Below are positions 1 to 52,937 of a DNA stretch of 52,937 bases, one piece after another (position 1 is the first letter of the stretch; every line of letters begins with the position of its first letter). The translations under genes and the position numbers were made by a program. The notes under the pieces are model-generated. The model was not told the origin of the DNA. It ran no database searches and saw only the letters and a list, made by a program, of their open reading frames with translations. Source of the DNA: Planctomycetota bacterium (lineage in GTDB: Bacteria; Planctomycetota; UBA1135; UBA2386); contig VGXW01000003.1 of the NCBI GenBank assembly GCA_016873195.1, forward strand, positions 1 through 52,937, written 5' to 3'.

Positions 1-340
1 CGCTGGTCGAACGGTGGCCGAGCGGATGGTTGTGCGTGATCGTGCGCGCGGTCTCGGCGATCGAGCAGTAGCGTCCGACGGTCGTGCCGGCGTCGAGGTG
101 GAACGGCCAGATCCAGCCGCCGTGCGTGTAGAGCCCGACCTCGACGTCGAACTGCTCGCGGAAGATGCGCCGCAAGGTCAGCGAGCAGACGCTGCCGCCC
201 TCGAGCTTGTGCAGGAGCCAGCGCAGCAGGCGCTTCCACTGCCACGACGGCAACCAGTAGAGCCGGTAGAGCAGCGCGCTGAGCACCGGCACGGCGCGCG
301 GCCGCAGCTTCGCCAGCGCCTTCGGGGTCGGCGCGGTCAT
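1..340 (-). CDS. Partial hexapeptide-repeat acyltransferase-like protein (truncated at window edge)
   Basis: Reverse-strand frame starting at 340: MTAPTPKALAKLRPRAVPVLSALLYRLYW...GLYTHGGWIWPFHLDAGTTVGRYCSIAETARTITHNHPLGHRSTS. The G-x-YCSIA...NHP pattern fits CatB/Vat-like left-handed beta-helix acyltransferases. ATGA overlap with the upstream nadE-like gene. Confidence 0.7.
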   Translation of the reverse strand, partial: MTAPTPKALAKLRPRAVPVLSALLYRLYWLPSWQWKRLLRWLLHKLEGGSVCSLTLRRIFREQFDVEVGLYTHGGWIWPFHLDAGTTVGRYCSIAETARTITHNHPLGHRSTS

Positions 341-1341
341 GCCACGTCCTCGACGAGCAGGGCGGCGCGGTGCAGCCGGGCGGCCACGTGGCGCTTGCGC
401 TCGATGTCGGCGAAGCCGCGCTCGACCTGGTCCGCGCGCAGGCCCATGGCCGCGGCGACCTCGGCCGGCGGCACCGCGTGCCGGTGCGCCCACAGCAGCA
501 GGTCCAGTTCCTGGTAGGGCAGCGCGAAGTAGAACTCCTGCTGCGTCTGCGGCAGGCTGTAGGTCTCGGTGCTCGGCGTCGCCTCGCGGATCGCGCGCGG
601 CACGCCGAGGTGCTCCGCCAGCGCGAAGACCTGCGTCTTGTACAGGTGCGCGATCGGCTTCAGGTCGGCGAGCCCGTCGCCGCCGCGCACGAAGAAGCCC
701 AGCTCGTACTCGAGCCGGTTCGGCGTGCCGATCACCGCGTAGTTGCGGCGTTCGGCCGCGTGGTACTCGAGCAGCTTGCGGGCGCGCTGCTTCATGTTCG
801 TCGCGGCGACGAGCTGCAGGTAGGCGTCGAGCGGCAGCCGCGCGCGCTGCTCGGCGCCGTCCGGCCGTTCGACGACGAGGTCGAACACGTTGGCGCGGTC
901 GCGGTCGAGCACGCCGCCGGCGATCGCGATCTTGTAGCGGTCGCCGGGCCGGTAGGCGGGGAACACCGAGGCGATCGCGGCGTCGCGGTGGCGGTAGCAG
1001 CCGAGCGGCTCGAGCGCGGCGGCGATGTCGACCTCCTCGAGGGCCACGCCGAGGCCGGCGCAGAGCTCCTGCGCGCGCTCGCGGCTGGACGGCGTCGAGT
1101 TGCGGCCGGGCAGGAACAGCGCGTGCACGCGTTCGCTGCCGAGCGCTCGCTGGCACAGCGCTGCGCAGACGGCGGAATCGACGCCGCCGCTGGTGGCGAC
1201 GACCGCGCCGCGCCGCTGCAGGTCGCGCGCGATGGTCGTGCGCAGCCACTCCTGGATGCGCGCGGCGGCCGCGGCGGGGTCGAGCGCGAGCACCTCGCGC
1301 GAGAACGGCGGTCGCCCGCCGGACACGGGATGGGGGGTCAT
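337..1341 (-). CDS. NAD(+) synthase-like ATP-PPi (PP-loop) amidating enzyme
   Basis: MTPHPVSGGRPPFS...VVATSGGVDSAVCAALCQRAL...; SGGVDS PP-loop motif and NAD synthase-like body (GTPNRLEYELGFFVRGGDGLADLKPIAHLYKTQVFALAEHLGVP). No glutaminase domain. Confidence 0.8.
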   Translation of the reverse strand: MTPHPVSGGRPPFSREVLALDPAAAAARIQEWLRTTIARDLQRRGAVVATSGGVDSAVCAALCQRALGSERVHALFLPGRNSTPSSRERAQELCAGLGVALEEVDIAAALEPLGCYRHRDAAIASVFPAYRPGDRYKIAIAGGVLDRDRANVFDLVVERPDGAEQRARLPLDAYLQLVAATNMKQRARKLLEYHAAERRNYAVIGTPNRLEYELGFFVRGGDGLADLKPIAHLYKTQVFALAEHLGVPRAIREATPSTETYSLPQTQQEFYFALPYQELDLLLWAHRHAVPPAEVAAAMGLRADQVERGFADIERKRHVAARLHRAALLVEDVA

Positions 1342-3353
1342 GGGGTCTGCCTCACGGGAGCGTCGGGGGCGGCGGCGTCGATGCACACGGTCGGGGCGGG
1401 CGCGAGCCGCCGCAGCGCGGCGGCGGCCCGGGCGGCGAAACCGCCGGCGAACTGGTCGGCGAGCAGCTGCAGCGTCGCGATGCCGGTGACGGCCATCGCC
1501 TCGCGTTCGGTGACCAGCCGGCCGCCGCTGGCGCGCGCCTTGGCGAGCAGTGCCGCGGCGGCCGTGCCGTCGAGCAGGGGGTTCCGGCGCAGGCGCTCGG
1601 GGCGCAGCAGTTCGGCGAGACCATCGGCCGGTCCTTCGGCGAGCAGCGCCGAAGCGGTCGGCGCGCGGTAGGGCTGCTTCTTGCGCCGCCAGACGTCCGC
1701 GGGCAGGAGCCGTGCGCCGAGGGCGCGCAGCACCAGCTTGTTGCGCAGGCCGCGCAGTTTGCGCGCGTCGGGCAGCGCGGCGCACAGGTCGACGACGGCC
1801 GGGTCGAGGAACGGGTAGCGCGCCTCGACGCCGTGGCCCAGTGCCACGCGGTCGCCCTGCGCGCCGAGCAGGTAGGGCGACAGGAACGACGCGATCTCGA
1901 GCGCCTGGGCGCGGCACAGCGGGCTACCGCGCGCGAAGTCCGCGGGCAGCAGCGCCTCGACCGCCGCACCGGGATCGCTGCCGGCCGCCGCGCGCAGGTC
2001 CGGGGCCAGGAAGCGCGCCGTCCACGCGTTGTTGCGCCAGCGGATCGCGTGCGAGTAGTGCGGGTGGCCCACGTCCTGCAGGCCCGCGGCGTAGAACGCC
2101 TGCCACATGGCACCGCTGCGCTGGTCGCTGCTGCCGACGAACTCGTGCACGCGCTGGAACAGCGCTGGCCGCACCGTCGAGCCGGGCGCGCGCGCCCAGA
2201 ACCGCCGCACGCGGTCCTCCTGGAAGATGCTGTAGCCGCCGAGCAGTTCGTCGGCGCCTTCGCCGGTCAGCACCGCCTTGATCCCGGTGCGCGCGACCAG
2301 CCCCGACAGCAGGAACATCGGCACCGGCGCCGTGCGCAGCAGCGGCGTCTCGCAGTGCCAGACGACCTCGGCGAGATTGGCGCGCACGTCCGCCTCGCTG
2401 CAGAGCACCTCGTGGTGCTGCGTGCCGAGCCACGCGGCGACGCGGCGTTGGGCCGCGGTCTCGTCGTAGGCCGGATCGGTGAAACGCAGCGAGAACGTGT
2501 GCAGCGCGCTCGCGCGGGGCGCCGCGAGCGCCGTGATCACCGACGAGTCGAGGCCGCCGCTCAGGTAGGTCGCGACGGGCACGTCGGCGACGAGCCGCGT
2601 CGCGACGGCGCGGTCGAGCTCCGCCGCGAGCGCGTCCACGTCGGCGGCGAACGAACCGGCGCCGGCCCCCGGGCGCAGTTCCGGCCGCCACCACGTGGTG
2701 CGCCGGGCCGCGAGGTCGCGGTCGAACCGGACCGCCTCGCCGGGGCGCACGCTCTGCACGCCGGCGAACACGGTGCGCGGCGCCGGCGCCGCCCACAGCG
2801 TGAACGCCGCCACGAGGCCGGCGGCGTCGAAGGTCACCGGCACGTGCCCGCTGGCGAGCAGCGCCTTGACCTCGGAGCCGAACACCACGCCTTCGGGTCG
2901 CTCGGCGTAGAACAGCGGCAGGATGCCGAGCCGGTCCCGCACGAGCCACAGCTGCCCGGTCCGCGCGTCGTAGAGCGCGAACGCGAACTGCCCGTCGAGC
3001 CGGGGCCAGGCGCCCTCGCCCCACTGCTCGTAGGCGTGCACGATCACCTCGATGTCGCAGCGGGTGCGGAACACGTGGCCGGCCCGCCGCAGTTCGTCGC
3101 GCAGCGCGAGGTGGCCGAAGATCTCGCCGTTGCCGACCACGAGCACGCTGCCGTCCTCGTTCGCCAGCGGCTGGTGGCCGCCCTGCAGGTCGAGCAGCGA
3201 CAGCCGCGCGTGCGCGAGGCCGACGCGGCCGTCGCGGTAGAGCCCGTGGCCGTCGGGGCCGCGGTGCGCCAGCACGGAGACCATGCGCCGGAGCACGTCG
3301 AACTGCGGTGGGCCGTTGCCCGGGGCAAGGCCCATGCCTGCGATGCCACACAT
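1338..3353 (-). CDS. asnB: Asparagine synthase (glutamine-hydrolysing)
   Basis: MCGIAGMGLAPG N-terminal nucleophile Cys, RGPDGHG, SGGLDSSVITALAA, GEGADELLGGY motifs. Confidence 0.93.
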   Translation of the reverse strand: MCGIAGMGLAPGNGPPQFDVLRRMVSVLAHRGPDGHGLYRDGRVGLAHARLSLLDLQGGHQPLANEDGSVLVVGNGEIFGHLALRDELRRAGHVFRTRCDIEVIVHAYEQWGEGAWPRLDGQFAFALYDARTGQLWLVRDRLGILPLFYAERPEGVVFGSEVKALLASGHVPVTFDAAGLVAAFTLWAAPAPRTVFAGVQSVRPGEAVRFDRDLAARRTTWWRPELRPGAGAGSFAADVDALAAELDRAVATRLVADVPVATYLSGGLDSSVITALAAPRASALHTFSLRFTDPAYDETAAQRRVAAWLGTQHHEVLCSEADVRANLAEVVWHCETPLLRTAPVPMFLLSGLVARTGIKAVLTGEGADELLGGYSIFQEDRVRRFWARAPGSTVRPALFQRVHEFVGSSDQRSGAMWQAFYAAGLQDVGHPHYSHAIRWRNNAWTARFLAPDLRAAAGSDPGAAVEALLPADFARGSPLCRAQALEIASFLSPYLLGAQGDRVALGHGVEARYPFLDPAVVDLCAALPDARKLRGLRNKLVLRALGARLLPADVWRRKKQPYRAPTASALLAEGPADGLAELLRPERLRRNPLLDGTAAAALLAKARASGGRLVTEREAMAVTGIATLQLLADQFAGGFAARAAAALRRLAPAPTVCIDAAAPDAPVRQTP

Positions 3354-3476
3354 CGGTCGGTCTGCAGGGGGCGGGAGTCAGGACGACAGCTCGAGCCATC
3401 GTCGATCGAGGCGACCGCACTGTAACCGCGGCAGCGCTCGTTGCGGCATGGGCATCCGCGGCGGCAAGGGGGCGCT

Positions 3477-4775
3477 TCAGCCGGCCTCGCCGGGCCGGCG
3501 CGCGCCGCCGAGGCGGCGCAGGAACGCGGCGAGTTCACCCGCGAGGTGGCTGCGTTCGAAGCGCGCGAGGTCCGGCGACCACGCGGGCTCGCGGAACCCG
3601 CCGCGCCGCCACGCCGCGTGCAGCGCTTCGATCCGGCCGGCGAGGCCCGCCTCGTCGCACGGCTCGGCGACGAAGCCGCGCGGCGAGGCGGCGACGAAGT
3701 CGCGCGCGTCGCCTTGCGGCAGGCCGGCGAGCACCGGCCGGCCCGAGGCCAGGTACTCGTAGGTCTTGCCGGGCACGATGCGCGACCGGTGGCCCGGCGG
3801 CAGCCCGTGCAGCGTCAGGAACAGCGCGTCGGCACCGCGCACCGCGGCGATCAGTTCCCGGTGCGGGCGGTAGGGCACGAGGTCCACCGCGTCGGCGACG
3901 CCCGACTCGCGCACGCAGCGCTCGAGCGGCGGGTCGATCGAGCCGATGCAGCGGAACCGCACCTCGCGCCCGGCCGCGGTCCCGCGCGCGCGCAGCGCGC
4001 GCAGCGCCGCGAGCAGGTGCCGCGGCGTCCGGCCGCTCGGCACGATCGGCTCGGCGCGGTGGCGCACGAACCCGAGCCAGCGCCGCAGCGGGCGCTCGTG
4101 CGCGTAGAGTTCCTCGCACAGGAACGAGCCCGCGTGCAGCAGCACGAGCTGCTCGCCCGGCTCGACGCGCGGTGCCGGCGGCGCGAACTCGGACGCGTCC
4201 CAGCCGTTCGTGATCGCGACGACGGCTTCGGGATGCAGCGAGGGTTCGGTGCGCAGGAACAGTTCGCGGCACTCGGGCGTGTTGGCGACCACGCCGTCGA
4301 CGCTGCGCAGCATCGTGCGCATCGCCGCGAGGGCGCGCCGCCAGTGCCAGTACGTGCGGTAGTCCAGCACGCCGTCGAGCGCCCACGGATCGCGCAGGTC
4401 GACGGCGACGGGGATCCCGTGCCGTGCGCCGAGCGCGTGCGCCGCCTGCCACAGCGGCCACGGCGAGACCGTCGCGAGGATCGCGTCGGGGCGGTCCGCC
4501 ACGATCGCCTGCGAGCCGGCCGGCCCCATCGCCGCGGCGACCGCGTCGATGCCGGCCGCGCCGGCCGGCGTGCGCACGATCGTGCAGTGCCGTTCGACCT
4601 CGGCGAGGGCCGCCGCGTCCTCGGGGTCGTAGCGGCTGCGCTGCGGCGGCGGCGAGCGCGTCAGCACCGTGCAGCGCACGCCGTGCGCCGGCAGGTGCCG
4701 CGCGAACGAGATCGGCCGCTGGGCGCCGGGGCCGCCGTCGGGCGGGAAGTAGTAGGCGAGCAGCAGCAGGTGCAT
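3477..4775 (-). CDS. Glycosyltransferase family 4-like protein
   Basis: MHLLLLAYYFPPDGGPGAQRPISFARHLPAHG... and C-terminal VPGKTYEYLASGRPVLAGLPQGDARDFV. Confidence 0.85.
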   Translation of the reverse strand: MHLLLLAYYFPPDGGPGAQRPISFARHLPAHGVRCTVLTRSPPPQRSRYDPEDAAALAEVERHCTIVRTPAGAAGIDAVAAAMGPAGSQAIVADRPDAILATVSPWPLWQAAHALGARHGIPVAVDLRDPWALDGVLDYRTYWHWRRALAAMRTMLRSVDGVVANTPECRELFLRTEPSLHPEAVVAITNGWDASEFAPPAPRVEPGEQLVLLHAGSFLCEELYAHERPLRRWLGFVRHRAEPIVPSGRTPRHLLAALRALRARGTAAGREVRFRCIGSIDPPLERCVRESGVADAVDLVPYRPHRELIAAVRGADALFLTLHGLPPGHRSRIVPGKTYEYLASGRPVLAGLPQGDARDFVAASPRGFVAEPCDEAGLAGRIEALHAAWRRGGFREPAWSPDLARFERSHLAGELAAFLRRLGGARRPGEAG

Positions 4776-4869
4776 GGTCGGTGCGGGGAACTCTGGCACA
4801 GGATCGCCGCCCGGGGCCGCCGGGCGAAGCGGAGTGCCCGCAAAACCGCGGCGGCCGGGCCGCCGGCGG

Positions 4870-6459
4870 TCACAGGTCGCCGACGCGCAGCTCGAGCCCG
4901 TTCGACGCGATCGCGCCGAGCGGCGTCAGGTTCGCCTGCGGGGCGAAGACGGCCGCCTGCGCCAGCAGCGTGACGCCGATCAGGACCGGCACCTGCAGCG
5001 GCAGCGAATGGCTCGTCGCGGGGGCCACGAACAACAGCGTCGCCAGGCCGTCGGTGTAGCGCGTGCAGCCCGGCATGCCGATGCCGGCGAGGCCGAGGGC
5101 GGGGTTGCCGAGGCCGAGCAGCACGGCGCCGAACGGCGTGCCGGCCGGGATCTCGCCGGCCAGCAGCTGGATCGTCGTGCCGGCGACCGGCCGCGCGGAG
5201 GCGGCCAGCGCCAGCGGCCGCAGGTCGGCGCCCGGCACGGTGAAGCTGCCCGGCACGGCCGCGGAGAGGTCGATGCCGCCCGGATCGAGCGTCGCGCTGC
5301 CCGGCGACCAGCCGACCAGGTGCGCGTCGCCGTAGGCGCTGCCGCCGAGGGGGTCGATGCCGCGGAACACGAAGTGCACGGCGCCGGTCGCCAGCACGAA
5401 CTGCAGCTGGAACGTGCTCGGCGCGGTGCCGGCCCCGGTCCCGGAGTAGCCGAAGACGCCGTCCCAGGTCACGACCGCCCTGCCCGCGGCCTCCTCGGTC
5501 TTCACCTGGCCGCTGCCGGGGAACGTCGGGTTGTAGTCGTGCCAGCACGCGTAGACCGTCTGCGCCATCGCGAGCAGTCCCGCCGCCGTGGGCTGATACC
5601 CCGATCCGTTGCCGTTCGCCATCGAGACGAAGCCGTTCGAGCACACGACCAGCGACGAGGTGCTGCCGCCGGGATACGGGAACGGCGCCGACAGCGTGAC
5701 CGAGGTCTGTCCGTCGTCGCCGAGCGGCAGCACCGCCGCACCCGCCGACGGCGGCAGGTAGGCCGCCTGCAGCGGGCCGACCGCGTAGCCGCCGTTCTGC
5801 GGCTGCAGCGTGAAGCCGCCCATCGACAGGTCGAACGAGGCTGCGGTCGGGAACAGCTCGTAGAAGGTCGCCGGCGCGGCGACGCACCCGGCACCGTAGG
5901 TCGCGCTCGACGCGATCGTGCCCGGCGTCGCGATCGTGTAGTGCAGGCTGCCGTTCCACACGCGCGGGTTGTTCACCGCGCCCGTGAAGATGCCTCCCGA
6001 GGCCCCGCACTGCAGCGTCAGTTCCGTGCGCGCGTAGACCTGGTTGCCGCCGTTGCCGTTCGTGTAGCAGGGGCCCAGCGTGCCGCGGTAGACGATCGCG
6101 ACGCCGAGGCTGCCGGCCGGCAGCACGAACGGCGTCACCATCGGTGCCGGGGCCGGCGTGCCCTCGGGCTGCGCGTTCACGAGCGCCGAACTGCCGCGCA
6201 GGGTCCAGGCCGCGGGGTTCGTGTCCTTGCCGACCCAGGTTGCCGGCGCGGTCCAGAACTCCACCGCGCTGGCGCCGAGACCCTGGAAGCAGTTGACGTC
6301 GACCTGGTGGATCGTGATCGGCACCGCGACGGCGACGTCGAAGTAGACCGCGCTGTCGCCGGGCAGGCCGTTGCCGCCCAGGTACGTCGTCGTCAGCGGG
6401 GACTGCGCCGGGGCGGCGGCGGCCACCGCCAGGAGGACCAGGACGGACAGGGAACGCAT
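4870..6459 (-). CDS. Secreted hypothetical protein with shared C-terminal domain
   Basis: Signal peptide MRSLSVLVLLAVAAAAPAQS; C-terminal ~95 aa (GTPFGAVLLGLGNPALGLAGIGMPGC...IASNGLELRVGDL) resembles other secreted proteins in the window. Confidence 0.8.
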   Translation of the reverse strand: MRSLSVLVLLAVAAAAPAQSPLTTTYLGGNGLPGDSAVYFDVAVAVPITIHQVDVNCFQGLGASAVEFWTAPATWVGKDTNPAAWTLRGSSALVNAQPEGTPAPAPMVTPFVLPAGSLGVAIVYRGTLGPCYTNGNGGNQVYARTELTLQCGASGGIFTGAVNNPRVWNGSLHYTIATPGTIASSATYGAGCVAAPATFYELFPTAASFDLSMGGFTLQPQNGGYAVGPLQAAYLPPSAGAAVLPLGDDGQTSVTLSAPFPYPGGSTSSLVVCSNGFVSMANGNGSGYQPTAAGLLAMAQTVYACWHDYNPTFPGSGQVKTEEAAGRAVVTWDGVFGYSGTGAGTAPSTFQLQFVLATGAVHFVFRGIDPLGGSAYGDAHLVGWSPGSATLDPGGIDLSAAVPGSFTVPGADLRPLALAASARPVAGTTIQLLAGEIPAGTPFGAVLLGLGNPALGLAGIGMPGCTRYTDGLATLLFVAPATSHSLPLQVPVLIGVTLLAQAAVFAPQANLTPLGAIASNGLELRVGDL

Positions 6460-6495
6460 GGGGCCGGACAGCCTACCACCCGCGCGCGCTGGCCG

Positions 6496-7248
6496 TCAGC
6501 CGGACCGGGACCGCGCCGCGGCGGCCGCGCGCGACGCGGTGCCGGCCGCCGTTGCCGTGGGCAGTTCGAGCAGCCGGCCGTCCGCGCCGACCGGCCCGAC
6601 GGCGACGAGCGTCTCGGGCCAGAACGTCACGCGCGGATTCACCACCAGCGAATCGGGGAACAGCCGCCGCAGCTGGCGCGCACCCAGCAGGTGCACGTCC
6701 GAGTAGTCGTTGCCCGGCTGGTAGCGCCGGTGCACGTGGTTGTAGGCCCACAGCCGCGCGACCCGGTGCATCCAGCGCGGCGGCAGCCAGGAGATCAGCG
6801 GCACGCGGGCGTGGAACTCGAACGGATACCAGCGGTTCGGCGTGGTCAGGAACCAGCGCTTGCCGACGCGGCGCACCTCGGCGGCCATGCGCGCCTGCGC
6901 GGCGAAGTCGCCGACGTGCTCGATCACCGCGTTGCTGTAGACGAGGTCGAACGACCGGTCGGCGAACGGCAGCTCGCGCGCGTCGGCGACCTGCGTGCGC
7001 ACGCCGGGGAACGCCGCGCGGATCGCCTGCAGATGCTGCGGCAGGATGTTGACCGCGGTGATGCGGCCCTGGTCCGGGAACCGTTCGAGGAGCTGGCGCG
7101 ACTGCGCGTCGACCTGGCTGCCGATGTCGAGGACCAGCTCGTCGCCGGTCAGCGGCAGGTGGCGCTGCAGCAGCTCCATCTTGATGCGGCGCGAGCGCTG
7201 CGACAGCCGTTCGAACAACGCGGTGACGGGCATGGGGCCGCGCAGCAT
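6496..7248 (-). CDS. Class I SAM-dependent methyltransferase
   Basis: LVLDIGSQVDAQ, DARELPFADRSFDLVYSNAVIEHVGD, FLTTPNRWYPFEFH; Methyltransf_11-type motifs. Start may be the internal Met at 7233. Confidence 0.85.
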   Translation of the reverse strand: MLRGPMPVTALFERLSQRSRRIKMELLQRHLPLTGDELVLDIGSQVDAQSRQLLERFPDQGRITAVNILPQHLQAIRAAFPGVRTQVADARELPFADRSFDLVYSNAVIEHVGDFAAQARMAAEVRRVGKRWFLTTPNRWYPFEFHARVPLISWLPPRWMHRVARLWAYNHVHRRYQPGNDYSDVHLLGARQLRRLFPDSLVVNPRVTFWPETLVAVGPVGADGRLLELPTATAAGTASRAAAAARSRSG

Positions 7249-7325
7249 AGCGCGGGCCGCGCGGTCGCGGGCGGCGGCGCGCGCTGCTGCGGACCCGGGC
7301 GCGGTGAACGGGTATCGTCCCGCGC

Positions 7326-8126
7326 ATGCTCGTCCGGACGCTGCTGTCGTCGTTCGCCTGCGGATTGCTGTGCCTGGCCGGCCCCGCGGCCCTGCCCGCG
7401 CAGGGCAAGCCGAAGGTGGCCGAGCCCAAGGTCGAGAAGCCGAAGGCCGGCAAGCCCGCTGGTCCGGTGAAGGAGGATCCGCTGACGGCGAAGGACCCGG
7501 TCGTCGTGGCGCTCGACAAGTTCCGCAAGGACAAGGTCTCGACGAAACGCGCCGACTGGAAGACGGCGCTGCCCGCTCCGCCGCTGCAGACCTTCGACGG
7601 CAAGCGCGACTACCGCTGGCACGTCGAGACGGACAAGGGCACGTTGACCGTGCTGCTGCTGCCCGAGGCGGCGCCGATGCACGTGACCTCGGTGATCTAC
7701 CTCGCGCGCTGCGGCTTCTACGACGGGCTCGGGTTCCCGCGCATCCTGAAGGGGTTCATGGCGCAGGGCGGCAGTCCGACGAACACGACGTCGGGCAACG
7801 CGGGCTACACCATGGACGGCGAGTTCCTCACCGGCGCGAAGCACGACCGCGAAGGCACGCTGAGCGCGGCGAACTCGGGCCAGCCGAACACCGACGGCTC
7901 GCAGTTCTTCCTGACCTTCGTGCCGACGCCGCACCTCGACGGCAAGCACACGGTGCACGGCTACGTGACCGAAGGACTCGAGGTGCTGCGCGCGATCGAG
8001 GCCTGCGGGACCGACCAGGACGGGCAGGCGCCGCGCGAGTCCGTGACGATCGTGCGCACGTGGATCACCGTGGCGCCGAAACCGCCGGCGGCGCCGGGCG
8101 TGGGCGACGGGCAGACCGGCCGCTGA
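7326..8126 (+). CDS. Secreted cyclophilin-type peptidyl-prolyl cis-trans isomerase
   Basis: Signal peptide; DKGTLTVLLLPEAAPMHVTSVIYLARCGFYDGLGFPRILKGFMAQGG...GTLSAANSGQPNTDGSQFFLTFVPTPHLDGKHTVHGYV. Confidence 0.93.
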   Translation: MLVRTLLSSFACGLLCLAGPAALPAQGKPKVAEPKVEKPKAGKPAGPVKEDPLTAKDPVVVALDKFRKDKVSTKRADWKTALPAPPLQTFDGKRDYRWHVETDKGTLTVLLLPEAAPMHVTSVIYLARCGFYDGLGFPRILKGFMAQGGSPTNTTSGNAGYTMDGEFLTGAKHDREGTLSAANSGQPNTDGSQFFLTFVPTPHLDGKHTVHGYVTEGLEVLRAIEACGTDQDGQAPRESVTIVRTWITVAPKPPAAPGVGDGQTGR

Positions 8127-8153
8127 ACCAGGCGCTCTCTGCGGGCCCGCGGC

Positions 8154-9731
8154 CTATCGCGCCGGCGCGACGCGGAACACCACGTGCTGCTCCTGCCCGT
8201 CGACCGCGGCGCGCGGCGCGTTCGCCTGCAGGTGCAGGAAGCGCCGGCCGGCAAAGCGCTCGAGCACCGCGTGCGCCATCGCGAACGGCAACACCTCGCC
8301 GCCGGCCCCGGTCGCCGCGGCCTCGGCGCGCACGGCCGTGCAGCCGGCGGGCAGCAGCCCGTCGACGGCAACGCGCACCGGCACGCAGGCGCCGCGCTCG
8401 CGGTCGGTGCCGTACATGTCCCACGCGCGCGCGTGGAAACCCTGCGCCCAGTCGACGCGCACCGTGAACGCGCCGCCCCCGGTCCGCTCGACCGCGACCT
8501 GCTCGCGCGGATCCCGCGTCGCCGCGAACGGCCGTAGCGTCGGATCGCCGAGCAGCACGCGGTTGGCGCCGCCGCCCTGCATCACGTGTTCGCCGCGGTC
8601 GACGAACTTCCCGCCCTCGACGAGGTCGAGGCGCAGCGGGCCCCGCGCGGCGAGCAGCACGTCGTCCCACGACGACTTCACGGCCTCGCCGAGACTCGCA
8701 CCCTCGCGCAGCGCGAACTCCGATTCGCGCATCGCCGACATGCCGTGGTTGGGCCCGACCGGCGCCAGCAGCGCCACGGCGCCGGCGTCGAGGAACGACA
8801 GGCCGAGGCTCTGGTCCAGCGGCAGCAGGTGCACGGTGCCGCGCTCGGCGCGGCCGAACGTGGAGACGATGTCGCCCTCGAGCACCACGCGGTGCGTCGC
8901 CGCGGCATGGCACGTGCCGCTCCAGACGATGGTGCCGGGCAGCTGCATCGTGCGCACGTCGGCCGCGAGCAGGCGCGGCATCGCGCCGCCCGGATCCTGG
9001 CCGACCTTGCCGGGCTCGTAGTCCCAGTGCTTCTCGCGCTGGAGGTTGCGGTCGCCGTCGAACAGCCAGATGCCCTGCGGGTCGCCGTTGCCGCTCCACT
9101 CGAGCACGTTCGCCTGCGCGAGCTGCGGCAGCGCCCGGCGCACGAACGCGCGCACATCGGGATCCTGCTCGACGATGCCGAAGTAGTACGAGTCGCCCGC
9201 GAAGCCGGCCGCGCGCTCGAGCTCGGAGCGGTGGCCGCGGTAGATCGTCGACTGCATGCCCGAGGCGACGCCAGCACTGTGCCAGATCCGCCCGCGCAGG
9301 CCCTGCCGGTGCAGCTCCTCGGTGCGCGCCCAGAGGGCCGCGAGCGCCTTGCCGTCGCGCGCGGTCAGGTAGCCGAACGCGGCGTCGGCGCACGGGTCGT
9401 CGTCGAGGCCGGCGAGCGCGAGCAGGATGCGGCGGTGCAGCGTCACGTCGAAGCGCTCGGGACGCACGAAGAACAGCACCGCGGGCGGGCTGCCGTGCCC
9501 GAGCAGGCGGGTGCGCAGCGCGGCGTCGTCCGTGCCGTCCCAGGCGAGCTGCGGGGCGCCGTGGAACTTCGCTGCGGCCTTCGCGACGGCGAGGAAGTCG
9601 CGGTCCCCGGCGTCGGCGGCATCGAGCGCGATGGTCACGACCGCGGCGCGCGGCGCGGCGGGCGGCGGGGGAGTTGCCGGCGGCACCTGCGGCAGGGGTG
9701 CTTGCAGCAACGCGGCGAACTGGAGGAGCAT
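8154..9731 (-). CDS. Secreted protein, possible gingipain/C25-like caspase-fold protein
   Basis: MLLQFAALLQAPLPQVPP...; DDDPCADAAFGYLTA, EWSGNGDPQGIW, IVWSGTCHAAA, GAVALLAPVGPNHG, LLGDPTLRPF resemble peptidase C25 landmarks, weakly. Confidence 0.5.
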   Translation of the reverse strand: MLLQFAALLQAPLPQVPPATPPPPAAPRAAVVTIALDAADAGDRDFLAVAKAAAKFHGAPQLAWDGTDDAALRTRLLGHGSPPAVLFFVRPERFDVTLHRRILLALAGLDDDPCADAAFGYLTARDGKALAALWARTEELHRQGLRGRIWHSAGVASGMQSTIYRGHRSELERAAGFAGDSYYFGIVEQDPDVRAFVRRALPQLAQANVLEWSGNGDPQGIWLFDGDRNLQREKHWDYEPGKVGQDPGGAMPRLLAADVRTMQLPGTIVWSGTCHAAATHRVVLEGDIVSTFGRAERGTVHLLPLDQSLGLSFLDAGAVALLAPVGPNHGMSAMRESEFALREGASLGEAVKSSWDDVLLAARGPLRLDLVEGGKFVDRGEHVMQGGGANRVLLGDPTLRPFAATRDPREQVAVERTGGGAFTVRVDWAQGFHARAWDMYGTDRERGACVPVRVAVDGLLPAGCTAVRAEAAATGAGGEVLPFAMAHAVLERFAGRRFLHLQANAPRAAVDGQEQHVVFRVAPAR

Positions 9732-9879
9732 GGTGGGAAGAGGGCAGGGTCCGCGGGGCCTTCCGGACCAGAGAGGCGGTCCCCGGCCATGGTCCACGCG
9801 CGCGGACGCGGGTCAACCGGCGCTTCCTGGCTCGGCGAGCGCGAACTCGGGAGGAAGCGGCGCGGCGGGGGGGAGAACC

Positions 9880-11211
9880 TCAGTACGGCGAGTCCGGCAG
9901 CCGGATCGGCGCGTGCCGGCCCCGCAGCCAGTCGTCGAGATCGAACAGCCAGGTGCCGATGCCGGCGGCGCCCTGCATGTAGCCGGTCTGGGTCGCGACT
10001 TCCGCGGGACTCACGCGGTTCTCGGCGTGGCGCCAGCACAGGCCGCCGGCATCGTGCTCGGCGCGCGCCAGCAGCACGTCGGTCGCCCGCAGCGCGAAGT
10101 CCAGGTAGCACCGTTCCCCGGTCAGGCGATGCACCTCGAACGCGAACGCGGCGACGCCGGCCGTGCCGCAGCACAGACTCTCGTTGTTCCAGAAGCCGGG
10201 CGAACGGTGCTCGGGGCAGCCGCTCGCGAGCAGCGCGGCGGCGATCTGGCCCACGCGTTCGCGCCAGGCTCGGTCGCCCGTGACCAACCAGAGCCGGTGG
10301 TAGAGCGCCGCGATCCCGGCCGGACCGTGGCACCAGCCGAGGTAGAACAGTTGCTCGCCGCCCGGCAGGTGGTGCGGCAGGAAGCCGGTCGCCGGTTCGG
10401 CCCTGGCGACGACCTCGGCGGCGCCCGCCAGCGCGGCCGCGCGGAACTCGGCGCGGCCGGTGCGCTCGGCGAGCTCGAGCAGGAAGCGGGCGACCCCGGC
10501 CGTGCCGTGCGAGAAGTTCGGTTGGTAGGTCGGGTAGCCGCGGCGGCGTTCCCAGCCGAGGCCCGCGGCGGTCGGCAAGGCGGTCGCGAGCAGGCGCCGG
10601 CCGGCGGCCTCGGCGAGCGGCAGCGCGCGATCGTCGGCGAGGTGCTCGGCGGCGTAGAGCAGGAACAGGCCGATGCCGGCGGCGCCGCGGATCACGTCGT
10701 CGCTGTCGTTCCACTCGACGCCGTCGCCGACCGGCCGCGCCGTCGCCGCGAGCGCGGTCACACAGCGGCGCGCCGCCGCTCCGTAGGCCGCTTCGCCCGT
10801 GGCGAGCTGCGCGCGATGCAGCACGAAGCCGATCCCGGCCATCCCCGAGTAGAGCCCGACCTCGTCCTCGCCCGGCGCGGCTCTCAGCATGGCGACCAGC
10901 GCGTCCGCGCCGCTGCGGGCCCGCGCGAGGAAACGCGCTTCGCCGGTGCTCGCGTGTGCGCGCAGGAAGAACAGCAAGGTGCCGGCGGTGCCGCTGTAGA
11001 GGTTCGTGCTCACCTCGTCCGGGTGGTCCGGCTGCACGGGCCAGACCGTGCCGTCGGCCGTGGTCCGGGCGTTCGCCTCGAGCCAGGTCGCGACCGCGAG
11101 CGCGGCGCGGCGGTAGCGCCCGTCCGCGGCCGGCTCCGGTGCGTGGGCGACCGCACAGGCGCAGAGGGCCGCGAGAGCGCAGCGCGCGATCCGGAGCGGC
11201 GACTGGAGCAT
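9880..11211 (-). CDS. Secreted LanC-like (lanthionine synthetase C family) protein
   Basis: N-terminal signal-like MLQSPLRIARCALAALCACAVAHA; repeated alpha/alpha-barrel GxxG motifs (SGTAGTL, SGMAGIG, RGAAGIG, HGTAGVA, GWCHGPAGIA, LCCGTAGVA, QGAAGIG). Confidence 0.85.
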   Translation of the reverse strand: MLQSPLRIARCALAALCACAVAHAPEPAADGRYRRAALAVATWLEANARTTADGTVWPVQPDHPDEVSTNLYSGTAGTLLFFLRAHASTGEARFLARARSGADALVAMLRAAPGEDEVGLYSGMAGIGFVLHRAQLATGEAAYGAAARRCVTALAATARPVGDGVEWNDSDDVIRGAAGIGLFLLYAAEHLADDRALPLAEAAGRRLLATALPTAAGLGWERRRGYPTYQPNFSHGTAGVARFLLELAERTGRAEFRAAALAGAAEVVARAEPATGFLPHHLPGGEQLFYLGWCHGPAGIAALYHRLWLVTGDRAWRERVGQIAAALLASGCPEHRSPGFWNNESLCCGTAGVAAFAFEVHRLTGERCYLDFALRATDVLLARAEHDAGGLCWRHAENRVSPAEVATQTGYMQGAAGIGTWLFDLDDWLRGRHAPIRLPDSPY

Positions 11212-11323
11212 GTTCCTCGGCAGTCAGTATCGCGGGCGGCCGGCCGCGCCACCACGCCGGAGTCGCTGCGGGCTGCCCCGGCAGGGGCTTGCGTGGTCCT
11301 GCCCTCGCGGTAGGGTCGGTCTC

Positions 11324-11896
11324 GTGACCGGGCGCAAGCACGCCGACTACCCCGAGCCTGCCTACCTTGCCGACGAAGTCCGCTCGCCGGCGCGGCGCGA
11401 GTACGTCGGCGGGTTCGCCTACGCGATGGCCGGCGCGTCGAACGCGCACAACCAGATCGCGACGAACGTGCTCGTGGCGCTCGGGCTGCAACTGCGCGGC
11501 CGGCCCTGCCGTCCCTTCAACTCGGACACCAAGGTGCGGGTCCGCCTGCCGTTCCAGGTGCGCTTCTACTACCCGGACGCGATGGTGACCTGCCGGCCCA
11601 ATCCGCCCGGAGACACGTTCCAGGACGAGCCGGTCGTGCTCGTCGAAGTCGTGTCGCCCGAGTCGCGCCGCATCGACGAGGGGGAGAAGTTGCTCGCCTA
11701 CACCGCGATCCCGTCGCTCGCGGTCTACCTGCTCGTCGACCAGTTCGCGGCCGGGGTCGTGGCCTTGCGGCGGACGTCCGGCGGGTTCGTGCGCGAGGTG
11801 CACGAGGGGCTCGACGCCAGGGTGCCGCTGCCCGAGATCGGCTGCGAACTGCCGCTCGGCGAGGTCTACGAGGGCGTTGCCCTGGGCTCGGGCTGA
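11324..11896 (+). CDS. Uma2-like (DUF820) PD-(D/E)XK endonuclease-fold protein
   Basis: GTG start; RREYVGGFAYAMAGASNAHNQIATNVLVALGLQLRGRPCRPFNSDTKVRV...YYPDAMVTC...EPVVLVEVVSPESRRIDEGEKLLAYTAIPSLAVYLLVDQ. Confidence 0.88.
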   Translation: MTGRKHADYPEPAYLADEVRSPARREYVGGFAYAMAGASNAHNQIATNVLVALGLQLRGRPCRPFNSDTKVRVRLPFQVRFYYPDAMVTCRPNPPGDTFQDEPVVLVEVVSPESRRIDEGEKLLAYTAIPSLAVYLLVDQFAAGVVALRRTSGGFVREVHEGLDARVPLPEIGCELPLGEVYEGVALGSG

Positions 11897-11906
11897 CGCG
11901 TGCGGT

Positions 11907-12122
11907 TCAGGTGTCGCCGCGGGCTTCGATGGCCCGCAGGGCTTCGTCCAGGGTGAGTCCAGCGAACAGGCGCTTGCGCTCCTCGACGTAGTCGGAGCGG
12001 CCGGGGTCGTATTGGCTGAGGAACCGCATGGCTCCGGAGACGCCGAGGCGCTCGGTGAGCGCCAGCCAGCCTTCGCGGCGGACGTCGTAGTCGGACAGGT
12101 GCGCTGAGGTTGGTTCGGTCAT
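11907..12122 (-). CDS. Small conserved hypothetical protein (71 aa), possibly antitoxin-like
   Basis: MTEPTSAHLSDYDVRREGWLALTERLGVSGAMRFLSQYDPGRSDYVEERKRLFAGLTLDEALRAIEARGDT; convergent with the Uma2-like gene. Confidence 0.6.
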   Translation of the reverse strand: MTEPTSAHLSDYDVRREGWLALTERLGVSGAMRFLSQYDPGRSDYVEERKRLFAGLTLDEALRAIEARGDT

Positions 12123-12355
12123 GTCCGTTCCCTGGGCCGGCGGCTGCACAGGTCGAGGTAGATCCGATCGAAGCAGGGCGGAGCATACCGCTGCCGCGAC
12201 ATCTGCGTCCCCGCAGCAGCACCGGCCCCTGCCATCGCCGTGCGCGCGGTCGGGTGACTCCGTACCTCCGCTGCGGTGACACCGCACCCCGCTCCCGGAA
12301 CGTGCGGCCGGTTTCTGCTACAACCTCGCCCCCCGTCTTCCCGCCGTTCCCGCGC

Positions 12356-12904
12356 ATGCCATCCACTGCCACGAACGGGGCCGCCCCGGCCAGCCCCGCG
12401 ACCCCGACCCAGTTCGCGATCGTCGACGCGTCGATCGCGCGCCTCGGCGACCTGCCGGGCGCCCTGCTGCCGATCCTGCACGACGTGCAGGACCAGCTCG
12501 GCTTCGTGCCCGAAGCCGCCGACGCCCGCATCGCCGCCGCGCTGAACCTGTCGCTGGCCGAGGTGCACGGCGTCGTCACCTTCTACCACGACTTCCGGCG
12601 CGCACCGCCCGGCGACCACGTGCTGCGGATCTGCCGCGCCGAAGCCTGCCAGGCCGTCGGCGGCGAACGGCTCGAGCAGCACCTCGCGGCCCACGGTCTC
12701 GGTGCCGGCGCGACCTCGGCCGACGGCAGGCTCACGGTCGAGGCCGTCTACTGCCTCGGCAACTGCGCGCTCGGCCCGTCGGTGCAGTTCGACGGCGAAC
12801 TGCACGGCCGCGTCGACGAACGGCGGCTCGATCAGCTGCTCGGCGCGGCCGGGATCCTGCCCCGGGGCGGCTGCGGCTGCGGCCGGCAGGGGGGCTGCCG
12901 GTGA
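12356..12904 (+). CDS. fdsG: NAD-dependent formate dehydrogenase gamma subunit (NuoE-like)
   Basis: LPILHDVQDQLGFVP...EVHGVVTFYHDFRRAPPGDHVLRICRAEACQAVGG...VYCLGNCALGPSV: thioredoxin-like [2Fe-2S] motif; first gene of an fds-type operon. Confidence 0.92.
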   Translation: MPSTATNGAAPASPATPTQFAIVDASIARLGDLPGALLPILHDVQDQLGFVPEAADARIAAALNLSLAEVHGVVTFYHDFRRAPPGDHVLRICRAEACQAVGGERLEQHLAAHGLGAGATSADGRLTVEAVYCLGNCALGPSVQFDGELHGRVDERRLDQLLGAAGILPRGGCGCGRQGGCR

Positions 12905-14436
12905 CCGCGACGGTCTACGTGCCGCGCGACAGTGCCGCGGTCTCGGTGGGGGCGCACGCCGTGGCCGCGGCGATCGCGGCGGCGGCCGCCGGCCGCGGGG
13001 AACGGGTGCGCCTGGTGCGCAACGGCTCGCGCGGGCTCCTGTGGCTCGAACCGCTCATCGAGGTCGCGACCGCCTCCGGCCGCATCGCCTACGGCCCCGT
13101 GCAGGCTCACGACGTCGAGGGGCTGTTCGCCGCGGACGTCCTGCGCGGCGGCGCGCACCCGCTGCGGCTCGGCCCGACCGCGGAGATCGGCTGGCTCGCG
13201 CGGCAGCAGCGGCTGTCGTTCGCGCGCACGGGCGTGGTGGATCCGCTGTCGGCCGACGACTACGAGGCGCACGGGGGACTCGTGGCGCTGCGCGCGGCGC
13301 TGGCGATGGCAGGAGACGCGCTCGTCGAGCAGGTCGCTTCGTCGGGCCTGCGCGGGCGCGGCGGTGCTGGCTTCCCGGCCGGCATCAAGTGGCGCACCGT
13401 GCGGCAGGCGCAGGCCGACCAGAAGTACGTCGCGTGCAACGCGGACGAGGGCGACTCGGGCACCTTCAGCGACCGCATGCTGCTCGAGGGCGACCCGTTC
13501 ACCTTGCTCGAGGGCATGGCGATCGCGGGCCTCGCGGTGGGGGCCACCGTGGGCTACGTCTACCTGCGCTCGGAGTACCCCGACGCGAGAGCCGTGCTGC
13601 GCGCGGCGATCGAGACCGCGCGCGCGCGCGGCTGGCTCGGCGACTCGGTGCTCGGCAGTTCCCGCGCGTTCGACGTGCACCTGCGGATCGGGGCCGGCGC
13701 CTACATCTGCGGCGAGGAGACCGCGATGCTCGAGAGCCTCGAGGGCAAACGCGGCATCGTGCGCGCCAAACCGCCGCTGCCGGCGATCGCGGGGCTGTGG
13801 GGCAAGCCGACGCTCGTGCACAACGTGATGACGCTCGCGGCGGTGCCGTGGATCGTGCAGCACGGCGGCGCTGCCTACGCGGCGATCGGGTCCGGGCGCA
13901 GCAGGGGCACGCTGCCGGTCCAGCTCGCGGGCAACGTCGCGCGCGGCGGCCTCGTCGAGGTGCCGTTCGGCACCACGCTGCGCGAACTGCTCGTCGACTA
14001 CGGCGGCGGCACACGCTCGGGCCGGCCGATCCGCGCCGTGCAGGTCGGCGGGCCGCTCGGCGCCTACGTGCCGAGCAGCGCGTTCGACCTGCCGCTCGAC
14101 TACGAAGCGTTCGCGGCGGCGGGTTTCCTGGTCGGCCACGGCGGCGTCGTGGTGTTCGACGACACGGTCGACCTGGGCCGCATGGCGCGCTTCGCGATGG
14201 CGTTCTGCGCCGCCGAGTCGTGCGGCAAGTGCACGCCGTGCCGCATCGGCAGCACGCGCGGCGTCGAGGTGCTCGACAAGATCCTGGCCGGCGAGCAGCG
14301 CGAAGCGAACACGGCGCTGTTGCGCGACCTGTGCGACACGATGACCCACGGCTCGCTGTGCGCGATGGGCGGGCTGCTGCCGATGCCGGTGCTGAGCGCG
14401 CTCGACCACTTCCCCGAGGACTTCGGCAAGGGCTGA
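12901..14436 (+). CDS. fdsB: NAD-dependent formate dehydrogenase beta subunit (NuoF-like, FMN/NADH binding)
   Basis: GLRGRGGAGFPAGIKWRTV, CNADEGDSGTFSDRML, GAGAYICGEETAMLESLEGKRG, ESCGKCTPCRIGS; GTG start overlapping the fdsG stop. Confidence 0.95.
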   Translation: MTATVYVPRDSAAVSVGAHAVAAAIAAAAAGRGERVRLVRNGSRGLLWLEPLIEVATASGRIAYGPVQAHDVEGLFAADVLRGGAHPLRLGPTAEIGWLARQQRLSFARTGVVDPLSADDYEAHGGLVALRAALAMAGDALVEQVASSGLRGRGGAGFPAGIKWRTVRQAQADQKYVACNADEGDSGTFSDRMLLEGDPFTLLEGMAIAGLAVGATVGYVYLRSEYPDARAVLRAAIETARARGWLGDSVLGSSRAFDVHLRIGAGAYICGEETAMLESLEGKRGIVRAKPPLPAIAGLWGKPTLVHNVMTLAAVPWIVQHGGAAYAAIGSGRSRGTLPVQLAGNVARGGLVEVPFGTTLRELLVDYGGGTRSGRPIRAVQVGGPLGAYVPSSAFDLPLDYEAFAAAGFLVGHGGVVVFDDTVDLGRMARFAMAFCAAESCGKCTPCRIGSTRGVEVLDKILAGEQREANTALLRDLCDTMTHGSLCAMGGLLPMPVLSALDHFPEDFGKG

Positions 14437-14440
14437 CCCG

Positions 14441-17281
14441 ATGTACAGCAACAAGATCACCGACCACGGCACGCCGGCGCGGCCGTCGACGCAGCAGGTG
14501 ACGCTGCAGATCGACGGCCTCGCCGTCACGGTGCCCGCGGGCACCTCGGTGCTGCGCGCGGCGGCCGAGGCCGGCATCCGCATCCCGAAGCTCTGCGCGA
14601 CCGAGAGCCTGGAGGCGTTCGGCAGCTGCCGCCTCTGCCTCGTCGAGATCGAGGGCAGGAAGGGCTACCCGGCGTCGTGCACGACGCCGTGCGAGCAGGG
14701 CATGCAGGTGCGCACGCAGACGCCGAAGCTCGCATCCCTGCGGCGCAACACGATGGAGCTCTACATCAGCGACCATCCGCTCGACTGCCTCACGTGCCCC
14801 GCGAACGGCAACTGCGAACTGCAGGACATGGCCGGTGCGGTCGGCCTGCGCGAGGTGCGCTACGGCTTCGCCGGCAAGAACCACCTCGCCGAGCCGGCCG
14901 ACGCGAGCAACCCCTACTTCAGCTACGACCCGAGCAAGTGCATCGTCTGCTCGCGCTGCGTGCGGGCCTGCGACGAGGTGCAGGGCACGTTCGCGCTGAC
15001 CGTCGCGGGCCGCGGCTTCCAGAGCCGCATCGCGCCGGGTCCGACGGACTTCCTGCACAGCGAGTGCGTGTCGTGCGGGGCCTGCGTGAAGGCCTGCCCG
15101 ACCGCGACGCTGATGGAGAAGACGGTCGCTGCCCACGGCCAGCCCGACCGCGCGGTGGTGACGACCTGCGCCTACTGCGGGGTGGGCTGCAGCTTCCGCG
15201 CCGAGGTCAAGGGGTCGCAGGTCGTGCGCATGGTGCCGCACCACGACGGCAAGGCGAACCACGGCCATTCCTGCGTCAAGGGGCGCTTTGCGTGGGGCTA
15301 CGCGACGCATCCGGATCGGCTGCAGAAGCCGCGGATCCGGCAGCGGATCACCGACCCGTGGCGCGAGGTGTCGTGGGAGCAGGCGATCGCCTACGCGGCG
15401 GGCGAACTGCGGCGCATCCAGCAACAGCACGGCCGCGGCGCCGTCGGCGCGATCACGAGCTCGCGCTGCACCAACGAGGAGACCTACCTGGTGCAGAAGC
15501 TCGTGCGCGGGGCGTTCGGCAACAACAACGTCGACACCTGCGCGCGCGTCTGCCACTCGCCGACCGGCTACGGGCTGCGGCAGACGCTCGGCGAGTCGGC
15601 CGGCACGCAGGACTTCGACAGCGTGGCGCACACCGACTGCGTCATCGTGATCGGCGCCAACCCGACCGCGGGCCACCCGGTGTTCGCCGCGCGGCTCAAG
15701 CAGCGGCTGCGGCAGGGCGCGCACCTGATCGTGATCGACCCGCGCCGCATCGAACTCGTGCGCACGCCGCACGTCGCGGCCGACTTCCACCTGCAGCTCA
15801 GGCCGGGCACCAACGTCGCCGTGCTCGATGCACTGGCGCACACGATCGTCACCGAGGGCCTGCAGCGCGAGGACTACGTGCGCGCGCGCTGCGACGTCGC
15901 GGAGTACGAGAAGTGGCTCGCGTTCATCCGGCAGCCGCGCAACTCGCCCGAGGCCCTGCAGGCGGTGACCGGCGTGCCGGCCGAACTCGTGCGCGGGGCC
16001 GCGCGGCTGTTCGCCGGGGTGAGGAACGGCGCCATCTACTACGGCCTCGGCGTCACCGAACACAGCCAGGGCAGCACGACGGTGATGGCGATCGCCAACC
16101 TCGCGATGCTGACCGGCAACCTGGGCCGGCCCGGCGTCGGCGTGAACCCGCTGCGCGGCCAGAACAACGTGCAGGGTTCCTGCGACATGGGCTCGTTCCC
16201 GCACGAGTTCCCTGGCTACCGCCACGTCTCCGACCCCGCGGTGCGCGGGCTGTTCGAGCGCCACTGGGGTGTTCGCCTCGACCACGAACCGGGCCTGCGG
16301 CTGCCGAACATGTTCGACGCCGCGCTCGGCGGCTCGTTCAAGGGGCTCTACGTGCAGGGCGAGGACGTGGTGCAGTCCGATCCGGACACGCAGCACGTGC
16401 AGCAGGCGATGGAGTCGCTCGAGTGCCTGATCGTGCAGGACCTTTTCATGAACGAGACCGCGAAGTACGCGCACGTCGTGCTGCCGGGCAGCTCGTTCCT
16501 CGAGAAGGACGGCACGTTCACCAACGCCGAACGGCGCATCAGCCGCGTGACGCGGGTGATGCCGCCGCTCGCGGGCAAGGCGGACTGGGAGGTCACGGTG
16601 GCGCTGGCGAAGGCGCTCGGCTACCCGATGGACTACCAGCACCCCGAGCAGATCATGGCGGAGATCGCGCTGCTGACGCCGACGTTCCGCGGCGTCACCT
16701 ACGAGAAGCTCGAGCGGCTCGGCAGCGTGCAGTGGCCGTGCAACGAAGAGGCGCCCGACGGCACGCCGGTCCTGCACGAGCGGCAGTTCGTGCGCGGCAA
16801 GGGGCGGTTCGTGGTCACCGAGTACGTGCCGACGGACGCGCACACGAACGCGTCCTACCCGCTGATCCTGACGACCGGCCGCATCCTGTCGCAGTACAAC
16901 GTCGGCACGCAGACGCGCCGCACGGCGAACAACGTCTGGTACGCGGAGGACCTGCTCGAGATCCACCCGGCCGACGCCGAGCCGCGCGGCGTGCGCGACG
17001 GCGAGTTCGTGGTGCTGAAGAGCCGGAAGGGCGAGACGACGCTGCGCGCGGTCGTCACCGAGCGCATCCAGCCCGGGGTCGTCTACACGACGTTCCACCA
17101 CCCGGAGTCGGGCGCGAACGTGGTGATCACCGAGAACTCGGACTGGGCGACGAACTGCCCGGAGTACAAGGTGACGGCGGTCGAGGTCACGAAGGCGGCC
17201 GCGCCGGCCTCGTCCTGGCAGCAGCGCTTCGGCGAGTTCGGCAAGGCGCAGGAGTCGCTGCGGCCCGGGAGTGAGGGATGA
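14441..17281 (+). CDS. fdsA: NAD-dependent molybdenum formate dehydrogenase alpha subunit (Cys type)
   Basis: N-terminal [2Fe-2S] and [4Fe-4S] cysteine clusters (CLTCPANGNCELQD, CIVCSRCVRACDEVQG, CVSCGACVKACPTATL, CAYCGVGCSF), then NNVDTCARVCHSPTGYGL and a molybdopterin oxidoreductase body. Confidence 0.96.
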   Translation: MYSNKITDHGTPARPSTQQVTLQIDGLAVTVPAGTSVLRAAAEAGIRIPKLCATESLEAFGSCRLCLVEIEGRKGYPASCTTPCEQGMQVRTQTPKLASLRRNTMELYISDHPLDCLTCPANGNCELQDMAGAVGLREVRYGFAGKNHLAEPADASNPYFSYDPSKCIVCSRCVRACDEVQGTFALTVAGRGFQSRIAPGPTDFLHSECVSCGACVKACPTATLMEKTVAAHGQPDRAVVTTCAYCGVGCSFRAEVKGSQVVRMVPHHDGKANHGHSCVKGRFAWGYATHPDRLQKPRIRQRITDPWREVSWEQAIAYAAGELRRIQQQHGRGAVGAITSSRCTNEETYLVQKLVRGAFGNNNVDTCARVCHSPTGYGLRQTLGESAGTQDFDSVAHTDCVIVIGANPTAGHPVFAARLKQRLRQGAHLIVIDPRRIELVRTPHVAADFHLQLRPGTNVAVLDALAHTIVTEGLQREDYVRARCDVAEYEKWLAFIRQPRNSPEALQAVTGVPAELVRGAARLFAGVRNGAIYYGLGVTEHSQGSTTVMAIANLAMLTGNLGRPGVGVNPLRGQNNVQGSCDMGSFPHEFPGYRHVSDPAVRGLFERHWGVRLDHEPGLRLPNMFDAALGGSFKGLYVQGEDVVQSDPDTQHVQQAMESLECLIVQDLFMNETAKYAHVVLPGSSFLEKDGTFTNAERRISRVTRVMPPLAGKADWEVTVALAKALGYPMDYQHPEQIMAEIALLTPTFRGVTYEKLERLGSVQWPCNEEAPDGTPVLHERQFVRGKGRFVVTEYVPTDAHTNASYPLILTTGRILSQYNVGTQTRRTANNVWYAEDLLEIHPADAEPRGVRDGEFVVLKSRKGETTLRAVVTERIQPGVVYTTFHHPESGANVVITENSDWATNCPEYKVTAVEVTKAAAPASSWQQRFGEFGKAQESLRPGSEG

Positions 17282-17514
17282 ACCGCAAGAAGCTCGTGAC
17301 GATGGCGAACCAGATCGCCGCGTTCTTCGCGGCGGAGCCGGACCACTCGGTGGCAGTCGCGGGCGTGGCGGGGCACCTGCAGCGCTACTGGGAGCCGCGC
17401 ATGCGGCGCGAGGTCTACGCGGTGCTCGACGGCGGCGGCGAGCACGGGCTGTCGCCGCTCGTGGTCGAGGCGCTGGTGGCGCACCGGGCGTCGCTGGAGC
17501 CGGCCCGGCCGTGA
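17278..17514 (+). CDS. fdsD: Formate dehydrogenase delta subunit
   Basis: 78 aa MNRKKLVTMANQIAAFFAAEPDHSVAVAGVAGHLQRYWEPRMRREV...; typical FdsD with ATGA overlap with fdsA. Confidence 0.9.
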   Translation: MNRKKLVTMANQIAAFFAAEPDHSVAVAGVAGHLQRYWEPRMRREVYAVLDGGGEHGLSPLVVEALVAHRASLEPARP

Positions 17515-17578
17515 TCTGGCTCGAGGTCGGATGCGCCGCGCGTCGGTCCACCGCAGCGCCACGTTATGCTCGCACCAC

Positions 17579-19975
17579 GTGCGCTCCGTCCTCCTCTGGT
17601 CGTGCCTTGCCGCCGCCGCAACGGCGCAGCAGTTCCTCGGCTACCCGGTGTTGCCCGACGGCTTCGTGCACGGCACCGCGGACGTCGACGCCGACGGCTT
17701 CCCCGACCTGCTCGCGGTGCGCAACAACTCGTTCGTCTGGCATCGCAACGACGGCCAGGTGCGGTTCGGCGCCGCGGCGACGCTGATCGCCAATCCCGAC
17801 ATCTATCTCGCGAGTGCTGCGGCCGACTTCGACGGCGATGCCATCGCTGACCTCGCCGTGGCGTGTGCTGCAGGGACAGCGATGGCGGTGCACATCGTGC
17901 ATCGGAGCGGCGGCGCGATCGCGGTCACGCCCGTCGCCACGATCGCCACCAGCCCGTACCCCGCAGCCGTCGTCGCACTCGATCTCGACGGCGACGGCGA
18001 TCGCGACCTGGTCATCACGACGCAGGGCCAGCCCGGCAACAACCTCTACGCGCTGCGCAACGACGGCGCGCTGTCGTTCACCGACGTGAGCAGTGTCTGG
18101 TTCGGCGGCCTGTCGCTTTCGCAGATGAGCGACGCCGACGCGGTGGACGTCGACCACGACGGGCGCCCGGACCTGCTGGTGTCCGCGTTCACATTGCGCC
18201 TGCTGCGCAACCAGGGTGCGACGTTCGCCGACGAGACGGCGACGCGCCTGCCCGCGAACCCGGCGCTGAATCCGGCCGTCGGCGATCTCGACGGCGACGG
18301 CGATGACGACCTGCTGGTGACGTACTTCTTCGGCGGCGTGGGCCTGCACTTGTGGCGCAACCAGAACGGCGTGTACGTGGACGACTCGGCGGCGTCGTTG
18401 CCGCCGGCACTGTGGACTGCGCCCGGCGCCGGCTTCCAGCAACTGCTCGACGCCGACCTCGACGGCGATCTCGATGCCGTGCTGTTCCTCGCCGCCGTAC
18501 CGGGGAACTACACGGTCGCACTGCTCGCCAACGACGGCGCCGGCCACCTGCTGCAGCAGACGACGCCCGACCTCGGCGGCAGCCTGCCGCACGGGGTGCT
18601 GCTGCCGCCCACCGACCTCGACGGCGACGGCGATCGCGACGTCGTCGCGACGGGCAACATGACCGGCGTGCCGTGGACCCTGCTCGGCGACGGCCATGGC
18701 TCGCTGCGCTTGCCGCTCGGCCACCTGCCGCTCGCCGCCAGCGTCTCGCTCGGTGTGCCGGTCGACATCGACGGCGACGGCGACCTGGATCTCGTCGGGC
18801 CGAACGGCGTGCTGCGGTTCTCGCCGGGGCCGCGGTGGACGCGCGTCGGTTCGTTCACCGCCGAGGTGACGAGCCCTCGCCAGTTCGGCGACGTCGACGG
18901 CGATGGCGACCTCGACGTCGTGACGGGGACCGTCGCGCTCAACGACGGGCAGGGCAACTTCACGGTCGCCGCGGGCTCGGGCTACAGCCCGCCACCGCCG
19001 GTGGTCACGGCACTCGTCGATGTCGACCTCGACGGGGACCTCGATATCGTCGCGTCGCAGGGCTGGTTTCCGAACGACACGCTGAAGCTGCACCAGAACC
19101 TCGGCAACGGCACGTTCGCACCGGGCACGGTGCTGATGACGTTCGGCCGCAACACGCTCGACGTAGGTGACTTCGACGGCAACGGCTGGCCCGACATCGC
19201 CTGCGGCGAAAGCTACTCGTACGTGCTGATGGGCACGGGTGGCGGCGCGTTCACGACCAGCAGTCTGTTCGGGCTCGGCGTGTTCGGGGGGCGGCTGCGC
19301 GCGCTGCAACTCGGTGGCGCGGGTCCGCCCGATCTGCTCGTCGACGGCTTCCCGGTGTTGCCGCTGCGCGTCCTGCGGTGGCAGGCCGGTGGGTTCGCGG
19401 ACGTGACGGCGAGCGTGCTGCCGCCGAACGTCGCGCCCGGCGCGCTCGCGATCGGCGACGTCGATGGCGACGGCGACATCGACCTCGTCGGGCGCGAACT
19501 GCTGCGCAACGACGGGACCGGCGCGCTCACCGTCGAGCCACTGCCGTTCGCGGCGCCACCCGGCGGCCTGCTGGCGGACATCGACGGCGATCGCGACGCC
19601 GAGCTGGTGCTGGCGCGCGACGTGCTGTGGAACGGCGAGCGCCACCTGACTCTGCCGCTCCAGGCGCGGATCGGCGCCGGCCTGCGCATCGAGCTGTCGG
19701 CGCTGCCCGGCCGCGCGCAGCCGGGCGACTTCGCGGTGCTCGGGCTCGGCCTGCAGCGCCTCGTGCCGCCGCTGCCGGGCCCGCTCGGGCAGCTGCATCT
19801 GGGCCGCCTCGACGCGACGATCGGCCTCGCGCTCGCTGCCAGCACCGGCAGGGCGGTGCCCGTGCTGCCGGTGCCGACCGTACCGGCGATCGTCGGTGTC
19901 GACGTACATCTGCAGGCGCTGTTCGGGCCGGCGATCCTGGCGCTGAGCAACAGCGTCACGACGCGCATCGAGTGA
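17579..19975 (+). CDS. Secreted FG-GAP/VCBS repeat protein
   Basis: Repeated D-x-D-G-D-G-D/R-x-D-L motifs (DLDGDGDRDLVITT, DVDGDGDLDVVTGT, DIDGDRDAELVLA); GTG start gives signal peptide VRSVLLWSCLAAAATAQQ. Confidence 0.9.
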   Translation: MRSVLLWSCLAAAATAQQFLGYPVLPDGFVHGTADVDADGFPDLLAVRNNSFVWHRNDGQVRFGAAATLIANPDIYLASAAADFDGDAIADLAVACAAGTAMAVHIVHRSGGAIAVTPVATIATSPYPAAVVALDLDGDGDRDLVITTQGQPGNNLYALRNDGALSFTDVSSVWFGGLSLSQMSDADAVDVDHDGRPDLLVSAFTLRLLRNQGATFADETATRLPANPALNPAVGDLDGDGDDDLLVTYFFGGVGLHLWRNQNGVYVDDSAASLPPALWTAPGAGFQQLLDADLDGDLDAVLFLAAVPGNYTVALLANDGAGHLLQQTTPDLGGSLPHGVLLPPTDLDGDGDRDVVATGNMTGVPWTLLGDGHGSLRLPLGHLPLAASVSLGVPVDIDGDGDLDLVGPNGVLRFSPGPRWTRVGSFTAEVTSPRQFGDVDGDGDLDVVTGTVALNDGQGNFTVAAGSGYSPPPPVVTALVDVDLDGDLDIVASQGWFPNDTLKLHQNLGNGTFAPGTVLMTFGRNTLDVGDFDGNGWPDIACGESYSYVLMGTGGGAFTTSSLFGLGVFGGRLRALQLGGAGPPDLLVDGFPVLPLRVLRWQAGGFADVTASVLPPNVAPGALAIGDVDGDGDIDLVGRELLRNDGTGALTVEPLPFAAPPGGLLADIDGDRDAELVLARDVLWNGERHLTLPLQARIGAGLRIELSALPGRAQPGDFAVLGLGLQRLVPPLPGPLGQLHLGRLDATIGLALAASTGRAVPVLPVPTVPAIVGVDVHLQALFGPAILALSNSVTTRIE

Positions 19976-20369
19976 GGGTTGCCGGCAGCGAGAACATGTT
20001 CCGCGGATCGGCTCGGGCGCGCAGAAGGGGGAGGGAGCGGTGCGTCAGGCCGGACGCCAGCACGACAGCCGCGGCCGCGCGTGATTCGTCTGGCCGAGCG
20101 CCAGCATCGCCGCACGATGCAGGTCTCGCTTTTGCGTCATCGACCTCCGCTGCCGTTCCGCCATTTCGTCGAGGACTCCGTCATGCGGCACCGACTGCAT
20201 CTCGTCCGGCTCGCCGCGATCGCGGGCGTGTTCCGCGGCCGCCACTTTCCTGACCAGGACGACGTCGGCGCGCTCGCCCGCCAGCGGCCGGAATGCCGAG
20301 CAGCAGATCGGGCGGGGGCACCCAGCCCGCATGCTCGTCGCGCCCTTCGGGGCGCTACACTCGCTGCCC

Positions 20370-20675
20370 GTGGTCAGGCTCTACCCGACACCCCCCGAAC
20401 GGCTCGTCGATCAGGCCGGGCGTCCGTACTTCCTGTGGGACTCCGACCTGACCCTCGCCGACTTCGTGCGCCGGCTCGCTGAGTCGCCGCCGGACGGGCG
20501 GGCCTACCTCGTCGGCAAGCTCATGCGGCAGGCCCGGCCCGACGACGTGTTCACCTTCGTCGGCGTCGACGAGATCGTCGCGCTCTGGCCGCGGCTCCTG
20601 CGCTACCTCGGCAAGCAGCGGCCGTTCTGGTCCTGGTTGCTCCGCTACTGGGGGTATCCGGTCGATGCTGCTTAG
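20370..20675 (+). CDS. Small protein preceding nucleotidyltransferase; putative antitoxin-like partner
   Basis: VVRLYPTPPERLVDQAGRPYFLWDSDLTLADFVRRLAESPPDGRAYLVGKLMRQARPDDVFTFVGVDEIVALWPRLLRYLGKQRPFWSWLLRYWGYPVDAA; overlaps the next ORF by 11 bp. Start could be ATG 20331 or GTG 20370. Confidence 0.7.
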   Translation: MVRLYPTPPERLVDQAGRPYFLWDSDLTLADFVRRLAESPPDGRAYLVGKLMRQARPDDVFTFVGVDEIVALWPRLLRYLGKQRPFWSWLLRYWGYPVDAA

Positions 20676-21309
20676 CGACTTGCAGGCGCGCGTGCTCGAA
20701 CTGCTCGCCGGGATCGAGCCGCCCTGGACGTTGACGGGAGGCGCCGCGCTGGCCGGATTCCATCTCGCGCATCGGACGACCCGCGATCTCGACCTGTTCT
20801 GGCATGGGCGCGATGCGATCACCGATGTGTGGCGGGAGGTCGCCGCGCGCCTGCGCGCCGCCGGACTCGAGGTCAGGGAGCTGCGTTCGTCCCCCGCCTT
20901 CTGCTCGTTGCAGGTGGTGCATGGCGGCGAGACGGTGGTCGTCGACCTCGTGGCCGAGCCCGTCCCCTGCATCGAGCCGCCGCTGGCCATGCCGCACCGC
21001 GGCGTCCACATCCTCGTCGACACGGCCCACGAGGTCCTGGTCAACAAGCTCTGCGCGCTGCTGCACCGTTCCGAACTGCGCGATCTGATCGACATCGCGG
21101 CCCTGGTCGCCAACGGCGGCGATCTGGAGCGGGCACTCGCCGATGCTCCGCGCAAGGACGGCGGCTTCTCGGCGCTGACCCTCGGCTTCTGCCTGCAGGG
21201 GTGGGCGCTGCGCGATGCCGCGCGCGCGTCCGGGCTGGCGGAGCGGGCCGCGGAACTCGAGCGGTTCCGGGACGAACTCCTGCAGCGCGTGGCGGGCGGG
21301 CAGCCCTGA
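20665..21309 (+). CDS. Nucleotidyltransferase AbiEii/AbiGii toxin-family protein
   Basis: TGGAALAGFHLAHRTTRDLDLFWHG signature; downstream VDTAHEVLVNKLCALLHRSELRDLIDI. Confidence 0.88.
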   Translation: MLLSDLQARVLELLAGIEPPWTLTGGAALAGFHLAHRTTRDLDLFWHGRDAITDVWREVAARLRAAGLEVRELRSSPAFCSLQVVHGGETVVVDLVAEPVPCIEPPLAMPHRGVHILVDTAHEVLVNKLCALLHRSELRDLIDIAALVANGGDLERALADAPRKDGGFSALTLGFCLQGWALRDAARASGLAERAAELERFRDELLQRVAGGQP

Positions 21310-21373
21310 GCCTGCGTACGCCGCAACGCGGCGACACGTCCAGGGCGAAACACGCACTCGGCGCCGCTGCGGG
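21310..21373 (+). repeat. Copy A of a three-copy 3'-UTR double-hairpin element
   Basis: Begins right after the stop codon at 21307-21309: cgtacgCCGCAACGCGGcgacacgtccagggcgaaacacgcactcggcgCCGCTGCGGg; perfect stem CGCCGC-AAC-GCGGCG at 21319-21333. Confidence 0.85.
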
Positions 21374-21537
21374 AGCCCCCGACCGGGAACGGCGCGGGAC
21401 CTCCGCCTACGCAGCAGGGCCACCCCTGTGACAAGGGCCGTCCGCGCTCGCTCGACCAGTCAGAACGCTGCCGCAGTCCGCGCGGGTGGCCGCCGGGTGC
21501 GCGCAGCCGATCCCTGATCTCCCGAGCGGAGGACCCC

Positions 21538-23811
21538 ATGCAGCGACTGTTCTTCCCGGCCGCCCTGTTCGCGGCCGTCTCGCTGGGCCTTGCCCAGGCA
21601 CCCATCGGCTCGTCCCGGCCCGCGGTCGGAACTGGCACGGAGCCGACCGTGTTCGCCGTCCAGGGCGTGCCGACCTCGAAAGCCGGCGTGCCGCTCGCGG
21701 CCGCCCAGCCGCGGCTCGACGAACTCACGTTCGCAGAGGAGCCGGGCGCCATCTGGGCGGCCGCCCGCACCTTCAAGGCCAGGTTCGATGCCGCTGGCGC
21801 GACCTTCGTCCCGTTCCTCGGCGCCGTGGCCGAACGCAACTACCCGATCACCTTCACCCTCGCGCAGGTCCGCGCCGGCACGATGGTGCTCCCGTTCGCC
21901 GGCAACGCCGCGCCCGCTCGCGATGGCGACACGATCCGTCTGCCGCGCGGCACCGTCTGCGAACTCTACGAACTGACGACCCTGGGCATGGAGCAGCGGT
22001 TCACCTTCGACCGGCTGCCCGTTCGCGGCGAACTGCACCTGCGGATCGCGGTCGGCACCGAACTCGCCTGCACGGCGACCGAAACGGGGCTCGCGTTCGG
22101 CAATCAGCTCGGCGGCGCGCGCTACGGCAAGGCGGTCGCCATCGACGCGCGCGGCGCGCGGATCGCCGTGGCCACGGAATGGCGCGAGGGCGGCATCGAA
22201 CTCACCGTGCCGGCGGCCTTCGTCGCGCGGGCGGAACTGCCGCTGCTGATCGACCCGCTGGTGACGGTGTTCGTCGCCGAGGCCACGACCGAGGCCGTGT
22301 CGTCGCCCGACGTTGCCTACGACGTGACCAACGATCGCTTCCTGCTGGTCTGGGAGCGCGCCTACAGCAGCACCGACCACGACGTCTGGTCCGAACTGCG
22401 CACGCGCAACGGCAACTACGTGGCCGGCGCCTGGATCGACGTCAGCGGCGACTACTGGGCCCGGCCGCGCGTCGCCAACAACAACCTGAACGACTGCTTC
22501 CTGGTCGTCGCCGAGAAGGGCCTGCCGTGGTTCGCCACCGACGTGGTCGGCAAGATCTGCACGGCCAGCTCGCCGCCGATGGTCGGCAACGAGATCTGGA
22601 TCAGCCCGAACGACGCCTACGACCACAGCGAGCCGGACGTCGGCGGCGACCCGGTCCTGCTGCCGCCGACCCACTTCTGCGTGGTCTGGCAGCGCCAGCA
22701 GGACGAGTTCGACTGGGACATCCTCTACCAGCTGGTCACTGCCCAGGGCCAGGTGCTGCTGGCGCCGAACCTGTTCCTGGCCAACGACGCCGGCATCGAG
22801 ACCCATCCCTCGATCTCGAAGTCGAACGGCACGGAGGCGACGCCGCAGCACTGGACCGTGGTCTGGGAGAAACTCGGCGCCTCCACCAGCTACGATATCC
22901 GCGGCGCGCAGGTGAACTGGAACGGCGCCATCACCGCGCCGGAGTTCGCGATCGACACCAGCAACGCCACCGACCGCAGGCCGTCCGTGTCGACGCGCAT
23001 GGACCTGGCCAACGGCAATCAGTGGCTCGTGGTCTACGAACGCACGATGACGCCCACCGACCGCGATCTCTTCGGCCAGCTGTGGACGGGCACGACACGG
23101 CTGAGCCCGGCGACCGGGGTCAACCTCAGCGCCCTGGTCGGCGGCGGCTTTCAGGGCCAGGACCAGAGCATGGCGGCGGTCGACAGCGACGGCTGCCGGT
23201 TCGCCGTGACCTGGTCGGAGCTCTTCCAGACCAGCACCACCGATCTCGACGTGTTCGCGGCGACGTTCCACGTGCGCCTCGGGCAGACGCTGGCGCTGTC
23301 CGAAGGCCACGTCCCCATCGCGACGTCCGGCCGCCCCGAGGACGGCGTGCAGGTCACCTCGCTGCGCAGCGGCGGTGGACCGCCGGTCGGCTACGGCCTC
23401 GTGCTGCAGGACGCCGGCAACAACGGCGACATCCTCGGCGCCTTCTACGACGGCATGGGCAGCACCGCGCCGAGCCGGCTCGTGATCGGCTGCGGCGGGC
23501 TCGGCATCGACTTCGCCGGCCCGGGGGCGCTCGGCACGGTGATGGACTTCCAGCTGCAGGGCGTCACCGGGGTGCCGTTCCTGGCCTTCGGCTTCCCGGT
23601 CTCGCCGCTGCCGCTCTGTCCGCAGTGCCGGATCGGCCTGGACCAGGGCACGATGTCGCTGATGTACGGCGCCCAGCGCTCGCTGACGATCCCGGCGCGC
23701 GGCGAGTTCTTCGGGCTCGTGCTGGGGGCACAGGGCGCCGACCTGCTGTCGGCTGGCGGGTGCCCGCAGCAGTACCGCACCAGCGACCGCATCGACTTCA
23801 CGATCCGGTGA
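21538..23811 (+). CDS. Secreted hypothetical protein with shared C-terminal domain
   Basis: Signal peptide MQRLFFPAALFAAVSLGLAQA; long continuous ORF; C-terminal CRIGLDQGTMSLMYGAQRSLTIPARGEFFGLVLGAQGADLL...TSDRIDFTIR. Confidence 0.8.
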   Translation: MQRLFFPAALFAAVSLGLAQAPIGSSRPAVGTGTEPTVFAVQGVPTSKAGVPLAAAQPRLDELTFAEEPGAIWAAARTFKARFDAAGATFVPFLGAVAERNYPITFTLAQVRAGTMVLPFAGNAAPARDGDTIRLPRGTVCELYELTTLGMEQRFTFDRLPVRGELHLRIAVGTELACTATETGLAFGNQLGGARYGKAVAIDARGARIAVATEWREGGIELTVPAAFVARAELPLLIDPLVTVFVAEATTEAVSSPDVAYDVTNDRFLLVWERAYSSTDHDVWSELRTRNGNYVAGAWIDVSGDYWARPRVANNNLNDCFLVVAEKGLPWFATDVVGKICTASSPPMVGNEIWISPNDAYDHSEPDVGGDPVLLPPTHFCVVWQRQQDEFDWDILYQLVTAQGQVLLAPNLFLANDAGIETHPSISKSNGTEATPQHWTVVWEKLGASTSYDIRGAQVNWNGAITAPEFAIDTSNATDRRPSVSTRMDLANGNQWLVVYERTMTPTDRDLFGQLWTGTTRLSPATGVNLSALVGGGFQGQDQSMAAVDSDGCRFAVTWSELFQTSTTDLDVFAATFHVRLGQTLALSEGHVPIATSGRPEDGVQVTSLRSGGGPPVGYGLVLQDAGNNGDILGAFYDGMGSTAPSRLVIGCGGLGIDFAGPGALGTVMDFQLQGVTGVPFLAFGFPVSPLPLCPQCRIGLDQGTMSLMYGAQRSLTIPARGEFFGLVLGAQGADLLSAGGCPQQYRTSDRIDFTIR

Positions 23812-23828
23812 GGTGCGGGGTGCGCGGT

Positions 23829-24416
23829 TCAGCCCCGATCCGCTGCGCCACCGTCCGGCCGCAGCAGCAGGCTGAGCCGCGCCAGCCCGCGGTAGACGAG
23901 GTTGCGCACCGCGCCCTCGCTGCGGCCCATGGCGCTGGCGACCTCCGGGTAGGGCAGCTCGACCAGCCGGTGCAGCAGGATGGCGTCGCGGTGGTCGGTC
24001 GGCAGCTGCTCCAGGGCCTGCTGGATCTCGAGCACGCGTTCGCGCGAGACCAGCTCGCGGCTCGGTGTCAACCACGTGACGAATGCCGACTCGTCGTCGT
24101 CGGCCGGCGTCTCGCGCGCCGCGTCCCGGGCGCCCGCCTGCCAGTAGCGCGCGCGGTCGATCAGCTTGTGCTCGGCGCGCTGGAACAGCCAGTGGCGGAA
24201 CTGCGCCTCGCTCGCGAAGTGCTGGTCGCCGAGATCCTGCAGGACCTCGCGGCAGACCGTCTGCACCAGGTCCGAGCACGATTCCTTGCCGCGCAGCATG
24301 GCGCCGCAGCGGGCGCGCAGGAACGCGCGCAGGCGGCCGAGGTGCTGCTGCAGCAGTGTCTCGATCGCGGCGCGGTCACCGCGGCTGGCGGCGCGTGCGA
24401 GCGTGGGCGAGTCCAT
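23829..24416 (-). CDS. ECF-type RNA polymerase sigma factor
   Basis: MDSPTLARAASRGDRAAIETLLQQHLGRLRAFLRARCG...DLVQTVCREVLQDL...FRHWLFQRAEHKLIDRARYW...ALEQLPTDHRDAILLHRLVELPYPEVASAMGRSEGAVRNLVYRGLARLS. Confidence 0.88.
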   Translation of the reverse strand: MDSPTLARAASRGDRAAIETLLQQHLGRLRAFLRARCGAMLRGKESCSDLVQTVCREVLQDLGDQHFASEAQFRHWLFQRAEHKLIDRARYWQAGARDAARETPADDDESAFVTWLTPSRELVSRERVLEIQQALEQLPTDHRDAILLHRLVELPYPEVASAMGRSEGAVRNLVYRGLARLSLLLRPDGGAADRG

Positions 24417-24522
24417 GGCCGTGTCCGGCAATGGGCGCCGAGTATAGACTGGCTTCCCCGTCGCGGGGTGGCCGCCGCGCAGGGCGTGCCGGCCGCCAGA
24501 TCCTGCTGCCAGTGAGGTTGCC

Positions 24523-27500
24523 ATGGGCGAACGGAAAGTCGTGTCCGGAGCCGGACTCGAGGACCTGCTGGCGCAGTGCATGGAGCGGTTCGAGACCGAG
24601 GGCGAGGCGGGGCTGCTGGCGGCCCTGCAGCAGCACCCGCAGCATGCCGAAGCCGTGCGCGCCCGGCTCGACGAACTGCGCGCCGCCGGGCTGCTGCAGC
24701 AGGCGCCGGCACCGCACGCGCCGTTGCCACGGCGCCTCGGCGACTACGAACTCGGCGCCGTGATCGGCGGCGGCGGCATGGGCACGGTGTTCCGCGCGCG
24801 CCAGCGGAGCCTCGGCCGCGACGTCGCCGTCAAGGTGATCCGCGCCGACCGCCTGCACCTGGTCTCGGCGCGCGCGCGCTTCCAGCGCGAACTGCAGGCG
24901 CTGGCGCAGCTGCGGCATCCGGGCATCGTGCCGGTCCACGGCGGCGGCGAGGACCAGGGCATCCCGTATTTCGCCATGGAGCTGGTCGAGGGTTGCACGC
25001 TCGAGCGCGCGCTCGCGGGGCTGTCCGGCCAGAAGCCTGCGTCGTTGCGCGGAGCCGACCTCGCCGAACAGGTGGCGCTGTCGAGCGGCGGGCCCGCTGC
25101 GCCGGGCGCCGAGCTGTTCGCCGGCAGCTGGGTCGAGACCGCCTGCCGCATCGTGCGGCAGGTGGCGGCGGCGCTGCAGCACGCGCACGCGCACGGCGTC
25201 GTGCACCGCGACGTCAAACCGTCCAACATCATGCTGCAGTCCGACGGCCGCGTGCTGCTGTTCGACTTCGGCCTCGTCTGGCAGGCCGGCGCCGAACGCA
25301 TGACGCGCGACGGCGCCGTGGGCTCGCCGGCCTACATGGCGCCCGAGCAGCTGCGCGAGGCGGCGCTCGACGCGCGCACCGACGTCTACGGGCTCGGCGT
25401 GACGCTCTACGAGCTGCTGGCCCTGGAGCATCCGTTCCTGGCCAGCAGCGAGCACGAACTGCGGCAGCGCATCCTCGTCGGCGACCGCGTGCCGGTGCGC
25501 CACCGCAACCGCAGCGTGCCGTGGGAAGTGGAGACCATCTGCCAGGTGGCGATGGACCAGGATCCGGGCCGCCGCTATGCGACGGCCGAAGCGTTCGAGC
25601 ACGACCTCGCGGCCGTGCTGCAGCACCGTCCGATCCACGCCCGGCGGCCGGGTGCCCTGCTGCGCGCGCGGCGCTGGGCAGAGCGGCATCCGACCCTGGC
25701 CACGGCGCTCCTGCTGCTGCTGCTGCTCGGCGTCGGGCTGCCGACCCTGCTGTGGCGCACCGAAGCCCAGGCCAGCCGGCGCATCGAACAGCAGCGCAAT
25801 CGCGCCCAGGCGAACGAACGCCTCGCGCTGCAGGCCGTCAACCGTTTCCTGCGCGACATGGGCGGCGACGACCTGCAGTTCGTGCCGCGCATGCAGGAGA
25901 AGGGCCGGGCACTGCTCGAGGACTCGCTCGCGTTCTACGAACAGCTGTTGCGCGCGGGCGCCGACGACGCGCTGCTGCGCCTCGACCACGGCGCGGCCCT
26001 GCGCGACCTCGCCTGGGTGCAGATGCAGTTCGGCCAGGCGGAGGCGGCGCTCGCCAACTCGCTGCGGGCGATCGAGCGCCTGCTGCCGGCGCTGCAGGAC
26101 CCCGCACAGCGGGCCGCGGCCCTGTCGCTCTGCGGCTACGCCCGCTGCGAGCAGGGCACCATGCGCCGCAGCCTCGGCCACTGGGCCGAGGCCGAGGCCG
26201 CGTTCCGCATGGCGCTCGACGACTTCGCGGCCCTGGCCGCACTCGGCACGCACGGGCGCAGCGCGCGCGCGGGCGAAGCGGACGTCCAGCAGCGGCTCGC
26301 GAGCCTGCTGCGCGAACTGGGCCGGATCGAGGAGGCCGTTCCCGGCTACCAGCGAGCCCACGAACTGCTGTCGGCGCTGGTCCCCGAGTTGCCCGAGGAC
26401 GAGCACCTGCCCCTGCGGCTGGCGCAGGTGCACCACAGCCTCGCGCTGGTCCGTCTCGGCAACGGCGATCGCGCCGCTGCCGAGGCGCACGGCAAGGCCG
26501 AACTCGATCTGCTGGAGCGCCTGCGGCAGCGCCCCGGACGGTTCGGCGGCGTCGACCTGCAGTACGGCAACGCGCTCGTGCTGCTGGCAGGGTTCCACGA
26601 CGACCGCGGGGACCTCGACACGGCGCGGCAGCACTTCGCGACGGCGGTCGCCGCCATCGAGCAGGCCCTGGCGGACTTCCCCGGCGCGGTGGGCCTGAGC
26701 CAGGGGCTGGGCAAGGCGCTGGCGGCGCAAGGCGAGTTCCTGTGGCGGGCCAACCAGCGCGACGCGGCGTGGACGGCGTTCGAGCGGGCCACGGGGCTCC
26801 TGGCACCGCTGCCGGACCCGGCCGGCGCCGAGGAGGCTCCGAGCTTCGATCGCGTGCGGCTGCTGCGGCGCATGGCCACCGCGCGCCGCGAGGCCGGGAA
26901 CGGCGAGGCGGCCGAGACGCTGCTGCGGCAGGCCGTCGCCGAGGCCGCCGGCGCGTCGGCCGTGCACCGGCAGGTGGTCGCCTACCGGATCGAACTGGCG
27001 CGCTGCCGCAACGACCTCGGCATCCTGCTGTCGCGCCGCGCACAGCTCGAGGAGGCCGAGCGGGAGCACGAAGCGGCGCTCGCGTTGAAGCAGGAACTGG
27101 TGCAGCAGTTCCCGGCGCGCCCCGCCTACCGCCAGAGCCTGGCCGCGAGCTGGAACAACCTCGCGCGGATGCGGCAGCAGCGCGGCGACCCGGACGGCGC
27201 GCGGCAGGCCTACGAGCAGGCGGTGGCCGAGAAGGACGCGGTGCTGCGCGTCGACCCCGCGGTGGCCGAGTCGCACCACAGCCTCGCCAGCAGCTTGCAC
27301 AACCTCGCCGGCCTGTGGCTCGAGCAGAAGCAGCCGGCGGCAGCGCAACCGCTGCTGCAGCGCGCGGCGGCCTGCGCGCGCGACGCGGTGCGCCTGAACC
27401 CGTCCGACCGCGGCTTCCGGCGCCAGTTGGTGAACACGTGCGAGGCGCTGTCCTGGGCGCACCTGGCTCTCGGCACGCTCGATGCCGTGTTGCCGCTTGC

Positions 27501-27756
27501 CGCGGAGATCGTGGCCGCCGACGCCGGCGATGCGGTCGTGCCCGTGCGCGCGGCGATGCTGGCGGGACGCGTGCTCGGTCATGCCGCGGTCACCGCGGAA
27601 CTGCGGGCGCGGTGCGAACAGGACGGCGTCGGCTGGCTGCGCGAGGGAATCCGCCGCGGCTACGCCGACAAGGCCACGCTGCAGCAGAGTGACTACCTGG
27701 AGCCGTTGCGGCGGCTGCCCGCGTTCGCGGCGCTGGTCGAGGCGATCGGGAAGTAG
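24523..27756 (+). CDS. Serine/threonine protein kinase with TPR-like C-terminal region
   Basis: YELGAVIGGGGMGTVFRARQRSLGRDVAVKVI, VVHRDVKPSNIML, LLFDFGLVWQ, GSPAYMAPEQL; transmembrane segment LATALLLLLLLGVGLPTLLW; TPR-like tail. Confidence 0.94.
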   Translation: MGERKVVSGAGLEDLLAQCMERFETEGEAGLLAALQQHPQHAEAVRARLDELRAAGLLQQAPAPHAPLPRRLGDYELGAVIGGGGMGTVFRARQRSLGRDVAVKVIRADRLHLVSARARFQRELQALAQLRHPGIVPVHGGGEDQGIPYFAMELVEGCTLERALAGLSGQKPASLRGADLAEQVALSSGGPAAPGAELFAGSWVETACRIVRQVAAALQHAHAHGVVHRDVKPSNIMLQSDGRVLLFDFGLVWQAGAERMTRDGAVGSPAYMAPEQLREAALDARTDVYGLGVTLYELLALEHPFLASSEHELRQRILVGDRVPVRHRNRSVPWEVETICQVAMDQDPGRRYATAEAFEHDLAAVLQHRPIHARRPGALLRARRWAERHPTLATALLLLLLLGVGLPTLLWRTEAQASRRIEQQRNRAQANERLALQAVNRFLRDMGGDDLQFVPRMQEKGRALLEDSLAFYEQLLRAGADDALLRLDHGAALRDLAWVQMQFGQAEAALANSLRAIERLLPALQDPAQRAAALSLCGYARCEQGTMRRSLGHWAEAEAAFRMALDDFAALAALGTHGRSARAGEADVQQRLASLLRELGRIEEAVPGYQRAHELLSALVPELPEDEHLPLRLAQVHHSLALVRLGNGDRAAAEAHGKAELDLLERLRQRPGRFGGVDLQYGNALVLLAGFHDDRGDLDTARQHFATAVAAIEQALADFPGAVGLSQGLGKALAAQGEFLWRANQRDAAWTAFERATGLLAPLPDPAGAEEAPSFDRVRLLRRMATARREAGNGEAAETLLRQAVAEAAGASAVHRQVVAYRIELARCRNDLGILLSRRAQLEEAEREHEAALALKQELVQQFPARPAYRQSLAASWNNLARMRQQRGDPDGARQAYEQAVAEKDAVLRVDPAVAESHHSLASSLHNLAGLWLEQKQPAAAQPLLQRAAACARDAVRLNPSDRGFRRQLVNTCEALSWAHLALGTLDAVLPLAAEIVAADAGDAVVPVRAAMLAGRVLGHAAVTAELRARCEQDGVGWLREGIRRGYADKATLQQSDYLEPLRRLPAFAALVEAIGK

Positions 27757-27965
27757 GGCGCCGGACCGGCGCCATGCGGCCGTCCCACCGGGGGGATCCT
27801 CGCCGCCAGCCGCGCCACGGACCGCACGGCCTGGGCCTGCCGCACCGCGGCGCGGCAGAGCACGAGAACAGGTCGTAGCCGCACGCGGCTCCCGACCGGG
27901 ACGCCTGGTGCGAGCGAGGCTGCTCCCGGCACCGAGCCCGCGGTCTCCGCTGCCCGAGGGCTCCC

Positions 27966-28255
27966 ATGCGCACCCTGCTCACCTGCACCTTGCTCGCCTT
28001 CCTGTCCGCACCGCTCTCTTGCCAGGTCACCGGCCGCACGATGCACCTGCTCGCGCCGGCCGTGCTCGGCCAGACCGCGCTGTTCGGCATGTCGCACCCG
28101 CCGGCAGCCGCGGGCTCTGCGCGATGGGCGGGCTCCTGCTGTGCGCGTTCGGGCACCTCGGCACGCTCGAGGTGCTCGGGCTCGACGGCACGCGGCTCTG
28201 CGCGCAGGTCGCAGTCGCGCAGATCGCTCAAGTCGATTCCGGATTCTGCCGATGA
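27966..28255 (+). pseudogene. Frameshifted short secreted protein related to the shared C-terminal domain
   Basis: Frame 1 [50 protein letters not shown] continues in a second frame as [49 protein letters not shown]. Confidence 0.45.
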
Positions 28256-28322
28256 CGCGGAAGCTCGACGCGTCTGCGCCCGAAGGCCCCGGCCGAGCCT
28301 GATCCCCCACGAAGGTGCTGCC

Positions 28323-30512
28323 TTGACCATCCGCGCGCGGCTGCTCGTCGTTCTGATCCTCTGCGGCGTCCTGCCAATGGTCGGCATCGGCCTGTTCGCC
28401 TGGCAACGCACCGCCACCGGCACGGCAGAGCTGGCCGCCAGCGCCAAGGACGCCTTGCGCAAGCGCGCCGAGGGCGGGCTGACCAGCGTCGCCGCGGCGC
28501 GCAGCGGCTACATCCAGCACTACCTCCAGAACGTCGCCGCGCACGTGCAGAGCCTGACGGACGACCCGCACTGCGCAGAGGCAATTGCCGCGCTCCAAAA
28601 GGCGATGTCGGAGTTGGTGCCGAAGCAGGCTGACGGCGCGGTCGACGAGGGCACCGTCGCTGGCCTGCGCCAGCAGCTCGGCACCTTCGTGCAGCGCGAG
28701 TTCGGCGGCGAGTTCGCTCGGCGCAACGGTGGCCAGACGGCCGACCACGGCGCCATCCTGGGCGCCATGGACGCGACCACTGTCGCCGCGCAGACGGTGA
28801 TGGGGGCCCGCAACCCGAACCCGCTCGGCAAGAAGGACGAGTTCCTGCCAGCGGCGCACGTGGACGGGTACGCGGCGGCGCACTGGCAGGCGCATCCGAA
28901 GTACCTGCAGGTACAGCGCGGACGCGGCTATTACGACCTGTTCCTGATCGACACCGATGGCCGGGTCGTCTACACGGTGTTCAAGGAGATGGACTTCGCC
29001 TCGTCACTTCGCGACGGGCCATGGGCGAAGTCGAACCTGAGCGAGCTGTTTCGGCGTCTGGCCGCGTCGCAGGGCAAGCAGGTGCTGCTGGCGGACTACA
29101 AGCCGTACGTGCCGTCGTACGGCGACCCGGCGAGCTTCGTCGGTGCGACGGTAGAACGCGACGGCAAGCGGGTCGGCTACCTCGCGGTCCAACTGCCGCT
29201 GGACAGGATCGCAGCGGTGATGGGGGACACCGAGGGGCTGGGCGAGACCGGGGAGTGCCTGCTGGTCGGACCCGACGAGCTGTTGCGCTCGAACTCGCCG
29301 CGCAATCCACAGCAGACGGTCGTGGCGTCGTTCCGCGACCCGCAGCGCGCCAGGATCGATCTGGAGCCGGTGCGACAGGCGCTGGCCGGCAAGGCGGGGG
29401 TCGAGGTGGTGAGGGACGGCCGCACCGGACGCGAGGATCTGGTGGCGTGGCGGCCGTTCGAATTCCTGGGGGTGCGCTGGTGCCTGCTGTCGCGCATGGC
29501 GACCGACGAACTGTTCGCGCCGATCAGGGCGATGGACGCGCAGGCCACCGACGTGGTGCACCGGTTCCTGTGGGGCAGCCTCTGGGCGACGCTGGCAGCC
29601 GCGGCAGCAGTGGCGGTCATCGCCCACCTGCTGGCGCGCCGCATCGCCGGGCCGCTGTCCAGGTTCATCACCAGGCTGACGGAGGCGGCCGAGCAGGTCG
29701 CCAGCGCCAGCACGCAGGTGTCGTCAGCCAGTCAGAACCTGGCAAGCGGTGCCAGCGAACAAGCGGCGAGCATACAGGAGACCTCGGCGACGCTGCAGGT
29801 GATGGCCGACAACAGCAAGGCCAACGCCCAACGGGCCCGCCAGGCCGAGGCGCTGGCGAGAGCGGCGACCGAGCAGGCCACCGGCGGCGAGGCGGAGGCG
29901 CGCCAGGTCTCGCAGCGAGTCGGCGAGAGGATGGCCAACCTGGGCCAGAGCATCGATGCGATCAGGCGCAGTACCGAAGCCACGGCCAAGATCGTCGACA
30001 CGATCGACGAGATCGCATTCCAGACCAACCTGCTGGCGCTGAACGCGGCCGTCGAAGCGGCACGGGCCGGCGATGCTGGCAGGGGCTTCGCGGTGGTGGC
30101 GGAGGAGGTGCGCAATCTGGCCCACCGCAGCGCCGAGGAGGTCAAGCACACGTCGCAGCTGATGCAGGAGGCGCGCGACAACACCGAACGGATCCAGTCC
30201 GTAGCCAAGGAGGTCGAACAGTTCCTGCAGCGGTCGGTATCGACCATGATCGTCGACACGTTCCAGCAGACGGTGCAGAAAACGCAGCAGGTGGCGGCGC
30301 TGATGGGCGAAGTGTGCATGGACAGCGACAAGCAGGCCGGCAACGTCGAGCAGATCAGCTTCGCCGTCACCCAGATGCAGCAGGTCACGCAGACCAATGC
30401 CGCTGGCGCCGAAGAGTCGGCGGCGGCCAGCGAGGAACTGTGCGCGCAATCGGTCGAGACCCGGAAGGTGGTTGCCGACCTGCAGGGCCTGGTGCACGGC
30501 ACGGGCGCTTGA
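28323..30512 (+). CDS. Methyl-accepting chemotaxis protein
   Basis: TTG start, N-terminal TM ([26 protein letters not shown]), extracellular sensor, second TM, signalling tip [52 protein letters not shown]. Confidence 0.93.
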
Positions 30513-30526
30513 GCGGGCGCCTGTAG

Positions 30527-30712
30527 ACGGACCCGAAGTCGCGGCACCTGTCCTCCTTCTGCAGCCGCGACCGCAACCGCATGAAGGTGCTCGTCGCCGA
30601 CGAGTCCGGCATGTGGGTGCTGAGCAAGCGCCTCGACCGCGGCACGTTCGCCTGGCCGGCGTTCGCTGCGGACGTGGTGAAGATCGAGTATCGGCCGCAG
30701 CAGCTGCCGCGC
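30527..30712 (+). pseudogene. IS66-family Orf2 (TnpB-like) remnant
   Basis: Frame of 30581: DPKSRHLSSFCSRDRNRMKVLVADESGMWVLSKRLDRGTFAWP matches the IS66 Orf2 pattern (FxNRxRxRxKxLxxDxxGxWxLxKRLExGxFxWP); no start or upstream half, no tnpC nearby. Confidence 0.7.
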
Positions 30713-30843
30713 CCACCGAGAACAAGGACGACGACGAGAAGGACGAGCCACTGGCGCCCTCGGCACGGCCGCAGCCGCCGCAGGGGGGCTGGCTTTTCCG
30801 GGATTTCCGTTAGTTTCTGCATCGCGGCAAACCACCAGGAGGC

Positions 30844-31524
30844 ATGAGTCACCTGATGACGACATCTCCCAGAGTCCCGGTCCTTCGCGCGGGCGACACG
30901 CTGACGCGCGACGAGTTCGAACGGCGCTACGCGGCGATGCCGGACCAGAAGAAGGCCGAACTCATCGCGGGAGTGGTCTACATGCCGTCGCCCGTCCGCT
31001 TCACGCAGCATGGCCTGCCGCATCGGTTGCTCGCAGCCTGGCTCACCGACTACGTGCGCGGGACCCCGGGCACGCAGTGCTGCATCGATGCGTCGGTGCG
31101 CCTCGCCCCGCGCGACGAGCCGCAGCCGGACCTCGCGCTGTTCCTGCTGCCGCCGCACGGCGCCGTGCGCGTCGGCGCCGACGGTTTCCTCGTGGGGCCG
31201 CCCGAACTCGCCGTCGAGGTCGCCGCGAGTTCCGTGAGCTACGACCTGCACCAGAAGCTGGCCGCCTACGAAGCGGCCGGCGTGCGCGAGTACCACGTGC
31301 TGCGCGCCGAGGACGCGGAGGTCGACTGGTTCGTGCTGCGCGGCGGCGCCTACGCACGGCTCGCGCCGGACGGCGAGGGCGTGCTGCGCAGCGAGGCGTT
31401 CCCCGGACTGTGGCTCGACGTGCCCGCCTTGCTGCGCAACGAGGACCCGGGCCTCGCGGCGGCGGCCCGGGCCGGCCTGCAGTCGCCCGGGCACGCTGCG
31501 TTCCGCGCGCGGCTCGGCGGCTGA
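30844..31524 (+). CDS. Uma2-like (DUF820) PD-(D/E)XK endonuclease-fold protein
   Basis: LTRDEFERRYAAMPDQKKAELIAGVVYMPSPVRFTQHG...PQPDLALFLL...PPELAVEVAASSVSYDLHQKLAAYEAAGVREYHVL. Confidence 0.9.
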   Translation: MSHLMTTSPRVPVLRAGDTLTRDEFERRYAAMPDQKKAELIAGVVYMPSPVRFTQHGLPHRLLAAWLTDYVRGTPGTQCCIDASVRLAPRDEPQPDLALFLLPPHGAVRVGADGFLVGPPELAVEVAASSVSYDLHQKLAAYEAAGVREYHVLRAEDAEVDWFVLRGGAYARLAPDGEGVLRSEAFPGLWLDVPALLRNEDPGLAAAARAGLQSPGHAAFRARLGG

Positions 31525-31537
31525 CCCCGCGCGCAGG

Positions 31538-32326
31538 TCACCGCGCGGGGAGCGGCCCGCACCGCCACGGGGCCGAGGCGTCAGCGCGCTCGGCGACTTC
31601 GCCGGGCTGCAGCCGCGCGCCGAGTTCGCGCAGCGACGGGTCGACTTCGACGAGGCGCCCGATGCCGACCACGCGCAGGTCGGAGCGGTGCGAGCGCCCA
31701 CAGAGGAACGACCATTCGCCGCGCTCGTCGTGCACGACACAGAGCACCGGATGCGTGCCCCCGAGCACGTGCGAGCACACGAAACCGCGCCCGTGCGCCT
31801 GCTCGGTGAACGGATCGTGCGCACCCTGCAATCCGAGCCAGCCCGCGGCGCGGTGCCGATCGACGCCCGCGCGGCACTCGTGCACGAACGGATGGTCCGG
31901 CGCGCCCTCGAAGCGGACCTCGGGCCTTGTCTCGGGTCCGGTGAGCCGCACGGCGAGCGGCAGGCCCTGGGTCTCGGGGTAGCCGGGGATCGAGTTCGCG
32001 AGCCGGCCCGCGAACGGGGCCTCGCGACCCTGCTCCGCCGCGTCCCAGAGTTCGCGGATGCGCGCGAAGACGGCCGCATCGACCTCGGCCCAGACGCCCC
32101 AGTGCAGGCCGCCCGGTTGCCCGCCGACGGCGACCGGCAAGGTGCAGCGCACGAACCAGCGCGGCTCCTCGTCCGGCAGCGCGATGCGGCACAGGTCGTC
32201 GGTCGCCTGCGCGAACGCCTTCTGCCGTGCTGGCCCGAGCCTGACGAACGGGTCCGGCCGCGCGAACGTGGGGTCGAGCAGTTCGTGCTGGGCCCCACAG
32301 CGTGGGCAGTTCGCCATGCCCGGCAT
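31538..32326 (-). CDS. DUF2199-like protein with N-terminal zinc-ribbon-like Cys pair
   Basis: MPGMANCPRCGAQHELLDPTFARPDPFVRL...GGLHWGVWAEVD...IPGYPETQGLPLAVRLTG...RPEVRFEGAPDHPFVHECRAGVDRHRA. Confidence 0.7.
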   Translation of the reverse strand: MPGMANCPRCGAQHELLDPTFARPDPFVRLGPARQKAFAQATDDLCRIALPDEEPRWFVRCTLPVAVGGQPGGLHWGVWAEVDAAVFARIRELWDAAEQGREAPFAGRLANSIPGYPETQGLPLAVRLTGPETRPEVRFEGAPDHPFVHECRAGVDRHRAAGWLGLQGAHDPFTEQAHGRGFVCSHVLGGTHPVLCVVHDERGEWSFLCGRSHRSDLRVVGIGRLVEVDPSLRELGARLQPGEVAERADASAPWRCGPLPAR

Positions 32327-32470
32327 CGTGCCACTTCGTTGCCTTCCCTGCTGCGTCCAGGCCAAGGAACGGCCACGCTACGTAGAACTCCGCATCCAGA
32401 GGAGCCATCGGCTGGCCGATTCGACGGCCGGCCCCGTCCCTGTCACGGGGCCGGAACCCCGGAGGTGCGG

Positions 32471-32992
32471 ATGGTGGTGGTGATGCAGGAACTCGACCTC
32501 GCGCGCGCGTGCGAAGTGCTGACCGAAGCGCTGCGCGCCTACGTGCGGGCCACGCCGGGCACGCTGCTCAGCATCGACCGCCTCGATCCGCAGTTGGCCG
32601 CGCAGGCCGCAGTCGAGATCCCAGACCTGCTGCTGCACGTCGTGGGTCCGTCGCGCGACAGCGAAACGCCGCTGCAGTTCGTCGCCGAGGTCGCCGCGAT
32701 GCCGCTCGGGCGCGCGACCGAGGCGACGCTGCGCCACTACGCGCACCTCGGCGTCGGCGAGTTCCTGCACCTCGGCGGTGGGCCGGCGGGCGCCGAGTGG
32801 TTCGTGCTGCGACACCACCGCGACGGGCGCCGCGAACTGCCGGCCGATGGGGTCCTGCACAGCGAGGAGTTCCCGGGCCTCTGGATCGACGTGCCAGCGC
32901 TGCTGCGCGCGGACGGTGTGGCGCTGCAGGCGGCCGTGCACGCGGGCGTCGCCACGGCCGACCACGCAGCGTTCTGCCGTCGCCTCCACTGA
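32471..32992 (+). CDS. Diverged Uma2-like paralog
   Basis: C-terminal VLHSEEFPGLWIDVPALLRADGVALQAAVHAGVATADHAAFCRRLH parallels VLRSEAFPGLWLDVPALLRNEDPGLAAAARAGLQSPGHAAFRARLGG of the 30844 gene. Confidence 0.75.
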   Translation: MVVVMQELDLARACEVLTEALRAYVRATPGTLLSIDRLDPQLAAQAAVEIPDLLLHVVGPSRDSETPLQFVAEVAAMPLGRATEATLRHYAHLGVGEFLHLGGGPAGAEWFVLRHHRDGRRELPADGVLHSEEFPGLWIDVPALLRADGVALQAAVHAGVATADHAAFCRRLH

Positions 32993-33013
32993 CCTGCCCC
33001 GAGGTGCGCGCGC

Positions 33014-34696
33014 TCAGCGCAGCCGGCCGAGCAGTTCCTGCGCCTGCAGGTTGCCGGGATCGCACCGCAGCGCCTGTTGCAGGCTCGCACGCGCGGCGGG
33101 GCCCTGACCGGTCGCGGCCTGCAGGCGGCCGAGGTTGAACCACGCCTCGGCGTGGTCCGGATCGAGCTCGAGCGCCCGGCGGAACGCGCGCTCGGCGGCC
33201 GCGGTGCGCTGTGCCACGGCGTTGCCGACGCCGAGTCCGGTCCACGCGGCCGGGCGCGAGGGGTCGGCGTCGACCGCGGCCTGGAACGCGTCGACCAGCG
33301 CCTGCACGCCGCGCGCCTGCAGTTCGGACGGGTCGAGCATGAGGCACCAGGCCGTGCCCAGCTTCGCTGCCGGCAGCGCCGCGTGGCCGGCGCCCAGCCG
33401 TTCGGCGAAGGTCGCCGCGAGGCCGTAGGCGCGCTTCGCTTCGTCGAGCGCCTGGCGGCCCTGGACCTGGGCGCGCGCCAGCGCGAGGTCGCCGGCCATC
33501 ACGTAGAGCCGCGGTTCCTCGGGCGCCCAGCGCAGGCCGTGGTCGACGAGGTGCTGCTGGTCGCGCCAGACGGAGGTCTGCACGAAGGCGAGCGCCGCGG
33601 TGACCGCGGCGAGCAGCGGCAGGAGCCAGCGCCGGCCCGGCCGTTCGCTCCAGTGCGCGACGAAGAGCGCGAGGCCGAAGGCGGACAGGTAGAGGTAGCG
33701 GTCGCCGACCGGGTGCGCGCCGGCCGTGCGGAACCCGACGAGCGTCGGCAGCAGCGGCGCGAGCACCAGCAGCACGGCGAGCCGCACGACCGGCCCGGAA
33801 CGCCGCGGTGCCAGCGCGCTGGCCGCGGCGAGCCCGACGGCGAGCGCGATCACGAGCAGGGCCGGCCCGACGCCCTGGTGGTCGTCGAAGCTGCGGAACG
33901 GCGTCAGCGGGAACGGCACGGCGAGCAGCTGCAGGTGCCGCAGCAGCAGCTCCGGGGGCGCGCTCGCGAGCCGCAGCGCATCGAGCGGCTGCGCCGGCGT
34001 GCGCAGGAACCCGGCCGTGAGCTCGCCGAACACGAGCGCGCGCAGCAGCCACCACGAGAGCAGCGCGAGCGACAGCGAGAGCAGCGCGCGCCGCAGCGAC
34101 GGGCGCGGCGGCCGATCGCCGGGGACGCAGGCGAACGCACCGAGCGCGAGCAGCACCGCGACGGCGCCGTTCTCCTTGGCGAGCATCGCGAACAGGCACC
34201 ACGCGGCCGCAGCCCACGGCGCGCCGCGGGCGGTTCGATCGCGCCACCGCACGATCGCGCGCATCGCCTGCAGCGCGCCCATCGCCCACAGCGGGTCGTT
34301 GATCGCGGCGCACCACGCGAGGCTCTCGACCTGCACGGGATGCACCGCGAACAAGAGCGCCGCCCAGAACGCCGTGCGTTCGCTGCCGGTCGCCGTGCGG
34401 GCGAGGCCGAGCACGGCGAGCGTGTTCGCGCCGTGCAGCAGCAGCGCCAGCGCGTGGATGCCGGCAGCGCCGCCCAGGTGGTGGCCCAGTGCCAGCGCGA
34501 GCGAGGTCAGCGGCCGCCAGTAGGGAAGGTCGTCGCCGAACAGCGGGGCGCCGAGCAGGGCCGGCAGGTCGAAGTGCAGCACCGCGGGCGAGCGCAGCAC
34601 GAGTTGCTGGTCGTCGTAGACGTAGGCGCCGCCGAGCACCGGCCAGAACACGGCCACGATCGCGAGCAGCAGCAGCGGGGCCGGGCGCCGTGGCAT
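33014..34696 (-). CDS. Multi-pass membrane protein, PMT/TMTC-like with C-terminal TPRs
   Basis: MPRRPAPLLLLAIVAVFWPVLGGAYVYDDQQLVLRSPAV...WRPLTSLALALGHHLGG...HAVNPVQVES-like HPVQVESLAWC...RYLYLSAFGLAL; TPR repeats (AEAWFNLGRLQAATGQ). Confidence 0.82.
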   Translation of the reverse strand: MPRRPAPLLLLAIVAVFWPVLGGAYVYDDQQLVLRSPAVLHFDLPALLGAPLFGDDLPYWRPLTSLALALGHHLGGAAGIHALALLLHGANTLAVLGLARTATGSERTAFWAALLFAVHPVQVESLAWCAAINDPLWAMGALQAMRAIVRWRDRTARGAPWAAAAWCLFAMLAKENGAVAVLLALGAFACVPGDRPPRPSLRRALLSLSLALLSWWLLRALVFGELTAGFLRTPAQPLDALRLASAPPELLLRHLQLLAVPFPLTPFRSFDDHQGVGPALLVIALAVGLAAASALAPRRSGPVVRLAVLLVLAPLLPTLVGFRTAGAHPVGDRYLYLSAFGLALFVAHWSERPGRRWLLPLLAAVTAALAFVQTSVWRDQQHLVDHGLRWAPEEPRLYVMAGDLALARAQVQGRQALDEAKRAYGLAATFAERLGAGHAALPAAKLGTAWCLMLDPSELQARGVQALVDAFQAAVDADPSRPAAWTGLGVGNAVAQRTAAAERAFRRALELDPDHAEAWFNLGRLQAATGQGPAARASLQQALRCDPGNLQAQELLGRLR

Positions 34697-34756
34697 GCGC
34701 GGAACGGTAGCGCGGGTCCGTGCCGCGCGCCGCTGCGCCAGCACCCGAGGCACGCG

Positions 34757-36037
34757 TCAGAGTCCGATCCGGTGCGCCACTGCGTCCGAGACCGACACGC
34801 CGGCCGCACCGAAGTGCGTCCACTGGCAGTGCAGCACGGTGCCGAGGAACCCCGGCCCCGGCGGCACGGCGACGGCCTGGCTCGCGAAGCCGGTGGCGCC
34901 CAGCAGGCGCAGCACGGTCGCGCCGGGGAACACCGACAGCGCGCAGCCGCCCGGCAGCGGGTACGGCAGCATGCCCGCGGCGAAGTCCGTGAGACCGACC
35001 ACGAGCACGGCGTGGTCGTTGGCCGGTCCTTGCACGGTGATCACGAACGTGCTGCCCGGCTGCTGCAGGCCGCTCCAACCCTGGCGCAGCGCCGGCGCCC
35101 CGCACGCGGGCGCGTGCCGCAGGCCCACTGCGGCCCGTTCGAGTCCGGTCGCGAAGTCGACGGGGTCGCCGGGCAGCGCCGCCGACAGCAGGGTCACCGA
35201 GCCCGACCACGCTTCGAGCGTGTAGAGGAACGGGAACGAAACACCGCCGAGCACCACCGGGGTGAAGCCGTAGGCGCCGAGCGGGTGCATCGCGGTGGCG
35301 CCGCCCGCGGGGATCGGCTGGCTCGGGGTCACGGGCACCGGCGGTCCGATCATGCCCGCGAAGGTGACGAACGTGCCGTCGGCGAAGCTCAGCAACTGCC
35401 GCGGCACGCCGGTCGGCAGGTCGATCGCGCCCGTCAGGAGCAGCCCGCCCGGGTTCGGAAAGGTGTTCGGGCCGAGGTGGGCCGTGCCGGTCGCCACGTC
35501 GACGAGCACGGTGCCGGAGTCGGGTGCCGCGCTGCCCGGACGGCCGGTCCACGCGAGCAACGCGTAGCTGTCGCCGGGGCCGAAGCCGTGCAGCGCGGTG
35601 AGGTTCGGCTGGGCCACGGCCAGCGCCGGCACGCCGCCGCGGCGCGGCACGCGGTAGAGCCCGAGGCCCGGCGCGTCGACGGCCGCGAGCAGGTCGTCCT
35701 GCTGCACGCACAGCGACTTGACCGGCCCGGGCAGGTCCGCGACGAGGAACTCCGCGAAGCCGGCACCCGCGGATTCGAGGCGTACGATGCGCGACAGGGC
35801 CGGGCCGAGATCGAGTGCGACGATCGGCGCGCCGTCGTAGGGGTCGATCGCGACGGCCCGCGGCGGCAGCGTGTCCGACGGGAACCGGCCGAGCGCCGTC
35901 GGCACGCCGGTCGCTGCGTCGACTGCGACGAGCTGTGCTGCGGGCGAGCCGGGCAGCTGCGTGAGCACGAGGTGCGGGTAGGTCGGGACCTGGGCGCCGA
36001 GCGAAGCGCCCAGCACGGCGATGGCGAGCCGCTTCAT
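34757..36037 (-). CDS. Secreted hypothetical protein with shared C-terminal domain
   Basis: Signal peptide MKRLAIAVLGASLGAQVP; C-terminal PGSTFVITVQGPANDHAVLVVGLTDFAAGMLPYPLPGGCALSV...VSDAVAHRIGL. Confidence 0.8.
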   Translation of the reverse strand: MKRLAIAVLGASLGAQVPTYPHLVLTQLPGSPAAQLVAVDAATGVPTALGRFPSDTLPPRAVAIDPYDGAPIVALDLGPALSRIVRLESAGAGFAEFLVADLPGPVKSLCVQQDDLLAAVDAPGLGLYRVPRRGGVPALAVAQPNLTALHGFGPGDSYALLAWTGRPGSAAPDSGTVLVDVATGTAHLGPNTFPNPGGLLLTGAIDLPTGVPRQLLSFADGTFVTFAGMIGPPVPVTPSQPIPAGGATAMHPLGAYGFTPVVLGGVSFPFLYTLEAWSGSVTLLSAALPGDPVDFATGLERAAVGLRHAPACGAPALRQGWSGLQQPGSTFVITVQGPANDHAVLVVGLTDFAAGMLPYPLPGGCALSVFPGATVLRLLGATGFASQAVAVPPGPGFLGTVLHCQWTHFGAAGVSVSDAVAHRIGL

Positions 36038-36202
36038 GCCGAGAGCATACAGGCGGGGGCCACGGGCGAACGGCGTGGGCCAGGTGTGGCGGCTCGTTCG
36101 GGGTAGCGCGCGGCGCAGCTGCCCACGGCCCCGAGGCAGACGGAATTCCGCGTCCGTCATCCCCCCCTTCCGCCACTCCGCAGGCGAGGCCAAGATGCTG
36201 CG

Positions 36203-36817
36203 GTGTCCACGTCGGATCCCGAGTTCCTGGCCAGATGGGAACAGCTCGGGAGGTTCTTCATGGGCACTTCGGACGTGCACGTGGCGCTCGATCGCGTCAC
36301 GCGGAAGTTGGACGAACTCGGCATCGCCTACGCGATCTGCGGTGGGCTTGCCGTCAACGCGCACGGGCATCCGCGGGCGACGACGGACGTCGACGTGCTG
36401 CTCACGGCGGAGGGGTTGGCGAAGTTCAAGGCGAACGCGCTCGGGCTCGGTTGGCTCGAGAAGTTCCCGGGCAGCCGCGGGGTCAGGGACGCGGAGCGCA
36501 GGGTGCCGATCGACATCCTGCTCTGCGGCGGGATCCCGGGCGATGGCACGCCGCACGGCGTGGTCTTCCCCGATCCGACGGCGGTCGCGATCGAGAAGGA
36601 AGGCAAGCGCTACCTCGCGCTCGGCACGCTGATCGAACTGAAGCTCGCCAGCGGCCTGTCGTCGCCGGCGCGGTTGCAGGATCACGCGGACGTCCTGGCG
36701 CTGATCCGCGTCAACCGGCTCGGGGAGCAGTTCGCCGAGGGATTGCACCCGTACGTGCGCGCCAGGTACCGGGAGCTCTGGGCGCACGCGCAGGAGCCCG
36801 ACGGACTGCCGGAGTGA
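36203..36817 (+). CDS. Nucleotidyltransferase-fold protein
   Basis: GTG start; AYAICGGLAVNAHGHPRATTDVDVLLTAEGLAKFKANALGLG. Confidence 0.75.
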   Translation: MSTSDPEFLARWEQLGRFFMGTSDVHVALDRVTRKLDELGIAYAICGGLAVNAHGHPRATTDVDVLLTAEGLAKFKANALGLGWLEKFPGSRGVRDAERRVPIDILLCGGIPGDGTPHGVVFPDPTAVAIEKEGKRYLALGTLIELKLASGLSSPARLQDHADVLALIRVNRLGEQFAEGLHPYVRARYRELWAHAQEPDGLPE

Positions 36818-36879
36818 CGGCGCCGCGGACGGGGCGCCGCGACGCGGCCCGCGTCGCGGCCTTGCCGTAGCATGCCGCG

Positions 36880-39405
36880 ATGATCGAGCCGGTCGTGGCG
36901 GCGCGTCGTGCGGGTCGGCTGTTCGCGTGCGGCTGCGTGCTCGCTGCCGCCCCGGCGCAGGAACCGCCCGCGGCCCGCGCCGCAGACGGCATCACGGTGC
37001 ACCTCGACCGGGTCACGCACTCGCTGAGCCCGCACCTCTACGGCATCTTCTTCGAGGAGATCAACCACGGTGGCGAGGGCGGGCTGCTGGCGCAGTTGCT
37101 GCGCAACCCGACGTTCGAGGAGCCGGGCAGCGAGCAGGATCCGCTGCCGGGGTGGACCTTGACGACGGTCGATCGCGAAGCGCGCGACCCCGGCCGCCCG
37201 CGGCCCGCGCCGCGCGAGTCCCCGAACGCGGTACTGACGGCGACCTCGGACGCGCCGGCGAACCTCGCGACGCCGCGGCACGCCTGCGTCGAGGCCGCGG
37301 GATCCGCCTGGCTCACCAACCGCGGCCACTTCGGCGTGCCGATCCGCGCGGGCGAAGAGTACGTGCTGTCGGCCAGCGTGCGGCAGACCAGGGGGGAACC
37401 GCTCCTGGTGGACTTCGGGTTCGACGTGCTCGATCGCGACGGCGTATCCGTGCTGCGGGCCGGCGAACTGTGGGCAGCGATGCAACTCGACACGAAGTGG
37501 CGCGAAGTGACGCTGGCCGCGGTCGCCACCGGCACGGTCGCCGACGGCGAACTGCGCATCGCGCTGCGGGGCCCCGCGACGTTCCACATCGACACCGTGA
37601 CCCTGCGCCCCGCGAAGACCTGGAAGGGCCACGGCCTGCGTCCCGACCTGTGCGAACTGTTCGCGGCGCTGAAGCCCGCGTTCGTGCGCTTCCCCGGCGG
37701 TTGTTACGTCGAGGGCGGTGACCGGCTCGCGGACGCGTTCCGCTGGCCGCGCACGCTCGGCCCGCTCGCCGATCGCCCCGGCCACCAGAACGCGAACTGG
37801 GGCTACCCCACGACGACGGGGCTCGGCTTCCACGAGTACCTGCAGCTCTGCGAGGACCTCGGCGCGCTGCCGATGTACGTCGCGAACTGCGGCCTGTCCC
37901 ACCGGGAGATCGTGCCGATGGCCGAGCTGCAGCCGTGGATCGACGAGGCGCTCGCGGCGATCGAGTATGCGAACGGCGACGCGCAGACCACGAAGTGGGG
38001 TGCCCTGCGCGCGGCGGCCGGGCACCCCGAGCCGTTCGGCCTGCGCTACCTCGAGATCGGCAACGAGAACGGCATGTTCGGCGACTTCGGCGGCAGCAAG
38101 TTGGCCTACACGGAACGCTACGAGGCGTTCCGCCGGGCGATCGCCGCGAAGTACCCGGACGTGATCACGATCGCGAACGTGCGCGTCGACGCGCCGATGC
38201 AGGTCGTCGACGACCACTTCTACCAGTCGAGCGGCTGGTTCTGGGAGAACGCCGACCGCTACGCGCGCCCGGCTCCGGGCGATCCGCAGATCTATGTCGG
38301 CGAGTACGCGGTGACGTGGAACCCCGGCAAGACCGGCAACCTGCGCGGAGCACTCGGCGAGGCCGCGTTCCTGCTCGGGCTGCAGCGAGCGGGGGCGCAC
38401 GTGGTGATGGCGTCCTACGCGCCGCTGTTCGTGCACGTGCGCGACCGCAAGTGGAACCCGGACCTGATCCAGTTCGACGGCCTCCGCGCGTGCGGCACGC
38501 CGAGCTACCACGTGCAGGCGGTGCTGGCGCAGAACCGGCCGCTGCAGAACCTCGCGTGCGAGTGGCCGCGCCTGGGCGCGGGTCCGGGGCGGGGTTCGGT
38601 CGGGCTCGGCACGTGGAACACGCAGGCGGAGTTCCAGGATGTCGAGGTCGAGGTCGACGGAAGGGTCGTCTACCGGTCCGACTTCGGCAAGGGCAGCGAA
38701 GGCTGGAAGGTCGAAGCGGGGACCTGGGCCGCGATCGACGGTGCGTGGCGGCAGAGCGAAGGCGGCGACGGGCGCTTCTGCTGGCTCGACCTGCCGGACC
38801 TGCGCGGGGTCACCGACTGCGTGGTGCGCTGCAAGGCGAAGAAGCTCGGCGGCGCGGAGGGGTTCCTGGTGATGTTCCACACGGCGGGCGCCGCCGACTG
38901 GACGTGGTGGAACGTCGGCGGATGGGGCAACCGAGAGAACGCGATCGAGCGGAGCCACGAAGGCAGCAAGTTCGGCATCGGGCCGCACGCGCCGGGCAGC
39001 GTCGAGACGGGGCGGTGGTACGACCTGCGCATCGAGTGCCGCGCGGGGCGCGTGCGCACGTTCCTGGACGGCGTGCCGGTGCACGACGTCCTGGACCAGG
39101 GGCCGCCGGACCTGGCGGCGGCGGCGGGGTTCGGCGACCAGGGCGCGATCGTGATCGAGGTCGTCAACGGCAGCGACGCGGCGCGCACGCTGCCTTTGCG
39201 GTTCGTCGGCGGCGCCGATGGCATCACGCGCGCGGTGACGATCACCGAGCTCACGGGGCCGAGCCTCGACGCCGAGAACACGCTCGACGCGCCGGCGGTG
39301 GTGGCGCCGAAGGTCGCGCGGCGCGAGGTGCACGGCAACCTGTTCGAGCACACGTTCGCGGGGAGGTCGCTGACGGTGCTGCGGCTCTTGCCGGTGTTGA
39401 AGTAG
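36880..39405 (+). CDS. Alpha-L-arabinofuranosidase-like (GH51) with appended beta-sandwich-like region
   Basis: LSPHLYGIFFEEINHGGEGGLLAQLLRNPTFEEP...FVRFPGGCYVEG...YLEIGNENGMFG...QIYVGEYAVTW; LamG/DUF1080-like segment around FGKGSEGWKVEAGTW. Confidence 0.9.
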   Translation: MIEPVVAARRAGRLFACGCVLAAAPAQEPPAARAADGITVHLDRVTHSLSPHLYGIFFEEINHGGEGGLLAQLLRNPTFEEPGSEQDPLPGWTLTTVDREARDPGRPRPAPRESPNAVLTATSDAPANLATPRHACVEAAGSAWLTNRGHFGVPIRAGEEYVLSASVRQTRGEPLLVDFGFDVLDRDGVSVLRAGELWAAMQLDTKWREVTLAAVATGTVADGELRIALRGPATFHIDTVTLRPAKTWKGHGLRPDLCELFAALKPAFVRFPGGCYVEGGDRLADAFRWPRTLGPLADRPGHQNANWGYPTTTGLGFHEYLQLCEDLGALPMYVANCGLSHREIVPMAELQPWIDEALAAIEYANGDAQTTKWGALRAAAGHPEPFGLRYLEIGNENGMFGDFGGSKLAYTERYEAFRRAIAAKYPDVITIANVRVDAPMQVVDDHFYQSSGWFWENADRYARPAPGDPQIYVGEYAVTWNPGKTGNLRGALGEAAFLLGLQRAGAHVVMASYAPLFVHVRDRKWNPDLIQFDGLRACGTPSYHVQAVLAQNRPLQNLACEWPRLGAGPGRGSVGLGTWNTQAEFQDVEVEVDGRVVYRSDFGKGSEGWKVEAGTWAAIDGAWRQSEGGDGRFCWLDLPDLRGVTDCVVRCKAKKLGGAEGFLVMFHTAGAADWTWWNVGGWGNRENAIERSHEGSKFGIGPHAPGSVETGRWYDLRIECRAGRVRTFLDGVPVHDVLDQGPPDLAAAAGFGDQGAIVIEVVNGSDAARTLPLRFVGGADGITRAVTITELTGPSLDAENTLDAPAVVAPKVARREVHGNLFEHTFAGRSLTVLRLLPVLK

Positions 39406-39490
39406 TGCTGGCGGCAGCCGTGGCAGGTCCTGCGCGGTGCAGCCGGCGCAGCCGGCTCGCCCCGTTCCCGTCGTTGCTTGCGTGGCCTCG

Positions 39491-40858
39491 CTACTCGCGC
39501 CGGAAGAACCACTCGCGGGCCGGCACGATGCGGATCGGGCCGGCGTCCACCGCGAGCTGCCCTTCCTCGGCCAGCGTGACGATCGTGCCCGAACTGGCGC
39601 CGACCTCCGCCATCGCCTCGCCCAGCGCCGCGACCTCGCGCTGCCGCGTCGCCGGATCGTCGAGACGAGCGCAGGCCTGGACGAGTTCGGGCGGCCCGCC
39701 GCGCACGGGGTCGTCGACCGCGAAGTCGACCTCGCTGCCCGACGCGGTCTTGAACCACGTGATCACGGATTCGGACAGGCGGCCGTAGCGCCGCCGCAGT
39801 TCGAGGTAGACGGCGTTCTCGAGTTGGGCCCCGAGGTTCACCGCCCCGGCGCGGTACATCGCCGCCGCCAGCCCCGGATCGACGGCGTAGACCTTGCGCG
39901 GATTCACGGCGCGCTGGCGTGCCGATCGCGTGCGCAGCGGAACGAGGAAGAACAGGTAGGCATCGACGAGGTGCGACAGGTAGGCCAGCAGCGTCGCCTT
40001 GCTCGACGGCAGGCCCTGGCTCTGCAGGGCTCCCTGCAGCCGGCTCACGCTGAAGCCGTTGGCATTGGCGGCGAACAGGGCCGCGACCAGATGGCGCAGC
40101 GCCGGCAGGTTCGTCGCCGAGTGCCGCTCCGCGACGTCGCGCAGCACGACCAGGTCCACGTATTCCTGGAGCATCTGGACACGGTCGTAGGGATTCGCCG
40201 CGCGCACGGCGGGGAACCCACCCTGCCGCAGGTAGTCGAGCACGAAAGCGTCGAGCCGCGAGCGCCGCACGGCGCCGGGAGGCCACGGACCAGACGCCCA
40301 GTCGAGGCCGTCCGCGCGCGCCGCCTCGCGGGGGCCGTAGGGGAGCACTTCGACGGTCACGCTGCGGCCGCGGAAGGCGGTCGCCACCTCGGTCGAGAGT
40401 TGCCGGGCCGAGGAGCCCGTGACGAAGAGCCGCGCGCGTTCGGTGTCGAGGATCCGCCGCGCGAAGCGTTCCCACCCGGAGACCGCCTGGACCTCGTCGA
40501 GGAACACCCACGCCGTGTCCGACCGGGCATCCGGGTCGCGGCGGTAGAACGTCTCGAGCGCGCGATCGAGCGTGCCGAGGTCGGCGCCGTCCAGGCGGTC
40601 GTCCTCGAGGTTCAGGTAGAGGATTCGCGACCGGGGCACGCCGCGCGCGAGCAGGGCGCGGATCTCGGCATACAGGCAGTAGGTCTTCCCGCTGCGGCGC
40701 ATTCCGACCAGAGCGTTGGCGCTGCCGGGCACCTCGGGCAGGCGGACCTCGCGCGGGACGACCTCCGGGAGGGGGCGTTCGTGCTGGTCGGCGATCACCC
40801 GCTCGATCAGGGCGGTGTCCGGTGCTCTGGGTGGATCCATACAACCCATTATCGTCAT
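39491..40858 (-). CDS. AAA+ ATPase with DUF4143 (AAA_14-type)
   Basis: ALVGMRRSGKTYCLYAEIRALL (Walker A), WVFLDEVQAVSGWERFARRIL (Walker B), LFVTGSSARQLSTE, then DUF4143-like QLENAVYLELRRRYG...GSEVDFAV. Start taken as MTIMGCMDPP (40858); MGCM or MDPP are possible. Confidence 0.9.
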   Translation of the reverse strand: MTIMGCMDPPRAPDTALIERVIADQHERPLPEVVPREVRLPEVPGSANALVGMRRSGKTYCLYAEIRALLARGVPRSRILYLNLEDDRLDGADLGTLDRALETFYRRDPDARSDTAWVFLDEVQAVSGWERFARRILDTERARLFVTGSSARQLSTEVATAFRGRSVTVEVLPYGPREAARADGLDWASGPWPPGAVRRSRLDAFVLDYLRQGGFPAVRAANPYDRVQMLQEYVDLVVLRDVAERHSATNLPALRHLVAALFAANANGFSVSRLQGALQSQGLPSSKATLLAYLSHLVDAYLFFLVPLRTRSARQRAVNPRKVYAVDPGLAAAMYRAGAVNLGAQLENAVYLELRRRYGRLSESVITWFKTASGSEVDFAVDDPVRGGPPELVQACARLDDPATRQREVAALGEAMAEVGASSGTIVTLAEEGQLAVDAGPIRIVPAREWFFRRE

Positions 40859-40860
40859 AT

Positions 40861-40882
40861 TTGGTATTCCTGGTAATACCAA
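40861..40882. promoter_or_regulatory. AT-rich palindrome upstream of AAA/DUF4143 gene, candidate operator
   Basis: TTGGTATT-CCTGGT-AATACCAA, perfect 8-bp inverted repeat in a GC-rich background, adjacent to the likely start codon. Confidence 0.5.
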
Positions 40883-41146
40883 TTTGCTCGACAGAGGATC
40901 GGCGCCTCGGTCGGGAGGCGCGGCGGACCGAGCACGGTGCCGGGAGGACCCCGTCCGAGTCGTGCGGGCCGGTGCTCGTGCCCGGGTCGAGGTGGCGGGT
41001 CCGTCGAACTGCGTCTCGAGGGGTTCGCGGATCCCGTGCGCCGTTCGGGCTGCTGCCTCGTGCACGTTCCGGTCCGCTGGGGCAGCGAGCTCGCGAGTGC
41101 GCTCGCGTTCCACTGCACGGGCTGGCCGGCCGCACCTCGCGACGCA

Positions 41147-41824
41147 TCATGGAGCGGTCGCAGTTGTGGCCAGGACCAGGCAGCAGGCAGCGGCGAGGCT
41201 CGTGCGCAGCAACGGGGCCGCCGTCGCGTCTTGCACTTCGAGGTGCGCGTGCACGTCGTCGGAGTAGGGCCAGCCGCGCACGACCCACGTGCCGTCGGCG
41301 CCGGCACGGATGGATTGCAACGGTGGCGGCAGCGGCACCGGTAGCCCGCCGTGGGTCGCCGTGACCAGGAGGCGCCCGGCCGCGATCTGGTCCGGGGTGC
41401 CGTCGCGCAGCACGTAGACGTGTTCCTGCCCCGCGTCGCGCTCGACGGTCGCATCGAGTTCCGCGTCGTCGCGCACGGTGACCGCGACCTTGCGGGCGGG
41501 CAGCGTCGTGAGGCGCAGGAAGTTCCGCTCGGTGCCGAGCAGGTCGACCCAGTTGCCGCCGACCTCGGTGGCCGCCGCCGCGCGCACGACGACGATGGTC
41601 TGCGGCAGCCTGCCGAACACGAACTCGCCCGAACCATCGGTCAGGGTCGTGGCCAGCACGCGCCCGTCGGCCTCGGCCGTGACCTTCGCGGCTGGCACCG
41701 GCCGCTGCATCGCGTCGACGACGCGGCCCTCGAGGCGGGCGATGGCGTTGGCCGGGAGTCCGGGCTCCTGTGCCGGCAGCGACAGCAGCAGCAGCAGAAC
41801 GGCAGAGGGGGACCGTTCGCGCAT
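41147..41824 (-). CDS. Secreted carboxypeptidase-regulatory-like domain protein (short paralog)
   Basis: MRERSPSAVLLLLLSLPAQEPGLPANAIARLEGRVVDAMQRPVPAAKVTAEADGRVLATTLTDGSGEFVFGRLPQ...; Ig-like CarboxypepD_reg pattern. Confidence 0.75.
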   Translation of the reverse strand: MRERSPSAVLLLLLSLPAQEPGLPANAIARLEGRVVDAMQRPVPAAKVTAEADGRVLATTLTDGSGEFVFGRLPQTIVVVRAAAATEVGGNWVDLLGTERNFLRLTTLPARKVAVTVRDDAELDATVERDAGQEHVYVLRDGTPDQIAAGRLLVTATHGGLPVPLPPPLQSIRAGADGTWVVRGWPYSDDVHAHLEVQDATAAPLLRTSLAAACCLVLATTATAP

Positions 41825-41898
41825 CGCAGCAGTCTGCCAGGGCGTGCGTGCGCCCGTGGGCATGGCGGCAAGGGCCTCGTGCTCGCGTGCCGCGTGGC

Positions 41899-43593
41899 CT
41901 ACCGGGCGACGAGTGCCACCGCGGTTGCCTCTCCTGCCTCGACGACGGCCCGCGTCGTGCCGCCGTCCGGCAGCTGCAACCCGACGGCGCCGGGCACGAG
42001 CCCGTCGCAGCAGAAGCGCCCGTGGCGGCCGGCCACCAGCAGCCTCCGTCGCGGTCGATCGCCCGGGGCGTCGGCCGCCTGCAGCCAGAACCGCGCGCCC
42101 GGGGCCGGCGTGCCGTCCTCGGCCTGCACGGTGCCGGATACGGCGCCGCAGGGCTGCAGGGTCAACGGGCCGGCGTCCGTGACGCCCGCGCTGCCCGGTT
42201 CCACGTCCTGGACGAGCCAGCCGTCGCGGCCCACCAGGCGCAGCTGGAACAGCGCGTCCGCGGGCAGTCCGAGGCAAGCGATCTCGACGTTGCCGTCGAG
42301 GTCGCTCGAACCGATGCCGATCGGCAGCCAGCCGCCGTGCTGCGGGGCGGCGAGGCCCCCCCGGAAGCACACGTCGCAGCCGCGCGCAGGCGCGCCGGCG
42401 GGGGTGCGCAGGCGCATGCGCACCCCGTGGGCGCGCTGCAGCTGCAGCACGAGTTCGCTGCCCGGTTCGTGCCTGGCGACCCACCAGACCGGGTTGGGGT
42501 TGTTGCCCTGCAGCACCGCCACGGGCGACAGGGTGCGCAGCGCGTACTCGCCACGCGGGTCCACTGGCGACGGCAGCTCGAACGAACCGTCGGCGCGAAC
42601 GACCGCCGTGCGGCGCTGGCCATTGCCGGGCATGTCGGAGGTGGCTTGCACCATGAGCGGCAGGCCGGCTGCGAGCAGACCGGGTGCGTCGGCGATGCGG
42701 CCGCGCAGGCGGTGCGCGGCCGAGCCGAGCTGGAACGTGCAGGACGTGGTGCGGTCGCCGCCGAGGTGCCCGTTCTCGGGCGGATCGATGCAGGCGCCCG
42801 GCATGTCGAAACGCGCGCGCAGCAGGTCGGCTCTGGGCCAGCCGCGCAGCACCCACCGGCCCGGTGCTTCTGCAGCAGGGCGCGCGAGCGGCGGCGGCAG
42901 GGGGAAGCGCCGCGGTCCCTGCCAGGATTCGACGATCAGCACCGCCCGCTCGACTTCCGCCGCGGCGCCGCCCGCGAGCTCGATCGTGCGCGAGGTCCAC
43001 GCCTCGCGCGACAGTTCGCAGTCGAGCGCGACGTCCGCGGTGCCGTCGACGTCTTCGTCGGCCGCGTCGAAACCCTCCGCCCAGGCGACCACACGCGCCG
43101 GCCCCATCAACACGTGGCCGAGTTCGTAGCGGCCGTCCGCGCCGCTCCGCGCCGTGCAACTGGCGAGCGCCAGCTGCGGCAAGTCGGTCGGCGCCGCGGC
43201 GACCCAGGCGCCCGCCACCGGCTTGCCGTCCTCGTCCTTGACGAGGCCCGCCACCCTGCGCGCGGGCAGCAGCACGATCTCGGCGAAGCCGCACTGCTCG
43301 CCGAGCAGGTCGATCTGCAGCGCGCCGACGTCGGGGCCGGCGGAGGTCGCGCGCACGACGACGAAGGCCTGCGGCAGGCGCGGCAGCAGGAACGTGCCCG
43401 AGCCGTCGCTGCGCGTGCGCGCGACCTCGAGGCCGTCGAGTTCAGCGACGACGAGTGCGTTGGGGACCGGTGCACGCAGCGGATCGAGCACGAGTCCTTC
43501 GAGCCGCGCGCGGCCGCCGCCCGGCTGCGGCAGGATCTGCGCGGACAGCGACGCCGCGAGCCACAGGACGGCAGAGGGGATCCGTTCCTGCAT
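41899..43593 (-). CDS. Secreted carboxypeptidase-regulatory-like domain protein (long paralog)
   Basis: MQERIPSAVLWLAASLSAQILPQPGGGRARLEGLVLDPLRAPVPNALVVAELDGLEVARTRSDGSGTFLLPRLPQAF...; repeated GxVxDxxGxPVxGAxV units. Confidence 0.8.
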   Translation of the reverse strand: MQERIPSAVLWLAASLSAQILPQPGGGRARLEGLVLDPLRAPVPNALVVAELDGLEVARTRSDGSGTFLLPRLPQAFVVVRATSAGPDVGALQIDLLGEQCGFAEIVLLPARRVAGLVKDEDGKPVAGAWVAAAPTDLPQLALASCTARSGADGRYELGHVLMGPARVVAWAEGFDAADEDVDGTADVALDCELSREAWTSRTIELAGGAAAEVERAVLIVESWQGPRRFPLPPPLARPAAEAPGRWVLRGWPRADLLRARFDMPGACIDPPENGHLGGDRTTSCTFQLGSAAHRLRGRIADAPGLLAAGLPLMVQATSDMPGNGQRRTAVVRADGSFELPSPVDPRGEYALRTLSPVAVLQGNNPNPVWWVARHEPGSELVLQLQRAHGVRMRLRTPAGAPARGCDVCFRGGLAAPQHGGWLPIGIGSSDLDGNVEIACLGLPADALFQLRLVGRDGWLVQDVEPGSAGVTDAGPLTLQPCGAVSGTVQAEDGTPAPGARFWLQAADAPGDRPRRRLLVAGRHGRFCCDGLVPGAVGLQLPDGGTTRAVVEAGEATAVALVAR

Positions 43594-43693
43594 GGCGGCA
43601 GTCTACTGGCAACGCATGCGCCGGTGGGCGCATGGGCCCCTGGGCCGCAGTCCACCTGGCCCCGCGCCCGGGCCTCTGGCAGAATTCGCGCCC

Positions 43694-44809
43694 ATGCGCC
43701 ACGGACTGCTCGCCGCCGTTCCGTTCGTCCTGCACCTGACCGCGCTGCTGCCTGCCCAGGAGATCACCTGGTGGCAGAAGACCTTCGAGGAAGCGCTCGC
43801 CGCCAGCAAGGACAGCAAGGCCGCGATGCTGCTGCTCTACTGCTGGCAGGACAACAGCGACCCGTGCACGTCGATGTTCAGCGGCACGATGAAGGAGAAG
43901 GAGGTGGCGACGGCGCTCGGCGACTTCGTCTGCATGGGCGCGAAGCTCGAGGATCCGGCGCAGAAGGCCGTGCTCGACAAGTACGGCATCGAGAAGCTGC
44001 CGACCGTGCTGTTCCTGACGCCCGAGGGCACCGTCGTCGACGCCGTGCCCGGCTACGTGCCGGTCGTGGACTTCCTCGCCGAGGTCACGCGCATCCGTGC
44101 TGGCACCAAGACGCTCGCGGCGCTGCGGCAGGCGGCGGCCGAGAAGCCCGGCGACCTCGCGCTGCAACTCGAACTCGTGCACAAGCTGCGCGCGACCGGC
44201 GACAAGAAGGGCTCGCTCGCGGTGATCGACGCGATCGTCGCCAAGGATCCGAAGGCGACGAGCGAGCAGGCCGCCGAGGCGATGCTGCTGAAGCTCAGCG
44301 ACCAGATCTTCAAGCCCGAAGCCGACCCGAAGAACTACGACCTGAAGCCGCTGCGCGAGTTCCTGAACAAGCAGAAGAACAAGCGCGTGCTGTTCCTCGG
44401 TTGGGACCGCGTCTTCGCGGCGGAGTGGAAGCGCGACAACCTCAAGGTCGCGTGCGATGCCGCGGAGAAGGCCTGGAAGAACATCCCGCCGGACCAGGTG
44501 CGGGTCTGGGGCCAGGATTACGCGAGCAAGGCCCTCGAGGCCTGGAAGGAGCTCGAGAAGATCGACAAGGGCATCCTGAAGCAGGCGCTCGAGGTCAGCA
44601 AGAAGGCGCTCGACGAGGTCGAGAAGAAGCACAAGGCGGCACCCGATCCGGCCTTCTTCGCGAACGCGATGTACCTGCACGCGGCGCTGCTCAACGTGAG
44701 CAACCTGCGCAAGGAAGCGTTCGCGCTGATGGACAAGGCGATCGCGCTGGACCCGCAGAACGAGAACCTGAAGAAGGCCAAGGCCGCGTGGATGGACGGC
44801 AGCAAGTGA
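43694..44809 (+). CDS. Secreted thioredoxin-fold protein with helical C-terminal domain
   Basis: Signal peptide MRHGLLAAVPFVLHLTALLPAQE; AMLLLYCWQDNSDPCTSMFSGTMKEKEVATAL...KYGIEKLPTVLFLTPEGTVVDAVPGY. Confidence 0.82.
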   Translation: MRHGLLAAVPFVLHLTALLPAQEITWWQKTFEEALAASKDSKAAMLLLYCWQDNSDPCTSMFSGTMKEKEVATALGDFVCMGAKLEDPAQKAVLDKYGIEKLPTVLFLTPEGTVVDAVPGYVPVVDFLAEVTRIRAGTKTLAALRQAAAEKPGDLALQLELVHKLRATGDKKGSLAVIDAIVAKDPKATSEQAAEAMLLKLSDQIFKPEADPKNYDLKPLREFLNKQKNKRVLFLGWDRVFAAEWKRDNLKVACDAAEKAWKNIPPDQVRVWGQDYASKALEAWKELEKIDKGILKQALEVSKKALDEVEKKHKAAPDPAFFANAMYLHAALLNVSNLRKEAFALMDKAIALDPQNENLKKAKAAWMDGSK

Positions 44810-45136
44810 CGGCCGCGCCGGCCCCGCGTGTCCCGGCACTGCGTCGCCAGCAGACCGCCGAAGGGCCACGACGAAGCTGTGGCGGTTCCGACCGGCCGGC
44901 GCGACCTCGCGGGACGCACGAACGAGACGGGGTTCCGCCGCCGACTCGACGTGCTGCGCGCCGACCATGCTCGGAAGACCAGGCTGATCGAACGGCTGCG
45001 CGACGCGGGGCGGTGACGCCGCTCGGCTGCCCAGGGTGACGGCTGCCGGCCACGGCGTCCGGGCCGGACTCCGTCGTGCGCTCGCTGCCGAGCAGGCGAA
45101 CGCCTGGCGGGAGTCGGGGGGGCGGCCTTCACGAGC

Positions 45137-46576
45137 TCACTCCGTGTTGCGCATTCGCTCGCGGAGGCGACGGGAGAGCGTCTGCCGGGCCAGCAGCAGG
45201 CTCTTGATCACCCGGCTGGCGAGGGGCGGTCCTCCCGCCCTGACGAGCAGCTCGACGAGGCGATCCGGACCGACCACTTCGCCGCTCTGCAGGCACCGGT
45301 CGAGTTCGGCGCAGAACCGCGACCAGGCGGAACTCGTGAGCCCCAGATCGCGGTCGGCAAGGCCCACCCGGCCGTCGGCGAGCTGGGCCACGGGATAGCG
45401 CGGCTGCCAGTTCGCTCCCAGTCGCCGGTACTCGCGCGCCCGTTGCAGCAACTCGGCAAGCGGCATGGGGGCGCCGTGCGCACGCAATTCCGCGACCACG
45501 AGGTCGAGAATTCGCCGCCGCTCCTTGTGCACGGCGGCAAGGCCCCAGACGGACCGTCCGAGATCGGCGAGCTCGGGGACTTCGTGCAGCAGCGACTCGA
45601 ACGCTGCCACGGACAGTCCGGGAGCCCATTCGGCACCGGCTTCGGCCGCCGCCGCCAGGAGGTCGGCGGTTCGCCACTGCAGGTCGGGCTCGCACTCGCA
45701 GAGCGCGACGATGTCGGCGCGCACGGCCGGCAGCAGATGCAGCCTGTCGGCGACGGCTTCGCGAGCCAGGTAGACGCCCTGCGCCGCGCGGACGACCCGC
45801 GCCTTGGCGAGCGCCGCGCTCAGGGCAGGCGGCTGCAGCGGCGACAGTTCGCGCAGCAGCTCGGCGAATGACATCGGTCGTCCGGCAGCGCGCAGCACCT
45901 CCTCGATGCGCTCGGCCACGGTCGGCGCCCGCCGTGCCGGCCCGGCGCCGCGATCGAGTCGAGCGACCACCACGGACTGGAGATCCGGCACCATGAAGTC
46001 GCGCAGGATCTCGCCGAGCAGCCTGCGCTCGAGCCCGGGATCACGACCGCCCGGATCCCGACGTTCGAGTTCTTGCCGACACCGTTCGACGAGGGCGGCG
46101 CAGTCCGCGCCGCGGAGGTCGGTGACGTAGGGGCCTTCCGCGCCGTCGACCAGCCGGTGCCGGCACCGGAGCGTCCGCAGGGCCCCCTGGATCCAGCCGA
46201 CGTGCTCGTCGATGCCCACGAACCAGGGGTCGAGGCCCGGGAGATCCGCGACGCGCAGCGGCGTGGTACGCCCGATGCGCAGGCGCAGCAGCGGGGCATC
46301 GATGCGGTCGGGATCGAGCGAATGCAAGCGCCGCAGCACCCGCGCCTCGAGCTGACCGACACGCGAGCGCGACACCCCCAGTCGCCGGCCCACTTCCTCG
46401 AGCGTGGCCGGCGAGCGGGCGAACGTGCGCAGGTCGGCGACCAGGCGCTGTCGCGGGTCGAGCTTCGCGAGGGCACGGTCCAGACAACCGACGAGCGTTG
46501 GCACGGCAGCTGCGAGGCGTGGGGAGGCGCCCATCCCGTGATTCTGTGCGTCGGGGACGCGCCCGCAAGGGTTCAT
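45137..46576 (-). CDS. Multi-HTH regulator: sigma-70 region-4-like HTH plus HARE-HTH-like winged-helix repeats
   Basis: TLEEVGRRLGVSRSRVGQLEARVLRRL; TVAERIEEVLRAAGRPMSFAELLREL and RRRILDLVVAELRAHGAPMPLAELLQRAREYRRL. Start near MNPCGRVPD (~46576) is uncertain. Confidence 0.65.
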   Translation of the reverse strand: MNPCGRVPDAQNHGMGASPRLAAAVPTLVGCLDRALAKLDPRQRLVADLRTFARSPATLEEVGRRLGVSRSRVGQLEARVLRRLHSLDPDRIDAPLLRLRIGRTTPLRVADLPGLDPWFVGIDEHVGWIQGALRTLRCRHRLVDGAEGPYVTDLRGADCAALVERCRQELERRDPGGRDPGLERRLLGEILRDFMVPDLQSVVVARLDRGAGPARRAPTVAERIEEVLRAAGRPMSFAELLRELSPLQPPALSAALAKARVVRAAQGVYLAREAVADRLHLLPAVRADIVALCECEPDLQWRTADLLAAAAEAGAEWAPGLSVAAFESLLHEVPELADLGRSVWGLAAVHKERRRILDLVVAELRAHGAPMPLAELLQRAREYRRLGANWQPRYPVAQLADGRVGLADRDLGLTSSAWSRFCAELDRCLQSGEVVGPDRLVELLVRAGGPPLASRVIKSLLLARQTLSRRLRERMRNTE

Positions 46577-46739
46577 GCGGTGGCGCCTCCACTGGTGGGT
46601 GTCAAGGTAGTTGTCGCCTGAATGTGGAGAAGGGTGGTCACGCGACGGCCTCGCAGCCGGCGATGCCGCCGGCTCGACGTTCGACTCGGAGCCCGTCGTT
46701 CCGTAGAAGACCCCGGTGCACGACGCTGCCCGACGCATG

Positions 46740-47204
46740 GACGAAGCCGAGGTCACGAAGCTGCTGGCCCGCCTGCGGCCGCTGCTCGACCACCTCGCCG
46801 CCGAGTCCGGGCTTTCGATCTCGGTCGGCAAGGCGAGCTACACCAGGCACAACGCCGTGTTCGCGATCGAGGCCGCGGTCCGCGGCGCCGGCGGCGTCGC
46901 GATGGGCCGCGAGGCCGAGGCGTTCCTGCGGGAGGCGATCCGGTTCGGCCTGCAACCCGACGACCTCGGCCGGGACTTCCAGCACTTCGACACGTGGTAT
47001 CGGATCCTCGGCATGAAGCCGCGGTCGAAGTGCCCGGTGGTCTGCGCGCAGATCGCGTCGCCGGCGGAGGCCCTGCACCTGTTCCCGGCGCACCTCGTCC
47101 GGCACTACCTGGAGGCCCACGGCATGCGGACGAAGGTGTCGCCGCACGCGCGGGTCGATCTCGGCGGCGACGAGCCCGGCGAACCGCCGGCGGTGTCGCC
47201 GTGA
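46740..47204 (+). CDS. Hypothetical phage-like small protein
   Basis: SISVGKASYTRHNAVFAIEAAVRGAGGVAMGREAEAFLREAIRFGLQPDDLGRDFQHFDTWYRILGMKPRSKCPVVC resembles small proteins of unknown function often seen in phage genomes (recollection only). Start 46716 or ~46740. Confidence 0.6.
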   Translation, partial: DEAEVTKLLARLRPLLDHLAAESGLSISVGKASYTRHNAVFAIEAAVRGAGGVAMGREAEAFLREAIRFGLQPDDLGRDFQHFDTWYRILGMKPRSKCPVVCAQIASPAEALHLFPAHLVRHYLEAHGMRTKVSPHARVDLGGDEPGEPPAVSP

Positions 47205-47866
47205 CCATCGGCTGCCGCACCAACGCGATCTTCCAGGAGGCCGTGGCCGCCGGTCTCGACCTCGAGATCGACCTGCTGGAGCACGAAGGGCAGAAGTTCG
47301 GCGATCGCAAGCTGGCCAGGATCTTCGGCGGCGAGATCGGCGTGGTTCGCGAACTCCGCCGGCTGCGCGACCTCAACGCCGCCGTCGGGCACTACGAACT
47401 CGGCGCCTACCACAACGCGCTGCTGTTCTCGTTCCTGGTCGGGTTCATCGAGAGCATGCACGAGGTGCACGACGGCGGGCTCGTGTTCGGCGATGGGCGC
47501 TACCTGGTCCGGGCGATCGACGCCGGCGCGTTCGAGGCCACGTTCTTCGCCGACACCGACTTCGCGCTGCCGGCGAACGTCGTCAACGACCTCGGCGCCG
47601 GCAAGGCGCTGCTCGGTTTCGACGCCGGGGTGTTCGGCGTCGTGAACGAACTGGCGCCGCATGCCGAGGAACTGCAGGTGCGATCGGCCCCGCGGGACGC
47701 CGTCGAGCCGATCGTCGAGGTGACGGCCGAGCGCGAGGCCGAGCTTCGTCGCCGGCACCGGACCGCCCCGGCGGCCGTGGCGCGCGAGATCGCGGCGCCG
47801 GGCGTGCGCACCCGGCGCGGCGAGCTGTTCCCGTGGTGGCCCGCGTGGCTCGATCCGCAGGCCTGA
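47201..47866 (+). CDS. Hypothetical protein, translationally coupled to the phage-like gene
   Basis: GTG start overlapping the preceding TGA (GTGA); VTIGCRTNAIFQEAVAAGLDLEIDLLEHEGQKFGDRKLARIFGGEIGVVRELRRLRDLNAAVGHYELGAYHNALLF... Confidence 0.6.
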   Translation: MTIGCRTNAIFQEAVAAGLDLEIDLLEHEGQKFGDRKLARIFGGEIGVVRELRRLRDLNAAVGHYELGAYHNALLFSFLVGFIESMHEVHDGGLVFGDGRYLVRAIDAGAFEATFFADTDFALPANVVNDLGAGKALLGFDAGVFGVVNELAPHAEELQVRSAPRDAVEPIVEVTAEREAELRRRHRTAPAAVAREIAAPGVRTRRGELFPWWPAWLDPQA

Positions 47867-48121
47867 ACGGCCACGACGTCGGGCTGCCGCCAGCAGGGTC
47901 GGTTGCGCTGGCGCAGCAGGGCTTCGCTCCACGCAGCCGGGTTCTGTCGAACAAGCGCTCCTCTCCGCCCGTCCGCGGAGAGCACCCGGGCCGGTGGCGG
48001 TTCTTCGATCCCGAATCACCGTGGAGGCCGCACAGCACCCGCCGACGCGAACTCCAGGCACCGTTTCGCCGCCGCAACCCCGCGCCGCATCGGCCTTCAC
48101 GGCCGCCCTGCGTACACGACA

Positions 48122-48150
48122 CCGCCCCGCGGTTGCACACCGCGAGGCGG
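48122..48150 (-). terminator. Putative terminator-like hairpin downstream of tRNA-Asn
   Basis: CCGCC-c-CGCGGT-tgcac-ACCGCG-a-GGCGG: 6+5 bp stem with one mismatch, 24 bp 3' of the tRNA. Confidence 0.5.
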
Positions 48151-48173
48151 GGTTCCACTGCTGCGAGCGGAGG

Positions 48174-48249
48174 TGGCTCCTCGAGTAGGACTTGAACCTA
48201 CGACCCGGTGATTAACAGTCACCTGCTCTACCGACTGAGCTATCGAGGA
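48174..48249 (-). tRNA. tRNA-Asn (anticodon GTT), CCA encoded
   Basis: Reverse strand TCCTCGATAGCTCAGTCGGTAGAGCAGGTGACTGTTAATCACCGGGTCGTAGGTTCAAGTCCTACTCGAGGAGCCA; cloverleaf and T-loop GGTTCAAGTCC. Confidence 0.97.
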
Positions 48250-48485
48250 TCGCGACCGGGCTTTCGGCCCGGTGGGGGCAGAGACCTTAGCGGCCTGCGC
48301 GGACGGGTCAAGACTCCGCTGGCAGCGACGGCAGAGCCCAGTGCGCCACCGTGGCGAGAACAGGAGCCCCGAACAGGGGCGCGCCCGCCGGCACACCACG
48401 CGGGAACCGGCGGGACCGCCCGTCTCCGCGGCGGCACGGCCCCGAGGAGCAGGCCACTGCAGGCAGGCCAGCGCTGCCAAGGCAA

Positions 48486-48545
48486 CGCCGCAGCGGCGCC
48501 GAGTGCGCGCTTCGCCCCGGACGTGTCGCCGCGTTGCGGCGTACG
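48486..48545 (-). repeat. Copy B of the three-copy 3'-UTR double-hairpin element
   Basis: CGCCGCAGCGGCGCC gagtgcgcgcttcgccccggacgtgt CGCCGCGTTGCGGCG tacg, 7 bp from the stop codon of the minus-strand CDS ending at 48553. Confidence 0.9.
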
Positions 48546-48552
48546 GGGGGGC

Positions 48553-49134
48553 TCAGTGCTTCGCGACTTCCATCTTGCGCAGGCGCAGCTTCTCGGTGCC
48601 GGCCAGCGCGTTCTTGACCATCTCGTCGGTGAAGGCCTTCTTGTCCTTCACGAAGAGGAGGGCCTTGCCGTTGAGGCCGTTCGGGTGGACCCGGATGACT
48701 CCTTCGAGCTTGCTCAAGACGTCACGCGTCTCGATGGCCGTGCTCATTCAACCAAGTCCGGCGACTTGTGCCTCGTAGACCACCTCGGCCTTCGGCAGTT
48801 CGACCTCGTTGATGCTCTTGACCCGCACCTTCTTGATCCGCTCGTCGGCCAGCGCCTTGTTGAGCGCCTCGACCTCCGGGGGGTGCTTGCCGACGTCGCA
48901 GTAGCCGATGCCGGTGGTGTCGAAGATCAGGTTCTTGATGCCTTTCTGTTTGATCAGGATCGCACGGACCCTGGCGGCCTCGGAGGCCGCCCCTCAACCT
49001 CCCAGTCCGGTCGTTTCGATCTTGAAGAGCTTCTCGGTGCCGTCCTTGGCGGGGGCTGCTGGCGCCTGGGTCTGGGCCAGGGCCGGAAGGGCCAGGGTCA
49101 GGGCAGCGAGCAGCATGCGCGCTGGCGTTCTCAT
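48553..49134 (-). CDS. Putative secreted tandem HMA-like selenoprotein with two in-frame UGA (Sec) codons
   Basis: Single frame of 194 codons: MRTPARMLLAALTLALPALAQTQAPAAPAKDGTEKLFKIETTGLGG(U)GAASEAARVRAILIKQKGIKNLIFDTTGIGYCDVGKHPPEVEALNKALADERIKKVRVKSINEVELPKAEVVYEAQVAGLG(U)MSTAIETRDVLSKLEGVIRVHPNGLNGKALLFVKDKKAFTDEMVKNALAGTEKLRLRKMEVAKH*. UGAs at 48996-48994 and 48750-48748. Confidence 0.75.
48715..48733 (-). promoter_or_regulatory. Candidate bacterial SECIS-like hairpin 2
   Basis: CGAGACG-CGUGA-CGUCUUG, 7-bp stem (one G-U), loop starting 22 nt after UGA 48750-48748. Confidence 0.5.
48955..48973 (-). promoter_or_regulatory. Candidate bacterial SECIS-like hairpin 1
   Basis: CAGGGUC-CGUGC-GAUCCUG, 7-bp stem (one G-U), loop starting 28 nt after UGA 48996-48994. 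Confidence 0.5.
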
Positions 49135-49251
49135 GTGTGCGTGGTTCCTTGGTGGCCACCGGGAATCGGCTGGCCCATCGAGCGCGGAGTATCGGCCGCA
49201 ACCGGCCCGACACGCAAGCCCCGGTATGGGCTGGTGCAGGTTCGTTGCGAG

Positions 49252-50940
49252 TCAGCCGTCGGCGAAGCGCCAGCCGGAGAGGTCCTTGCCCGGGGGAGCG
49301 TCGGCCAGCGCGGCCCGCACGGCGGCGATCGGGATCGAGTTCTGGTGCAGCACCGCGTCGTGGAAGCGCTTTTCGGTCCACGGGGAACCCGGCCGGACGA
49401 GTTCCCGGTGCAGGGCGCGCAGCTGCAGGCCGCCGAGCATGTAGGCCGCCTGGTAGAGGGGGCCGTAGCCGCCGCCGAGGGAGCGGCGCACCTCGCCCTC
49501 GGCCGCCGCGCGCTCGTGGCCGACGCGCTCGACCAGGTAATCGACGCAGCGTGGGCCGGACCAGGCGCCGAGGTGGAAGTTCAGCGAGAAGACGATGCGC
49601 GCGCAGCGGTGCTTGCGCCAGTAGAGCATGCCGATGCGGTCCTCGGGGCCGTGGGCCAGGCCCAGGTCGTAGAGCCGCATCTCCCAGTAGAGCGCCCAGC
49701 CCTCGGTCCAGAACGGCGTCGCGAACAGCCGGCGCCAGGGCCGGTGCCGCGGTTCGGCGAACTCCTGCAGCCAGTGGCCCGGGATCAGCTCGTGGTGGAC
49801 CGTGGCGCGACAGAAGTGCTCGTTGTTGCTGCGCAGCGACTGCAGCTTCTCGTCATGGCCCATCGCCGCGGTCGGGAACGACAGCCGGATCGTCTCGCCG
49901 CCGAGGAAGAACGGGTTCACCTTCTGCGCCTCGGGGCCCAGCATCGCCATGCGCCAGCACTCCTTGGCCAGCGGCGGGATCGTCAGCAGGTCGCGCTGCT
50001 CCAGGAAGTCGATCGCCTCGCGCGCGAGGTCGGCGACGAGTTGCGGCTGCTCGCCCGGCGCCCGGTGGCGCTGCTTCACGAGTTCGAGGGCCCGGCGCCA
50101 GTCGTCGCCGCAGCCCTGCTCGCGCGCGGCCGCCGCCAGCTCCGCGTCGCACCACGCGAACTCGCGTTCGGCGACGGCGACGAGCTCGGCGGGGGAGTAG
50201 GGGATCCACTCCGCGGCGAGTTCCTGCCGCAGCGCCGCCTCGCCGATCGGGTCGCCGACGAGGCTGCCGTCGCCGCCGCCGGCCGAGGCCTTGCGGCGCA
50301 GGGCTTCCTGCAACTCGCCGAGCGCCTGGTCGGCCGCCGCCCAGGGCGCCGCGACCCACCACGAGAACAGCGGGTCGTAGCCGTCGCGGAACTCGAACCA
50401 GCCGCGCAGCGCCCCGCGCAGGTCGCGGACGCGCTGGGCGGCGCGGGCCGGCAGTGCCGGCGGCAGGGCATCGAACTTCCCCTGCTGCAGACCCGCGCGC
50501 ACCTCGGCGGCGCGCCCGGCGATGCCGGCGCAGGCCGCCGCCGCGCCCTCCGGGTCGACGGGCTCGAGGCGGCGCCGCGCTTCGCCGAGGGACACGATCG
50601 TGTCCGCGAACGGCAGCAGCCCGTGCAGTGCGGCATCGCGGGCCGCCTCCGCGTCGAGCCGCCGCATGGCCGACCGCACATGGTTGTCGAGCAGCAGCCA
50701 GTCGACGCGCCGTTCGCGGTCGAGCGCCGTGAAGTCGAGCGCCTGCAGGTCGCGCTGCTCCTGCCGCAGGCGGTCGCCGAGCCGCGCGCGCCGTTCGCCC
50801 GACATCGGCTGGTCGTAGCGCCGGCCGAGGTCGGCGAGGTCGGCCGCGAACCACTCGGCGCGCTGGCGCAGGTCGGCCGGCGCCTGGGCCGGCAGCGGGG
50901 CGAGCAGGAGCAGGGGGAGCGCGCACGCGAGAGGTCGCAT
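49252..50940 (-). CDS. Secreted DUF885-family protein (putative metallopeptidase-like)
   Basis: Signal peptide MRPLACALPLLLLAPLPAQAP; ATVHHELIPGHWLQEFAE and TEGWALYWEMRLYDLGLAHGPEDRIGML typical of DUF885. Confidence 0.88.
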   Translation of the reverse strand: MRPLACALPLLLLAPLPAQAPADLRQRAEWFAADLADLGRRYDQPMSGERRARLGDRLRQEQRDLQALDFTALDRERRVDWLLLDNHVRSAMRRLDAEAARDAALHGLLPFADTIVSLGEARRRLEPVDPEGAAAACAGIAGRAAEVRAGLQQGKFDALPPALPARAAQRVRDLRGALRGWFEFRDGYDPLFSWWVAAPWAAADQALGELQEALRRKASAGGGDGSLVGDPIGEAALRQELAAEWIPYSPAELVAVAEREFAWCDAELAAAAREQGCGDDWRRALELVKQRHRAPGEQPQLVADLAREAIDFLEQRDLLTIPPLAKECWRMAMLGPEAQKVNPFFLGGETIRLSFPTAAMGHDEKLQSLRSNNEHFCRATVHHELIPGHWLQEFAEPRHRPWRRLFATPFWTEGWALYWEMRLYDLGLAHGPEDRIGMLYWRKHRCARIVFSLNFHLGAWSGPRCVDYLVERVGHERAAAEGEVRRSLGGGYGPLYQAAYMLGGLQLRALHRELVRPGSPWTEKRFHDAVLHQNSIPIAAVRAALADAPPGKDLSGWRFADG

Positions 50941-50973
50941 GCGCGCATGCTACGCGGCGCGGCGCGATCGAAA

Positions 50974-51037
50974 CCGCCGCAGCGGCGCCCGCGCGCGTGA
51001 TTCCGTCCGGTGCAGGTCGCCGCGTTGCGGCGTCCGG
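50974..51037 (-). repeat. Copy C of the three-copy 3'-UTR double-hairpin element
   Basis: cCGCCGCAGCGGCGcccgcgcgcgtgattccgtccggtgcaggtCGCCGCGTTGCGGCGtccgg, 4-5 bp from the pckA stop codon (51042-51044). Confidence 0.9.
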
Positions 51038-51041
51038 TAGC

Positions 51042-52622
<1,581 letters not shown>

Positions 52623-52761
52623 GGTCGGGTGAAGCGGGAACGCGGGAACGCGGCGGTGGCGTGACGGTACTGACGGAGCGCGAGTCGATCCAGCGCGGGC
52701 GCCGCAGGAAACCGCTTGCGTGGGTCTCGGGCCCCCGCTAGCGTGCCGCGCCCAAAACCGC

Positions 52762-52838
52762 GCGCCCGTAGCTCAATTGGATAGAGCACCAGACTACGGA
52801 TCTGGGGGTTGGAGGTTCAAGTCCTCCCGGGCGTGCCA
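52762..52838 (+). tRNA. tRNA-Arg (anticodon ACG), CCA encoded
   Basis: GCGCCCGTAGCTCAATTGGATAGAGCACCAGACTACGGATCTGGGGGTTGGAGGTTCAAGTCCTCCCGGGCGTGCCA; anticodon loop CTACGGA. Confidence 0.97.
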
Positions 52839-52883
52839 GTCCGTGCCGCGGAGGCGCACGCCGGGCCGGCCGGAACGCGGCCG

Positions 52884-52937
52884 CTACTGCCAGCGCACGG
52901 CGTCCCACTCGGCGAGGCGGTCGAGGCCACCGCGGGG
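52884..52937 (-). CDS. Possible C-terminal end of a truncated CDS
   Basis: Open reverse frame ...PRGGLDRLAEWDAVRWQ* running off the window edge. Confidence 0.3.
   Translation of the reverse strand, partial: PRGGLDRLAEWDAVRWQ

Follow-up and report, generated by a model that had tools for sequence, protein, structure and literature searches.

The genome of the Planctomycetota bacterium analysed here harbours a family of short repeats placed directly behind stop codons. They probably represent a short, non-autonomous mobile hairpin element that inserts in one orientation 3' of the native stop TGA(G). The repeats are dispersed in at least about 105 copies, with junctions exactly at stop codons, a covarying hairpin and head-to-tail arrays, and both mobility and hairpin structure are well supported. 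As far as could be found, a small mobile repeat placed at stop codons with such unusual precision is undescribed: a search of the open-access literature yielded no account of one, and an Rfam search of the window (the whole stretch of 52,937 nucleotides analysed) returned only tRNAs, the element itself scoring 20 bits against a cut-off of 47 for an unrelated family. Small palindromic repeats are widespread, and their movement and preference for gene ends are poorly understood. Base-exact placement at stop codons, together with clean filled and empty sites, makes it directly testable whether such a 3' bias reflects targeting or selection. The family also provides a natural set of about 90 genes in which a hairpin lies at a constant distance beyond the point where the ribosome terminates.

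The original prediction described three copies of a double hairpin behind stop codons of the window, and all three are present within a few bases of where it had placed them, in the orientation that it gave (Table 1). Copies A and B are 95% complementary over 58 nt, well above the background of GC-rich repeats, and the spacer of copy C, which had been described as diverged, is explained by the proximity of this copy to another subfamily. The copies are real, but the unit is longer than first described. It spans 70-78 bp, about 77 in general, and is conserved at both ends, with TGAG at the 5' end and, at the 3' end, TTTCCTTGGAAG in type I and TTTCTATYGAG in type II. Sequence conservation begins abruptly at TGAG and ends as abruptly after YGAG or G[A/C]AG (GGAAG). 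There are at least three subfamilies, in which TGAG is followed by CCCCCGTACGCCGCAACGCGGCGACACGTCCAGGGCGAAACACGCCCTCGGCGCCGCTGCGGCGTTTCCTTGGAAG (type I), GTTCCCACCGCCGCCACGCGGCGACCTGCAACGGACGAAACCACGCACTCGGGCGCCGCTGCGGCGGTTTCTATCGAG (type II) or CTACCGTACGCCGCAACGCGGCGTCTCACCAACCGACGAAACACACCTTCGACGCCGCTGCGGCGTTTCCTTGGAAG (type III). Several sites have head-to-tail arrays with a period of 70, 76, 77 or 78 bp, the first unit of which is nearly always at the stop codon.

Table 1. Locations of the element copies and associated features (positions without a contig or locus name refer to the window)
Feature	Location	Strand	Remarks
Copy A, TGAG (left target/tag)	21307..21310	+	Stop codon TGA 21307-21309 of the AbiEii-like gene, plus G
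Copy A, body, type I	21311..21373	+	Right end decayed after GCTGCGG; covariance model 73.9 bits
Copy A, left arm of the putative long hairpin	21318..21333	+	ACGCCGCA-(AC bulge)-GCGGCG
Copy A, right arm	21362..21372	+	CGCCGC-T-GCGG
AbiEii-like nucleotidyltransferase gene, upstream of copy A	20665..21309	+	Pfam PF08843, E 1.5e-16
Copy B, TGAG	48552..48555	-	Stop codon (TGA 48553-48555) of the upstream small ORF
Copy B, body, type I, complete	48474..48551	-	Ends CCTTGGCAG; covariance model 86.4 bits
Copy C, TGAG	51041..51044	-	Stop codon of pckA (TGA 51042-51044)
Copy C, body, type II-like	50963..51040	-	Covariance model 62.8 bits
pckA (PEPCK_ATP), upstream of copy C	51042..52622	-	PF01293, E 4.6e-221
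Group II introns in element copies	L088:1920-3930 (G000:C83); L115 around 1498 (G000:C143)		Opposite orientations relative to the element
Diverged Y1/HUH transposase-like gene	G000:C96:13186-13947 (L058:1192-1953)
Full integron integrase at contig end	G000:C199:123-1064 (L287)		No attC on the side present in the contig
Canonical attC-like sites near integron integrase genes of relatives	L296:9826-9924 (G024); L297:460-529 (G008)

These three copies are far from being the only ones. In the genome to which the window belongs (G000; 5.51 Mb in 809 contigs, 89% complete), a DNA search with the element gave 51 matches, and a covariance model gave at least 111 at E<1, about 105 of which are convincing; 150 candidates were scored with the model, and this copy number is a lower bound. 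An unbiased 847-kb sample of the same genome holds 22 matches at E<0.001, which extrapolates to about 140 genome-wide. The exact pattern GCCGCNNCGCGGC...GCCGCTGCGGC occurs 73 times, and the reversed control pattern not at all.

The element architecture is confined to one Planctomycetota family, in which 11 of 25 genomes have model matches. In G008, which is sequence-identical to the Planctomycetota MAG SJ402, and in G016, the hairpin is found 11-15 nt past in-frame stops, mainly TGA, with some TAG and TAA, and these copies have the same stems as those of the window genome but different spacer and interior sequences. In four other genomes (G004, G018, G002 and G049), the hairpin is located 46-53 nt downstream of the stop rather than 11-15 nt. 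Several of the loci with this variant (L132, L126, L171 and L174, respectively) have CTCAG, the reverse of CTGAG, just before the hairpin. A scan of several hundred genomes of the phylum outside the family identified nine with single matches, which we attribute to chance since this is the level of the reversed control. Among 17 stretches matched in a contig collection, 11 are Planctomycetota MAGs; the other six (e.g. Luteimonas, Streptomyces and Cupriavidus) look like chance matches. No match to the pattern was found in the viral contigs scanned.

Placement was assessed at 90 sites, one per array, with genes called by a home-made program that relies on codon usage and had been trained on the 847-kb sample (673 genes, 87% coding). 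Rather than being scattered at random, 78 of these sites (87%) begin on the in-frame TGA stop of a coding ORF, 75 of them with zero shift, and none lies inside a called gene. As anticipated in the original prediction, orientation is strongly biased, with 87 of the 90 sites sense to the upstream gene, and the carriers are unrelated genes, about 90 in the window genome. The next gene is co-directional at 45 sites and convergent at 40. All 78 stops are TGA, compared with 551 of 673 (82%) background stops (p ~3e-7). TGAG is found at 66 of the 78, compared with 182 of 551 (33%) background TGA stops (p ~7e-21), a count to which the element itself could in part contribute the G.

How much of this bias can be ascribed to a TGAG target was estimated from the 847-kb sample, in which the tetramer occurs 182 times at stops, 199 times elsewhere in intergenic DNA and 1057 times in coding sequence. 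Of 68 sites starting with TGAG, 66 are stop codons, against 48% expected from stop and all intergenic TGAG (p 4e-19) and 76% expected among safe sense 3' TGAG sites (p 1.4e-6). Much of the bias can be accounted for by a TGAG target plus counter-selection elsewhere, yet 66 of 68 is still in excess. It is conceivable, if rather doubtful, that the insertion machinery itself recognises stop codons or the ends of translation or transcription, beyond a selection-filtered TGAG tetramer. This idea arises from the over-use of stops even among harmless sense 3' TGAG sites, from diverged copies that keep TGA with any fourth base, and from the use of TAG and TAA in related genera.

Comparisons with orthologues show clean insertion behind the native stop codon at three loci. 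At pckA, panB and mdh, the element is present in the window genome only, and the hairpin is absent from 14, 23 and 22 orthologues, respectively, most of whose proteins end at the same residue as the window-genome copy. The mdh locus provides an empty site in the relative G010, where the next gene begins 6 bases past the stop (TGA TCGCGA GTG...). In the window genome, the same two genes are parted by two 77-bp units, 154 bp in total, with both flanks conserved, and the joined flanks read TGAG/AAC GTG..., the slash marking the junction. Insertion was therefore clean and left the coding sequence untouched. Together with the copy number and the stop junctions, these element-free orthologues support the proposal of a module, mobile or amplified, with a fixed position 3' of stop codons.

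The hairpin-forming arms of the proposed double hairpin are borne out, but the element probably folds as a single long bulged hairpin rather than two, which is clearly favoured by cross-genus covariation and also by energy minimisation in several copies. This imperfect hairpin would comprise about 8-9 bp, a bulge of 2-3 nt, 6 bp and a variable apical region, and it starts about 11 nt past the stop codon. Among 24 distinct elements from several genera, the three outermost pairs are paired in 97.9% of cells, with 23 two-sided compensatory changes compared with 6.7 after shuffling (0/500 shuffles) and a covariation score of 0.185 compared with 0.045. The invariant stem bases are partly set by the search pattern, and the covariation rests on these three outer pairs, which lie outside it. 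Covariation is weak when only the window genome is considered, since its stems are almost invariant. In some copies, A and B among them, other folds reach a similar or better energy.

Transposition of the IS200/IS605 type proceeds through single-stranded DNA, keeps the left target, uses a fixed, related right tetramer, generates no duplication and inserts in one orientation. The end structure of the element would match such a mechanism: the left target TGAG would stay outside, the right end YGAG or G[A/C]AG would be carried by the element, and there would be no target-site duplication. Single-strand transposition of the IS200/IS605/REP type, presumably driven in trans by an enzyme, would thus place the element in a single orientation directly 3' of TGA(G) and leave the protein unchanged. 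Copies might then survive mainly at gene ends, since hairpins elsewhere would harm expression. As the spacer between TGAG and the stem varies among subfamilies, no IS608-like guide is evident.

As for the mobilising enzyme, the window genome has a single intact but diverged Y1/HUH gene, which encodes 253 residues with an HLH motif (NDHLHLL) and falls below the Pfam cut-off. No element copy lies beside it on its contig. The RAYT gene that the original prediction proposed to look for is not linked to element copies in this genome, which is 89% complete and may encode another RAYT, and the presence of Y1 genes does not significantly track that of the element across the family genomes (p 0.08). 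In G025, a genome of the same order, there are 65 copies of a Y1/HUH gene. Stretches between neighbouring element copies were searched for an autonomous version and contained ordinary genes (cupin and LexA) and a group II intron reverse transcriptase, and no transposase.

The element behaves like REP or MIRU sequences but fits neither definition. Like REP/BIMEs, it is a short, high-copy, non-coding bulged palindrome found mostly 3' of genes, between convergent or co-directional ones, and REP tags can even supply a stop codon (PMC3733652). The REP/BIME membership suggested in the original prediction does not hold, however. The unit is 70-78 bp, compared with 20-40 for REPs, and 87% of its junctions are exactly on TGA. 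TGAG is separated from the stem by about six bases of variable spacer, unlike a GTAG/CGTC tetranucleotide adjoining the stem, arrays are only head-to-tail with no alternating inverted dimers, and a linked RAYT is missing. MIRUs occupy stop/start DTGA sites and form tandem arrays. They insert at start codons with coupling (PMC12548453). Like the element, they are short repeats that seem to be mobile and whose insertion at a codon boundary hardly affects the gene; in our case, this boundary is a TGA stop at 78 of 90 sites. In contrast with MIRUs, the element targets the stop codon whatever the downstream start, has a strong hairpin and belongs to an unrelated lineage. It also lacks a MIRU-type internal small ORF: units of 70, 76, 77 and 78 bp are not frame-preserving, and there is no ATGA at the right end.

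An alternative to a dedicated transposition system is that the element is first of all a cis-acting RNA, selected as a ribosome-termination structure, 3' stabiliser or terminator and spread by occasional copying. Ribosome-termination structures (RTSs) are stable mRNA structures right past stop codons (PMC7518266), and the element supplies such a structure at a near-fixed distance, which is kept in related genera despite different spacers. In the window genome, the ends of transcription units generally fold strongly just past the stop, where RTSs are located, unlike operon-internal stops. Tight operon gaps are depleted of the element (8/47 compared with 159/419, p 0.004), and it is in mild excess at convergent gene ends (p 0.04). 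Nevertheless, RTSs are a class of unrelated local structures, whereas the element is one repeated, dispersed sequence family whose non-structural interior hardly differs between unrelated loci. Insertions are clean and tandem and comprise whole units with fixed ends, the element is found at only about 2% of genes, and orthologues lack it. An intrinsic terminator, one of the roles put forward in the original prediction, is not supported either, as the terminator scan was negative at copies B and C and the consensus 3' end is TTTCCTTGG or TTTCTAT, with no U-tract. We thus regard an origin as a cis-acting RNA as unlikely. For a mobile element, a role in mRNA stability or ribosome termination is possible, in which the hairpin could act as a ribosome-termination structure or as a barrier to 3' exonucleases. 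The structure past the stop would either benefit the cell or merely make insertion tolerable.

A family of integron-derived, attC-like sites moved by an integron integrase would also account for a single-strand hairpin with a bulge that directly follows stop codons and is oriented with the gene. The window genome has a full integron integrase (439.8 bits), and the element is found in 10 of 14 family genomes with an integrase or a fragment compared with 1 of 11 without (p 0.004; p 0.017 for full-length integrases only), a co-occurrence over 25 genomes that ignores shared ancestry. We nonetheless hold this origin to be very improbable, given the missing R boxes, the boundaries and the location of the element. 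The element consensus has no RYYYAAC/GTTRRRY boxes, genuine attC sites of the same family (G024 and G008) being canonical, and its boundaries are TGAG...YGAG, not a G^TT crossover. Copies are dispersed behind core genes such as pckA, mdh and panB, and the covariance model has no match on the 9-kb IntI contig of the window genome, although this contig ends at the IntI 3' side, beyond which copies may lie. Furthermore, the element occurs in G016, which lacks IntI, and is missing from some genomes that have IntI. The IntI genes of several relatives are also near contig ends, which suggests collapsed arrays on the IntI 3' side. Lastly, TGAG on the left and YGAG on the right of type II copies could be explained by a MITE-like element whose DDE transposase duplicates a 3-4 bp target site (YGAG). 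This is most unlikely, because on the right most type II copies end in CGAG, and those of types I and III in GAAG/GCAG, so that the right end is not a copy of the target, and the element ends have no terminal inverted repeats.

The element hairpins share a further feature with attC hairpins in that both are targets of group II introns, as described for attC (PMC4424553). Introns of class C are known to make use of terminator hairpins and attC motifs (PMC4424553). In the window genome, two element copies, one behind a sigma-54 gene (C83) and the other on C143, are interrupted by group II introns (RF02005, 124.9 bits; RT/maturase TIGR04416, 354.6 bits). The introns are 85% identical over 1.5 kb, and one is antisense and the other sense to the element. 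This suggests that the element hairpins are landing sites for a second mobile layer.

Upstream of copy B, the reading frame at 48556-49080 (- strand) of the window holds two internal TGA codons (TTGLGG*GAAS and VAGLG*MSTAIE). The second, TGA-ATG, may be an ordinary stop/start pair, and the first could be a selenocysteine codon or another gene end. A reading of the element as a selenocysteine SECIS is disfavoured by the frame-breaking unit lengths and by the about 90 unrelated carrier genes. Elsewhere in the window, positions 17676-19608 (+ strand) contain many direct repeats that specify D-x-D-G-D motifs, similar to FG-GAP or calcium-binding motifs, within one large protein.
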